From assembly GCA_028622995.1 (NCBI GenBank), contig JAJQJQ010000033.1, positions 1,922,001 to 1,986,000 of the forward strand: a stretch of 64,000 bases of DNA, written 5' to 3'. The stretch's first letter is position 1. Each line of letters starts with the position of its first letter. The translations under genes and the position numbers were made by a program. This document shows, one piece after another, positions 1 to 64,000 of this stretch. The notes beneath the pieces were generated by a model. That model was given only the letters and a program-made list of their open reading frames with translations, did no database searches and was not told the DNA's origin. Source of the DNA: Panagrolaimus kolymaensis. Its lineage: Eukaryota > Nematoda > Chromadorea > Rhabditida > Panagrolaimidae.

Positions 1-844
1 CTTCTCCAAATAGCGGACCTGATTCCAACTTTGATTCATCGGGAGATCGAAATTTGCTTGATAGTGCTCGAGCAACTGGAAAACAATATATTGCCCCAAT
101 TTCACCATGGTTTTACACCCATGTTTGGGGAAATGGATTCAGCAAGAATTGGCTTTATCATTCAGAAGGCTTACTTCCAGAGCGATGGCAACAAATAATT
201 GATTTAAATCCTGATATGGTTGAAATTATAACATGGAATGATTATTCAGAATCTCATTACATTTGCTCTATTGGCGCTGATTTGCCTACTGGGATGGAAG
301 GAATTAATCATCAGGTGAGAATTTAGCAAAAGGCTTTTAAAAAAGTTAGCAAATTTGAGTCAAATTAAAATTCTTTTTTATTTAGGTCAATGATCCTCAA
401 CCAATGGTTCACGACGCATGGTTAAAGCTTTCGGAGCATTACATTAAATGGTTTAAAAATGGACAACGGCCTTCTGTAACTCAAGACCAATTTTATTGGT
501 GGTATCGCATTCATCCTAAAAATAATGTAGATGGTGATGTTCCAAATTATCGTAATGATGCAAATGATTGTGTTACAGTTCATTCCATTGTAAAAAGCGT
601 AACCCCTAATGGAGGCCAATACAAAATGATCGTAGATTTAAATAATAACAAACACGAATACTTTATTACAAAATTAGAACAAACTGAATGTATTCCGTTT
701 CCTTCAAATCCCGGTTATGTCACGTTGTCAATGATAGGTCCTGATGGAAAAACTTGGTGGTCCAATGGAAAAAACATTCCTCAACAAGCTTCTGGAAATA
801 ATTTTAACGCCTTTACCAACTATTACACTTTTGGAAGCCCATAA
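1..844 (+). CDS. GH71 alpha-1,3-glucanase-like protein (mutanase family), 3' part
   Basis: Predicted secreted-type glycoside hydrolase of family 71, which cleaves alpha-1,3-glucan of fungal cell walls. The reading frame is already open at the window's left edge, so the start is missing. Exon 3-314 and exon 386-844 join in phase 0 across a 71-nt intron (CAG|gtgaga ... tttag|GTC). The recognisable GH71 stretch is ISPWFYTHVWG, then a WNDYSESHYI block (the family's WND-ESHYI motif), then a DAWLKLSEHYIKWFKNG segment and a WWYRIHP motif matching the YFWYRPHP region of fungal enzymes, followed by a beta-rich tail. Stop at 842-844, 98 bp from the convergent RPN1 stop. GH71 is known mainly from fungi and some bacteria. 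The intron and nematode-like base composition suggest an old, domesticated transfer rather than contamination; that is inference. Family assignment is strong; enzymatic activity is not testable here because the catalytic N-terminal region is mostly outside the window. Confidence 0.82.
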
Positions 845-941
845 TAAATAATAAAAAAAATTAATAAAAAAATATTTATTTAAATTTCATGCACAAATAA
901 ATTCAAATGGTATACAGAAATAGTTAAATAATAATGTCAAA

Positions 942-3900
942 TTAAGATTTAGGAACTTTCTTGAGAACAGCAAGACCTTCGAGATATGGAGTAAGCGATG
1001 TATCTGAAAATGAATAAATTAATGCAGAAGTTAAAAAATAAATAAATAAATAACTTACATTCATCGGTGGCAAGTTCAGCACGTTCACCATAAGCAAGTA
1101 AAACAGGAGTGGTATGAGTTTGAAATCCAGTGATAGTCTTGGGTTTACCAGCTTGTCCAACAACATCGACGGCTTGTCCAACACGAACAGGAATATTGAT
1201 TTGTTTGAGTTGACCAGGGTTTTCTGAAGCTTTGGTATTTGTCTTGTCTTCGACGAGAGTAATAAGCATTCGAGGTTGAACAGCCAATGAGAGAGAATAA
1301 ATAAGATAATTTTGTTGATTGCTAAGGACGGCTAAAAAAATAAGAATCAAAAAATGTTTAAAACAAATGGAAAAAAAACATACAAGAACTATTGTGCACA
1401 AGTGAAAAACATGTGACAAATACAGCTGCAACCGATGTTGGTGACATAATTTGACGATCAGAATGGAATGGGCTCAGAGTCATAGTACCTTTACCCAAAT
1501 GGGTTAAACCTTGAGAAATTCGAACAAGCATCAAGCTGGTTTGATCTTTGTAATGGAAACTTGCTAGTTGACGAAGCATCGCAACCAAACGAGCATTATT
1601 TGAACCAGCTCCAACAAGACCCATAGCAAAGATAGCATTTCGAGCAGTTTCAGCGTCAGAATCATGAGAATATTTGCTTAATGTTTCCATTACGTTCAAT
1701 TGTGGATTTGATACAGAGAGCAATGAAAGAGCCAATGGAACAGCACGACGAATAACTGGTTCACCATAACGCATAAGATGACCAAACATTCTTTGAGCCA
1801 TTTGTGTTCCAATATCTTCTCCCATAGCAATCAGACCAATTCCTAATACAGCAATAGCTTGTTGCCTTGAAAGGTCAGGTTTGTCACTTTTTTCTTTTTC
1901 CTTTGGTGCATTCTTGTCTTTTTTCTTTTTATCTTCTTGTTCATAATGTTCAGAGCAGATGTAAAGGAGATTTTGAATTTTGAGAACATTTCCGCTTCCA
2001 GCATAGGCACAAACATCTACAAGAGTTGAAACCATACTTCCAAAAGGTTCAGGTAAAGTTCGAAGAGATTCTACGAAGACTTCACTTTTTTGTTGCGTTC
2101 CTAAAAAAATAATGTTATTTAAAAAAAAAAGAAACGTGAAAAGCAAATCATACCTAAGAAGATCAATGCAATACCAAGAGCAACAAATCCCCAATTGAGA
2201 TCAGTAAGTTCAGCTTCGCTTTTTTCCATAAGAAGATGGAGCATTTCTGTTGCAACAGTATGATCACCTGTTCCAACGAGGATGAATCCAAGTGATAAGC
2301 CCGTCATGCCTTTGACTTCAGAAGTTGCAGCTGGTTTTTCATCGGTCAAAACTTTTTTGAGTTCAAAGATTACTCCACCATCTTCTTGTTTGACGACTGT
2401 TTCACGCTTAGAATTGGCATAAGCAAGACCTAAACCAAAGATGGAACCAAGACGCATAGGTACTCTATCACTTTGAATATGATCCATGAGTAAAGCAGCA
2501 GCAGGATCAACAGGATCTTGAACACCAGCACAAATAATACCAATAGCAAGAAGAGTACCAGCACGAATATAATCATCATTACTGTAGAGGAAGCGATCAC
2601 ATTGACTAAGACCATATTCAATATCCCAACGATGAATTAAGCCTAAGCTAGCGGCAGATGTCATAATTCCATATTCACGATTTTTGAAGAAGAATTTGTT
2701 TGCGGAATCAGTATCATTTAAAATTTTGTCAACTCCAAAGCCACAATTGACAAAACCATTAACGAACGATGCAGCAAGATTCATACGAGAATTATCAGTA
2801 TTAACAGTTCCTCCAAATGGTCCTAAAAACAAGAAATAAAATGAATGTTGTCAACCTTTAATATTTACGTACGAGTATGTTCCAAATGTGTTTTGTAAAT
2901 TCCATCAGGAGTTTTAGGTTCCATAATGTCAAGTTCACGAGCCAATGAGCGAAAATAGCGACAGAGGTGCATATTGTTGTTGAGTTCTTTGATGTTATCA
3001 GGAAGTGCAGCATCTTCGATAAAGATTTGATTACGACCAAGAAGTATTGCCATTTGTTTCCAAACAAGCCTATAAAATGTCTTTTAAAATAATAAAAAGA
3101 GCAATAGTAGTTAAACTCACTCATCCTTCGATTTGAAACATTTGGTAATCAAAGCAGTATCATTGAGCATAACAGCGCATCGTAAAGCTTCGAATTCTTT
3201 TTCAAACTTGAGGTAGATTTGTAAAGCTGCACGGATCATGTTATGATTGTCAGGATCAGGAGATAAAGGCGATGCACTTAGAAGATAAAGACAAGCACGT
3301 TCATGTTCTTCTTTCTTAACATGTTCCACAAGAATATCCAATCGGTCGATTTCGAGAAGAAGATCACAAGCTTCCACTTCAGCATTGTGCTTCAAATCGT
3401 AAGTTACGATTTCAATCACGACTTTTTCCATGCTTGCTTTATGAGCAGGATCAGATGTACGCCATTCAGTTCCTATTTCAGTTGCAAGATGTCGAACGTA
3501 TTCATGTCCCCAATTTTCAATTGGTTCATTCATTCCTTTGAGACGATAACCAAGACAATCATTCTTTTGATCCGAACACATTGCAAGAACAGAAATGATG
3601 TCAGCACACATGCCCTATAAAATGAAAGGTTTAATTATGGGGAACCAACATATTTGCCTAACTCACCTTCCATTTTCCTTCTGCCATCGCTTCATAGATT
3701 TCCTTCATCTTGTTGTAATGAAGACGCATAAATTTGAGAGGTTTTGGAACAGACGTCATGGAAGTTGTTGATGACCGGATGATAGTTTTAAGCATTTCCA
3801 AGCTTGGAACATAAAGTTCAGTATCCGCACCCTGAAATAAAAGAAAAGTCAAGATAAGTATAAAAATGAAAGTATAAACTTACACCTAAGCGATCAACAA

Positions 3901-4290
3901 GGAGTTGAAGATCTTCTTGAAGTTTGGCATCTTCTTCAGCCTAAAAGATGGATGAATGATTGATAACGTAAAGATAATATTGAAAAACATACCATTTTGA
4001 AGTTTTGTTGAATTTTTTGAAGTTGCTAGCTAAAAATCAACCGCAAATGAGTGACAATGAAAGTGATAATAATATGAGAAGTGTAAAACACGCAAACGAT
4101 AAGAAATGCGAAGAGCAAGAAAAATATGTAAATTTGGGTTGGATTTTATTAGGCAATAAATAAATGATAAATGTGTGAAAAAAATGGTGGAAAAAAAGAT
4201 GGTCGAAAAAGTGGTAAAGCTAAAGTTTGAAAAATGCAAAAAGCATGAAAAAACAAAGCAATAAAAGTTTACCCAAAAAATTGTCATCAT
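942..4290 (-). CDS. rpn-1: 26S proteasome non-ATPase regulatory subunit 2 (RPN1/PSMD2)
   Basis: Largest scaffold of the proteasome regulatory particle base, which docks ubiquitin receptors and UBP6/USP14. The translation shows proteasome/cyclosome (PC) repeats, for example the [16 protein letters not shown] and [16 protein letters not shown] segments, and an acidic/lysine-rich linker ([18 protein letters not shown]). The C-terminus ends in ELATDE joined to [15 protein letters not shown], matching the family's LTPILEGFVILKK ending. At least nine exons lie between 942 and about 4025. The first clearly conserved residues ([11 protein letters not shown] then [12 protein letters not shown]) start at the AG at 4026. 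The true start is uncertain: an ATGATG at 4288-4290 with a short exon to 4273 is the best candidate, giving a 247-nt first intron. Neighbour upstream is the divergently transcribed NEK kinase; neighbour downstream is the convergent GH71 gene. Identity is certain, the first exon is not. Confidence 0.93.
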
Positions 4291-4752
4291 TTTCGACAAA
4301 GATATTCCCTATAGGAAATAGCGAGTTTCAAATTTTTGAGTGAAGTATACTGTGTTATGTTTAAAGTTAAAAGGTTCCGCTAAAATGCAAATAAACCAGC
4401 TCTTGTATCATCATCTTCTAATAAATTAATTCTTTAAATTTCATTGAAATACTTTAGTTTGTTGATAATTCCATCTTTTTTTTAAATTGAAGCTTATGTA
4501 TTTATTTTTTGAGGTTAATGTTAAATAAATAATTTGCTTTATTTCAAACAGAAATTATCGTGACCTTTTTAAATAAACTTTCGACAGTTTTTTTTATAGC
4601 TCAAAGGCAAATTGGTTTGCTTCTTTTTTGGCGTCATCCGTCTAAGAGATAAATTTCGTAATCGAAGAATGGCCTTTTTCCACCCAAAAAACAATCGGTG
4701 ATTTTTTCTTTTGTTAAACAGAAATTTTCTGTTTTTTTTTCGATCCGATAAA
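4291..4752. promoter_or_regulatory. Divergent intergenic region between rpn-1 and NEK kinase
   Basis: About 460 bp of A+T-rich DNA between two start codons facing away from each other, so it should contain both promoters. No RNA gene or conserved open frame seen. A polypyrimidine run ending TTTTTTTCGATCCG precedes the kinase ATG. Confidence 0.4.
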
Positions 4753-5805
4753 ATGGATTCAATTCCGAAAACTCTTCAACAATATAAATTCATCAAAGAA
4801 CTTCAACATGGTGCTCAAGGTATTTGCTGTGTGTATGAAAATTGTAAGGATGATTTGAAAACAAGAGTGGTGATTAAAACGGTAAAAATGAAGGTGAAAC
4901 AAGATCAACTTGGTAAGTCATGATTTTTTATGAGCTTTTTTTACTGATTGTATTTTAGCCGAAGCTCAAATCCTTCAAAAATGCAGTCATCCATTTGTTG
5001 TTGGTCTTTATGAATCTTTCATCGATGGTCCAATGTTTTGCATTGTTATGCAATATGCTGAAGGTGGAAGTCTTGGTAATGAAATTCAACAACGTAAACA
5101 ATGCCATCCAAGAAATTATTTTCCTGAACATCAAATTTTTACTTTCTTTGCTCAAGTATGTTTTTTACCTTTTTGCGTTGAAGCATTTATTGATTATGCT
5201 TTTTCTTTTTAGATTACCATGGCATTGGAGCATCTTCATTACAAAAATGTTATTCATCGTGATTTAAAACCAGAAAATATTCTTCTCAATCGAACCAAAA
5301 GCATCGCAAAATTAGCTGACTTCGGGATTTCAAAAATCATCTGTAATAACAATGAACAGAAGAACGATTTTCGTGGAACAAGTTATTACATGCCTCCTGA
5401 AGTTATTAATGGTATGTTTATCTTTTTACAATATGCTCTATTGCTTTAATGTAACATTTTTAGGAGCATCTTATGGTATCGAAGTGGATATATGGGCACT
5501 TGGTTGTGTTTTATATGAATTGTACGAACTTGAAAGAGCTTTCGCTGGATCAAATGCGATAATCACAACGAAGATAAACAAAAGGCAATTTCGTGAACCT
5601 TCTCAAACTTGGAATGAGATCCTTAAAAAGGTTTTTACTCAATGCTTATCAATTGATCCTCATCAACGTCCAACTATTGAAGGTAAACTTTTATTTATTA
5701 ATTAATATTATTCGTGTAAATTAATGAACTTAAATTTCAGGAATTCTTCAAACTCCACCAATGTTAACTGCTGTTGCTCAAATTCATTCTATGGTTATTC
5801 CTTGA
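4753..5805 (+). CDS. NEK-type (NIMA-related) serine/threonine kinase, catalytic domain only
   Basis: Five exons: 4753-4912, 4959-5155, 5213-5411, 5464-5682 and 5741-5805, all joining in frame to about 279 residues. That is kinase domain alone, the size of the NEK6/NEK7 class. Visible motifs are the ATP-binding Lys in RVVIKTVK, the catalytic loop HRDLKPENIL, DFG in KLADFGISK, an activation segment FRGTSYYMPPEV (PPE in place of APE), and DIWALGCVLYEL (subdomain IX). The glycine loop is degenerate: LQHGAQGICC has only part of GxGxxG, with Cys-Cys where the conserved Val usually sits. Weak loops of this kind occur in active kinases, so activity is likely but not proved. No regulatory tail. NEK family is the best match; a distantly related nematode-expanded kinase is the alternative. 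Confidence 0.85.
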
Positions 5806-6205
5806 AAACTTTCTCATTTACTTTTTTTAATGTACATACTTTTAAACATCTCACCTTAATTGTTTTTTGTTAATTGTTTTTTTTTTTGTAACTTTTTCTC
5901 TCATAAAATAAATTTTATTGTTCCAACTTTGGGCTCTTTCTACGATGTTAAAAGTTTTATTTTAAATTTACAAGAAGCTGTGAAAAAAACACGAGAGTCA
6001 ATGAGTTTTATCAAATCAATCGGAATATCCTCTTCATTTTTTTCTTCTTCCAAATTTTTTTTAAAGTTCCAACTGCCACTACTTTCCTGATTACTCTTAG
6101 AAATTTGTTTTCATAGCTTGGTTTTATTAAATGATCTTTGCACTTAAACCAAGCTCACGTTGTCGGGTGGAATGAGTCTTATGTTAATTAGAAAATGCTA
6201 TGTAT
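5806..6205. other. Intergenic, no gene recognised
   Basis: 3' flank of the NEK kinase. A 76-codon open frame on + (5860-6090) is low-complexity (Phe/Ser/Leu from T-rich DNA) and not believed. Less A+T-rich than most spacers here from about 6120 on. Confidence 0.4.
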
Positions 6206-6499
6206 TTAGCCGTGAGCCTTCTCCGAGTGTTCAGAGTGTGAAAATATAATGTTATGTAAATGTGCTTGTCCGTGGTAAGTAAATACATTGTATATGGATG
6301 GAATTGTTTGTTGTTTGGAGTAGGGTGTAAGGGTATATGAGATTGGGAAGAGTACAAAGTAAAATCCGCAGTTGCTTAAACCATTCAACTTGATGCCACA
6401 TTGACTGGTCTTTCCTAAGGTTTTACAATATTCCTCGTATCTTTTACCATTAGCTGGTTGCTGCTTTCCAACAGTTCGATTTGGTGTATTTTTAACCAT
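6206..6499 (-). CDS. Possible small protein, 97 codons, unrecognised
   Basis: ATG at 6499 opens 97 codons to a stop at 6206. The first half is basic and polar with four Cys (NGKRYEEYCKTLGKTSQCGI, then LNGLSNCG). The second half is His/Tyr-rich and unlike a known fold. It lies 107 bp downstream of the 6607-7255 gene on the same strand, so it could be the last member of that cluster. There is no clear AG acceptor just before the ATG. The underlying DNA is noticeably less A+T-rich than the usual spacer, which could mean a coding or a non-coding RNA gene. I recognise no family and give low confidence. Confidence 0.25.
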   Translation of the reverse strand: MVKNTPNRTVGKQQPANGKRYEEYCKTLGKTSQCGIKLNGLSNCGFYFVLFPISYTLTPYSKQQTIPSIYNVFTYHGQAHLHNIIFSHSEHSEKAHG

Positions 6500-6606
6500 G
6501 TGAGAATTAGCAACATAACAAAAAAAACAATGGCTAAAATAATCTTTTTATTTAAAACTTAACAAATACATAAAATGTAAATCAACAAACACCAACAATC
6601 GAATCA

Positions 6607-7255
6607 TTATGAAGCTTTTTTCTTTTTTTCATTTTTAGCTTTATTTGCTTTTTTGGAATTTTTGATGTTTCTAACCTTCAATTGATCAACTTTTTTTTTC
6701 TTTTTGGCTATTGGATTTTTAGCATCAAGGATGGAAGTTTTTGCCATCTTCTTTTTAGCGTTCTTGTTCATCTTCTTTTGCTGTCTTTTACCAACGCCTT
6801 TTGCTTTTAAAATAGCAGCGATCTTTTGTTCTCTGAAAATTAGTTATTACACTTCTCCAACGTTATATTCGTTACCTTTCAAGAGTTTTCGAATCCTTCT
6901 CCATTTTCTTTTCTTGGACATTCTCTTTTTCTTCAGTAATTAGTTCCTCTTCTTTTCCTTGATTGTCATCGCTTTTTGTTTTCTTTGGATGTTGAACATT
7001 TTTCGGGACACCAGTTGTACCTAAATGTGTGGATCGAACCCAATCCATGGTTTCAGTAACGGTATCACATGAAGGTCCAAGAAGACGACCGATTCTCGCC
7101 AATTCTTTTTTCGGCATTCCTTTCAAAGTTGATGCAGGTACAGCTTTTGCGACAGCTCTATGACGAGTTTTTCGTAAATGCTCTAAATTTTCGGGTTCAA
7201 AACCCCATTGAGCTGGAGAAATTGTATCAGCAATATCTTCAAATTTCTGACTCAT
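6607..7255 (-). CDS. Lysine-rich, probably nucleolar protein, family not recognised
   Basis: Two exons, 7255 down to about 6879 and about 6835 down to 6607, joined GAAAG|gtaacg ... tttcag|AGAA, giving roughly 205-215 residues. The N-terminal half is a compact conserved-looking domain (FEDIADTISPAQWGFEPEN, LEHLRKTRHRAVAKAVP, KKELARIGRLLGPSCDTV). The C-terminal half is charged and then almost pure Lys/Ala/Asn, typical of nucleolar localisation signals. An in-frame upstream extension (residues KFDPYREE) is possible if a short 5' exon supplies the start; the AG at about 7276 could be its acceptor. It lies 188 bp after SURF6 on the same strand, so shared expression and a role in ribosome biogenesis are plausible but inferred. 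I cannot name the family. Confidence 0.7.
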
Positions 7256-7442
7256 TTCTTCACGATATGGATCAAATTTCACTTGATATCAAAAATTTAG
7301 ATAAAATTACAAAAGTGAAAAAAAGAAGAAGTAATTATTAAGGCAAGATAAACCTTGTTACAGAATTAAGTCATTAACTTTTTAAAAGTTTTATTTCAAA
7401 CACATCAAACATAAAAATCAACAACAAAATATGAAACATTCA

Positions 7443-8021
7443 TTAAGATGCAATAACAACACGGCCTCTTTTTCTTGCCTTCTTGATTTTATTTTCCTTC
7501 TTAGTATCCTTTCTTTTTTCGATATTCATTCTGCGCTTTGTTTGCTTCTTAGACTTTTCTTTATTTTCAATTTGTTTTCGAGCTTGCCATTTCTTTTTAG
7601 TTCGTTCCTTCATTTTTTCTTTTCGTTTAATACCTTTCTTCAAAAATTCGATATTGTCTTTGACTTTTTCTCCAGTTGCTTGACGAAGTGCTTTATCAAA
7701 TTTGATATTACCTTCCAAAGCTACAGCCTTTTCAGGTGCAATTTCCTTCAACTTTTCAATACGTTGTTTACGATCTTCAGCTTTTTTGAGAAGAGCTTTG
7801 TAATCTCGACCGCGAAAAGTATCACGTTTTTGCTGCTTCGTTTTCTTTTTTGGATCATGTTTTTCTGTGGATTTTTTCAAGACATTGAATTCAAATTCAT
7901 CAGGTAGCATAAATTCCATTTTGCTATAAAAAAATAACACATTACTAAAACTTAAAATAGAAAATTTTTACCTTGGGTTCATTTTAGGCTTTAACGCAGC
8001 TTTTTCATTATCGATATCCAT
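7443..8021 (-). CDS. SURF6: SURF6 / Rrp14-type ribosome biogenesis protein
   Basis: Two exons, 8021-7972 (MDIDNEKAALKPKMNP) and about 7931-7443, joined AG|C as Ser, giving about 174 residues. The conserved C-terminal SURF6 domain is clear: RGRDYKALLKKAEDRKQR, LKEIAPEKAVALE, KFDKALRQATGEKVKDN, then alternating Lys/Arg blocks (LLKKGIKRKEK-type) characteristic of this nucleolar nucleic-acid-binding family. SURF6/Rrp14 acts in early 60S and 40S assembly. The protein is much shorter than vertebrate SURF6 and is little more than the domain, comparable to compact invertebrate forms. A strong acceptor (TTGGCAG) lies two bases before the ATG, consistent with trans-splicing. It sits third in a minus-strand cluster after mitoguardin and SGT1. 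Confidence 0.88.
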
Positions 8022-8211
8022 TTCTGCCAACAAAAAATACTTATAAAAAACAGTAAAATTCTCTTATTTTTCAAATAAAAATCGATCAGAACGATGGAAA
8101 CAAAAAACAAAAAAGACTTTAACAAAGATTTATTCATAAAGTACATCAAAAAAGTTTTAAAAACAATCAACGCGTAGATAATAAGAACTTGTGGAGAAGA
8201 TACATTCCATT

Positions 8212-8801
8212 TTAAATTTCAGGAGGAACATATTCCATACTATCTGGTGGTTTAATATCAGTTTTCTTTTTCCCAATATCAGCCCAATTTGTGCTTAGAA
8301 CAGTTCCTTTACTTTCAGTGTAAGATTTAAGCATAGCGCGTTTAGCATTATCGTCACAATTTTTGAAAATATTTTGGAATACACCTTGAATGTCCTGTTG
8401 TTCAGCTTCTTCCTCTTCAACTTCTCGTGCCATTTTGGTCCATTTATCAGTAGGAGCTTTCTTGGCATCTTCTTCGTCTTTCGTTTTGTCTTCTAAAGTA
8501 TTCCAATGACGACTCTCTTTCTTTTTTAAAGTAATTTCCACCTAAAAAAATGTTTCGTAAAAAACCATTCTTCAAAAATAAAAACTACTTTTTTTGGTTT
8601 GACAAGGTACATAACTTCATTGGATAATACTTCGCCATCGAGTGATGTATTGAGAAGAACTTTATCGCCAACAGTAACTTTTAGACGTTTGGGTTCACAC
8701 ATGACATTCAGTTTAGATTCATCCAAGTTTTTCTCAAACAAAGTTACAACAACTTTGGAGTCAGTTTGATAATATTCAAGTTTCACATTTGAAGACGTCA
8801 T
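8212..8801 (-). CDS. SUGT1: SGT1/SUGT1-like co-chaperone (CS + SGS domains)
   Basis: Exons 8801-8589 and 8541-8212 join in phase 0 (AAA|GTG) to about 180 residues. The N-terminal half is a CS (p23-like) domain that in this family binds HSP90: VKLEYYQTDSKVVVTLF, then LKVTVGDKVLLNTSLDGEV, ending KPKKVEITLKKKESRHWNTLE. The C-terminal half is the SGS domain: DKWTKMAREVEEEEAE, then FQNIFKNCDDNAKRAMLKSY, then STNWADIGKKK and PPDSMEYVPPEI. The TPR domain of yeast and vertebrate SGT1 is absent, as in other nematode forms. SGT1 assists SCF and kinetochore assembly with HSP90. An AG acceptor (CTTTTAG) lies 11-12 bases before the ATG and 166 bp after the mitoguardin stop, supporting a downstream operon position. 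Confidence 0.93.
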
Positions 8802-8967
8802 TCTTTTCTTTCCTAAAAGAAGGGAGAAGAATAGTGTTCAAATCCCAGCACATATATAAAAAATATCATAGTGTTTAAAACACTTTAAAGAATAAACAAA
8901 ATTTATAAGCATTGTATTTTATTGCAAATCATAACAACTCTAAAATTAATCTATGTAATACACATTT

Positions 8968-10533
8968 TATGCAGGAATAAGCTCATCTGTAATTTTAACG
9001 TGTAAAGTTTCTAATCGAGTTTCCAAGAGTCTTTGAACGTCTTCGGCAAGGTCATCAAGAGAGGTGTATCGAACTTTTTGAAGATTAAAAATTTCAGCAA
9101 CAAAGGTGTTTACACTTTCCTAAAAAAAGAAGAGTTTTAATTGCGTTAAAGTAAACATTAAACATACTTTTAAGTAAAGACATAATTCTTGGAATGCTTT
9201 TGGTCCATCACCGAAGAAAGCATAAACGAGAATTGGTGTAACAACTTGAGAGACGTCATAGAAATTACTTATAAAGCCATCAGTATCCAGCAACTTTTGT
9301 CTTTTAACTTTGATGACACTCCAAATAAGACTATTGAGAGTTGATTCTTTCAAGGAACGGCTAAAGAATGGATTTTTAAATAAGGCGCTGATTGCAGATG
9401 GCGGCTTCTTGAGATCTTCAAAAGAATCGAGTAAAACGAAATCAAATAAGACATCCCAAATATTGACAGCTTCAACTTTGCGTAATTCTAATTCTCTTTT
9501 AGTCCTTTCAGAATTATTGGAATCATTTAAGTAATCCATAAATTTGTCATAAGCAGCAAGAAATTCACCAGGATTTTTTCCATCTTGACGCATGAGATCA
9601 GAGAAAACAATTCTTCCTTGTTGAACGAACCAATGTCGATTATTTTCATCCGAGAAAATTTGATCAAAGGCTTTTCGCAAACAATAAACTTTTGCAAGAA
9701 AATCATCATCCGAATCACATCCACAAAATTCCGTTCGAAATTTTCGAACGTGAACATTCTTTTCTATGACTTGTTTAACACCTTCTTTATAGAAACCAAG
9801 CTCGGCAAAATCAAGACTTATTGAATTGGAGTCAAAATCAGCCAATCTTCCGGTATCCTAAAATCTTTAATAGTTAAAAAGTGAAACAAAATTAAAGAAC
9901 TTACAAAATCCTCAGCAGCTGAAACAAAGCTATCATCACTGAGAACAGAAAGTGTACTTGCTCGAGGTGTTTGTGCACTGTACCATAAAGTTCTTGCTAA
10001 AAATGTTTATTAGAATTAATATAAAGAAGTGAAAAAACCAACCAATGTCTTCAGTATTATTCTGCTTGACTTCAAAGTCATTTTTTCGGAATTTATCAAA
10101 ATCATTTTTAGCACCTTTCAATCGAATTAAAATGGAATGAATTAATTCATATCGATTTCTTTGTAATTCTGATGAATATTTAACTTTTTCTAATTCGCTA
10201 AGTAATTTTTCCAAATACAAAATGGTTGTTCCAAGAGAATCGAATGCTAAAAATCATACAGCTTCGTAAAAAAAAAGACGAGTGAATAAAAGGTGCCACT
10301 AACCTTCTAACTCATCAGGTAATCTGGATATCCTTCGAGAATGACGGGATGTTGAAAAATACCATCTAAAAATTTTACATCAGTATTTTGTAATAAGAAA
10401 AAGTGAAAATTTAATAATAATCTTACCTTCTAAAAAATTCAAAAGCAGCAAGGCCTCCAGCAATTCCAGCAGTTGTTATTATGACTTTTCTCGATGGTGG
10501 CCATGGTATACTGCTAATAAGCTTGGACATCAT
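8968..10533 (-). CDS. MIGA: Mitoguardin (MIGA/FAM73), outer mitochondrial membrane protein
   Basis: Starts ATGATG at 10533 with an N-terminal hydrophobic anchor (KVIITTAGIAGGLAAFEFF) following a short basic head (SSIPWPPSRK). A linker with a coiled-coil-like stretch (LEKLLSELEKVKYSSELQRN) follows. The large conserved C-terminal domain includes ADFDSNSISLDFAELGFYKEG, FCGCDSDDDFLAKVYCLRKAF, NRHWFVQQGR, FLAAYDKFMDYL and VNIWDVLFDFVLLDSFEDL. The end reads LETRLETLHVKITDELIPA with stop at 8968. Five or more exons. Family members sit in the outer mitochondrial membrane, stabilise MitoPLD and bind VAP and lipids at ER contacts. First gene of a tight minus-strand series (166, 190 and 188 bp gaps to the next three). 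Confidence 0.92.
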
Positions 10534-10813
10534 CAACCATGAAAAGAATTAATGTATAGCTAATTATAAAAATTAATTAAACAATAATAAAACCAAAAAC
10601 TCCAAGAAATGAAATGAAAAATTTTTCTTTCAAACTTTTTTGTCTGAAAAAAAAAATTCAAGATAAATTGAGAATCGCATGTTGCGCGCAATATTATCCA
10701 TTATGCGATTGAAAAATTTCCAATTTTTTTGTTTCGTTCTTTTCCAACAACTTTGATTGAAAAAGTTAATTAGTTTTGTTTGTGAAAAATTCTAATTTTT
10801 TTAAAGCTTAATT

Positions 10814-12130
10814 ATGCCACGAGCTGAAAAAGGTTCTGCGAAGTCTATTGCCAACAAAGTCAAATCAAAGGGTCTTCAGAAGTTGAAATGGTAAGTCTCT
10901 TTTTCCACAAGCATGTTTGATAAAATTAGTTTTTATTTTTCAGGTTCTGTCAAATGTGCAATAAACAATGCCGTGATCAAAATGGATTTAAATGTCATCT
11001 AACCAGTGAAAGCCATCAACGTCAACTTTTGCTTTTTGCCGAAAATCAAAATTCTTACCTCCGTGAATTTTCCCAAGATTTCGAGTCGTCTTTCATGAGA
11101 GTATGTTATTACAATTTCATAAGCTTCTTTGATTAAAAATATTTTAGATTCTTCGACATCAATTTGGAACTAAACGGATACGAGCAAATGAAGTTTATCA
11201 AGAAGTTATCAAAGATAAAGGCCACGTTCACATGAATTCTACAGTATGGCATACTCTGACTGGTTTTGTTTTGTACCTTCGTAGCAGTGGAAAGTGCAAA
11301 ATTGATCAAACTGAAAAAGGATGGTATATTCAATACATCGATCAAGAAGAAGAACTTCGTCGAAATAAAATTATCCAACGTGCAAAGAAAGAAAAAGATG
11401 AAGAAGACAGAAATGGTGAACTTCTTGATCGACAAATCAATCGAGCTTTAGAAAAGGAGAAGGAAGCAGGTATTGCTGATGAAGAACCAGTACAACGGGA
11501 ACTAATACGTGAAAATGATGAAGACAAAATTAAAATTTCTTTGGCTCCTAAAAGCATGTTGAAATCTAATGATGGTAAAGAAGAGTTGACGCCAATGAAA
11601 GTGTTTGATGTTCCGAAAGAAAAAGAAGCAACTAAAAGGCCAAGCTCTTCTAGATATGAAGCAAGTAGCTCAAAGAAATCCACTCTTGATAAAATTATGG
11701 AAGAAGAAGAACGGTATAAAGAAAGGAAAAATAGGAAGGATCATTGGCTTTATGAAGGAATTATTGTTAAAGTTATGACAAAGAAACTTGGCTCAGAATA
11801 TTATAAAGCGAAGGGGCAAATCATTGATCTGGTTGACAAATATACAGCTAAAGTTGACGTTGATGGAGGTTTGTTTATTTTTCTTTTCATAACCCAACAT
11901 TAACGAATCATTTTTCAGATATTCTCAAACTCGACCAAAATCATCTTGAAACCGTTATTCCTGCCATTGGTAAAGACATGATGATTGTTAATGGCGCATA
12001 CAGTGGAACGAAAGCATCTCTTCTTGAAATTAAAGAAAAGGATTTTTCATTGGTTTTGAAGCTAAAAGAAGGCTTACGACATGGTCGAGTAGTTACAGTT
12101 GCTTATGAAGATGCATCTAAACTTGTTTAA
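10814..12130 (+). CDS. KIN17: KIN17 DNA/RNA-binding protein
   Basis: Four exons (10814-10890, 10944-11100, 11148-11868, 11919-12130) give 388 residues, close to the family's about 390. Residues 1-26 are the conserved basic start (PRAEKGSAKSIANKVKSKG). Next is the C2H2-like zinc finger WFCQMCNKQCRDQNGFKCH. The winged-helix KIN17 core follows (FGTKRIRANEVYQEVI, HMNSTVWHTLTGFVLYL, GWYIQYID). A long charged coiled coil follows, then the C-terminal tandem SH3-like/KOW region (DHWLYEGIIVKVMTKKLG, KGQIIDLVDKYTAKVDVDG, VNGAYSGTKASLLEI). KIN17 is a nuclear protein linked to replication, repair and spliceosome C-complex function. The next gene, PIN4, begins 160 bp downstream on the same strand after a typical acceptor. 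Confidence 0.96.
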
Positions 12131-12290
12131 TTTTTTTGTTGTTGTTTTAAATTTTATGTTGTACAAAGTGTTTGGTTAATAAAAAAGTGGAATTTTAATT
12201 TTGTTCTTTAGTTTTATTTGTGGAAGTTGCCATTTACATACTAATATAACTTTTCGCATTTCATTTATATTTTTTATTAATATTGTAGAA

Positions 12291-12730
12291 ATGCCACCTA
12301 AAAATGCTAAAAAGCCTCCTGCTAAAGGTGCTGGTGGGGATGCAGGTGGATCAGCTGATAAAAAAGAAAAGGAAGCTAAAGGAGGTACATCAATAAAAGT
12401 TCGTCATATTCTCTGTGAAAAACAATCAAAAATTTTGGAAGCGTTGGAAAAACTCAAAGCGGGAGCAAAATTCAATGATGTTGCGACTCAATTTAGTGAA
12501 GATAAAGCTCGGTCTGGAGGTTAAATTACTGTTATGTGTACATATTAATAATTAGAATTTAATGTATTTTAGGTGATTTGGGGTGGATGATTCGTGGTTC
12601 CATGGTCGGAGCCTTTCAAGACTCCGCTTTTTCACTTCCAATCAGTAAAATCGACAATCCAATTTACACCGATCCTCCTGTTAAAACAAAATTTGGATAT
12701 CATATTATTATGGTTGAAGGTAAAAAGTAA
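12291..12730 (+). CDS. PIN4: Parvulin-type peptidyl-prolyl isomerase PIN4 (Par14)
   Basis: Exons 12291-12519 and 12573-12730 give 128 residues, the normal length of PIN4 (about 131). The N-terminus is a basic, Ala/Gly/Lys-rich tail ([19 protein letters not shown]), the nuclear/DNA-binding extension of Par14. The parvulin domain follows: [42 protein letters not shown], the [11 protein letters not shown] helix, and [15 protein letters not shown] at the end. It lacks the WW domain of PIN1. The family catalyses proline isomerisation and is implicated in rRNA processing. TTGTAGAA immediately before the ATG is a good trans-splice acceptor, supporting a two-gene operon with KIN17. Confidence 0.96.
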
Positions 12731-12818
12731 TTTATGAAACTATTATTTATTGTTCTGTCTGTTATTATTGTAAACAAATAAAATATTGTAATACATTTTT
12801 GGCCTAAAAATACATATT

Positions 12819-13785
12819 TTACATGTCGAGTCCACCAGTTACTTCAACTTGAGCTCCTGTCATGTATGAGCTTAAATCACTACATAAAAACAATGCAGCA
12901 TTCTAAAGAAATCTTATTTTATTAATGGATGGAATTTAAAGAAAAAAATTTTACCGCAACTTCGACTCCTGTTCCCATTCGTCCAAGAGGTATATTCTTA
13001 CATATTTTTTCAAGGACCTTTTCAGGAATTTTTTCTGTCATTGGAGTTTGAATAAATCCAGGAATAATGCAATTAACTCGAATATTGTAACGTGAAAGCT
13101 CTTTAGCAGCGGATTTGCTAAATCCAATAACACCGGCTTTTGATGCAGCATAATTTGTTTGTCCAATGTTTCCTGTTTTTCCAACTATGGAAGAAATATT
13201 TACAATTGACTGAGGCTTTTTATATTCAATTGCAAGGCGAGCAAATGCTTGATTGAGCTGAAAGCATTTTTGATGGTTAAATATTAGGGATATTATAGTT
13301 TTGTGGTTACCATGTAAATGGATTTGAGGTTTACATTAAGAACATCATCATATTGTTGATCATTCATTTTAATAAGAAATGAATCTCGAGTTATTCCTGC
13401 GCTATTAACTAAGAAATCGGGTGATTCTTTAGCGAAACTTTGAACAAAATATTTTTGAAGGTTATCAACTTCATCTCTTTGTGAAACATCAGCAGCGAAA
13501 GCCGCAAATTTTCCTTTTGAATTTTCTGCAAATTTTTACTTTATTAAAGCTTTTTTACAATATATACCTTTAATAAGAGATTCAACGGTTTCTTTTGCAG
13601 CCTGTTCTTGAATATCAACAACTAAAACAGAAGCTCCATGACGAGCAAGCACCTAAAACAAGTTTTGTTTGATTTGATTAAAATATTCTTTTATTATAAT
13701 TCCATTTTACTTGAGCAATATGCTTTCCTATACCGCTTCCAGCTCCAGTAACAAGGCCTAATTTACCCGCAACTAAATTTGCCAT
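12819..13785 (-). CDS. HSD17B8: Short-chain dehydrogenase, HSD17B8-type (mitochondrial ketoacyl-ACP reductase alpha)
   Basis: About five exons encode a classical SDR of roughly 250 residues. The nucleotide-binding loop is LGLVTGAGSGIGKHIAQ (TGxxxGxG) near residue 15. NSAGITRDSFLIKMND is the NAG region. The catalytic Ser-Tyr-Lys triad is in VNISSIVGKTGNIGQTNYAAS followed by KAG. The tail NYNIRVNCIIPGFIQTP-like segment and TGAQVEVTGGLDM close the protein. The ISSIVGK-GN-GQTNYAASKAG block matches HSD17B8/FabG-type reductases, which with CBR4 reduce 3-ketoacyl-ACP in mitochondrial fatty acid synthesis or oxidise estradiol. Which of these this protein does cannot be told from sequence. It lies 194 bp downstream of the membrane cytochrome b5 on the same strand. 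Confidence 0.88.
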
Positions 13786-13978
13786 TGTTGAATCAAAATT
13801 AAACACACTAAATCATTACTGTCGAAATGCAAATTTAATAAGCTTTATTTATGTATTTTATACAGGGAATAAACTGTCAGCATTTTTAACACTATAAAGA
13901 AAAATCTAATACTTTTTATTTAAAACTTTTTAGCTTTCTAAGATATGAAATAATTACATTAAAAACAAAACAAAGATA

Positions 13979-14503
13979 TTAAATGGATGGAAAAAGTCGT
14001 TGAGCGCTTTTATATGTGATATAAACTAATGCAGCGATGCCAACAGGAATTATAAAGTTTGACCAAGTTGGACTACTAAATATATCACCCCATGAAGCAT
14101 TTGAAGATTCAGTAATAATAGGTTGTCGAGCATTTTTGCTTTCATCATCAGCAACTTTTCCAATTAAATATTCTTTTGCCATTTCTGTAAAATACAATGT
14201 TAATGATAAATAAACACTTCAATGAAAAAAATTAAAACGAACCTTTTGCATCAACGGAATGTCCAACATCATTAAAGCTTTCAGTTGCATCTTGACCAGC
14301 TAAAAATTTAATATAAATATAAGTGAAAAATGGTTCGTAAATAACAAACCTAAACCCAATAAAACTTCATCGCCCCCAGGATGTTCAAGAGCAAATTTGG
14401 TTAAATCATAAACTTTATCATTCAAAACAATCCATAACGAATTTGAGCTATTATGCTTGGAAACTTCATCAATTGAATAAGTTTTTAAATCTTTTGGTGC
14501 CAT
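13979..14503 (-). CDS. cytb-5: Membrane-anchored cytochrome b5
   Basis: Three exons encode about 140 residues. The haem-binding core begins [21 protein letters not shown], continues [20 protein letters not shown] (first haem His in HPGG), and crosses an intron to [19 protein letters not shown] (second His in GHS). After a short linker the C-terminus is a single hydrophobic anchor ([15 protein letters not shown]) with a polar tail ([10 protein letters not shown]), the tail-anchored topology of microsomal or outer mitochondrial b5. It supplies electrons to desaturases and other ER oxidases. The next minus-strand gene is an SDR reductase, and the preceding one is a second, soluble b5; a local lipid-metabolism grouping is possible but inferred. 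Confidence 0.94.
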
Positions 14504-15155
14504 TATTTAAATGAGTTATAAATTGAAATAAATTGAAATAAATCGAACGTACTACTCTAAAATAGGTATTTGAAAGAAAAGTGAAAAGAGCAAAACTCAA
14601 ATTTTTGTTAAAAGGTGTTTTACCTTGGCAAAAAAAAATCGCAATAAAAAAAACCAGCCAAAGAAAAGCAGCAGACAGACAAACAATGACTCACTTAGCA
14701 CCAAATATATTATTTTTTGTCTTTCGATGATAATCGTACGTTTTAACAAACCTGCATGAAAAGAAGTAAATTATTTCTTTCCAAAATGATGAGATTCCTA
14801 TTTTATGTCCATGACAAATTTTAACAATCTGTAGTTTCTGTGTTGCCTACACATTTAAAAAAAAATGACGGATGTTTTAAAAACGAACAAAAAACAAATA
14901 TTTCTTTTCAAACTAACTTCCTTTATTTTCTTTCAAATAAGAATTACACATGCTACTACTACAACAAGAATAACGACGTTGTAAGTTTTAATAACTACGA
15001 AGTTCCAAATTTCAAAAACTATTCAGGTTGCGAAAAAAATAAAATGTTATCGAACTCATGTGTACTTTATATCATCGCATTTCTCTTTTTTTTTTTTCAA
15101 TATCTTAAAAAGTGATTCTAACTTTAAAAATTTGTTTTTCTTTTCCATAGTTTAT
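14504..15155. other. Intergenic, no gene recognised
   Basis: About 650 bp of A+T-rich DNA between the two cytochrome b5 genes. A 91-codon open frame on + (14840-15115) is Asn/Tyr/Phe/Lys-rich, as expected from A+T-rich non-coding sequence, and is not accepted. Confidence 0.4.
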
Positions 15156-15392
15156 TTATTTTTTCAAAAATCCAATGATATAATCTTTCATAATATCTTT
15201 TGAATCCAAGGAATGATCGGCTTCTTCAAATTTGGGTGTAGCATCTTTGCCAGCTGCTTCAAGTAAAACAATAACGCCGCCCGCATGATTTAAAAGAAAT
15301 TTCGTTAAATCATAAACTTTTCCATGAACAATAACCCATAATGATTCTTCAGAATTATGTTTAGCAACTTCGACGGCATCAATTTCTCTCAT
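15156..15392 (-). CDS. Small soluble cytochrome b5-like protein with HAGG haem motif
   Basis: Single exon of 78 codons, essentially only the b5 haem domain: [63 protein letters not shown]. Both haem-ligand His positions are kept (HAGG and DHS), but the almost invariant Pro of HPGG is Ala. There is no membrane anchor, unlike the paralogue 650 bp downstream on the same strand. Compact b5s of this type occur as soluble electron carriers. A tandem duplication followed by divergence and loss of the anchor is the simplest history, but this is inferred. Confidence 0.9.
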   Translation of the reverse strand: MREIDAVEVAKHNSEESLWVIVHGKVYDLTKFLLNHAGGVIVLLEAAGKDATPKFEEADHSLDSKDIMKDYIIGFLKK

Positions 15393-15628
15393 TTTTTAAA
15401 GAAAGGATTACAGATAAAATAACAAATAAAATGTTTGCAAACGTGCTTTATAAATTTTAATTCAAGCTTTATCCAAATTTAGAAAAAGCATTAAAATCCA
15501 TTTTTCGTATACTGCTTATGCAGAGATTATTTACAAATTTAAAAGGCTACTAAAAATTATTTTTTGATAATAACGAAGCAAAAAAAAGGAAAAAAAGGAT
15601 TTGACATTTTGAAGATGAAGGAAAAGGA

Positions 15629-16649
15629 TTATGGTTGAACAATTCGGAAAGAAGGATTAATTTTTTCGTAACATTTTTGACAAAGTGCTTGAGAGTTGTG
15701 TTCTTTAAAGTTGCGGCTATTAAGTTGTCGATTGCAATCAGAACAGGTGAAATGTTCAGGATGGAATCGTTGGCCCAAAGCTCCAACACATTTTCCATTA
15801 ATGGGTTGATGGCAAGCTCCACAAACGGAACCTCGGCGTTCATGATAATGTTGTTCGCAAAATGGAACACCATTAAGTTCAAAGAAGATGTTGCTATTGA
15901 ATGGTTTGTGGCAATCCTGGCAAACGAAGCATTCAGGATGCCATTCAGCACGGAGGGCAGTCAAAAAGCGAGCTTGAACAGGTTTGTTGCAGGCTCGGCA
16001 TTTCGGAGCAAAAAGACGGAAATAATCTGCTTTGCAATATGGCTGTCCATCCTTTTCATGATATCCTTCAGGTCCAAACCCTTTTCCACATTCAACACAA
16101 ACGAAATGATCAGCATGGAAATTTTTACCCATGGCAGTAACACAGCGCTAAAATAATTGTTGAATATTAATTTTCTCAAAATTAAAGACACAAGGCTTAC
16201 ATCCTTTATTGGACCATTGCAATAAGCGCATCGAGGTGAAAACAAATCATGATAATCATTCTCACAATAAGCTTTTCCTCCTCGTTCAATAAAATTTTGT
16301 CGACCGAGTTCATTTCCACATTGACAACAAACATAATGTTCAGGATGCCACATTTTGCCTAATGCCATTATTATCTATAATTAATTTTTAAAATGTGAAT
16401 GTTAAAAAATAATAAAGATCTTACTTGTCCAATAATAGGTTTACCACAAGCTGCACAATCGCCTTTTGGAATTGTATTAATTCCATGTTTGCTTGCATCA
16501 GGGCTAAGGCCGCCAATCATTGATCCAATTTGTGATGGATTTGACCATCCTCCTTCAGCATTATTTATGCTTCGGCTTGAAGCATGATTGGGAATGCTTC
16601 GTCGTGAATTATAATGCTGTAAGTTGCGCTCTAATTCAGTCAACATCAT
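15629..16649 (-). CDS. pxl-1: Paxillin-type LIM protein
   Basis: Three exons visible (16649 to about 16424, about 16376 to 16202, and about 16150 to 15629). The start region [16 protein letters not shown] is an LD-motif-like amphipathic helix. A Ser/Asn/Gly-rich linker follows, then four LIM domains beginning [32 protein letters not shown] and [11 protein letters not shown], each with the Cys/His zinc ligands, ending [10 protein letters not shown]. Four C-terminal LIMs after LD motifs define paxillin, a focal-adhesion and muscle dense-body adaptor. Only one LD motif is seen, whereas paxillins usually have several. A strong acceptor (TTTATAG) sits directly before AGATGATG, so either this is a trans-spliced short isoform or further 5' exons lie upstream, possibly beyond the Helitron. 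Confidence 0.9.
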
Positions 16650-17213
16650 CTCTATAAAAAAAATTTTTTTGGTGAAGAGATTAGAATTTTAAACACGTAT
16701 AAATTTTTTGTATTATTATCGCAGCTATAAAATTAATATGATTTATGGAATGTGATAAGATTTGAAGGTAAAAGCTCTTAATTTACAAAGAAAATAATAC
16801 TAATCAAGAAGGGAAAAAATGAAAAGTTTTAGCTGATCCTCGAATTAAGAATATTGTAGCTTAAAACATATTTTAAAAGATTCTATAAATTTTCGGTATT
16901 ATTAATCAATAAATAACCCGTAAAGAGAATTCCAAGCATTGCAAAAAAAATCATCCAGGAAAAAAAGACAATAAAAAGTTTTTTTCTGTAAGTGTTGAGC
17001 TTTCTATTACTGCTTTTGCTGCTTCCTTCCTCCTTCCGTTTTGACGTTACAGCAGCCCACACATTGAAGAAGAAAAAAAGTTGCGCAAAAGCTCTTGTCA
17101 AATGTAAACAAAACTTTTTTTGAAGACGAGTAAGCATCAAATTTTTTTTTCGCATCCATGCTTTTATACATGTTTCAAATTTCGAAAAAAAAATCATCAA
17201 TTTTTATTAAAAA
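16650..17213. other. Intergenic between paxillin and Helitron 3' end
   Basis: About 560 bp. It could hold the paxillin promoter or an unrecognised 5' exon. The open frame at 16883-17200 on - is low-complexity and not accepted. Confidence 0.35.
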
Positions 17214-17224
17214 CTAGGCAAGAA

Positions 17225-17241
17225 GCGGCGCTCCGCGCCGC
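17225..17241 (-). repeat. Helitron subterminal 3' hairpin
   Basis: Perfect inverted repeat, 7-bp stem with a 3-nt loop, extremely G+C-rich in A+T-rich surroundings, 7 nt from the terminal CTAG. It acts as the rolling-circle transposition terminator in this class. Confidence 0.85.
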
Positions 17242-17277
17242 CATATCTATTATATTACTTATTTTTTTTTCAATTTT

Positions 17278-17880
17278 ATTGCTAACATATTACATACAAT
17301 AAAAAAAAGAAATTTACAACACAAAATTGATATAAATTTTGGAGTTTCTTGTTGAAAGTTGAAGGAAGTTTTGGAGTTCGTAGAGTTGAGGATTTGATTT
17401 AGAGTTGAGAAGGATCTTATCACTATTTAATGATGATTCAAGATGAAGCAATTCTATTCGAGAAATAGCGAAAAACATAGACTAAAAACAAAATTTTATT
17501 TTAATATTAATAATAATAATAAACTAACAGTTTCACCAGAATTGCTACAGCGTAGATAGTAAATAAGTCAGCATAATAAATATTGAATTGAAATATTTGT
17601 TGATGAATTGAGATCATAATATAATTTTGATGAAGCACATTATGTATTTGAAATAAGCGAGCAACAGTGAAAAGAATGTCCTAAAAACAAAGAAAATAAC
17701 AAAATAGAATATGAAAAAAAACTTACTGTTGATCTGAATGGCTGCTTTGTATAAAGTTGAATGAAGGAATATTTTGTTTGAATAAAGATGCTGCTTAGTG
17801 TTTATTTGCTCAAATCTGAAATAAAAAAAGAGAATAAATAAAATAAAAATAAAACACTTACCTCCTGCTCCAACTCTCAT
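17278..17880 (-). other. Possible spliced transcript inside the Helitron 3' region
   Basis: Minus-strand reading shows ATGAGAGTTGGAGCAGGAG|gtaagt, then exon-like blocks bounded by good splice signals (a tttcag acceptor near 17817, a gtaagt donor near 17727, a tttttag acceptor near 17682, a gttagt donor near 17530, a tttttag acceptor near 17483) and a final AATAAA near 17278. The third block is open for about 50 codons, but the blocks do not join into one long frame in the phases I tried. It may be a non-coding transcript, a captured and decayed gene fragment, or chance. No homology recognised. Confidence 0.25.
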
Positions 17881-17901
17881 CCAACTCCAAAATGCTGCAT
17901 A

Positions 17902-17932
17902 CCCCGCAGTAGGGGACCACCATAAAGGTGGT
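17902..17932. repeat. Two adjacent short hairpins downstream of the Helitron helicase gene
   Basis: CCCC-gcagta-GGGG (17902-17915) is followed at once by ACCACC-ataaa-GGTGGT (17916-17932). They lie about 120 bp past the helicase stop. They could be a transcript 3' structure or a relic terminus; no CTRR follows in either direction. Confidence 0.4.
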
Positions 17933-18051
17933 TTAAAATAGATCCTCCGAAGAGTTAGTCAATTAAGAAATGGGTTAAGTAATGATAAGTTTGCCACGTA
18001 TTTTATAAACTAAAAATTTGCCACCAGATCGTTTTTACGCCTCTTTAACTC

Positions 18052-21000
18052 CTAATTAATTATTTCCTTGTACACAAAATTTTTAACTTTATTATTCAAT
18101 CGCTGTTGTCCAAAATATATTTTCAATGCAGACCAACGCTTAACTCTTGAGCATGCAACATACATTTGTCCATGGTTAAACACATCTTTTCGCAAATCAA
18201 TTCCAACAATTTCAAATGTTTGACCCTGGCTTTTGTTGATGGTCATTGCAAACGCGATTTTAACAGGGAATTGTCTTCGGGCCAATGTAAACGGGTAATT
18301 TTCTTCGTTATATAGCAAGATTCGATGAATCATAACAACATCACCTTTTTTATCACCAGTTAAAATTTTACATTGCAATGTATTGTTCATTAAGCCAATA
18401 ACTAATAATCTTGTTCCGTTGCATAATCCTTCAGCTTGACTGAGGTTTCGAATGAGCATAATTACTGTATTTTTTCGCAAACGTAATTCATGAGGTGGCA
18501 ATGATGGAGGATTTAAGCTGTTTAAATATTCTTGGGTTAATAGTTCTTGTAAAGCTTCACCTTCAATTGCCGAATCTATGCTACTATATATTTTTTCACC
18601 TTCTGCTGGTAACATTGCAACTACTTCATTATTTAATTCATCAACATCTGCATTTCTTGCCGAAAGTATAGCTGAATTTGAAACGTCGTTAAAACGATTT
18701 TGTCTTATTAAAGTTCCATAAACTTCTTCGACTAAATCGTTTTCAGTAATAAAATCGGTAGGAATTTCGAAATTGTCATTTTCATCATTAACTTTCCCTT
18801 CGCCGATTTTTAACAAATATTCCGCAAATTCAGTTTCGTCTGCATCAGCACGCATATTTTGGTGTAATTTAAACTGTTCAAAATTTTTCCATAACTCGCT
18901 GAATTTAATTGATAAATTAACACATTCGGATCTCGTCCCATTTTTTCTAACCGGTAATAATTGACGAAAATCACCACCAAGTATAACAATTTTACCACCA
19001 AAAGGTTCATCAATTTTAGTAAAATCCCGTAAAGTTCTATCCATAATTTCGAAAGCATATCGTGGTGCCATTGGTGTTTCATCACAAATGAAAACATCTG
19101 TATTTTTCAAATTTTCGGCTTGTTTTGTTTTTGGGGTTAAAATTGAATTTGAGTCCGAATAGAGAGGAACAGGTAACCCTATTGTTTTATGAACAGTTTT
19201 TCCACCTGGTAATAGTATTGCGGCAATGCCAGTAAATGCCATGGTTTGAACTTTTTTACCTTTAACCCGTAACAAATGCCATAATGTTTTATAAACGTAA
19301 GTTTTTCCAGATCCTCCTGGTCCATCAAGATAATAAAGTTTTTGTGAAGTTTCATTGAGGTTTTCGCTTGCATTTAAAACTTTTTTAACAATTTCCTTTT
19401 GTTTGTCGTTCATTGTTGCATACATTTGCTCACCAATAGCTTGATCAAATGAAGAATCATAACGGTCATATTCTTCATCAAAATTGATATTTTGATTCAT
19501 TGTGGGGTAATCAGCTAAAGATTTGTCTTCAATTTCTAATAATCGGGCAATTTCTCGATAAGCTTTTTGAATGGCAACTTCCATAGGCATTGTAAGCGCA
19601 AAGTCTTCGGCCATGGCTTCTTTATATTCTTCCCAAAGATTATCAGGAGCTAATGGGGAGCAATGAATTAAAAGTCGTACAAATAATGATCGCATTTGGT
19701 ATGGCATTAATGAAACACTGGCTTCTGAAAGAACTCGATACCATTCTTTGTCGTCTTCAACTAAACCCAATTCAAGACATGCTTCAGTGAAAGTTTGGCA
19801 AATTTTTTCATCAACAGTCTTTAATTCGTCAAAACTTGTGGCTCCTTTAACATGATTTAAAAGGATTCGAAGGTGGAATAGTTCTTGATTTGTAGGAGAA
19901 ACGGTGTACATTCTTCCGAGATTGTTAAAAGCACCTTTACGTGTATTCCATTGAAATTTATTTGTGTCTTTATTTTTAGCCCAAGTAAAATGTTCAGGTA
20001 TTTCACCATAAAAACAGTCTCTTGCTTTAGGATCCCGTTTATTCAGTTCAAAGTAATCCATTAACATTGTTTTTTTATCTAAAGCTGCTTGTATTCCGTC
20101 AATGTTTTCCGCATCTATAAAATTAACACTTTGTTCATTTGGCAAATGAAGAGGAAGTCGGGTAATAGAGTGACTTTTACCATGAAGTTCAAATTTGAAA
20201 ATTCTCCAAGCTGCTTCAGCTGCTCCCATATATCGACTATTTAAAAATGATTCACATTCGTCGTATTGGACAACACCATCGACAATTTTAATAGCTGCTG
20301 CATCATGGCCTTTAAATATATATTTGTAAAGATATTTTACAGCTTTAATGGAGGATACAACTTCAACATTAATGTGACAGTTCATTAAAAGTAATAAATT
20401 AGGACAATGCGGTACAACATATTGGTTATCTACGACAAATCCGGAATTTTTTGTAAAGGATCTTCCATCGTTTGGTCTTGCATATGTGGGATAAGCGTCC
20501 TCATCAAGTGTAGTTTCTTCTTGGAATTCTTTAGGGAACCCTTTCGAGCATTTACCATCCTTTTCGCAGCGAAAACCGCAAGGCCCATGAATCATGTGAG
20601 TTGAAACTAAATTGAACAAATTTGGGAATTTTTCTTGATCAGGTAATTGTGCACTGATATAACGATTAATGACTTCAGCGGTTCGCATTTTGTAATCTCC
20701 TTCCAAAGTTATCAAAAGATGAGCATGAGGAAGACCTCTTTTTTGGAATTCAATGGTATAAACGTAAGCTTTACAACTACCAAAATAACCTTTTTTCTCT
20801 ATTAAATCAACAACGAAGTTTAACTTTTGCTTGAAAACTCTTGCAATCAAATCTGGTCGATCGGCAGGTGTTTGTCCAGGGAAAAGATTTTCAACGATTT
20901 CTGGCCAATTTGGATTACATGTCATCGTAACAAACAAATCAGGTTTTCCAAGTCGTCTCACAATGGTCATAGCATCTTGATAAACTTGTTCCATATAACG

Positions 21001-22611
21001 GGGTGATCCTGTATGAGTTGATGGCAAGATTATTTTTGTGCCAATGGAATTTGCATTGTTATCAATTTGGTGTTTTTTCATGAATGCATCAATGTTGGCA
21101 TAACTATCGCGATAAATTTTATTTTGATTTTTTCGAAGATATTCAACTCGTTCTTTGATGATCTTTAAAGCAGTGTCAACTAACCATTGTTGGAAAAGTC
21201 TACCGCCATGTAAAACAGCATTAAATTCACCTTCACGAATTGATATTTTAAATTTAGCGTAGGCACCTCGTGTTAAACCTTCATTTTTCTTACTAAAAAG
21301 TTTTTTCATTTCGTGATGCCAAATTGGTTGTCCATGTGGAAAGAAAATTGGATAAAGCCATGGTTCGACATTTTTATCTAACGCATTTACGGTTTTTAAA
21401 TGTCTGCCTTCTTTATCGTAAATTGTTACGTATGAATCAGGAATTTCACCATCATCCGATGTAGCGAAAACTGCAGCAACTTCATTTGATGTTTGCAAGT
21501 TAAAGCGGCGAGGATCGACTCCTTTTTTTAAACTAAAATGCATTGATAAATTTAAAGGAGCTATTCCATTTTGTGCTGCTAAAGTTTGTTGTATTTCATA
21601 TTGTTCATACATCATTTTAAAAGCTTGAGCGTGACAATTTATTCGACTCAAAATAACCGATAAAATTTTAGTGATTTCGGGATTAAGCTGTGAAAATATT
21701 TGTAAACGTGTTTCAGCAGCTTCAAGTGGATCTGTAAAATATAATTGACCATATGATTTATTTTCATTTTCTGAATTTATTAGGGAAGTGTTGATTTGGT
21801 TGTAAACTTGGCCTTGAACAACAAAAGAGTAGGGCCCTGGTCGATTAATTCCAAAATTAACTATGTTTGCATTGAATGAACAAAAGGCATGTACGCTGTT
21901 ATAACGTCTAATATTATCTCTGAATTCTTTAACAACGAAAAGTTTTTTAAGTTCTTCAGGATAAGGTAGTTCAGCGGATAAACTTAAGCTACTTCCATGT
22001 TGACAACATAAACTGAATGATAAACCTTTGTTGCTAATTTTTTCACTTTCAAAATGCTTTGAACCACAATGAGTGCATTCTAAGTTCATAGGTCCGAGAT
22101 AATGTTGTTCGGTATTATCCTCTATTTCCTTGCCTCCTGCTGTTATTTGGTTTTTTGGCCGACGTTTATTCCTCATGGCAGTTTTATTTTGTTGGTTTCT
22201 TTCAACTATTTCAACTTCTGATAATGTTAACCTTTTATTTTGCATATGATTACGAAAACTTTCATTTACCGCAGCTATTTCAATTTCTGATAAATTGGAT
22301 CTTCTTTGTTGCATAGTATTTTTGGATTGCTCATTTTTTTGAACTCTTTCTCCTTCGGTTAAATTTGTATTTATTTTTTGCATTCGATCACGGGCATTTT
22401 CATTTTCAATAGCTTTTTGAGATTCAGATAAATTGGAGCGTCGTGCTTGCATGGTTTTGTTAACTTGTTCATTTTCTGATGCTTTTTGAGCTTCGGATCT
22501 GTGTGATCTTCTTTTTCGTTGTTGTTCGGCTCTTACTCTTTTTAACTCAATTTGGTGAACAATTTCTTGGGAAGCAGTTCTTTTAACAGCTTGTCTTGGC
22601 ATTGTAAACAA
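18052..22611 (-). CDS. Helitron Rep/PIF1-helicase transposase with N-terminal 23-residue repeats
   Basis: One uninterrupted frame of 1519 residues. Residues about 36-150 are five back-to-back 23-residue repeats (pattern SNLSE...N....MQ.RR), matching the STPR DNA-binding repeat by length and character. A Cys-containing segment follows (CTHCGSKHFESEK). The HUH Rep nuclease has FVTMTCNPNWPEI near residue 560, the metal-binding HxH in GLPHAHLL near 626, and the paired catalytic tyrosines in YLYKYIFKG near 758. The SF1B PIF1-like helicase has Walker A GPGGSGKT near 1096, Walker B FICDETPMAP, motif III GGDFRQLLPV, and the C-terminal INKSQGQTFEIVGIDL and YVACSRV motifs. All catalytic residues are present with no stops or frameshifts, so the enzyme should be functional. 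No OTU or endonuclease domain is attached, which fits canonical Helitron rather than Helentron. Confidence 0.96.
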   Translation of the reverse strand: MFTMPRQAVKRTASQEIVHQIELKRVRAEQQRKRRSHRSEAQKASENEQVNKTMQARRSNLSESQKAIENENARDRMQKINTNLTEGERVQKNEQSKNTMQQRRSNLSEIEIAAVNESFRNHMQNKRLTLSEVEIVERNQQNKTAMRNKRRPKNQITAGGKEIEDNTEQHYLGPMNLECTHCGSKHFESEKISNKGLSFSLCCQHGSSLSLSAELPYPEELKKLFVVKEFRDNIRRYNSVHAFCSFNANIVNFGINRPGPYSFVVQGQVYNQINTSLINSENENKSYGQLYFTDPLEAAETRLQIFSQLNPEITKILSVILSRINCHAQAFKMMYEQYEIQQTLAAQNGIAPLNLSMHFSLKKGVDPRRFNLQTSNEVAAVFATSDDGEIPDSYVTIYDKEGRHLKTVNALDKNVEPWLYPIFFPHGQPIWHHEMKKLFSKKNEGLTRGAYAKFKISIREGEFNAVLHGGRLFQQWLVDTALKIIKERVEYLRKNQNKIYRDSYANIDAFMKKHQIDNNANSIGTKIILPSTHTGSPRYMEQVYQDAMTIVRRLGKPDLFVTMTCNPNWPEIVENLFPGQTPADRPDLIARVFKQKLNFVVDLIEKKGYFGSCKAYVYTIEFQKRGLPHAHLLITLEGDYKMRTAEVINRYISAQLPDQEKFPNLFNLVSTHMIHGPCGFRCEKDGKCSKGFPKEFQEETTLDEDAYPTYARPNDGRSFTKNSGFVVDNQYVVPHCPNLLLLMNCHINVEVVSSIKAVKYLYKYIFKGHDAAAIKIVDGVVQYDECESFLNSRYMGAAEAAWRIFKFELHGKSHSITRLPLHLPNEQSVNFIDAENIDGIQAALDKKTMLMDYFELNKRDPKARDCFYGEIPEHFTWAKNKDTNKFQWNTRKGAFNNLGRMYTVSPTNQELFHLRILLNHVKGATSFDELKTVDEKICQTFTEACLELGLVEDDKEWYRVLSEASVSLMPYQMRSLFVRLLIHCSPLAPDNLWEEYKEAMAEDFALTMPMEVAIQKAYREIARLLEIEDKSLADYPTMNQNINFDEEYDRYDSSFDQAIGEQMYATMNDKQKEIVKKVLNASENLNETSQKLYYLDGPGGSGKTYVYKTLWHLLRVKGKKVQTMAFTGIAAILLPGGKTVHKTIGLPVPLYSDSNSILTPKTKQAENLKNTDVFICDETPMAPRYAFEIMDRTLRDFTKIDEPFGGKIVILGGDFRQLLPVRKNGTRSECVNLSIKFSELWKNFEQFKLHQNMRADADETEFAEYLLKIGEGKVNDENDNFEIPTDFITENDLVEEVYGTLIRQNRFNDVSNSAILSARNADVDELNNEVVAMLPAEGEKIYSSIDSAIEGEALQELLTQEYLNSLNPPSLPPHELRLRKNTVIMLIRNLSQAEGLCNGTRLLVIGLMNNTLQCKILTGDKKGDVVMIHRILLYNEENYPFTLARRQFPVKIAFAMTINKSQGQTFEIVGIDLRKDVFNHGQMYVACSRVKRWSALKIYFGQQRLNNKVKNFVYKEIIN

Positions 22612-22879
22612 TTATAAATAACAAAAGTAAGAAATTAATAATAAAAATAATATAGTAGTTCTCCCGAAAGAGGTAGTGCTTGAAATCACCAAAGTAATCC
22701 CAAGGTATGAATGGTTTGAAGGCCCAAGTTACCTTTAAAAACAAAATTTCTTTTGATAGCAAAATCAGGTTTTTACTGTGAGCTATTAGCAATAGAGCTT
22801 CAAGGTCACCGTTTTTTGCGAGCAAGCTTGCAAAAAGTTTTTCTTAAGCTATTTTATTGAAATCTTCTCCTTTTATTGA

Positions 22880-23206
22880 TTTTTTATGTATATGCAAATT
22901 AATATAATTCATTCCATTGCTCTTGGGAAAAGAAAATTTAGCTTCATTCAATTTTTTTATGTTAATTTTTTCATTTTTATTGAATTTTCCCATGATCGAT
23001 TTCCAGTTACAAACGAAATAACATACACACAATCAAAATTACTAGGAAGGAAAAAACACAAAACATAAAAAAAAATTTACACATTCATCGTCTTGCTTTG
23101 AGTTATTTGAATATTCACTCCTTGCTTCTTTAAAAAACAATTTTGCTTACTCCAACAAAGATAAATCAAAGTAAAAATAAATTTATTTTTAAAAAATTTT
23201 ATACAA
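22880..23206. other. Intergenic between Helitron 5' end and lev-9-like gene
   Basis: About 330 bp of A+T-rich DNA, mostly 3' flank of the lev-9-like gene. Short open frames on both strands here are composition-driven. Confidence 0.4.
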
Positions 23207-26200
23207 TTAAAGGTTTTTTCTTTGCTTTGGAGGTTTACATGAAGGCAGTTGCCGAGACCATTTGCTTTCTCCCAAACATTCGAGAACATTTTCACTCGAA
23301 AGTTTATAACCAGATGTGGTACAATAATATACAATTTTTTCTCCAACAAGATAATATTCGCGTGGTTCAAATGTAACGTCACCATGTTCGGGAAGGCCAG
23401 GAAATCTACAAAAAGGTTGACCTAAAATATTCAAGATAAAAATTAAAAAATAAAACAAAGTACAAGAATACATTTTGCTTGTAATTTACTCCATCGTCCA
23501 CTTCTTTGACAAATTGAAAAATCTGAACCTGTCAACATGTAACCCTTTTTACACGTATAAATTACAACATCGCTTTCTTTATAAGTTCGATGGCGATTAG
23601 ATGAAGTTGTAGGGGATTCAATGAGATGACCATTAATTGGAATGGGAGGCGATGGACATGTAACTGGAAAGCAAACTGGCTGGGAATTTGACCATCGTCC
23701 TTCAGAATCGCAATGTAAAAGGGAAGTGGAATTAAGAATGAAACCATCGATGCACGAAAAACGAGCGATGCCTCCAAATTTAAAGGAAGTAACCGAAAGT
23801 GAAAGATGATGATCTTCAATTGGGAAAGGAGAACATTGAATTGCTGAAAGATATGTTTTAAAAGGTATGGATCATTTAGAATTAAAATTTATAATACATT
23901 GACATTTTGGAGGAAAATTAGACCATCTTCCACCTTTTAAACAAACAAGTGAAGAATGTCCTTGAAGTTGAAAGCCATGAGCACACGAAAATTGTGCAAT
24001 GGTACCCAAAAATAAACTTTTTGTCGTGTAAATAATTTTTAAATTTGGAGTTTCTAAAAATTGTTGACAGGATTCTTCTTTGACATAAAGCTGAACGAGG
24101 GTTCGTCGATGATCTGGTAAAACACAATAATAATAACCACTATCTTCTGGTTGAGCTACCGTAATAGTGAGCTAAATATACGACTTTCAAAAAAAAAGTT
24201 TTAAAATATGTAGTTTAAAACAAACAGAATATGCATCATTTTCCATAAATTGCGGATGGACTCCTTTTGTCCAGCTTTGAGAAAAGCTACGGTAAGTTGA
24301 AGTTGTTTCCCATTTCGGTTGTCCAAGATTTTTAGGGTAAAAGCAATAAAGATGAATTGTAACTGATTGATTTACAATTAATTCGTTATCTGGTGATACC
24401 GTATATGAGCCATGTTTCACAGCAAAATGTACAGGTGGTGATTCAACTAAAAAATAAATTTTTTTGATAATTTTTTTCTAATCCTTAATTTCACCTTTTT
24501 TATGTTCAAGATCCAATGGAACACAATGAGGTGGTGATGAAGATGACCATTCATTTTTGCCTGTGCATTCCATCAGCATGGTTCCTCTCAATTGATCCAT
24601 GAAATGATTCGCACATGTAAAAAGTAGTTTAGATCCAATTCCAAAATGTTGATTAAAAACAACAAACTGTCGAGTTTGAATATGATATACTTGAACTCGA
24701 GCAGATCGATCAATTTTATAAGTGCAAAGATTATCCACTAAAATATTTTAAATGTGGCTCAACTATTTTCTAATTTTTTAAATCTTACTTGCTGGACAAT
24801 TGGGTGTTGCTCCTTTAATTTGCCATTTCCCTCGGCGACATTTCCAAAAGGCATTCTTTTCAACTGGGGAAAATGAAGCACAACTAATTTCCAAAACAGT
24901 TCCATGAGCAAAAAATGCTTCACGATGTTGAGGCCAATTTTCAACATTTAATGCAACAAATTTGGAATCAAGCAATGGCGGCGGACATAAAGTGTAATCG
25001 GTTCGGGCTCTTGTAATAACGGCAGTACGATTTATTGAAACTTAAAAAAAATTTCATTTGGATTTCACAAATAAAAGCAAACAAACCACAAGGAGAGAGT
25101 TTTGAAATCCATTCCCCACTTTGACATTCAATTGCTCCAGCTTGAAGTCGTTGTTGTGATGATTCAGTACATTGATATTGAATTAAGGTTCCATTGGGAT
25201 AAACAGATTGGAAGCGATCAAGAAAAATAGTTTCCGTTTCGCTTCGATTAAAATATATTAAAGCTGGCAAAGATCGATCACTTGGAGGTAAACAATGGGA
25301 ACTTGCTGAAAAAAATTTCTTATTTGTTTTTTTCTTCCAAAAAAAGAGTGTTTACAATTTTTATCACAAGTTGGAGCGGGAGATAATTGACCAAAATTGC
25401 ATTTAATTGGTTCTTCATATCCTTCACATTTTAAAGTTGCAAAATTTCCATGTTTGAGCTTCTTCCCTTTCTTCGAAATAAATTTACCTCCTCTTATATT
25501 AGGAAGAATGCACGATCGAGCTTTACATTCTCCAGCTTTTTGTAGCAAAGTTCCTTGAAAGCATTCTAACACACTTCCTCCAGCAATATGAAATCCTCGA
25601 AGGCACACTAATCTTACACCTTCGCCATGCTTAATTTCATCACCACTTTGCAATAATTTTGATGTTGTTGTTTGAAGAAAAAATGCATGTAATCTTGAAG
25701 GAATTCGACATCGTCGAGGTTTACATTCAGCGATTTGAGGCTGCCAAATGCCATTTCGACAATGTGAAATCCCATCACCGTTATTAGAAATTTCAAAGCC
25801 ACTTCTGCAAACAATCTGTGGATGATCTATATGATGTTTACGAAAAATGTTGGGCGATGCCTTCTTCTTGTATGATAACTTACAATAATTTCTCGTTGAG
25901 GTTTAGTATAAACAACATTTTTAGTTTCATCATTTTGAATTTCAGGACATTGCCTTGCAGCTGAAAGTCCGCCACCTAAAGCGCTTCGCTTTGTTCGATT
26001 CCAAATTATTTGACCATCCATTGCTGGATGTCTTTGGGACACGCATTTAGGTTTAATATTAGGTAGCCATTCTCCATTAACACATGTGGCCTTTGGAGGC
26101 CCTAAAAATCCGCCTAAACGGCGATATTCTAGTATAAAAATTCTATGACTCACCTATCAGTCGATTCCCTTTATGACATTCAAATATGATGGCTCTACCA

Positions 26201-28118
26201 TCTGGAACTCGACTAATATAATCTGCAAAATCATAAGCTCCCATTTGGCCTTCAAGCATAATTTGGCCGCCTTCAAGAATACCATATTTTTTACTTGGAT
26301 GATCACATGACACTAAAAACCATTTTATTTTTAAATAGTCCATTGCAATCTCAAATACTCACTTGCAAGGCATCGAAATGGTGGACCTTCACGAATCCAT
26401 TTTCCAAAAAGACATTTGATTACATTATTATCGCTGCTTGGACGATAACCATGGCGGCAAACATATTTTGCAATGGAACCATGCATAGATTTAGTGAAAA
26501 TTACTTTTGCATTTGAAATCCTTTCCGGCCACGATCGACATCGAATGGGTACGCATTGAGGTACATGACTCCAAGTTCCATTATGACATGAAACCGTTTC
26601 CGATGATTTTGTTTCATGTTTGGCATTGCAAATAACATTCACGGAGGCTCCATGTGGAATTAATTCATTCGTATTGAAATTATTTATTCTTCCATTATGA
26701 ATTAATGGCACACGACAACCAGCTAAAAAAATTTAATTTTATATTTTCCCTTAATTCATGAATCATGCCTAAACATTTTGGCATCACATGAGACCATTGT
26801 CCATCCTCTTCACATTTAGCATAAGGTGCACCAACATGACTCATAGATTCTAAACATCGAAAAACTACCATACTTCCAAAGTTTGTATCTTCTCCTTCTA
26901 TGTAACCATTGTATAAAAGAGGCAATGATGGACATCGTATTTCCTCACACCGAGGTTCATGCCCTGCCCAAACTCCTTCAGCTAAACAAATTCTTTGAAC
27001 TTGACCCACTAGTCGATAACCTTCATTACAGGAATAAGTTACAACCGATTGATAAGTTAAAGAACTACCCAGCACGTTTCCATGAAGTGGATCAGATGGT
27101 CTCGCGCATTCAGTAGCTAAAATTTTAAAAATAGCAAAAATAAAATAGTAGGGATTTGACTCACGTCGACAAACTGCTGGATCACCTGTCCATTCACCTT
27201 TAGTGGTGCATTTTCTTATTCGTGAACCTTCAAGCCGAAATCCAACAGCGCATGAAATTTCTATGCTGTGTGGATATTGAAAAAGTTCACCCTTTCGATA
27301 ACCATTTAATGGGGTCCCTGGATCAGTGCAACTTATTGCAGCGCATCGAAGATCAGGTCCAAACCATTGAGCAATTTGCTTTCGATTTAAAAGACATTTT
27401 GCAATTGGAAGTTCATTATTTGAAAATCTTTCATAACCCAATACACATGAATAATGAACCTCTGAATCAACATCATATTGTCCATCATAAGAATTTCCAT
27501 TATGATGAGCATATGGTAATTCAGGAGGAGGGCCACATTTTACTAAAATTAAAAGTTTGTATGAAATTTTTTTTTAACTGAAGCATACATTGTGGTCGGC
27601 AAACGGGTTTACTGGAAGACCACAAGCGATTAGCCATGCATCTTCTTTGTGAAGCTCCAATTAGTATATAGCCTTGATTACAAATATACTCAACTGAAAT
27701 TCCAAATTTAATGATACTAAAAAAGGAAAGACATGAGGCAAAAATTACCATTTGAATCAAAAGTAAAATCACTTGGGGTTCGAACAAATCCATTTGGAAG
27801 ATCAACCAATGGATGACAAGTTGCAGCTAGAAAGAATAAAAAAAAAATAAAACAATTAATTAAAAAAGGGTCCATCAATAAATTTTTGCTTTTATTTTTA
27901 CCTGGATTAACACATGAGCGGCCGCATTCTCCATCACAAAGGCATCTTTTGTTAGCTTTCTTACAATTATTATCTGAATGGCATGCTTTTCGACAATATT
28001 TAGGTCGAGGAAATGCCGAAGGTAATGGGCATCCTGATAATGGGCCGGTAAAACATTCAGAAATTAAACAAATTTGAAACACAAAAAATAATGTTCCAAA
28101 CCATTTTAATAATTTCAT
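23207..28118 (-). CDS. lev-9: LEV-9-like secreted protein: WAP + about 18 CCP/sushi domains + Ig, with furin site
   Basis: Starts ATG 28118 with a signal peptide ([19 protein letters not shown]) and a WAP four-disulfide core ([19 protein letters not shown] then CDGECGRSC). Eight CCP domains follow (first Cys at [77 protein letters not shown]). Then in one exon comes a linker with a consensus furin site RTKR|S (25983-25997), then six more CCPs, an Ig domain with canonical [16 protein letters not shown], and four final CCPs ending PKQRKNL. The total is roughly 1,250 residues in about 20 exons. C. elegans LEV-9 is a WAP + CCP matrix protein that clusters levamisole acetylcholine receptors at muscle synapses and needs proteolytic processing. 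The N-terminal part matches that plan; the long C-terminal extension is the unusual part. Exon boundaries are approximate. Confidence 0.82.
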
Positions 28119-28753
28119 TATATTTTTTTCTGTCTCACGATTCACATTTAATTTTTAAAATAAAAAATAAACAAAGCTAACTAATTTTCGGCGAAGGCGA
28201 GAAAAAGATTGAGATGGGAAGAAAAAAGAGTGAAGGTAGTAGTAGTTACCAACCACCACCACCAATATACCAGTCAAAATGCCGCTGGCGCCATCCATCA
28301 TTAAGCTTGCTTGCTAGCAAGTTAGAAAAAATGAGAAAGGAAAAAGGCTTAGAAAAAAAAAACAACAAAAGAACAATGGCGCCGCGTAAGGGTCATCAAT
28401 CACACCGTCTTTAGTATTCCTCTTCTTTCTCATTATAAAATTACAATTTATCATCAAGCCTTCTTCAACTAACTCATGCATCAATGAATTTCATGGTTCA
28501 AATATTTTTTTCTCTTCATAATTTATTTTGCTTCTTTTAGTTTGTGTGTATGTCTGGAATAACATAAAAATTAAAATTTCAGATTTTTTTCACTAACAAA
28601 ACCAAAGAAGAAGAAAAAAGTAATATTTTACAGTAGAATGGATAAATTTTTAAAACAAAATCTTTATGCAAATATTTTTTTGGCAAAATATCCCTTGTTG
28701 TAAACAGATTCCCGCTTCAATCACCAAATTTCTTCAACGAAAAAAATTAAACA
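28119..28753. promoter_or_regulatory. Divergent promoter region, lev-9-like (-) and glutaredoxin operon (+)
   Basis: About 635 bp separating two start codons that face away. It includes an ACC triplet run near 28249-28263 and a short G+C-richer patch near 28280-28400. The open frame at 28214-28414 is Lys/Ser-rich without family resemblance and is not accepted as a gene. Confidence 0.4.
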
Positions 28754-29127
28754 ATGCTTGCAGCAAAAAGAATCTTCAATTTTTCACAATCTCGTTTTTG
28801 TATCAACGCTTCTTCTAAATCTTTAAGAGTGAAGCTTCTAACCTCTGAAGATTGTAGTTTGTGTGTTCACTTTAAAAAGCAATTTACACATTATTTGTCA
28901 AAAAATAATACTTTGAACTTTGATATTGAAGAAGTTAACATTAAATTAGATAAAGATCTTTTTGAGGTTTGCTTTTATCTTTTCTATTGTTGCGTGTTAA
29001 TCTTTTTGTTTTTTAGAAATACAAATACGATATTCCTGTATTATTGCTAAGTAATCAAGTTCTTCTCAAGCATCGATTTTCATCAATGATCTTTGAAGAA
29101 AATTTAAAAAAGCTTCAACAATGTTAG
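28754..29127 (+). CDS. Glutaredoxin-like protein (C5orf63/DUF836 type), probably mitochondrial
   Basis: Exons 28754-28966 and 29017-29127 give 107 residues. The first about 22 residues (LAAKRIFNFSQSRFCINAS) are basic, hydroxylated and free of acids, like a mitochondrial presequence. The thioredoxin-fold core follows: LRVKLLTSEDCSLCVHFKKQF with a CxxC (CSLC), FDIEEVNIKLDK, KYKYDIPVLLLSNQVLLKHRF with the cis-Pro in YDIPVL, and a terminal helix. The family is a single-domain glutaredoxin relative of unknown substrate. Its stop codon lies inside the start of the taspase gene: ATGTTAG at 29121-29127 contains both the taspase ATG and this gene's TAG in different frames, an unusually tight coupling. 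Confidence 0.88.
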
Positions 29128-30203
29128 GCGCTCATGGAGGCGTCCAAATCAAACTCAATGGTATTGATAGAATATGTTCAGACGCTGTTAAAAAATGGAG
29201 AAATGATCCCGTTCAAGTTGTTGTGGTAAATTTTTTTCATTCTTCTTGTACATTAAGGATTTCGGTTATTTTTAGCACTTAGAATCTGATCCTATTCTCA
29301 ACTGTGGTTTTGGGTCGTCCTTAACTTGCACTGGCCGTGTGGAATGTGAAGCTGCATATATGTGTTCAGAAAAAATGGCTTTCGGTGGTGTTGGTGCAGT
29401 TTCAAATACTCGACATCCTATTCTTGCTGCAAAATATTTAGCTGTTAAATTTATTTCCGAAGCGAACTTTGCTTTGATTCCTCCGCAAGTTATTGTTGGA
29501 AATGGGGCTGATTTACTTGTCACTGAATTGAATCTACCTGTTGTGGAGAACTCTGAACTTAAAGCGCCTATTGCTATCAGAGGATACGAAGCAGCAAAAA
29601 AAGCTATAGAAGAATTCAATTCAATAGATGCTCAAATGGAAGATACAATGGATACTGTTGGAAGTGTTTATATTTCTGTAAGGTAAGCAAATTTTATAGA
29701 ATTAATCTCATATCAATATGTTGCAGGAAAATGGACGCTCTGAAGCATGCGTATCTTCTGGTGGTATTTCGCTCAAAAAGGACGGTAGACTCGGTCATTC
29801 AACAATGTTTGGAAGTGCTATTTGGGCTGAAGAACGTGGCTCTCGATCAATTTCTATTTCTGTCTCTGGTTGTGGCGAAGTCCTATCTCGAATTCATTTT
29901 GCTGAAGCTTTAGCCAATTATGTATTCCTTTCATCCGACGACGATATGCTCCCATCTGTTGTTTCATCGTTCTTTCGTGATGTGTTTATGAATTCTCCAA
30001 CAATCTCGCATTTTCCCCTTGAGAGAAGAGTTGTAGGAGGATTACTTATTTTTAGACAGAATTGGGTTCATGAAATTGTTGCTTTTCATAATAGTCCAAA
30101 ATTTTCTTTTGCTTTTTGGAATGGCAAAAGTGCAAAACATTATTGTTCCGAATTAGCTGAAGGTTCCCCTTTTGTTTGTAATTCTTTTCTTGCTAGGTTT
30201 TAA
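29121..30203 (+). CDS. TASP1: Taspase 1 (threonine aspartase, asparaginase-2 family)
   Basis: Exons 29121-29225, 29276-29677 and 29727-30203 give 327 residues. The Ntn-hydrolase signature is DTMDTVGSV: autocleavage between Asp and the catalytic Thr near residue 162 would produce alpha and beta subunits. The beta subunit begins TVGSVYISENGRSEACVSSGG, aligning with the taspase AAAVSSGG block, and contains SISVSGCGEVLSRI. The alpha part has GCF/LTCTGRVECEA, MAFGGVGAVSNTRHP and PPQVIVGNGADLL. Taspase cleaves after Asp in substrates such as MLL/trithorax and TFIIA. The domain starts almost at the first Met, so little is missing. The choice of donor at 29678 (TCT|gtaagg) rather than 29683 is forced by frame. 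The ATG overlaps the preceding gene's stop by 7 nt, and CAP-D2 follows 140 bp on. Confidence 0.92.
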
Positions 30204-30342
30204 TTTTGTTTTTTTGTAAAATATTAATAAAGGTTTAAATATTTTTTTGTATATTCTTGGTTTTTTTTGTTTAGGTTAATGACCTTTTACAATACATTTC
30301 ATTGCTTTTATTTTGTTTATATTAATTTTTTATCTTTTATAG

Positions 30343-33300
30343 ATGAGTTTAACAGATCGTCTTTTTATTATTCCTAAAAGGGATGAAGATTTATTTCATG
30401 ACACTGGAAATTTCTTCGTTGAAAAAGGTCCTATTGCTGAAGAAGATATCGAAGCTAACTTAAATGGTAAGCTTATCGCTCTTTATTTATAAAAATAATC
30501 TCTTTATCCTTTTTAGAATTTAATCAAAATCTTGCTCAATGGTGGGAAATTTTGGAATACTTTGGTCCATTTTTTCGTACCATTACTGATCCATCTTTAA
30601 CTTCAAAAGAAGTCATTTTCGAATCAACTACTTCACTTTACAAGGGTCTTTCAAAGATAACGGATGTTTTTGCTTCTACAATGCCGGATTTCATCGCTGA
30701 AGTTGATACAACTGACGAAAGGGTAATTCGCGATATCAACAGAATTAGAACATCATTGCCGCCTTATCTTTATCTTCTGTGTCGCATGGCAACTGTTCTT
30801 GAATCTGAAGCTCTTAAAAAGTATGTTTATTTATCCTTTTTGCATTAATTCTATAGTATGTTTTTAGTCCTGCCATCGAAAAAAAGGATAAAAATACGAA
30901 AGGCACTTTTTATGACGATGTTGCTAAACTTCGCAAAAAAATTGTTACCTTGCTTCAAACTTTACTTACTCGAAAAGAAAATGACCAATCTGCAATTTTA
31001 CTTCTTTTCCAACCTGACAGGCCATCAGAAGGCATTCCGAGGTAAATTTTTTTTTATTATAAATAAAGTGATACACGTAATTTTTTTATAGAGTTGTGGT
31101 TCATTACATTATAAAGCTCTTGAGTCTTCCTGAGAATTCTCTATCCAGAAGTGAAATTCGACAACTTTATCCATCAATTTTTCTGATTTTGGGTTTCATG
31201 GGAATTGAATGGAACTTTATGAAGCGTAAGTAGCTTTACACTCACTTTACTTTTTTATTCACTCCTTTATTTTCAGCAATCGTAATTGTTTTGCTTGAGA
31301 AAATTCATAAATGGGAATACTTCAAAAAAGTTACAACCTTCATTTTCTTGCAACCAATTATGGATTTGGGTGAACGTTATCGTGATCACTTTTTACATGC
31401 CATATTAGAAAATTTTACTGCTCTTGATTGGTCTGATTCTGCTTCAAATGATAAAGTTCGTCCATTCTCATTGTTTATCAGTACTTTGGCTGAAAAATAT
31501 CCTGATTTTGTTGTTAAACATTTTCAAAGCTTTTGGAAATTTCTTCATTCTGAGGTAATCACGATTTAATTTATTTTTCTCATCTTTTATTTTTGTTTTT
31601 AGCAACATTTAATTAGATGCGCCATCTTATCTGCAATGGAAGCTGTTATCGTTTATAACCTTCGTCTAGATGCACAAGAAAAAAATGCTGATTTTATTTC
31701 AAGAATTTTTCTAGAAATCCGATTTTTCTTTTGTGATCATTCAAGCTTTGTAAGAAATCGTGCAGCCACAGTTATTTCCCACATCGTTTGTGAAAGCTTT
31801 CTTGAAGATGATAAAGAAATTGTTGGTGAAAGAAAAAAGCGTCGCTTCTCAACTAATTTTTATGCTTACAACTTCGTCGAAAATTATGCTATGCTCATCG
31901 CTGATTCTTTAGTGTCTGTTCGAAGAAATGCAATAACTGGAGTGACAGAAATCCTTCACAGAAATCCTTTTGGACCCGATTTGGATTTTAGCAAGCTTAT
32001 CGCTAAATATCAAGAAGTCGCTGCTGCAAGAGAAAATATTGCCGATTTTGAAGAAAATGGTTCGATTTATTTAAATTTTGCTTCCTTTTTTTAATAATAA
32101 CTATTTTACAGATGATGAAATTCTTTCTCAACTTAATAATCGCTATGCTGATATTAAAAAAGTTGTTGTAGAAAGTGTCGATGAATATTTCAAAGTTGAT
32201 AACTTTCCAGAAATCATTGGCGCGCCAACTTTAGAAGAAGAACAATCTACTTATTTCGCTGCTCTTTCAAATGAATACGATAAAGCCGATCAAAAGAGAT
32301 CAACAATCTTCAAAGCTCTAAATTATTGTTTTGAAAATGCTCTGTTCAAACCAGATCGCGAATTAATCGATGAAATTTCTACTTTTATTGCTCAAAGATT
32401 TCATATGCGAAATTTCTTTAACATGGAAGTTGATGATCGGGCTGAATGTATTGCTGAAGAAAAACAGCTTCAAAAGAATCGGCGCAAAGAAGAATTAAAG
32501 AAGCAAGAACATGATTATTTAGCTGCTGCTCAATTCGCTTTACAAATGGAAGAATGCATGAAAAATGCAATTATTGCATTGAAACATAGTCAACTTGCTG
32601 AAGTTAACGATATCGTCAAGTTTTTATCCGTTTGTAGAAAGTTTAGACTACGTGAATCTGAATCGGCTGTTATGCAAATTTGCTCATTGATCTACAGAAA
32701 TGATCCAGAAATCCGAACATTTGTTGTTAAAGCTGGAAAAGAAATTTTCTTCAGCTCGAACAGGTATTTTTTCTTCTTTTATAAACTTTTTTTTAAAGAA
32801 AATTATTTTTAAGCGATGAACATATCTCTGATAAATCTACAGTTCAAAATTTGATGCAAGTAATGATGAATGCAAAATTAGAAGATCGCTGCGTTCTTAC
32901 TGACACTTTAGTCTTTATTTTTCAAGCTGAACCTTTGCCACTTGGATCCTTGAATTTTCTTTGGAATACTGCTATAGGCGATGGTGAAGATGATAACTTT
33001 GAATTAAGCATCATTTCATTACAAATTCTACAATCATATGTTAGGTTTGTTGCTTGTTGTTTTTTAAATCCCTTTACGTTTTTTTCTTCCAGAGCTATTC
33101 CTACTGAAGGGCAAAAACGCTTCCATCATTTGGCAGAAATGTTGAAACGAAAGAGTGATGGTTTTCAACTTGAAGTATTACAACTTGCTCCATGCTGTGG
33201 TACCGTAATTGATACTGGAAATTCGAACTTGAAAGAATTGGTTCTTCCTCATTTTCGTATTCCATCAACTGATGCCTTCTTTCAAATTGCAATTAAACAA

Positions 33301-35491
33301 CTAGCTGACCGTATGTTTTTTATTTTACACTAAAAAATGAAACGTTAATTTTTTTAGAATTTTCGCTTTCTGAATCAAAAAGATGGTATCAAAGAGCTAA
33401 ATTAACATTTCATGCAATTTATGCTTTATGTGAAACTCCTGATCAAACTTGTAACGATCTCATTGGTTCTGTACTTTGTCGAGTGAAAGAAGTTAACAGT
33501 GAATTTCGTACTTTTCGATATCTCTACAAAAAATGTTCTGAAGTTCTTTCTTCAATGCAAAAGAAGCTACGCTCAAACAAGATGGAAATTGTACCAACCT
33601 TTTCAAAAACTGAGGACTTTGAATTGAATTTTATGCAAGTTGAACATGATCTTGGTGATTTGGATTTGAATGCAACACAAGACAATATTTTTGAAACAGA
33701 TGAACTTGACGAAGCTGAAGAAAATATCGTTTCAATTGATCCTCGCAAACCCTCTTGTTATCGTGGATTCAGAAAGTTTATGAATATTAAAAAGAAACGA
33801 AATTCTCATTGTGTTTCCTCTACTGAAGCAAATACACTCAAATGGCTTAGAAACACCGAAATAGCTGAAAAATTTAAACGCTTATTGAATCTTCCTAACG
33901 ACATTCATGTTAAGCATATTCGAAGTGTTTATCATCAAAATGTTGAACTATTTTTGAAAACTCGTGAACTTCATCGACAATGGCATATTTTGCTCAAACG
34001 GTTATTCTTCCTTACTCAACAATACATCGTTAGAACTATTGATTTTATACATGATTCAATGACCAGTGGACTTGAAAATTTAAATAAAACAGTAAGCTTT
34101 TAGGTATTTTATAAAATTCATCATGCACTAATAAATTTTAGCTTACCGAACTTCGAAAGCTTCCTCGCGGTCAAACAAAGATGATGAATTTACCTGTATG
34201 GAATGGTGAAACTTTGACGGCATTTGAACGTGATAATTTGACCGATGCTTCTATTTTCAAAACTACCAAAGGACGAATGGCTGATGCAACTGAACAAAGT
34301 GTTGATGCCGTGGTCTCAGCTCATATTGATTCTGCTATTGGATGGGACTTTTTAAAGCCTGGTTCATTATTAATGAGAGTTTGGCCTGTACTTATGCAAA
34401 CACTTCGTTTTCGATCTCGTTCACTTATCAGCCCTTCACTTGCCGATTCTGCTGTTTACTGTTTGATCAAATATATGCTCGCTTCACCAAATCTTTGTAG
34501 ACGAAATCTTTGCTTTATTTATTATTATCTTCGTAGCGCAAAGCCTGACACTCGATCAAATATAATTATAATGCTAGCTGATATTGCAATTCGTCATCCA
34601 TCCACTTTTTCAACTCGATTAGATCATTATTTGTTTTTGTATGTTTTCATTTCGTTTTCGATATTTCATGAGCTCATGTTTATATTTTTAGCATTTATGA
34701 TAGCAATCCAAATGTACGATATACAAGTTTATTGATGATCCATTATTTATGCACTGTCAAAGCTATTCAATTAAGCGATTACAATCGTGCTCAGCTTGCA
34801 ATGCTTTTAATAGATTCAAATCAATTCATCTCTGATATGGCAAAACATTTCTTCCATGAATCTATCAAAAATCATCATGTTACTATTAGTGGAATTATCA
34901 ATGATGTTCTTAATCGTTTATACAAGCTTGAAACAAAAGATTTTGATTTTGTTCCAATCGTCACATTTTTCTTTTCTTTCGTTGAAACTGTAAAAGATTC
35001 TGAAGCCACTATGAATATTCTTTGCAATTTACTCGCTATGGCTGCTAAAGAGTAAGCTTCTTTTTTTCTCGTTGGTTATTATTTATATTTTTATTTTAGA
35101 GAAAATTCAAATGAACATGCTCGTGTATTTGCTAATCTCGTGGTTGGTTCAATGAAGTTGGTTCCTAAAGTTTCAATCAAAACAGTTCAAAAGATTTCAA
35201 ATACCCTTGATAAGTTTAAGATCTTTTTGCGGAAGAAATCATTCCAAAAATCTCTTGGTCTTGTTATCAAACATTTTAAACGAGGCCATGTTAAACCTGA
35301 TATTAAAGTATGGTTTTTAAAATTTTCGGTAATTATAAATAATTATTTAATTTTAGAACGAAATTGAAGCATTTGAAAAACGTCTTGAAGGAACTCGCAA
35401 GGAAGTTGTTATTTCTGCAAAATATGAACGTTCGGCTGCCATGAGAGCTGAAATTTTAGAACCGCCAGAAGAAGCCATGCAGATTGATTGA
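30343..35491 (+). CDS. dpy-28: Condensin complex subunit 1 (CAP-D2)
   Basis: A long HEAT-repeat protein of about 1,400 residues in some 17 exons, from MSLTDRLFIIPKRDEDLF to EPPEEAMQID. The diagnostic Cnd1 C-terminal HEAT domain is clear: DTRSNIIIMLADIAIRHPS, then SNPNVRYTSLLMIHYLC, then LIDSNQFISDMAKHFFHE, then NILCNLLAMAAKE and a Lys-rich KIFLRKKSFQKSLG tail. The earlier part has the N-terminal Cnd1_N-type helices and acidic insertions (FETDELDEAEENI). CAP-D2 binds condensin I SMC2/SMC4 kleisin; in C. elegans the orthologue DPY-28 also serves the dosage compensation condensin. TTTTATAG directly abuts the ATG, 140 bp after the taspase stop, a textbook downstream-operon trans-splice site. Individual exon limits between 31,000 and 33,000 are approximate. 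Confidence 0.92.
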
Positions 35492-35639
35492 TCTCATTAA
35501 TCACTTTTTTTTCACTTGACTTTTACGTGTATACTTTTTTTCTGATGTCTCATTTTCACTTTTATTTATGTGTCTCTGTGTCTTTTCTGTTGTTTTTAAA
35601 TTTGTGTTTACTTCCTGTGTATAAAATAAAATGTTATAA

Positions 35640-36029
35640 ATCAAATATATGTTTGTAAAACAAAATTGAGCAATAAAAATGGAATGGCAATTAATGGATG
35701 AAATTTGATTGCTATCACACCGGATACATTAAAATGATAAGATTGAAATTCGACCAACACTGGATCATTTGGTACAAAATATCTAAACTTCTCTGATACA
35801 TTCCTTCCTCTTGGATATAACAATATAAAAAACTCACCTAAAATGTGCCAATTCGTCGAAACGAATATCTTGCAAAAAGTTGAAAGTGTACTCTGTAAAA
35901 ATGACGATATCATCATAAACAAACACACTGATTTAAAACTACCTGTAAAAGGTTCTCCTGAAGAAACATTGTTACACGATATGCGATTGGTGCAAACACA
36001 TGCATTAAGTTGAGGAGTAACCTGTAATA
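35640..36029 (-). CDS. Possible small secreted/GPI-type protein, 5' end not found
   Basis: Minus-strand exon-like blocks join in frame: about 36021-35942 (VTPQLNACVCTNRISCNNVS), about 35892-35838 (EYTFNFLQDIRFDELAHF), then a final block ending with a hydrophobic tail (VIAIKFHPLIAIPFLLLNF) and stop near 35640. The Cys-rich start and hydrophobic end suggest a secreted or GPI-anchored protein. Keeping the last block in frame requires a 28-nt intron (35837-35810). A 47-nt intron gives a different, shorter ending. No signal peptide exon was found upstream and no family is recognised. It lies between CAP-D2 and RecQ on the opposite strand. Confidence 0.3.
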
Positions 36030-36435
36030 AAAAAATATAGTTTTAATACTAAAATTCGTTCATCAAACATATTTACTGTAAATTTTTTGTGGATTTTTAA
36101 ATCAAATCTTATGAAAGCTTTCGATAAAGTGATCTTTACTTCTCTCTAGGATTAAAAGATTTATGTTTAACAATAAATTTAACGATAAAAAAATATTTAA
36201 GATTTACCTCAAAATTCACCAATTTTTTTACCTCAAAAACCTATTTTAACGTTACATTTGGCGTTCTGACATTAGAAATAAACGAGCGCAAAAAAAAGAA
36301 TTTAAAAAAATCTCATTCTAATTTATAGATAAATTTATTTGTTAATAAATATTATTTGATATTAAATTTTTATTTACTAATAAACCTTTTTATTCAATAT
36401 TAAAAATTCAAATTGTGTTATTTTTTTAGTGATCG
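36030..36435. other. Intergenic upstream of RecQ helicase
   Basis: About 400 bp of A+T-rich DNA. It probably contains the RecQ promoter and any missing 5' exon of the minus-strand small gene. A TTTTTTTAG acceptor sits 6 bases before the RecQ ATG. Confidence 0.35.
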
Positions 36436-39400
36436 ATGTCAGACGCTTTAAATCCTGAAATTAAACCTCGTGTGCAATTTGGTAAATTTCGTTTTGTTGA
36501 AATCAATCCAAATCCAAAGATTCCAATCTTTCGATGTTGTACTAATCATACGGGTGACGCTGATTATACCATTCCTTATCAATGCCAAACGGTAAGTAAT
36601 TTTTATATATATGTATTTGTTGCAAATTTCAAAGTTGGTTTTTAGGAGAAAGAAGGCACTGTTACAAACGAAAATCAATATCAGCATCATGGTGCATCAG
36701 CTTCAAACAATGCTTATCAACCTCGTCCACCCATGGTTAACGGTAACTTCCAATCATCGACTCCAGCCAATGCTTATCGTCATAGTCCTGTCAATGGTAA
36801 CTTTCAACCTGCAAACAATGCCTATCAACCTCGTCCATCCATGGTTAATGATAACTTCCAATCATCAACTCCAACCAATGCTTATCGTCATAGTCATGTG
36901 AATGGTAACTTTCAAACTCCAAGCAATGCATATCAACCTCGTCCACCCATGGCTAATGGTAACTTTCAACCTGCAAACAATGCCTCTCAACCTCGTCCAC
37001 CCATGGTTAATGATAACTTCCAATCATCAACTCCAAACAATGCGTATCAACCTCATCCTAACAATGCTACCGGACTTAGTAACAATCTAAATGTCAGTGT
37101 TAATGATAGCTCTAAGCGGGTATTACCTGTGCCTCCAGTATGCATTTTTATCTACGAATTTTTCCCATTCTATTACTTTTTAATTTTAGCAAAACTTTCA
37201 TGATTCATTTGATGATGAAGTTGACATGGTTTATGACTCGCTGGGCGAAGAAATGGACACTGAAGATATTCCTCCATCCGAACAAGTAAACCTTTTATTA
37301 AACTAATTTATGGTCTAATTCTTTTATTTTTTTAGCAAAGTGGCGGTATTGGTGGTTTTCCTGAAGAAGATGTATCGCTACAACCTATTTATCAAGAAGA
37401 AGTTCGTTTGAGTCAACAAAGCGAATCAAGTGATATTCAAATTCTTGATTTTTGTCTACCTTCGTCATCCTCTCCTGATTGTGTTGCATTAGATGATAAT
37501 CTACCTTCATCATCTTCTCCTGTTGCATTGAATGATAGCTTTGATGATGATGACGAGGGCTGGCTTCAAGCTGTTAGTAAATCAAATACATTAGATGAAA
37601 CTGCAGTTGCTCTAACTTATTATACTGGAATGGGACAAAGACATGGTTCGTTTACCTTTCTTGATGTTCAAAAATAAAATTTTAATACTTTGGAATTTTA
37701 GATATGCATGGAAAGTTTAAGACTTATCTCAAAGATGATGGAGATGATTTTATGGATAGCGGTGAGTTTAACATTTCAAAAAAAATGAAAACTTATCTTG
37801 TTTTTTTTACAGAAAAGGTTCTGGGAGTTGAAAGGAATACAGAATTGTTTGCAAAATTGAAAAACGTCTTTGGTCACAATGATTTTCGGCTCCGTCAAAA
37901 AGCTGCTATTGTAGCTATCTTAATGAATCTTGATTGCTTTATCCTTATGCCTACAGGTGCTGGAAAAAGTTTATGTTATCAACTTCCTGCGATTCTTAGC
38001 AAAGGTGTTACTATTGTTATTTCCCCATTGATTTCTCTTATCGCCGATCAAGTAACCAAGCTTAAAAGCTTAAATGTGAGTAAACTACTACATTGCCTTT
38101 ATTTTTATTATCTTTTTTTAGATTGAAGTCCGTTCTTTAAAGTCATCAGCTTCTGGAGCTAATGAATCTGCTAAAATTTACCAAGAACTCGAACAACCTG
38201 ATGTTTCAATTAAACTTCTTTATGTTACTCCTGAAATGGTAAAAATTTTGTTAATATTTATCTTTCACTAAATGTCATTTTTAGATTGGCAAATCACCTC
38301 GTTTTATGTCCAGTATGCAATCACTTCATCAACGTGGCTTACTTGCAAGACTGGTTGTGGATGAAGCTCACTGTATTTCCCAATGGGGACATGATTTCCG
38401 CCCTGATTATACACGTCTAAATGTTTTTATCGAAAATTTCAAAGAACCACATGTTCCAATTCTCGCTCTTACTGCTTCTGCCACTCCAAAAATTGTCACT
38501 GATATTCGAGCTCATTTGGCTGTTTCTAATTCAAAGCTTTTTATGAGCAGTTTTGTTCGTGATAATCTCAAATATGATGTTGTACACAAAGACCGTCTTC
38601 CAATCAAAAAACTCATTCCTCAACTAAGAGATATGTATGGAAATTCATCTGGAATCGTTTATTGTCTATCTCAGAAGGACACTGAATCATTAGCGGGAGT
38701 ATTTCAAAGAGAAGGCTTTTCTGCTGCTGCTTATCATGGTGGACTATCAGATTCAAAAAGAACAACTGTACAAAATGATTGGATGTCTGGAAAGGTTTCA
38801 GTCATTTGTGCCACAATTGGTAAGTTCTTATTATTATTTTCCCGCTCTCTCTAAAGTATTCAACCCTCATAGCGCATAACTTTTTCTCATATTTATTTTA
38901 TTTCGTTTTAGCATTTGGAATGGGTATTGACAAACCAAACGTCCGCTTCATCGTTCATCATTCTCTTCCAAAATCCATTGAAGGCTACTATCAAGAAACA
39001 GGTCGCGCAGGTCGTGATGGTTTACCATCTCTTTGTGTTCTTCTTTACAGCTATCAAGATCATATTCGACTACGAAAACTTCAAGAAGGTGAGAATAATG
39101 CAAATACAGAAATTGGACGTCAACACAAAGATTCCCTTTATGAAATGGTAAATTATTGTGAAAATGTTTTAACTTGTCAAAGGAAAATCTTGGTTGAACA
39201 TTTTGGTGAAATTTATGATGCAGCTGCATGTCAATCAAGTCAAACTCCCTGCTCTATTTGTGAAAATATCTCTGGTATTAGCAAAAATTATCAACTGTAT
39301 GACATTACCGAAGACTGCCGCGTTCTTATCAAGGGAATTCGATCTGTTAATAATGCTTCCATTTCTTATGTTGCTGAACTTTTTCGTGGTGTTTTATCCA

Positions 39401-40475
39401 AAAAGAGTCAAGAAAGAGCACATAAAAGTAATCACACGGCATTGCCTTTTTATGGACGTGGAAGCACATTGAATGAAGCTGACGCTGTTCGCATTTTGAG
39501 AAAATTGGTTATTGAAGGATATCTCGATGAACGTCTTCAAATGATTAATCAATGTGGAGCTTTTGGAAATATTGTTCCTGCACATAAAGGCATGCAACTT
39601 GCTAATCAACAAATCAATACTAAAGTTTACATTCATTTATCAACTCAAAAGAAGGCTTCACTTGCAAGAAACAGTAATATTCGCTTTTCAATGACAAAAG
39701 TTACTGAATCGGCAGCTCTTAAAGAAAAGTGAGTTTTTATAATATTGCTCATTTATTTCATTCCTTTATTTTAGATATCGTCTAAAACATCCAGACCTTT
39801 TCACTAAATGTAAAGCAGCTCTTTTACAATTTTTTCAAGGCATTGCTCGTGAAAATAATTATCCTTCTTACTCGGTAATTTTTTTATCCTCTCGTTTTCT
39901 TATTACTCCTTTATTTTTAGACAGTCATAAGCCTTGAAGGACTCGACCAGCTTTCTGCATTGATGCCTCGAACAAATTCCGAACTTCTGCAGATTGATTC
40001 AATGACACAAGATAAAGTTACCAACTACAGTGCGCAAATTATGGGAATTCTCAAACAATTTTGGACTGAATCTGATAAACGCGAACATGATCAAATTAAA
40101 CATCAAGTGGATCATCTCAAGAGTATAACAGCTTCCGGTTACAGTGCAACACCACCTCTCTCTTCAAATGGTTATAACTCTAGCATGAATTCATCGTCGT
40201 CTTATGGAAGAGCTTCTTATGGAACTTCTAATAATGGAGCTGGTTCAAAATTTAAATATGGAGCAAGAAAAGGTAATATTTTTTCAAGATGATAGTGGAT
40301 AATTGTAATGATTTTTCTTTCTTTTTTTTCAGCTTCTAATTATGCCAAGAAAAATGCTGGAAGTGGTAAAGTAACAAAGAAGACAGCTACAAAGGATACT
40401 ACAAAGGCAAAGAAAAATAATGGCTCTGCTGCTCCAAAAACTCGTAACCCGCATTTATTTCCCGATGGTATTTAG
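36436..40475 (+). CDS. him-6: BLM-type RecQ DNA helicase
   Basis: Multi-exon RecQ helicase of about 1,080-1,130 residues. The N-terminal region is disordered, with a tandem Asn/Gln/Pro repeat (see separate entry) and acidic Ser-rich patches ([23 protein letters not shown]). The helicase core has motif 0 [13 protein letters not shown], motif [17 protein letters not shown] box [19 protein letters not shown], motif [12 protein letters not shown], motif [12 protein letters not shown], motif [14 protein letters not shown] and motif [14 protein letters not shown]. The RQC zinc region has Cys at [21 protein letters not shown]. An HRDC domain follows ([21 protein letters not shown]) and then a Lys-rich tail ([16 protein letters not shown]). 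Domain order fits BLM/HIM-6, which dissolves recombination intermediates with topoisomerase III, rather than WRN (no exonuclease) or RECQ5. Confidence 0.94.
36706..37065 (+). repeat. Coding tandem repeat in RecQ N-terminus (108-bp units)
   Basis: Two full 108-bp units (36706-36813, 36814-36921), then a 54-bp half unit and a diverged partial unit. The protein repeat is [20 protein letters not shown] plus [16 protein letters not shown]. All lengths are multiples of three, so copy-number change preserves frame; the other forward frames are also free of stops for the same reason. Confidence 0.9.
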
Positions 40476-40516
40476 GTTTATTTCCATGTTATTATTTGTT
40501 TTGTAAATTTTTTGAA

Positions 40517-40841
40517 ATGTGTATAATGTTATTCGAGATTAAAATAAAATTTTTAAACAAACCTCACAAAGCTGTGTTTCTTCACCTCTTGCGCCTCTTT
40601 CTGGTTTTTTTGAAGATAGTCTTTGAGCAACAAGATTGTATTCACTTTGAGTTAAATTTAAACATCCACTTGTGTACAAATAATAATGGTGACTTTTATG
40701 TTGACGCATATAGCAAATATTACTGGAATGATGGGTAAATTATCTTTAAAAGTTTTATTTATTTTAATTATTCACCCATAACATAGTGGAGGAGTTGGAA
40801 GGCTGCATCCAAATATACTCAAATGTTGGCGATCATCGTAA
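40517..40841 (+). CDS. Candidate two-exon small protein, weakly transthyretin-like
   Basis: Exon ending 40734 (ATGATGG|gtaaat) and exon 40787-40841 (acatag|TGGAGG) join in frame across a normal-sized 52-nt intron and stop at 40839-40841. The sequence runs from a hydrophobic helix (VFLHLLRLFLVFLKIVF) to LCTNNNGDFYVDAYSKYYW and ends LHPNILKCWRSS. The NNNGDFYVDA...LHPNILKC pattern recalls the second half of nematode transthyretin-like (TTR) domains, but the first half is missing. It starts only 42 bp after the RecQ stop. It might be a fragment, a real small secreted protein, or chance. Confidence 0.28.
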
Positions 40842-40990
40842 TCCATACAAAATATGCAACTAAAATGGAGACTATTAATTTTTTTTGAAACCAAGAATGG
40901 AATGTTTATTTTATAAATAAATGTATTTGGTTTTTGTTGCTTGTTTTTTTGAGTGTTGTTTAAATCGTTTAATTTTTAAGAAAATTTTTC

Positions 40991-41098
40991 TTACCTCAAA
41001 TATCTCTCTTCTTGCCATTCGGTAAGTTCTTTTTGGCCAAAAATAAGCAAGAAAGCCGCCACGAAGAAGACTAATAATGTCAACGTCGCGACGGCCAT
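40991..41098 (-). CDS. Candidate 35-residue single-pass membrane microprotein
   Basis: ATG at 41098 opens a 35-codon frame: AVATLTLLVFFVAAFLLIFG (hydrophobic helix) then QKELTEWQEERYLR (amphipathic, charged) and stop TAA at 40991. The hydrophobic helix plus clean cytosolic-type tail is what real small integral membrane proteins look like. The other frame over this DNA lacks such order. AAAATAAA-like signals lie 70-90 bp downstream. A gtaaga donor at the stop also allows splicing to an unseen exon. No family recognised. Confidence 0.35.
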   Translation of the reverse strand: MAVATLTLLVFFVAAFLLIFGQKELTEWQEERYLR

Positions 41099-41169
41099 GA
41101 AATGCTTTTATTTGCTTGGCAAATTCTTTCTTAAAGTTGAGAAGTTGAAAACAACAAAAAAGCAAAAAA

Positions 41170-42472
41170 ACAAATTTTAATTATATCAATTAAAATAGAA
41201 TTTTTAAAAAGAAATACATTCAACTTTCATGAGCTTTCATTAAATGCAAACACATTCTCGAAGTAAGTCTCAGTCATTCATTCATTTATGCCATTCAATA
41301 ATGAAAGGAGAGAAAGATTTTATCTTTTTGAAAATATAAAAGACTAAAAATAATACAATTTAATCGAGGGTAGTAATAATTGTGGCACGGTGAATGAAGT
41401 AAATAAATGAAAGAATTTATGAAAGCAACAAAATGGTCAACAATAATAAAAACTAATATTTTTTTGTTTTGCTGTATCCTTTCTTCAGAAACTTTTGTTT
41501 TTATTTTTTTCAGAAGCTTTATTCCTTATTTTTAATGAGAATTTAATTATGTTTGATGAAATTGAGATTATCGCTAACCTAAATTTAAAAAAAGACATTA
41601 TTTCTTTAAAACTTTAATTCTTTAAAAATAAAACAAGTTTTGTAAAATTTAAAACAAATTTGGTATGGGTGTTTGCTACAGTTTACGAAGATAAAAAAAT
41701 GATTGTGTTATTTATTTTTAAGGTACATAAAGCATGAAAAAAATTATAACAAGTTTAAAGAAAGAAAAGAAGGATACCAACTTTGTGGTTAGAAGAAGAT
41801 GCTACTGAAGTTTTGGAGAAGAAAAAAAAACTGCATTTAAAATTATTCCAATGCCTCGGCTGCTGCATTCATAGAAGAATTCTTTCACCCTTTTTTTTCT
41901 CCTTTCATCAGTTTTCGCTTCTGAAGAACAATCAATGCTTCAACCGGAAATTTACTCTCTTATGCTTTTCACAATAAAAAAAAAAGAAGGACAAATAATT
42001 GTGTGAAGCATAAAAAAAGTAAAAGAAATTTAAAACCACATAGTTTTTCCATTCCTTTCCATTACTCTTCTTCATTTGGCTATAACAAATTAGAAGGTTT
42101 TTAATTAACAAAAAAATAATACTATTTATTTATCTTCCGTGCTGACGACGACAGCTTTCAAATTAATGCAATATTATTCTTAATAAGCTTTTTCCTTTTT
42201 CAGTGTTAAAAAATAAATTTAAGTTAATTTCTTGCGTGTTGTTTGTTTTTAAAGGAGTTCTTCGTAAAAAAGGGCAAATAAAAAAACGAATCTTTAAAAG
42301 ATGCTTAGTTATTGGAACGAAAATTTATGCGCGCGATTTTATTAATTCAAAAAAATTGTTATTGTTCCTTCCACAACAACAATACTCAGCTGAAATTCAC
42401 GATTGGCTGCTTATTTGTTATAAAAAAATTCCAGTAATATATAGAATCCCATATTTAATTGGCTGTTAAAAA
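41170..42472. other. Intergenic, no gene recognised
   Basis: About 1.3 kb of A+T-rich DNA. Open frames at 41783-41977 and 42203-42469 (+) are Lys/Phe/Leu-rich, lack splice partners and resemble no family. The stretch probably includes the promoter of the 42473 gene. Confidence 0.4.
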
Positions 42473-43550
42473 ATGCGGAATTCGGTTAATTCTAAGCGAA
42501 AGCTTGCAAACGAAAGTGCAACATCTTCAGATGTTCCAATAAAGGTTGGCTTTTAAATTTTTTTTCTCACGAATTTGTATATAAATTTGTTATTTTTAAT
42601 AGAAACGTTCAAACCAAAATACAAATTCAACATTTAATTCAACCACTACCTTTTTCGATGATTCAACAACCCTTCCAGAAGCTTTAGCTGCGAAGGTACG
42701 AACGATAATTTTTTTTGTTCTCATAAAAAGCATATTCTTTAGCTTGATTCATTCGCTGCTGAACTTGTTCGAAATGAAAATGTTAATTGCCCGGATTTAG
42801 TTGGGTTTGATATGGAAAACATTGATAGTGTTGAAGATATTAAAGAACTCCGTGAACAAATTTCTCGAACACAAAAACATTTTGATTTGGATGGCATGAC
42901 CGATGTTAATTATGAAGCAGCTGCAATAGCTGGAGCTAAAATATTAGCTGATGAAAGGCCTGCAACACGTAATATGACAAAAAAAATTAGCGGAAGAAGT
43001 TGGTTGCAACGAAGGCTCATTAATGTATCAGGGATTACCAAATGATGTTTTGGAATCAAAAGCGGTTAAAAAAATGGCTCGGTAAATTAATTGCTTTAAT
43101 GATAAACCCCTTTATTGTATGAATTTTAGGAAACGAAAAGAAGACATTGTTGAAAGTTTTGTTGATTTTCATAAGCAGTTGAAATTCAAGAAAAATATCC
43201 TTGATCATGTTGTGGAAAAATCTGATGGTAAATTAATTCCCTCTTTCTTTACTTCTTAATATTTTATTTTTTTTCCAGAGCATATCAACAACATTCATAC
43301 TCGTCGCCGAAAATCAGCCAAAGAAATGCGGACACCACCACCAATAAAGCGGTTATGTCGCAAAGCAATTACTGATATTCAAAGAACCCCAAAAAAGTTG
43401 AATTATATGCCAAACCCTCTCGATTATAAACGCATAATGGATAATTATGCTGATATCTTGGCTTCAGAAGTAAAGGAACGAAGTATCAATAAACCTATTT
43501 CTCCTATTCCATTCAATATTGATGAAGACGAAGAAATATCTCATTTATAG
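42473..43550 (+). CDS. Unrecognised, probably nuclear protein; frame break at an A8 run
   Basis: Five exons: 42473-42544, 42603-42695, 42743-43081, 43130-43227 and 43279-43550. The start is basic and Ser/Thr-rich (NSVNSKRKLANESATSSDV). The middle is helical (LDSFAAELVRNENVNCPDL, SVEDIKELREQISRTQKHF). The end has KKMARKRKEDIVESFVDFH, then RRRKSAKEMRTPPPIKRLC and an acidic tail (NIDEDEEISHL); SP/TP sites suggest CDK-type phosphorylation. Within exon 3 the frame changes after ATRNMTKK at an A8 run (42979-42986). Removing one A, or a 22-nt GT..AG segment (42969-42990), restores it into EEVGCNEGSLMYQGLP. A sequencing/assembly indel, a tiny intron, or a recent mutation are all possible. I do not recognise the family. 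Confidence 0.72.
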
Positions 43551-43931
43551 TTTTTTCTTACTTTTTTGTTTGTACATTTCCGTTTTATTTATTTACTTTC
43601 TTTTATGTCGTTGGCTTTAATAGTGTGCATATTCAATTTTGATGACCAGGTGATTCGTTGGAATAAAACCAAATTTTTAATTTTGTCTATCAAATTAAGA
43701 ATCTTTGAGTATCAAACATAACTAAAAAAACTTGAAAGTTTCAAACTTTTTTTTTCAATTCGATTCATAGCTTCTTCTTGTCTCGCGAAGAAGAAAACTC
43801 AGCGGATAGCTCTCAATTTTGCTAACTAAAAAAAAAGCGATATTCTCTTTCATCTTTTATTTGCTCAGCGTTTTTTTGACGACCACCATCTTTACTTTTA
43901 ACTATTTAAACTTTATTTTAAAGCTTTAACG
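43551..43931. promoter_or_regulatory. Intergenic upstream of dynamitin
   Basis: About 380 bp with 3' flank of the preceding gene and T-rich tracts before the dynamitin ATG. No other feature seen. Confidence 0.35.
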
Positions 43932-45112
43932 ATGTCAATTGTAAAAGAAATAATTTATGAAACACCCGATGTTGAAGAATTTCAACATGCTCCTCAACCT
44001 GAAACATTTGAAAGTAATGAAGTTGAACGAGTTCATCTTGATATGGAAGCTGCTATCAAAAGATTTGCTGGTCGATTCATTAGTGCTGAAAGTTCTGGTA
44101 AGGTTTTTTAATGCTTTCTAAAAACATTGTTTACTCACGAATCTTTTCCAGATTTTTCATCATTTGATAATCGTCGCCGCCCAAAAGGTTATACAACCGG
44201 TCATTACGTTATTGAATATGTTGGCCCTGAATTTGATCAACCTGAAACTCCTGAACAAAAATATAATCGACTTGTAATTGAAATTTCTGAATTGAAGGAA
44301 CAAATTGATAACCAACAGGTTTGATCTTTCTTTTTTTGGAGTTTTCAAAGATAAAGCTGATATCTGTTTTAGGAAAACACAAAGCCTGACATTGCGCTTA
44401 CCAAGGAGCATCTTGATAAGGTTATGAAGCAGCTTGAAACAATCAATCTCAAAAAAGCAAATGCTGATGCTCCTATTTCAAAAAAAACTATGGATGAATC
44501 AAAGCCTTCAACTGTTGCTGGGTCATCATCAAATTTGGATTCAATTATGATTGCTCGATTTGAAGCCCGTGTTCGCAAATTGGAAGAAGCTTTAGGAACT
44601 GTAGATTACTCGGCAACTGAATTTATTGCTCCTGGACCTTTAATCAATGCTATTGATGATTTGCGCCTTCGTGTTGAATCATTGGATCCAAGCAGTCTTG
44701 ACTCAATTGAAACTCGTCTTAACTCAGCTTTAGCAAGACAAAATCAAGCTAATGAAAAGAAGGATGCTGGTGATGAATTAACAAAACAAGTCAATGAAAT
44801 TTTCAATGTTATTAATAAATTCAAAGATTCAAATCAAACGGTTTCTGCCGTCGTTAAACGTTTACGATCTGTGGCTACACTTCATGAACAAGGTTTGTCG
44901 CTTTTTGGTTTTCCGCAGCCTTTAACCCTATTATTTTTTTAGCATCAGAATTTTCATCAAAACTCAATGAACTTCATGCTGCAAAAACAAATATCCGTGA
45001 AGCGCTTGATACGAACCGAGCAACATTGAATGAATATTCAGAAGAATTCAAAAAAGTCATTGAAAATATTCGAAGTGAAGTTGAAAATGTTCGAAAACAT
45101 GTAAACGCTTAA
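43932..45112 (+). CDS. dnc-2: Dynactin subunit 2 (dynamitin/p50)
   Basis: Four exons encode about 330-340 residues. The N-terminus carries the conserved short motifs that hook into the dynactin shoulder: EIIYETPDVEE, then DMEAAIKRFAGRFISAESS. The rest is mainly coiled coil: PETPEQKYNRLVIEISELKE, then RFEARVRKLEEALG, LRLRVESLDPSSLDSIETRL, VSAVVKRLRSVATLHEQ and a final helix ending VRKHVNA. The SSLDSIETRL and ALGT blocks are standard dynamitin signatures. The protein links p150-Glued to the Arp1 filament in dynein-driven transport. TPST begins 260 bp downstream on the same strand, so co-transcription is possible. Confidence 0.95.
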
Positions 45113-45372
45113 ATTAAATCCTATTTTTTGTGCTATTATTTGTAAAATGTTTGTTTAAACTAATGCCTTGTGAGTAATTTATTCATAAATATTGTTTTTT
45201 ATTATAATCATTTGTTTGTTTAAACAACGGAAGAAAGTGCACAGGTGCTTCTTCAACATGAACATCATTTGCATTTTTTTCGTTGATCTTTTTGGAATTT
45301 TTAAAATGAGTTTTTTCACTGATGGAAACAGAGCTTAATCCGGTGATTGAAAAAAAAACTTGATGGTTAAAA

Positions 45373-46826
45373 ATGGTATTGACGAGATCAATCAAAGTTG
45401 TAAATCCTTCATTGAATGAAATGCGTTGGAGTATTCGATGTGTAAAACGTGTGATTCCATTTGTAATTTTTGGAATTGGATGTTTAGCTTTAACATTGAT
45501 TAAATTTCCAAAATGTAAAGATTGGGAGCCACCACTTATGCATCGGCCTGTTTTATTTATTGGTGGTGTACCACGCAGTGGAACAACATTGATGAGAGCT
45601 ATGGTATGAATTAATGGGGTTAATAAAGAAAAACCAAATTTAAGTAGTAATGCTTATTTAGTTAGACGCACATCCAGATATTCGTTGTGGAGAAGAAACG
45701 CGTGTAATTCCAAATATATTATCAATGCTTGGATCATGGGAACGTGAAGGCCATAAAAAACTTCTTGATCTCGCAGGTGTTACTAGAAATGTTTTAAATA
45801 ATGCGGTTGGAGCTTTCATTGGAACAATTATTGAGCAGCATGGAGATAAAGCAAATCTCTATTGCGATAAAGATCCATTGGCTTTAAAAATGATGATTAG
45901 ACTTTGCGAAATATTTCCACAAGCAAAATTTATTTTAATGATCCGTGATGCTCGAGCTTCAGTTCATTCAATGGTTGTTCGAAAAGTTCCTGTGAGCGGC
46001 TTTGATAGAACAAATAAAGAAGTGCGACTTGATTTTCTCATTAGAATTCATTTAAAATTTGATTTTTCATTTTTAGCAAATGCTTTCAGCTTGGAATAAA
46101 ACCATTGGGCAAATGTTTCAACAATGCACATTTTTAGGTCCAAATATTTGCCTTCCAGTTTATTATGAAAAACTCATTTTATCACCAAAAGAACAAATGG
46201 AAAAAATTATAAAATTTTTAGAAATTGATTTTTCTCAAAATGTTTTAGGTATTTTTTTTTCTTCTACCATTCTCCCTCACTTTTAACTCTATCTTATTTA
46301 GAGCATCATAAGCATATCGGTGATGAAGTTCGATTGTCTCCGTATGTTTTAAAATAAAAAGATAATAGCTATTAACAATAATTTTAGACGCGAATTTAGC
46401 ACCTCGCAAGTTAAAAATAAGATAAATCAAGATGCATTGGATTCATGGGTTGGATTTTTTCCTGATGAATTATTATCTAAGATTGATGAGGTTGCACCAA
46501 TGCTCAAAAAATTAGGTATGTTTATCAAGTCGCTTACGGTTGTAACGGGAAAAAAAGAAATTCAAAATCAAAAACATACGTGTTTTTTGAGATTTAAAAG
46601 AACATGTGAAAATGCGATTTTAAATATTTTGTTTGCTTTTAACTTTACAACCATTGATAGCGATAATTCACCAAATTATGTAGCTTGATGTTTCATGACA
46701 ATATCCTATTTCTGTTCCTTATATTTTTTCAAGCTTTAATTTCACCCCACTTTTATTTATTATTTTTCTTCAGGTTATGATACAAAACGATATCGGCCCA
46801 CATATGACAATTTACCGATATTATAA
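45373..46826 (+). CDS. tpst: Tyrosylprotein sulfotransferase
   Basis: Type II Golgi membrane enzyme that transfers sulfate from PAPS to tyrosines of secreted proteins. A short cytosolic head is followed by one signal-anchor (VIPFVIFGIGCLALTLIKF). The 5'-phosphosulfate-binding loop is LFIGGVPRSGTTLMRAM, followed after an intron by LDAHPDIRCGEETRVIP, the TPST-specific catalytic region. The 3'-phosphate site is FILMIRDARASVHSMV. Further family segments are SAWNKTIGQMFQQC, YYEKLILSPKEQMEKI and LSPREFSTSQVKNKIN. The last exon, after AAATTAG|gt, encodes YDTKRYRPTYDNLPIL. About 365 residues in six or seven exons, near the usual 370. Nothing appears damaged. Confidence 0.94.
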
Positions 46827-46879
46827 TTACATATAAATTTTATTTCCATGAAATCGAAAAACAAAAATAAATAAAACTT

Positions 46880-47349
46880 TCAAAAAAACTTCTTCTTTTT
46901 CTCACGTGCACTTTCTTTTGATCCACTAACTTTTGAAGCAACAATAGAAACAGGAGGAAGTTGTGGAGCAGTTTTATAAGCTACAGATTGTTCAGGTTGT
47001 TTTGCAGAAGATGCTGCCACAGATGCCGCCATAGATGCACCAGCCATACTCATTGCATTTGGATCTATTTCCATTCGATAAATATGAGATAGTTTATCAA
47101 CAAGAGTTCGAGGAATAAAAGATTGAAATATAGCATCAAACAATTCAAAAGCATGCTTTTCTGTTTCATCCAAGCGGTATCTTTCACGTTTTAACATTCG
47201 ACAAATAATATATATTGATGATCCAAGAGCCACAAAGGAAAAGAATGCAGTAAGCACAAATAGCATAATTAATAAATCAATAATTTCCTAAAAAGTAAAA
47301 GTTTACAAACTTAAAAATAAAAATGTTTTTTGTAATAAAAGCTTACCAT
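46880..47349 (-). CDS. Small single-pass membrane protein, unrecognised
   Basis: The start codon is an exon of its own: ATG at 47349-47347 is followed at once by gtaagc, and the next exon (from about 47287, after tttttag) continues EIIDLLIMLFVLTAFFSFV in phase 0. About 137 residues. There is one long N-terminal hydrophobic segment (LLIMLFVLTAFFSFVALGSSIYIICRML), then a basic stop-transfer (KRERYR), a conserved-looking helix (LDETEKHAFELFDAIFQSFIP), and an Ala/Ser/Pro-rich low-complexity tail ending KKKKFF. Topology is probably N-out, C-in. It lies convergent with TPST and divergent from the GSK3-like kinase. Family unknown. Confidence 0.75.
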
Positions 47350-47627
47350 TGTGAATTTTCTTTTCTTGTGCAATTTTTTACACAGATGAAAACTTGAGAA
47401 GAAAAAGTTGTCAAAGTAAAAAAGCAAAAAACAATTATTGGCTTAAATAAATTTGCATACTTGCTGGACATTTTTTTTTCATTGTAAAAATTTGAATCAA
47501 AAACGAATTTCATCATTGAAGCTTCACCATCGTTAAAACGATAAATTTCATTTTTTAACGAACAATATCAATAATCGAATTTACAACAACTCAATCAACG
47601 ATCATCCAGCATTGATCATCAAGTATT

Positions 47628-49395
47628 ATGACTCGAAATCAAGATGTTATTTTCATCGAACAAAATGCTCTGGCTCTTCCATCTCGAACTAAAGTCAAAT
47701 TAAAAATGTGTAATCTTCGACTACATTCAAGTGGAGTCTTTTCAAATGTCTATCGTGGTACTTTGGTTGAACCTGAACCTCGACGTGAAATAGCTTTAAA
47801 GAAAACATGGCCCGAAAAAGCTGATGAACATCGAAATATTGAATTAATTTTGTTATTAGCTTTAAGTCGAGAACGGCATAAAAATATTGTGCAAGTTATT
47901 TTCACGTTCCAAACAATTTCAGATCGAAAGGATAAACGAGTAAGTGATATGACTTTTATAACTTTAACAATCTTTAAAAAATATTTCATTTTTAGATTTG
48001 TGAATCAATGGTATTTGAATTTATGCCTCAAACTTTATCAACAACAATTCGAGATGTTTTTGGACCACCGATGAACCTTTTGGATATTAAACTTTATACT
48101 TGGCAACTTTTTAATGGACTTTATTTTCTACTGCGAGTAAGCTTTGTTTTTCTTAAAGCCTAATACCTGTGTTATATTAAAGATGCATAGCTTACTTCGT
48201 TCATAGTAACACAAAAATTGTTTAATATCACTTCTTAACTTTTAGAAAAGAATTTGTCATCGTGATATCAAACCTCAAAATTTATTAGTTGATCCTGAAC
48301 TTGGTTTGCTTAAAATAGGTGATTTTGGTTCAGCTAAACATATGACAAATGTGGTTCGATCAACTCCATATCAAGTAACAAGATTTTATCGGTAAGATTA
48401 TTATTTTGATATAACAAAAAAAAAATTACATAAAACATTTTTAAACTAAATCCTATAATTTTCAGACCGCCTGAACTTCTCTTAGATTCAGATCAATATA
48501 GCTGCTTGGTGGATGTATGGAGTGCTGGATGTTGTGTCGGTGAAATGATTCGCGGTGAAGTGCTCTTTCCTGGTCGAGATGGAAAACATCAATTGAAATT
48601 AATTATGCAAGTGTTAGGTTCGCCAAGTGAATCCGAAATTTATGCAATGAAATCTCCAGTAAAATTAGAAGGTCAAAAAGTAATTCCACAAGGTTTTGAA
48701 ACGGTAAGTGCTTGATTTCTTTATTTTTAATTCTCTCTTAATCCTTTAATTTTAGCTTCTTCCAAAAGCTCCATCAGAATTTATTACATTCCTTAAAAGG
48801 ATAATAGTTTATGCACCAAAACATCGTTTATGTGGTCGTGAACTTTTATTTGATCCTTTCTTCGATGATCTTTTTACAACAGGAAAGAAGAGACAATCTG
48901 GTCGATTGGTGGGAGATGTAATTTCAATGGATGATATTAATGAACTTCGAAAACGACGCAGTACTAAAACTCGTGGGCCATCTCCTAAAAGTTTAAACAC
49001 AACAAGCAATAAAGAAGAAAATCATGCTCAATTGCAACTACAGCTGCTAGCTTCAAAACATCATCCAGTTCAAAATTGTACAAAATCAAGTGGAGAAAAA
49101 ATTTGCAAAGAAAAAGCACCATCCGAAGTTGAACAACATCGTCAACGAAGAAAAGGAAATGGAAGAAAAAATATTATTGGAGAAGCAATTTCAGGAGTTT
49201 TACACAGGTAAGCAAATTACTTACTTATTTGATGATACATTATCATTAAAATATTTTTTTTCTAGAAAAAGTAGCCGAAAAGAATCTTCCGCTGATATAA
49301 AAGTATCTCAAATCAAACCAATCTCTTGTAATAAAGGCAATGGTGAAGTTTCATCGATGTTGGTTAAAGAAGACCAAGAGAAACATGAAAAATAA
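47628..49395 (+). CDS. GSK3-like serine/threonine kinase
   Basis: Six or so exons encode about 490 residues. The kinase domain has a loop GVFSNVYRGTL (first glycine of GxGxF replaced: SSGVFSNV), ATP Lys in EIALKKTW, catalytic HRDIKPQNLLVDPELGLLKI, DFGSAK, and the GSK3-type activation segment TPYQVTRFYRPPELLLDS. The latter keeps the Tyr and the Arg that bind phospho-primed substrates, then VDVWSAGCCVGEMIRGEVLF and FPGRDG. The C-terminal tail (about 130 residues) is Lys/Arg/Ser/Gln-rich and not conserved. The N-terminal Ser-phosphorylation motif of GSK3 (TTSFAES-type) is absent. It resembles the divergent nematode GSK3-like kinases rather than GSK-3 itself; some of those act in sperm, but no role can be read here. 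Confidence 0.88.
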
Positions 49396-49493
49396 AATAT
49401 TTTTTCTATATATAGTGATTATCGTTAATAAACATTTGTAAAAAAACTTTATTTTCAAAATCAACAAATTAGACAAAGAAATCAAAAGAATTT

Positions 49494-51052
49494 TCAGTTA
49501 AACGAGATAAACTTATCACTTTCACTTATGAGACATTTTTTGATTCTATCAACATCCATAAAAAGACCATATGCTTTTTTGATATGATCTTGAGTAACCT
49601 AAAATTTCACACAGGATTAAAAGAAGATATTTCATAAATTTTTACCTCATTTTCATTGGTTCGTCCACGAATAATATCAGAAACAGAGATAAGTTGCATT
49701 ACATATCGCAAACTACCAATACTTTTATGAATAGTACATAATCCAGCGAGTGCATTTGGATTGAGTTGAATGCCTTCAGCAGTTGCTCGAATTTGTAGAA
49801 TTTCACTGACTTCTTCTCCAGTGTAAGGGTTAGTTCGAATGATTAGTGCTCTATCCAATAAATCAACAGGCATACCTAAAAAAATGAATTAAAGAAAGAA
49901 ATCGCAAAGCAAAGACATACCATGAGCAGATCGAAACGATGTACCCCGAATGTTAGCAAAATCCTTATTTGTTGCCATAACAATAATAGGAGCAAATTCA
50001 CCTTCCATAGCACGATTTAAAAATGCAAAACATTCAAGATCCAGAACATGAACTTCATCGAGGAAAAGAACACCAGGAACAATGCGGGCACGTTCTTGTT
50101 CACGCCATTCATTGATCTTTTTATCAACAGCTTCACGGACTTCTGATTTGATTTCACCCGTATCACCAGAAAACACAGTAAGGTATCCTTGAGCGCGGGA
50201 GTTGATGGCATCAATTTCATGGAGAGCTACAGTATCAACTATCTCAACATGTTGTTCAATTTCTCCAGAAGGGCAAGGGACTTCATTTGAAACACCAGAT
50301 ACAGCATCATAGCCACTATTTCGCATACTTGATCGACCAAGACGTTCAACAGTACCAGTAGATTTGTCAATTCTAATAACATCACCAGTTATAATACGTT
50401 CTTTTATGATGCTTTCAATCATTTTACTTCCAATATCAAAAACAGCTTCCATGTCGGTAGTTTTCAATGTAACTTTACCAGTGCGGCGACCAAGACCACT
50501 AGGAGGACGTTCTGTTTCGATGGTAACAACTTCACCGGTGATTACCTAAAAACTAAAATTAAAAGACTCATTGCATTGATAAAACGAAACTAACATTTTT
50601 CTTTTCAGCAATAGTAATACCAATAGCTTTTCGAATTGCTTGAGTTAAAACTTCTGTTTTACTAATATCCACAGAAAATACTTCACTTGCAGTCATTGAA
50701 ACAAAAGGAGTTTGGGCACTAATAGCTTTAGAAATGCCCATGGCTAATGCTGTCTTTCCAGTACCTGGTGGACCTGTAATAAGAATTGCCCGACCAGCGA
50801 TTTTTCCTTCCTGAAAAAAATACACAGATAAGTTATAGTAAAAAAAAGAAGAAAGTAGCTTACTTTTATCATTTTGACAATCAATCCAGCAGCTTTTCGA
50901 GCTTTCATTTGACCAACCATTCCTTGATTATCTTTTGTTGGTTTTAAATTTTCATCAAGACCCAAGCCATAAATATGAGAATGGACACCAATTCTTTCCA
51001 CTTTGGGAACATCGTTGACGATAATATTAGTTGAATCCAAAGCAAGAGCCAT
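49494..51052 (-). CDS. ruvb-2: RuvB-like AAA+ ATPase 2 (reptin, RUVBL2)
   Basis: Five exons, about 450 residues. Family blocks in order: [19 protein letters not shown]; Walker [15 protein letters not shown]; the domain II insertion beginning [17 protein letters not shown] and [20 protein letters not shown]; Walker [10 protein letters not shown]; sensor [16 protein letters not shown]; the arginine-finger region [13 protein letters not shown]; sensor [14 protein letters not shown]; and the tail [18 protein letters not shown]. The [10 protein letters not shown] and [14 protein letters not shown] segments identify RUVBL2 rather than RUVBL1. RUVBL1/2 hetero-hexamers serve INO80, SWR1/TIP60, R2TP and snoRNP assembly. 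The gene is divergent from the BET gene with a shared 1.3-kb upstream region. Confidence 0.95.
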
Positions 51053-52331
51053 AATATTATCTGCAAATGGCGATACTTGTTATTAGTGAATGCTAAATTG
51101 ATAGCTCAAAAAAATTTTATTCAAAAAAATGTTCGAAGAAGAACCAAATTTCACGCAGATTCAACTAAAGTTATTTCGTCTTGAGAAATAATGTATTTCA
51201 AAATGGAATAGTTTTTTGATTTAAACATCTTGATGATGATGAGGTAGAAAAGAGCACATACGAATAAATTATAAAAGCTATCAAACATCTTTTTTTTCTG
51301 CTGTGAAAACTTAGAAGAAGAAAATTTAATTTAAATTTTTTCCAACAGTTTATTAAATTAATAAGGCTGTGATGCATTTGAAATGTTTCAAAATGCTATC
51401 TTTTCATCTTTATTGCCAGCTTTGTAAAAGTGCTTACTAGAAAATGGTTTGTATTAATTTTTTTGTTTGAAGCTAAACTAACGACTTTACAAATAAAAAT
51501 AAAAACTATGTTTCCTTTTTTTTATCGTTTTAATTAACCATTTTTGGTCATAAATTGCTTTTAAACTATTATTACTATTACTTTCCATTGTTTTTAATAA
51601 AAGCTACTAAAAAAATATGTATTTTTGCAGAGAAAAGAATTTGGATTGCAAGAAATGCATTGCTTTGCATGAATGAAAGAAAGAAACTCCGCCCTTTCTT
51701 TTTCTTTTTTATGTGCTTTTTATCTCTGCTTCACTCTCAAGTGGAATTGTGCATCGCTGAGTATTGCGTGCGTCAGCTTTCCAACCATACTGTAACGAGA
51801 TGAAAATCGATAAAATAATGAAACGCTCGTTTTTACATATTTATATTACTTATTTTTCTTTAAATTTTATATAAAAGTGATTTACATACCAAATTTAAAT
51901 AAAACAAAATAAATATAATGCAAAACAATGAAAGATTATGCGAAAAAATATCAAAAACTTTTAACTCCACATTATTGGCATGGGAGCGCGTTGCTGCCGC
52001 TCTTCATTTGCGCGCGTTTTTTACTTGTTGGGTGGCGGTTTTATGCTGAAAGTGTTTTTTCATATTATTTTACATCTAAAAATCAGTTTTTGTTGATTTT
52101 TGTATTAAAAAAGGTAAAAATCCACTACATCACATGCTTTTCTCGTATCAGAAACTTTAAAACGCAATAAATATTGAAAAATAAAATTTTTTGGTGACTC
52201 ACAACTATTTTTATATATATTCTTTTTATTCCATAGTCTTAATGCTGTTTTGCCTTTTATTAAGCGCTTACAGTGATTTTAACCGCATTTTTTTCCTTTT
52301 TTGACCATTATTTTTTTGTTTGTTTTCAGAG
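51053..52331. promoter_or_regulatory. Divergent promoter region, ruvb-2 (-) and BET gene (+)
   Basis: About 1.3 kb between divergent chromatin-factor genes. Mostly A+T-rich, with a G+C-richer patch near 51980-52020 (GGGAGCG, TTTGCGCGCG) that might be core promoter. Open frames at 51555 and 51928 (+) are short and family-free. TTGTTTTCAG ends two bases before the BET ATG. Confidence 0.45.
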
Positions 52332-55300
52332 ATGATCGAAAACTCATCTGGTTTGAGCATTAGAACTGAACGTAATGACGAACATTCAATGCACGTCGAC
52401 TCAAATACCCCTGGAAGAAGCAGTAGCAGTAGTCCATCATTTACTGATACTCCGAACCATGATAAAGCATCGTCAAATCCTCCAGTATTAAAAAATGAAG
52501 CTTGTGAAGAAGAAAATCAAGTGAAGTCTGACGCAAAACCATCAATAAAAGAAGATCCTGATGTGTCTGGAAATCATAATGGTGAACTGGAAGATTCTAA
52601 ATCTGGTGATGTGGATAACATTGAAGATATTCAAGCTTATTTACGAACAAATGGTTGGGAATCACCCAAGTCTGTTCCTGAAAGCGGTCAAGTCAAACCT
52701 CGTATTGAACCACCACCTGGAAAACCAACAAAGCATACAAATCAACTTGATTATCTTTACAATACAGTAATTAAATCCATTAAAAAACACAATCATTCAT
52801 GGCCTTTTATGAAACCTGTGGATACTGTTGCTCTTAATATACCTGTTTGTTACTTTTTATATGTATTTACTTTTATTATCGTTTTTTAGGATTACTTTGA
52901 AGTTATCAAGCGTCCTATGGATATTGGAACTATTGAACAACGTATAAGACAGAAATATTACATCAATGCAAAAGAATGCTTAAAGGTTGGTATTTATTTT
53001 TATAAAAATTGCTAGCCAAATTTGATTTGCTTTTGTATATTTCTCTACCTGCGCACTAGTTTGTTTTTTATGCACTCTTCGGAATAAGCCTTTTTGTGGA
53101 TTCTTTTTTTTCTGCGCAAAAATACGTTTTGGTTAATAAAGAAAGACATCGTTTGTTGAATCTCGAAAGTTTTGAATTCCCATAAATTGGTAAATTTCGA
53201 AGTCACTTCATTGTTTTATTAGTATTGTTTTGTGTTTGGGTGTTCTTTCTTTTCGAATACTTTTTTCACCAACCGATGTCTTTCTTTTTCTAGGACCTTA
53301 TGACGGTCTTCACAAATTGCTATACTTTCAACAAACCACATTACGGCGTGTTTAAAATGGCGCAGACAATTGAGCAAACTATGCTTAAAAAGCTTGAGAA
53401 TATTCCAAATGAAGTAAGTCACCATTTTGTTTTTAGGATTTCGACCAAGTTTGGACCAACTGTCGTACTTTCAATGATCTAAGTTCTGATGTCGCACTTA
53501 TGTGCAAGAATGTCGAAAATGAATTGAAAAAATTTCTTATGTCAATGCCTCAACAGGTTTCGTCTTTTTGGGATTATCTTTTTTCGGAAAAATGTTTTTT
53601 TTATTGAAATTTTTTAATGTTAAATTCATATGCTTTGACTAATTTACTTTTTTTAGGAATACGTTGTAATTCCGCCATGGGAGAAAACATCTTCGAAGAA
53701 AAAGAAAAGTGGCCGTGTTAGTGTTGCTCCAAGAGGTAGCGTCAAAAAATCCCTTAGTCCATCTCCTAAAGAATCAACAGCTGCTGTTCTGAATTATCTT
53801 CACAATGCAACCGTACAAGGTGCTCATTATCATTGATTTAAGAGAAGAGCCATCCATAGGAGCACTTTTTTTAACCGAAATTTTTTACTAACATCACTAA
53901 ACCATTTCTAAAACATTTTATTAAAAAGAGCGTTGAGCACTTTGTACCGGTTGTATGGCTTCTCTTAGTATATTTCTTTAAGCTATTAAACCGTTGATTT
54001 TCAGCGAGTCGTGAACAATCTATTGCAAGTGCTACATCCGAATTACCGGGAACGAGTGAACTTCCACCAAGACCAGCTAAAAGAAAAGCCGAAGTTTCGT
54101 TTGCTGATATTGAAGCTCCACCTGAAAAGAAGATAAATCCTAACATCAAGAATAAACCACCAACTGATTTTTCAAATGAAAAACCAAAATATCATGGCAA
54201 GTTTACTCCACGAATGCACGGCTGTCAGAGAATTTTGAATGATTTCATGGCTAAAAAGAGTACCAAGGTTAGTTCATATTTATCATTTCACAACTAATCT
54301 TTCCGTTTTTAGTTCACTCAAGATTTTATGGTTCCTGTTGACGTTGAATTTTATCAATTGGCAGATTATTACGACAGAATCAAACAACCAATGGACCTTA
54401 CAACGATTAAAAACAAGTGGGATAATCGTCAGTATGCAAATCCAGAAGAATTTCACGATGATATGATGCTAATTGCTAAAAATTGTTCAGAATATAACTC
54501 TCCTGATACAAAAGTTTATCTAGCTGGAAAACAATTTTTAGTATGTTATGTTTTTTCTTTCGTAATGTAGTACATGCGCTTTCTTTTGCAGAAATGTTTC
54601 CAAGACCGATGGACTCGATTGCCTCCTGAAGAATTACCTCATCAAGAAATCGTACCTGAACCTACAACCAGTGTTCCTCATCAAGCTCCTCCTAAAACTC
54701 CATTATTAGAACATCCTCTAACTGTCACAACTTCTACTTCAGTTAATTCACCTGTAGATGATGATGATGCACTTGAATTAATAATGTTACGAGTTCAATC
54801 AGAACAAACCAAATTATCTGAAAGAGTTACTGAGTTACAAAAATATGCGCAAGAGCTTTTCAATTTGAAGATATTACGAATGAGTGCAAAGACTACCAAG
54901 CAAGCTGCTCCTTCACTTTCTGCTGAACATCATGCTAAAATTCAATCATTATTATCAAATTCATTTTTAACACCATTAGCAACTCCGAGTGTTTCAACGG
55001 CTCATATATTTACACCAAATATTGCATCATCTCAAAAGAAAGGAAAACCTGGTCGACCTCGTGGTAGTATAACTCCAGCAATTTCTACATCATCAGCTGC
55101 TCCATTTCCAGCTTTTCCTACTACTTCAGCCACTCCTGTAATTGAACAACCTGTACCTATATCTCAACCGCCGAAAACGGTAGTTTCTACACCTGCTCCT
55201 GCAACACCGTCTGCTGATAACTCCACAGTTCCTAAATCAAATAGAGGACGAAAGCCTGGTTCTAAAAATAAACCTAAGCCGGATCCATCTCAACCATCAT

Positions 55301-56921
55301 CTCGCGATGAATACGCTTTCATTTCCGACGATGAGAAGAGTATGGAGCCTATGACTTACGAAGAAAAACGTCAACTTTCATTGAATATTAATGAACTTCC
55401 TGGTGATCGCTTGACTAAGGTTGTTAGTATTATCGAAGCTCGTGAACAGCTCCATGATTTTAATCCTGAAGAAATTGAAATTGATTTTGAAACTTTAAAA
55501 CCTGTAACACTTCGTGAATTGGATGCCTATGTTTCTGCTGTTTTGAAGAAGAACAAGGGAAAGAAAGCAAACAGTAAGAGTATAACTTTTTCTTCCTATA
55601 TTTACTTTTATTATTTTATAGCTCCTCGAACTTCTGTGGATACTGAATTACGCAAAAAAGATTTGGAAAATCGCATAAGCAATTTGAGTGGTGCAAATCG
55701 TGGCGGTCCTTCTTCATCGACAGTAAATTCAAATCAATCAAATGGTGCCGAACCTACAAAACCTCCACCAAAAGAACGTCAAGATTCTTCAAGTGATTCA
55801 TCGTCAAGTGACTCCTCATCTTCCGATTCATCTGATTCTTCTTCAGAAAGCGAATCAGGTTAGATGATTGTTTGGGGCGAGCATAGAAAATGCATAAAGA
55901 ATGCACTTGTTTTTTGCTCTTATCCTTACCATAAACCGTAGCGGCCATCCTTCATTACTCATTAGTATAAAAGTTTCTTTTACATAAACTGCCATTCTTT
56001 TAAATCTCATTTTGTTATTTATTTTGTTTTTTGTTTTTACGGGATTGTAAGTAGTGCTTCTTTGTAACTAAAACTGCAACTCTTAACTTAAATTTATGCA
56101 TCTCATTTCCATCATTATTTTTCCTACTTAATTATTAATTGTTTAACGATCTCTTGTTTTTGTATTTGTATTTTTACCTTAAACAACCGCAGCGATTTGG
56201 GATTCATAATAAACGCTTTCTTGCTGCTCAATTTATGGGAAGCCTTTTAAGGCATTTGAATACACTTATTTAACATTTACTAAATTTCAGAGCAAGCAAA
56301 GGACTCAACTTCTAAGCCAAAACAACAAACAAAAGTTAATGGAAATGGTGATTCTAAGGTATATTCTGCTTTAACTCTTTTGTTGTTAATGCTTCATTAT
56401 TTAGAGTATTCGTCCAAATGGTGTTAATTCTCCTCAGCGTCCTAATCGTAAGTTCATTTTTCATGTTTATTTTTAAATTAACGCTGACATTTTTTTTTAG
56501 CTATTCGTCGATCACCACCAACAAATGGCCATATGGGAAATAAGGATAAGAAGGAAATGGTATGCAAAAAAGGATATATGAATGAACTTGTTTATACGTA
56601 TCGTTTTTTTAGAATACACAGAAGCCACGCATTCCTCCACCAACATCGAAACCACGTCAACCTGTACCTCAAACTAGTACAACACACACGCTTGATCCAC
56701 TTCATGGTCTACTTGATGACGATAATAGACCACCACCAAAGATTGAACGGCCTATCAATCCAAGTCGAAACAAAGAAAGTAATAATCGTGATGGCGAACC
56801 AAGGGTATGTTTTATTTTAATTTTATTTATTACACAAGAATAACTTTTTCATTTTTAGCAACAACATGTTGATCTTAGCAAACAAATTGAACTCATGGCC
56901 AACTTTGAAGATGACTTTTGA
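52332..56921 (+). CDS. bet-1: BET-family double bromodomain protein with duplicated BD1 exons and alternative C-terminus
   Basis: Exons: 52332-52844, 52890-52985, 53294-53413 (A), 53437-53556 (B), 53657-53819, 54005-54267, 54313-54540, 54592-55573, 55622-55858, then long-form exons 56291-56358, 56405-56447, 56501-56559, 56613-56804 and 56859-56921. BD1 has [19 protein letters not shown] and [14 protein letters not shown], then either exon A (TNCYTFNKP) or exon B (TNCRTFNDL). BD2 has [29 protein letters not shown] and [12 protein letters not shown]. The ET domain is [47 protein letters not shown] tail ends at TAG 55861-55863 if intron 55859 is retained (about 870 residues with one of A/B). Splicing gives about 1,000 residues ending [21 protein letters not shown] proteins read acetylated histones and recruit P-TEFb. 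Confidence 0.94.
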
Positions 56922-57382
56922 ATGAATGAAAGAATGCCTCACGTTTACTTTGTTTTCCATTTTTTATAATTTATTGTATAGTGATGTTTGTTGTTGTTAT
57001 TATTATTCGCTAGATTACACAAAGTTTTATTGATTCTTTTTTCTTTTCTTTTTTCTTACAGCAACGATTTTTTATTACTTCATTAGGTGTCTTAAAGGAA
57101 CGTTTCTTTTTTTCCTTCTTTTTTATTCTTGCTCATGATATAACTGTTCTCAAAAAATCTTTTATTTTATGCGTGTTTTTTTAAATGATAGTTCTGTAAA
57201 ATTATTTCTTGATTCATTGTTGAGCTCTCAAAAAAAATAGTTTTCAACCAATTTTGAAACCAAAAAAACTAAAAAAATTCTTTTTTCCATAACTTTTTGC
57301 ATTTAAAATTACAAAAAAAAATAGAAAAAATTTATTATTTGCATTATTTTTATTTTTCCCAATGACATAAACAATATAATTT
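56922..57382. other. Convergent 3' region between BET gene and stomatin-like gene
   Basis: About 460 bp with long T and A tracts, presumably both 3' UTRs. No open frame of interest. Confidence 0.4.
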
Positions 57383-58470
57383 TTAATGTTTCTTTTTTCG
57401 AAAAAGATATCTAATAACTTCATTCGGTATCGGCAATATTATGGTATGGTTGTGTTGGTGGGAAATATGAGTTAAAGTTTGTAAATACCTTAATTGCATA
57501 GCTATGGACGAACCTTCAAACCTATCAGCGGCTTTTTTTAAAGCAAAAGAGGCCTAAAAAATTTAAAAGTTTTTATTATTAAAAAAAGGCCACAATAAAA
57601 ATTGCTGGATGAATTTAAACATTTTATCATAAAACTTACATTAAGTTCTCCAGCTGCCTTTACTATTTTTGCATCAGCCTCACGGCTGGCTTCTGCCTCT
57701 ATCGCTAGTACCTATTAATTAAGCTTATTTTGAAAATATATTTTAAATTAACTTACTCTGGTTAATTCTCGTGGAAGTCGAATATCTTTGACTTCAACTC
57801 TTTCCACTTTTATTCCCCAACGAGCTGCGGTTGGATCAAGTATTTCTTTAGCTTGCAAAGCTGAAATGATATAATTTCTGTCTGTTAGTTATATGTATTT
57901 GTAAATGAAGGCATAAATAAATACCTATTTCTTCTCTCGCTGCCATAATATCCGATAATGTTCGAGTTCCAAGAACATTTCGAATGGTTGTTTGTGCGAG
58001 TTGTTTAGTTGATAAAATTGAATCAACTGCAGCTGCAATGGTTGCAATTGGATCACTAAAATCTTTTGTTATTCATCATCCAAGAAGAAGAAAAAAAACT
58101 TGTAAAAAAACAACCTTGTTCGGAAATATATGGCAGCATCCACTGAGACTGTCACAGAATCTTTAGTCAACATTTCTTGTGAAGGTACATCATATGACAT
58201 GGTTCGAAGATCAACTACAGTATATGAATCCACACAAGGCAAAATTATAACTATTCCAGGTCCAAGTGGTCGATCTTTTAAAAGTTTACCCAAACGAAAT
58301 ACTACCATTCTTTTATATTCATGAACAACTTTAATACAAAAAAATAATGAAAATGGCAAAGTTAAAACAAATACAATCCATGCTATTCCAATAACTGTAT
58401 AATGTCCTATGGCAGCTGACGTCCATTCAAATTCTTGCACCCTTGGAATTGTTTTAGCTTCAGATAACAT
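57383..58470 (-). CDS. Stomatin/podocin-family membrane protein
   Basis: About 290-300 residues in five exons. The N-terminal hydrophobic hairpin is HYTVIGIAWIVFVLTLPFSL. The SPFH/band 7 domain follows: VHEYKRMVVFRLGKL, GPGIVIILPCVDSY, VDLRTMSYDVPSQEMLTKD, SVTVSVDAAIYFRT, QTTIRNVLGTRTLSDIMAAREEI, then RWGIKVERVEVKDIRLP and the EAEASREADAKIVKAAGELN oligomerisation helix. It ends PIPNEVIRYLFRKKKH. This is the C. elegans STO/MEC-2/UNC-1/UNC-24 group, cholesterol-binding scaffolds that modulate ion channels. Which paralogue cannot be decided. A strong acceptor (AATTTACAG) ten bases before the ATG fits either trans-splicing or an upstream exon. Confidence 0.93.
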
Positions 58471-60735
58471 TTCTTTCTTCTGTAAATTAAAAGAAAGTAT
58501 AATTTTTAAAATAAGGTTTTACACGAAAATACATACTACAGCTCCAAAAAAAAGGTACAGTAGTTGGAAAATTCCAAAAATAAATGTCTTTTAAAAAAGT
58601 CAACAACGCTCGAGAAAAAAAAATTGGAAGATTTTTAAAGTTATGGAATGGCTTATTAATAAACTCCAAAGGTGTTCACACAAATTTTTGAAAGTGGTAA
58701 AAAGATAATTAAAAAAAGTTAATAAGCAAACAAATTAAACGTCAGCTATTTTTTTATGACGCTAAAATGTTTAAAATTCTAAACCTCTTTTAAATCTAAT
58801 TTTTTTTAAAGTGTGAAGTTCAAAATGACATAAACTTTTTTAGCATTTTAACTTGGATGCTAACGACGCCTAAAAATCGGCTAAAATATGACACCATGAA
58901 CTTATTGAAAATCCTTTGTCGTTCATGCGTACCAAAAATTAATTTTAAAAACGAGTGCTACTTTTATTTAATGAAAAAGAGATTCCATTTATATTAGTTT
59001 AAAATTCTTGAACAACAAAAAAGGCATTTTTAAACAGACGGAGTTATTTTTGAATGAAATGCGCAAAGACAAGTAAGTAAGCCTCAAGAGAGAGAAGAAC
59101 GGTGGTGAGGAATTTATTTTCTTCCATTTCGATGATTAGTCGTCGTTGAATTAAGCCGCAAATATGCCTCTAGCATTTTTGGACACGACTTTTTTTTGAA
59201 AACATCTGCTAATGGCAGTCTTTGAATTTTCTTTTTCTTTTTTGCTATTTCCATCGACTGAAGATTCTCATAATATAACAAAAGACGGAAGTGCTAAGTG
59301 AATGAAAGTGTGTAACTTTGGACCTCCCAAATATGTCTTGATTGAAAAGTTTTTTCTTCAAAAAATGAACGAACAAAAAAATTCAACAACAAACAAGAAA
59401 GAGAAAATCGTTTGAACAAAAATCCTTCAAATTCCTTTGGGATAATAAATTTACTCGTAAAGTTTCTTTTCATAAATCATGTTAGAAGAAGAAGAAAAAA
59501 AATGTTTACAAACATAAAATAGTTTTTTAAAGCATAATAAAAGGATCCTAAAAAAATTTCGAGATTAAATAAGTCTCAATTTATACAAAAAAAATGTACT
59601 GTAATGTTGCAGAAAATTAAAGGATAAATAAATTTGAAAAGCAATGAAAAAACTGTTCGTCTATTAAAATTTTGAGCTTTCAGCAAAAAACAAACATAAA
59701 AGTTAAGCGAGGTTTTAGTTTTGCGAATTTTGAAAAAATAACACGCAAATTTTTGTTTCAGCAATAATAATTTTCAAGCTTTTTGAAACCAAAGTGATGT
59801 AAAAACGACATTTAATACTAATTTGACATTCAAAAAAAAATAGCCGACATATTTAAGCTTTCGCCATTTTTAGTCATGTCAATTTAGAAGAGGGAAAAAA
59901 AGCCATTATGAAGGTAGACGGCGAGCTACAAGGAGGAGAATTGTAAAAAAGCAAACAAACATATTTCAGAAAGTTGACAACTTTATTGCTTTATCAAAGC
60001 TTAATCTATCAGAATATATTTTTCTTAAATGTTATGATTGCCTTCAAATAAATAAGAAAAAAATAAAATAAAGTTTGTTAGTGGTTGTTACTTACTTATG
60101 TTGCAGAAGAAGAAAAAATAAAGAAAAGAATTGAGGGAGTTACGATTGGGTCTGATAGCCCGTTTCCGGTTCCGTCATTGTCCTCGTTGCTGTTTTCCTC
60201 CTTCTCTTCTATTCTCCTTCTCAATTTCAATACTTTTTTGACACTAAAGAAAAAAATCTTTGTTGTTGCTATTTTTTTGTCTTCTTCTTCTCCTCCTTAT
60301 TCTTCTGGTTGAAGTAGTAAGTCATCGGTCAAAAAGTGCCGAAAAGCCCGAAGGGAACGAGTGAAGAAAATTTAGATTCAAATTTGGTAGTCTTCAAAAA
60401 AAAGAACGTCGGCATTCAGAAGAAACAACAATAAAGTTGCGCTTCAATAAATTTTGATTTGCGCAAATAACAATGGAAACAGAAACAACGTTGAATGAAT
60501 TAAAATAAAACAAGCTCTAAAAAAGGCACCAAAATTATAAATTATATGAAAGACATTCATTTTACAGTAACTATGCAAAGTTATGAAAAACCAAATACCT
60601 AACATTATTAGAAGATATATCTGATTTGTAAAAAGCGCGAACTCCCAAACATTTTAAACTTTTCTGAATTTATTATTTTTAACAAAAACAAACATCAATG
60701 AAAAAGCAAAAACAACAACAAATAAAATATTTGTT
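58471..60735. other. Large intergenic region, no gene recognised
   Basis: About 2.3 kb. A+T-rich, with moderately less A+T-rich stretches near 59040-59330 and 60120-60400. A 75-codon open frame at 60085-60312 (+) is Ser/Leu/Phe low-complexity. It probably includes the stomatin promoter and the HDDC2 3' flank. No tRNA or other RNA gene was recognised by eye. Confidence 0.35.
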
Positions 60736-61362
60736 TCATTCTTTTTTTCCAGTCCAATCAGTTCGTCTTTCTCTCAATTCTCGATTCCATGAAATAAAAG
60801 GTTCACTTGAAAATGCATTTACAGTAGTATTAAAAAATTCACTTAAATCAAGTCCATATTTTTGTTCATATGATGCAGCTTGAGCGATCATATCAAATTT
60901 ATCCAATTGTTTAACGGCTTTAGCTTCTGGTGTTGCACTTGCTTCATATTCTCTCCAAAGTGCTTCCCATTCTTCGCCAACAACTGGTTGAACAAAGCTT
61001 GCGATCTTTTTGACCGCCTAAAAAACAATTTTTTTAAATGCAAGCAAACAACGATCATAAAAATTTACTTCTTCTTCAAGTTTAAATTTTTCAGATTCCG
61101 AAACTCCACAACGAGGAGTAATATCACCAACTATGGCTTCACCAATATCATGAACAAGAGCCATTTTTACACAATGAAAAGCATCAAGAGTTGGATCTTC
61201 ACCAGCTAAAGTCATAGCTAATATTGCCATACGATACATATGACCTGAGACTGTTTCAGGTTTAGGCACTTCAAAATGAACCCATCCCGTTCGAACAAGA
61301 TGTTTGAGTTCATCAAGGGTTGAAAGAAGTTCAAAGATTTGAGTTTTCTTGACGCTTGCCAT
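60736..61362 (-). CDS. HDDC2: HD-domain 5'-deoxynucleotidase HDDC2
   Basis: Exons 61362 to about 61070 and about 61018 to 60736 give about 190 residues. The HD metal site is visible: first His in ETVSGHMYRMAILAMTL, the HD dyad in MALVHDIGEAIVGDITP, and the later Asp in QLDKFDMIAQAASYEQ. The remaining family segments are LKHLVRTGWVHFEVPKPE at the start and NRELRTDWTGKKE at the end. The bacterial and human relatives (YfbR, HDDC2) dephosphorylate deoxyribonucleoside 5'-monophosphates. Length equals the human protein. The gankyrin stop lies about 460 bp upstream on the same strand. Confidence 0.94.
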
Positions 61363-61818
61363 CTTCCTTTTTACTAAAATAAACCAAAATTCAAAGAAAA
61401 ACTTTATAAGCCCAAAAAAGCATAATAAAGCTAAATATACACATACGCAGCCCGCGTGTAAAATGAAAATCGAATTGATTAGATAAAAATGGGGTCATAG
61501 TCATAAAATAAAGATGCTTTTTGCTTGATAGCTATTGATTTGTTTTATAATAGTAACCTGACCAGCAGTCTTTTTTAAGCGAATAGAACCGTGAAGAAAA
61601 AACCATCATCGGCTCTTTTATTACAAATTATTTGTGATAGTTGTTTATTCAAGCAACAAAAAAAGAGAGCAACGAATGTGTTTAGTAATGCCTTTTTCCA
61701 ATGGTAATAAAACCAAATTTAATTAAATGAATACAAAAAGGTTCAACAATTTATAAATATTTAACATAACAAAGAAGCATCACAGAAACAAAACAAAAAA
61801 TGAATACAAACAAAATTT
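61363..61818. other. Intergenic between gankyrin and HDDC2
   Basis: About 455 bp of A+T-rich DNA; 3' flank of gankyrin and presumed HDDC2 promoter. Nothing else seen. Confidence 0.35.
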
Positions 61819-62586
61819 TTATAAATATTGTTGCAATTTTCTTTTGAGTTCCGCTGATTTACACAAATCCAATGGAGTTTTTTCTTCTTTATTTTCCATT
61901 TTAATATTTGCTCCAGATTTAGCAAGAAAAATAGCAAGGCTATCATTTTGATCTTCGCATGCTAAATGAAGAGGAGAATTTCCTTCATTATCTTTAATAT
62001 CAATACGAATTTTAGGATGTTCACATAAAATTCTTACAACATCTGTATGACCTTGAGAAGATGCTCGATGAAGAGGCGAAGCTCCAAGTTTATCTTGTGG
62101 ATTAATATCTGCATTATTTTCTAATAACATTTTAACGATTGTTGGATGATTTTTTGATGCAGCATAATGAAGAGAGGTTTGACCATTTTTGTTTCTAAAA
62201 TTTATTTTCTCTATCAAAAATAAACTTAAATGGAAGAGAACAAACTTGTGATTTACATCTGAATCAATGGATGAAAGAAGATATCGTACAACTTCGATGC
62301 GACCTGCTGAACTTGCAAGCATTAAAAGATTCCATCCCGCATCATCGAATAGTTTTAAAGCATCGGGATCTCGTGAAGCAATCAATTCAATGATAGCGAG
62401 GCATCCACCTATGGCAGCCCAATGAACGGCTCGCCTTCCACTATCATCAATGAAATCATTCAACCAATTATGCTCAATTAAAAGCTTTTTGGCATTTTCA
62501 GGAAGGTTATGACGCAAAGCTTCAACTAAATCATTAAATATTTGAGTTTTCTCAACTTTTGTAAGGGGTTCCTTTTCCGTTGTCAT
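61819..62586 (-). CDS. PSMD10: Gankyrin-like ankyrin repeat protein (PSMD10)
   Basis: Six or seven ankyrin repeats with classic signatures: DDSGRRAVHWAAIGGCLAII, DDAGWNLLMLASSAGRIEVV, NGQTSLHYAASKNHPTIVKM, KLGASPLHRASSQGHTDVV, NEGNSPLHLACEDQNDSLAI and KEEKTPLDLCKSAELKRKL. About 238 residues when the 51-nt intron (GTTTGT..TTTTAG, about 62198-62248) is removed between VNHK and NKNGQT; human gankyrin is 226. It serves as an assembly chaperone for the proteasome base, binding RPT3. The intron has no in-frame stop and is a multiple of three, so an unspliced mRNA would encode a 255-residue form with a hydrophobic insert (FVLFHLSLFLIEKINFR) between two repeats. Confidence 0.9.
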   Translation of the reverse strand: MTTEKEPLTKVEKTQIFNDLVEALRHNLPENAKKLLIEHNWLNDFIDDSGRRAVHWAAIGGCLAIIELIASRDPDALKLFDDAGWNLLMLASSAGRIEVVRYLLSSIDSDVNHKFVLFHLSLFLIEKINFRNKNGQTSLHYAASKNHPTIVKMLLENNADINPQDKLGASPLHRASSQGHTDVVRILCEHPKIRIDIKDNEGNSPLHLACEDQNDSLAIFLAKSGANIKMENKEEKTPLDLCKSAELKRKLQQYL

Positions 62587-63551
62587 CTAAAACAAGGTGA
62601 ATTAAAAGAATAGTAAAGTAAAAAAAATAGCATAAGCGATGCTTGGAATATCGTAGCACCAAGAATGGGAAACAATGAAGTGGACGCTTTATTAAAATAA
62701 ATAAAATAAAAAACCAAGCGAGAAAAATAATATACGGATAAGATTTAATGAGATAAAAAGAAAATATGGATAAGAGAAAAATACAGGCACAAATTCTAAA
62801 GAAAGAATTAATGAAAAAATGAATCATTTTGGTTATTAGTTGTGATTCCTCATAATTTGATGATATTGGTTCAAGCTTGTCCCTTTAGTATTCTTTTTAG
62901 AATAAAAAAAACGATGACATAAAGGGTCAAATGAAGAAAAAAAAATTGATTTCTTCATAGCGTTCATATAAATAAGTCGATCAGTCACCAAATGCAATTA
63001 TCTTCACATTCTGGAAAAGAGTATATTTGTTTACGTTTAAGGTTTTGATATTTATTCGTTTATCAAAACCTTTCCATTGCTTTAACCACAGAAAAGGGAT
63101 AAAGTATGGCCTAGATGATCTCTTATTCATTTGCTTTCAAAGCAAGTAAACATGTAAGCAATGCCAAACCATCCAAAAAATATGTAAAGAGTCGTCATTC
63201 ATTAAAAAATGTCATAAGAAAGTCATTCTCATTTTTATACATACATACATATATGGTGGATAAAATATCAGCAGATTTTGAAAAAGCCAAAAATATCCGT
63301 TAATACTTCGCTAGAACTCTATGGACAAAAAGAATCAAATTTTGTAATTAAGTACATAGCAAAGAATCTTTTACACCAAATTTGGTAAACAACTCCAAGG
63401 CATCTAACATTGGGTTGCTTGTATGAGTTTCAATTCATAATCATAGCTTTCGAGAAAAAAAAATTGGATGCTCCAATGGCTCTCATGTCTCAAATAGAAA
63501 TAAACAGTCATAATAAAAAAAATTTAAACTTTTCCGTTAGTTGTTACTATG
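62587..63551. other. Intergenic, no gene recognised
   Basis: About 960 bp. Open frames at 62552-62827 (-) and 63115-63303 (+) are composition-driven, without splice partners or family signature. It includes the presumed gankyrin promoter. Confidence 0.35.
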
Positions 63552-63893
63552 TCATCGCTTTCCTTTCGTTTGATGAAGGGTTTATCCAACAAACTTATTC
63601 GATCGCCATTTAGGTTAGAAAAAAATTTCGTTTTTAAATCTCCAGTAACAATGGGTTTATCTTTCCAACCAAACATCATGTCTCACTAAAGTTTAAAAAC
63701 TTCCTTAAAATGTTAGAAGTATCATCGCTTTCCTTTCGTTTGATGAAGGGTTTATCCAACAAACTTATTCGATCGCCATTTAGGTTAGAAAAAAATTTCG
63801 TTTTTAAATCTCCAGTAACAATGGGTTTATCTTTCCAACCAAACATCATGTCTCACTAAAGTTTAAAAACTTCCTTAAAATGTTAGAAGTATC
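63552..63893. repeat. Exact tandem duplication, 2 x 170 bp
   Basis: The stretch from TCATCGCTTTCCTTTCG (63552) is repeated without a mismatch 170 bp later (63722), and the identity runs two bases into a would-be third copy, to 63893. Two perfect copies in otherwise single-copy non-coding DNA mean a very recent duplication or an assembly artefact. No coding or structural role is evident. Confidence 0.92.
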
Positions 63894-64000
63894 TATCATA
63901 AATCAAAACAAGTGGTAAAAAAAGTAAACAAGTGTGTAAAAGAAATTTATTGCAATACAACTTAATGGTACATAGTAAAAATTATGATAACAATGAAAAA

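Follow-up and report, generated by a model that had tools for sequence, protein, structure and literature searches.

Proteins of the BET family hold a central place among the readers of histone acetylation and are important drug targets, and animals usually diversify their readers through gene duplication. The closest described relatives of the gene considered here, human BRD4, Drosophila fs(1)h and C. elegans BET-1, resemble it in carrying two bromodomains and an ET domain, but differ in that here half of the first bromodomain (BD1) would be supplied by either of two duplicated exons, A and B. In C. elegans, the bet-1A, B and C cDNAs (PMC9835578) all carry the same BD1 DNA, and hence one common block of the B type, unlike the A/B pair here. 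Alternative exons that are never used together are described for nematode unc-32 (exons 4 and 7) and egl-15 (exon 5) in PMC3585155; they contribute segments of a proton pump and of a growth-factor receptor, whereas the pair described here falls in a histone-reading pocket and its members lie only 23 nt apart. With the docking and selector pairs of Dscam and with systems in which a polypyrimidine tract is hidden, a principle set out in PMC7404189, the locus has in common a statistically unusual intronic stem over one alternative acceptor, but it differs from Dscam-type systems in that only one hairpin is predicted and exon B shows no partner that would compete with it.

The window, a stretch of 64,000 nucleotides from Panagrolaimus kolymaensis, contains the BET gene with the following features.

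52332 to 55573, plus strand: coding exons 1 to 7 of the BET gene, from an in-phase spliced translation with Pfam bromodomain and BET (ET) domain matches
to about 56921, plus strand: 3' extent of the BET gene
52890 to 52985, plus strand: exon 2, the common part of BD1 upstream of A and B; its residues are the same in both proteins of strain PS1159 until the exon block begins
52986 to 53293, plus strand: intron before exon A, 308 nt, in which the three haplotype copies differ by 1 substitution over 307 columns, unique to the BET gene within the genome
53138 to 53160, plus strand: predicted 5' arm of a hairpin, half of an inverted repeat whose 23-nt arms are 91% complementary, with 14 bp perfect
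53265 to 53287, plus strand: predicted 3' arm of the hairpin, overlapping the polypyrimidine tract of the exon A acceptor
53294 to 53413, plus strand: exon A, encoding the end of helix B, the BC loop, which bears the acetyl-lysine Asn (codon 53330 to 53332), and helix C
53414 to 53436, plus strand: the 23-nt gap, in which exon A has its donor and exon B its acceptor
53437 to 53556, plus strand: exon B, encoding the same part of BD1 as A (Asn codon 53473 to 53475)
53657 to 53819, plus strand: exon 4, whose acceptor is common to A and B
54313 to 54540, plus strand: BD2 exon (Pfam PF00439, 70.2 bits)
54592 to 55573, plus strand: exon 7, with the ET domain (Pfam PF17035, 80.2 bits)

We regard the exon pair as real, old, conserved and most likely mutually exclusive, and consider it very probable that A and B arose by an old tandem duplication of the exon for the second half of BD1, are likely used exclusively and would give two readers with a common first pocket half and different rims. 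Membership of the BET family follows from two tandem bromodomains above the Pfam cut-offs (65.1 bits for BD1 with A, 69.0 for BD1 with B, 70.2 for BD2) and from the ET domain after BD2 in exon 7. According to the spliced translation, BD1 is encoded by exons 1 and 2 plus either A or B; the acetyl-lysine Asn is present in both exons, and binding to acetylated histone tails is predicted.

What the first-pass annotation had read from the letters was confirmed, its coordinates, lengths and phases included. Exons A and B are each 120 nt, in phase 0 at both ends, and hold 40 stop-free codons; a direct count gives 14 of 40 identical residues; the gap between them is 23 nt, with GTAAGT as donor and TTGTTTTTAG as acceptor; and the intron preceding A is 308 nt long. 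The two exons are thus adjacent, homologous and alike in length and phase, as expected of mutually exclusive exons, and their resemblance is not due to chance, since the ungapped BLOSUM62 score of 62 compares with 33 for the best of 200,000 shuffles of B. Usable splice sites flank both, with GT or AG present at all four ends, although the donor of exon B (GTTTCG) looks weak by eye. Every join from exon 2 to A or B and on to exon 4 is in phase 0. Among the AG-ending introns listed for this one gene, a comparison from which the last two listed intron ends, with no AG as typed, were left out, the shortest other than the gap is 45 nt. Retention of the gap shifts the frame and brings a stop at 53480; joining A to B, or skipping both exons, keeps the frame, so RNA decay cannot police those forms.

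The P. kolymaensis assembly is triploid, according to PMC10374039, and the BET gene is present in three genome copies (contigs C32, C1 and C6), as expected. The 93 bromodomain matches in the genome, many of them in sets of two or three with near-identical scores on different contigs, likewise fit triploidy. Exon A, the gap and exon B are identical in all three BET copies, and the region 52845 to 53556 holds 1 substitution in 711 aligned columns; by comparison, haplotype variation is 0.8 to 8.3% in the segments after B and 2.1% in exon 1. Over its 307 columns, the 308-nt intron differs among the copies by 1 substitution and by two indels, against 21 substitutions in 906 columns of the other introns counted. 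Because the low variation extends to intron 1 and exon 2, whose 45 and 96 columns are likewise unchanged among the copies, gene conversion may contribute to it. A transposon origin of the intron and its inverted repeat is not supported, the only genome matches, in a search that skips simple repeats, being the three BET gene copies.

The main indications of exclusive use come from relatives. Querying with the spliced A protein retrieved two BET proteins of Panagrolaimus sp. PS1159, P0003 and P0006, which are database entries and may be predictions. Both are 923 aa long, and their 29 differences in 923 residues all fall within residues 206 to 244, the exon block, one protein being of type A and the other of type B. 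Protein databases already contain both versions for this strain. An assembly artefact is unlikely, since three contigs and the proteins of another strain agree. The proposal that BD1 is built from mutually exclusive exons is strongly supported by this otherwise identical pair and by the recurrence of both lineages in chromadoreans, and on such comparative grounds we take exclusive splicing of A and B to be likely. Novelty had also been claimed: among the matches listed in a search of titles and abstracts of open-licence PMC papers, none described a BET gene with this arrangement.

How old is the pair? Searching related nematodes for a second copy of the exon, as had been suggested, revealed A and B types across chromadoreans. 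In a tree built from the 64 segments of 40 residues that were left after 12 identical ones had been merged (from 76), the 31 A and 24 B segments each occupy one side of a branch, with support of 100/99 and 100/100, although the columns are few and the branches long, as the tool warned. Segments were labelled B by a motif within the segment itself, every other nematode row being taken as A, so labels and tree share the same letters; a single row for C. elegans was entered manually, and Elaeophora, Globodera, Thelazia and Mesorhabditis belari, whose insert or partial A was misread at a fixed offset, were left out here and kept in the protein count given below. Exon A lies closest to the single versions of Trichinella and Trichuris, which have one version only, and B sits on a longer stem. 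Both versions are thus conserved as two lineages across chromadoreans: genera of clades III, IV and V have B, as does Plectus, and A likewise occurs in clades III to V. From this spread, the duplication appears older than the radiation of clades III to V and Plectus. The C. elegans bet-1 BD1 block, translated by eye from the cDNAs in PMC9835578, groups with B, and that all three of those cDNAs are of the B type may explain why the A/B pair was overlooked.

We propose that exon 2 would be spliced to either A or B and the chosen exon to exon 4. The first-pass annotation held that joining A to B should be sterically blocked, and from the 23-nt gap, which would leave the splicing machinery no room to act at its two ends together, we infer on sound grounds that A would not be joined to B. 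PMC3585155 counts close spacing among the causes of exclusive splicing. An RNA in which the gap stayed unspliced would shift frame, meet the stop and be marked for decay.

What would set the choice? The inverted repeat in the 308-nt intron is a significant stem at the putatively regulated site, none of 1000 dinucleotide shuffles having one as long as its perfect 14 bp, and neither arm varies among the three haplotypes. Taken as a whole, the intron folds only slightly better than shuffled sequence does (z -2.34, with 3 of 100 shuffles equally good). For exon A, the polypyrimidine tract is predicted to be 22% unpaired, compared with 45% for exon B and 48% for exon 4. We speculate that the hairpin hides the tract of A, so that B would be the default exon and A would be chosen once a regulator opens the hairpin. 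This hairpin over the exon A acceptor, predicted by folding and seen in one species, is a candidate switch. An alternative is that the hairpin exerts no control and that trans factors alone choose the exon, for example a CELF-type protein acting on the UGU-rich stretch at 53224 to 53244, and we give it somewhat less than an even chance. In C. elegans, UNC-75 selects the exclusive exons of unc-32 via a UUGUUGUGUUGU stretch, as reported in PMC3585155, and the UGU-rich stretch here lies in the hairpin loop. Yet the stretch is not the published UNC-75 motif, we treat its resemblance to the unc-32 site as a lead only, and a stem absent from all 1000 shuffles that sits on the acceptor of exon A speaks for the hairpin. 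The two flanking introns and the gap contain no RBFOX sites (TGCATG or GCACG).

What would the exchange do to the protein? The common exons 1 and 2 encode the WPF shelf and the ZA loop, while the Asn and the opposite side of the pocket come from A or B. The pocket difference proposed at the outset, FNKPHYG in A and FNDLSSD in B, is present, but the divergence, 26 of 40 residues in all, is wider than had been claimed and runs along helix C too. We use BRD4 residue numbers (137, 140, 144, 145 and 149), with the register taken from alignments to BRD4 BD1. In counts made without Ditylenchus, which has one extra residue, position 145 is Asp in 24/24 B, 9/9 outgroup and 4/30 A segments, and position 144 is Tyr or Phe in 24/30 A segments and Asp or Glu in 22/24 B and 6/9 outgroup segments. 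The rim is therefore mostly aromatic-Gly in A and mostly Asp-Asp in B. In P. kolymaensis, residues 144 and 145 are Tyr-Gly in A and Ser-Asp in B, where BRD4 has Asp144-Asp145; the Panagrolaimus B exon is atypical among B exons, with Arg at 137 and Ser (P. kolymaensis) or His (PS1159) at 144. The swapped residues include the one that separates BD1 from BD2 inhibitors in humans. Of the solved structures, BRD4 BD1 is the closest match whichever exon is used, with no gaps across the block. The predicted structure of the A-type PS1159 protein (mean pLDDT 46.4; BD1 helices mostly 73 to 86; ZA loop about 46 to 48) has the four expected BD1 helices and is uninformative on the pocket difference.

Both A and B look like functional readers with differing rims, and the consistency of the rim differences makes it plausible that BD1-A and BD1-B differ in histone-mark preference, as first suggested; A (Tyr-Gly) and B (Ser-Asp) would then bind different acetylated partners. 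We hold it possible, while leaning against it, that the exons are exclusive but form an on/off or structural switch instead, in which one BD1 reads weakly or not at all, or in which helix C contacts change and mark preference does not. The differences do run along helix C, and Panagrolaimus B carries its Arg at 137. In Bursaphelenchus xylophilus, the A-type block of P0160 has Cys at the Asn140 position and should not read acetyl-lysine in the usual manner, which also favours a switch of that kind. Against it, Asn140 is kept in 29/30 A and 24/24 B segments and Met149 in 30/30 A and 23/24 B segments, a retention that suggests binding by both.

We find it improbable that A and B are normally included together, which would give BD1 an extra 40-residue helix-loop-helix after helix C. 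The relevant counts come from 70 BET proteins, the rows whose names identified them as chromadorean among the best 9 of 9, 120 of 192 and 120 of 1306 matches, on which profiles of both exon types were run (second matches to the A profile, at 22 to 32 bits, are BD2). Among these listed matches, BD1 carries A only in 25, B only in 23 and the full A+B tandem in 14, while 3 have a partial A followed by B and 5 lack the block by the profile test. The tandem models, the in-frame join and the Pfam score of the joined form would favour joint inclusion. Pfam, however, cannot separate the exon arrangements, since all of them pass (A 65.1, B 69.0, A+B 76.9, neither 41.5 bits). Fold loss was dropped as an argument against the joined form, which could keep A as its working half. 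What does stand against joint inclusion is that the gap is about half the length of the shortest other listed intron, that one exon alone appears in 48/70 of these models and in each of the two PS1159 proteins, and that automatic gene finders blind to exclusive exons would tend to fuse both. Two models are visibly mixed, those of Steinernema hermaphroditum (scored A) and Ascaris P0151 (scored none), both of which hold the last residues of the B block.

Close relatives among chromadoreans often show opposite types: A in Bursaphelenchus xylophilus and B in B. okinawaensis, A in Pristionchus mayeri and B in P. fissidentatus, A in Parascaris and B in Ascaris, and A in Wuchereria and B in Brugia. 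The simplest reading of these pairs is that the genomes hold both exons and that each annotation took one or fused them. Meloidogyne incognita has one A and one B protein; with 25 of their 49 differences within the block, they also differ outside it and may be different gene copies.

That one exon is a relic, out of use in P. kolymaensis, is highly improbable: the Panagrolaimus B exon evolves faster (24/40 residues identical to PS1159, against 36/40 for A) and the three C. elegans bet-1 isoforms have one BD1 version (PMC9835578), yet A and B are open, spliceable and unchanged in three copies, and PS1159 has a protein for each.

Elsewhere in the gene, the 3' part of exon 4 (53736 to 53819) looks like an optional 84-nt cassette, which a same-phase GT at 53736 would drop. 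Its end motif, VLNYLHNATVQ, is without counterpart in both PS1159 proteins, and xVLxxFHNAT occurs in 16 of the 70 chromadorean BET proteins among the matches listed. Read-through of a likely donor after exon 8 (55859 to 55863) would give an early end in ...SESESG, with the stop at 55861 to 55863; the Enterobius model has a like ending, SDSESG, and a short BET isoform may be conserved.

Taken at its fullest, our proposal is that a switch as old as the chromadoreans swaps half of the pocket, replacing an Asp-Asp rim with an aromatic-Gly one at the site that tells BD1 from BD2 in human BETs, that the hairpin sets the choice, and that C. elegans appears to be B-only, hence the failure to notice the switch; we put this combination at slightly below an even chance. 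As for annotation, many nematode BET gene models would show a single reader where two are likely, or else fuse the two in a doubtful way. If the exon choice operates as proposed, one gene would gain reader diversity through an RNA-level swap of half a pocket, and nematodes would offer a direct test, in the living animal, of how the residues of the pocket rim set the targets of a reader.
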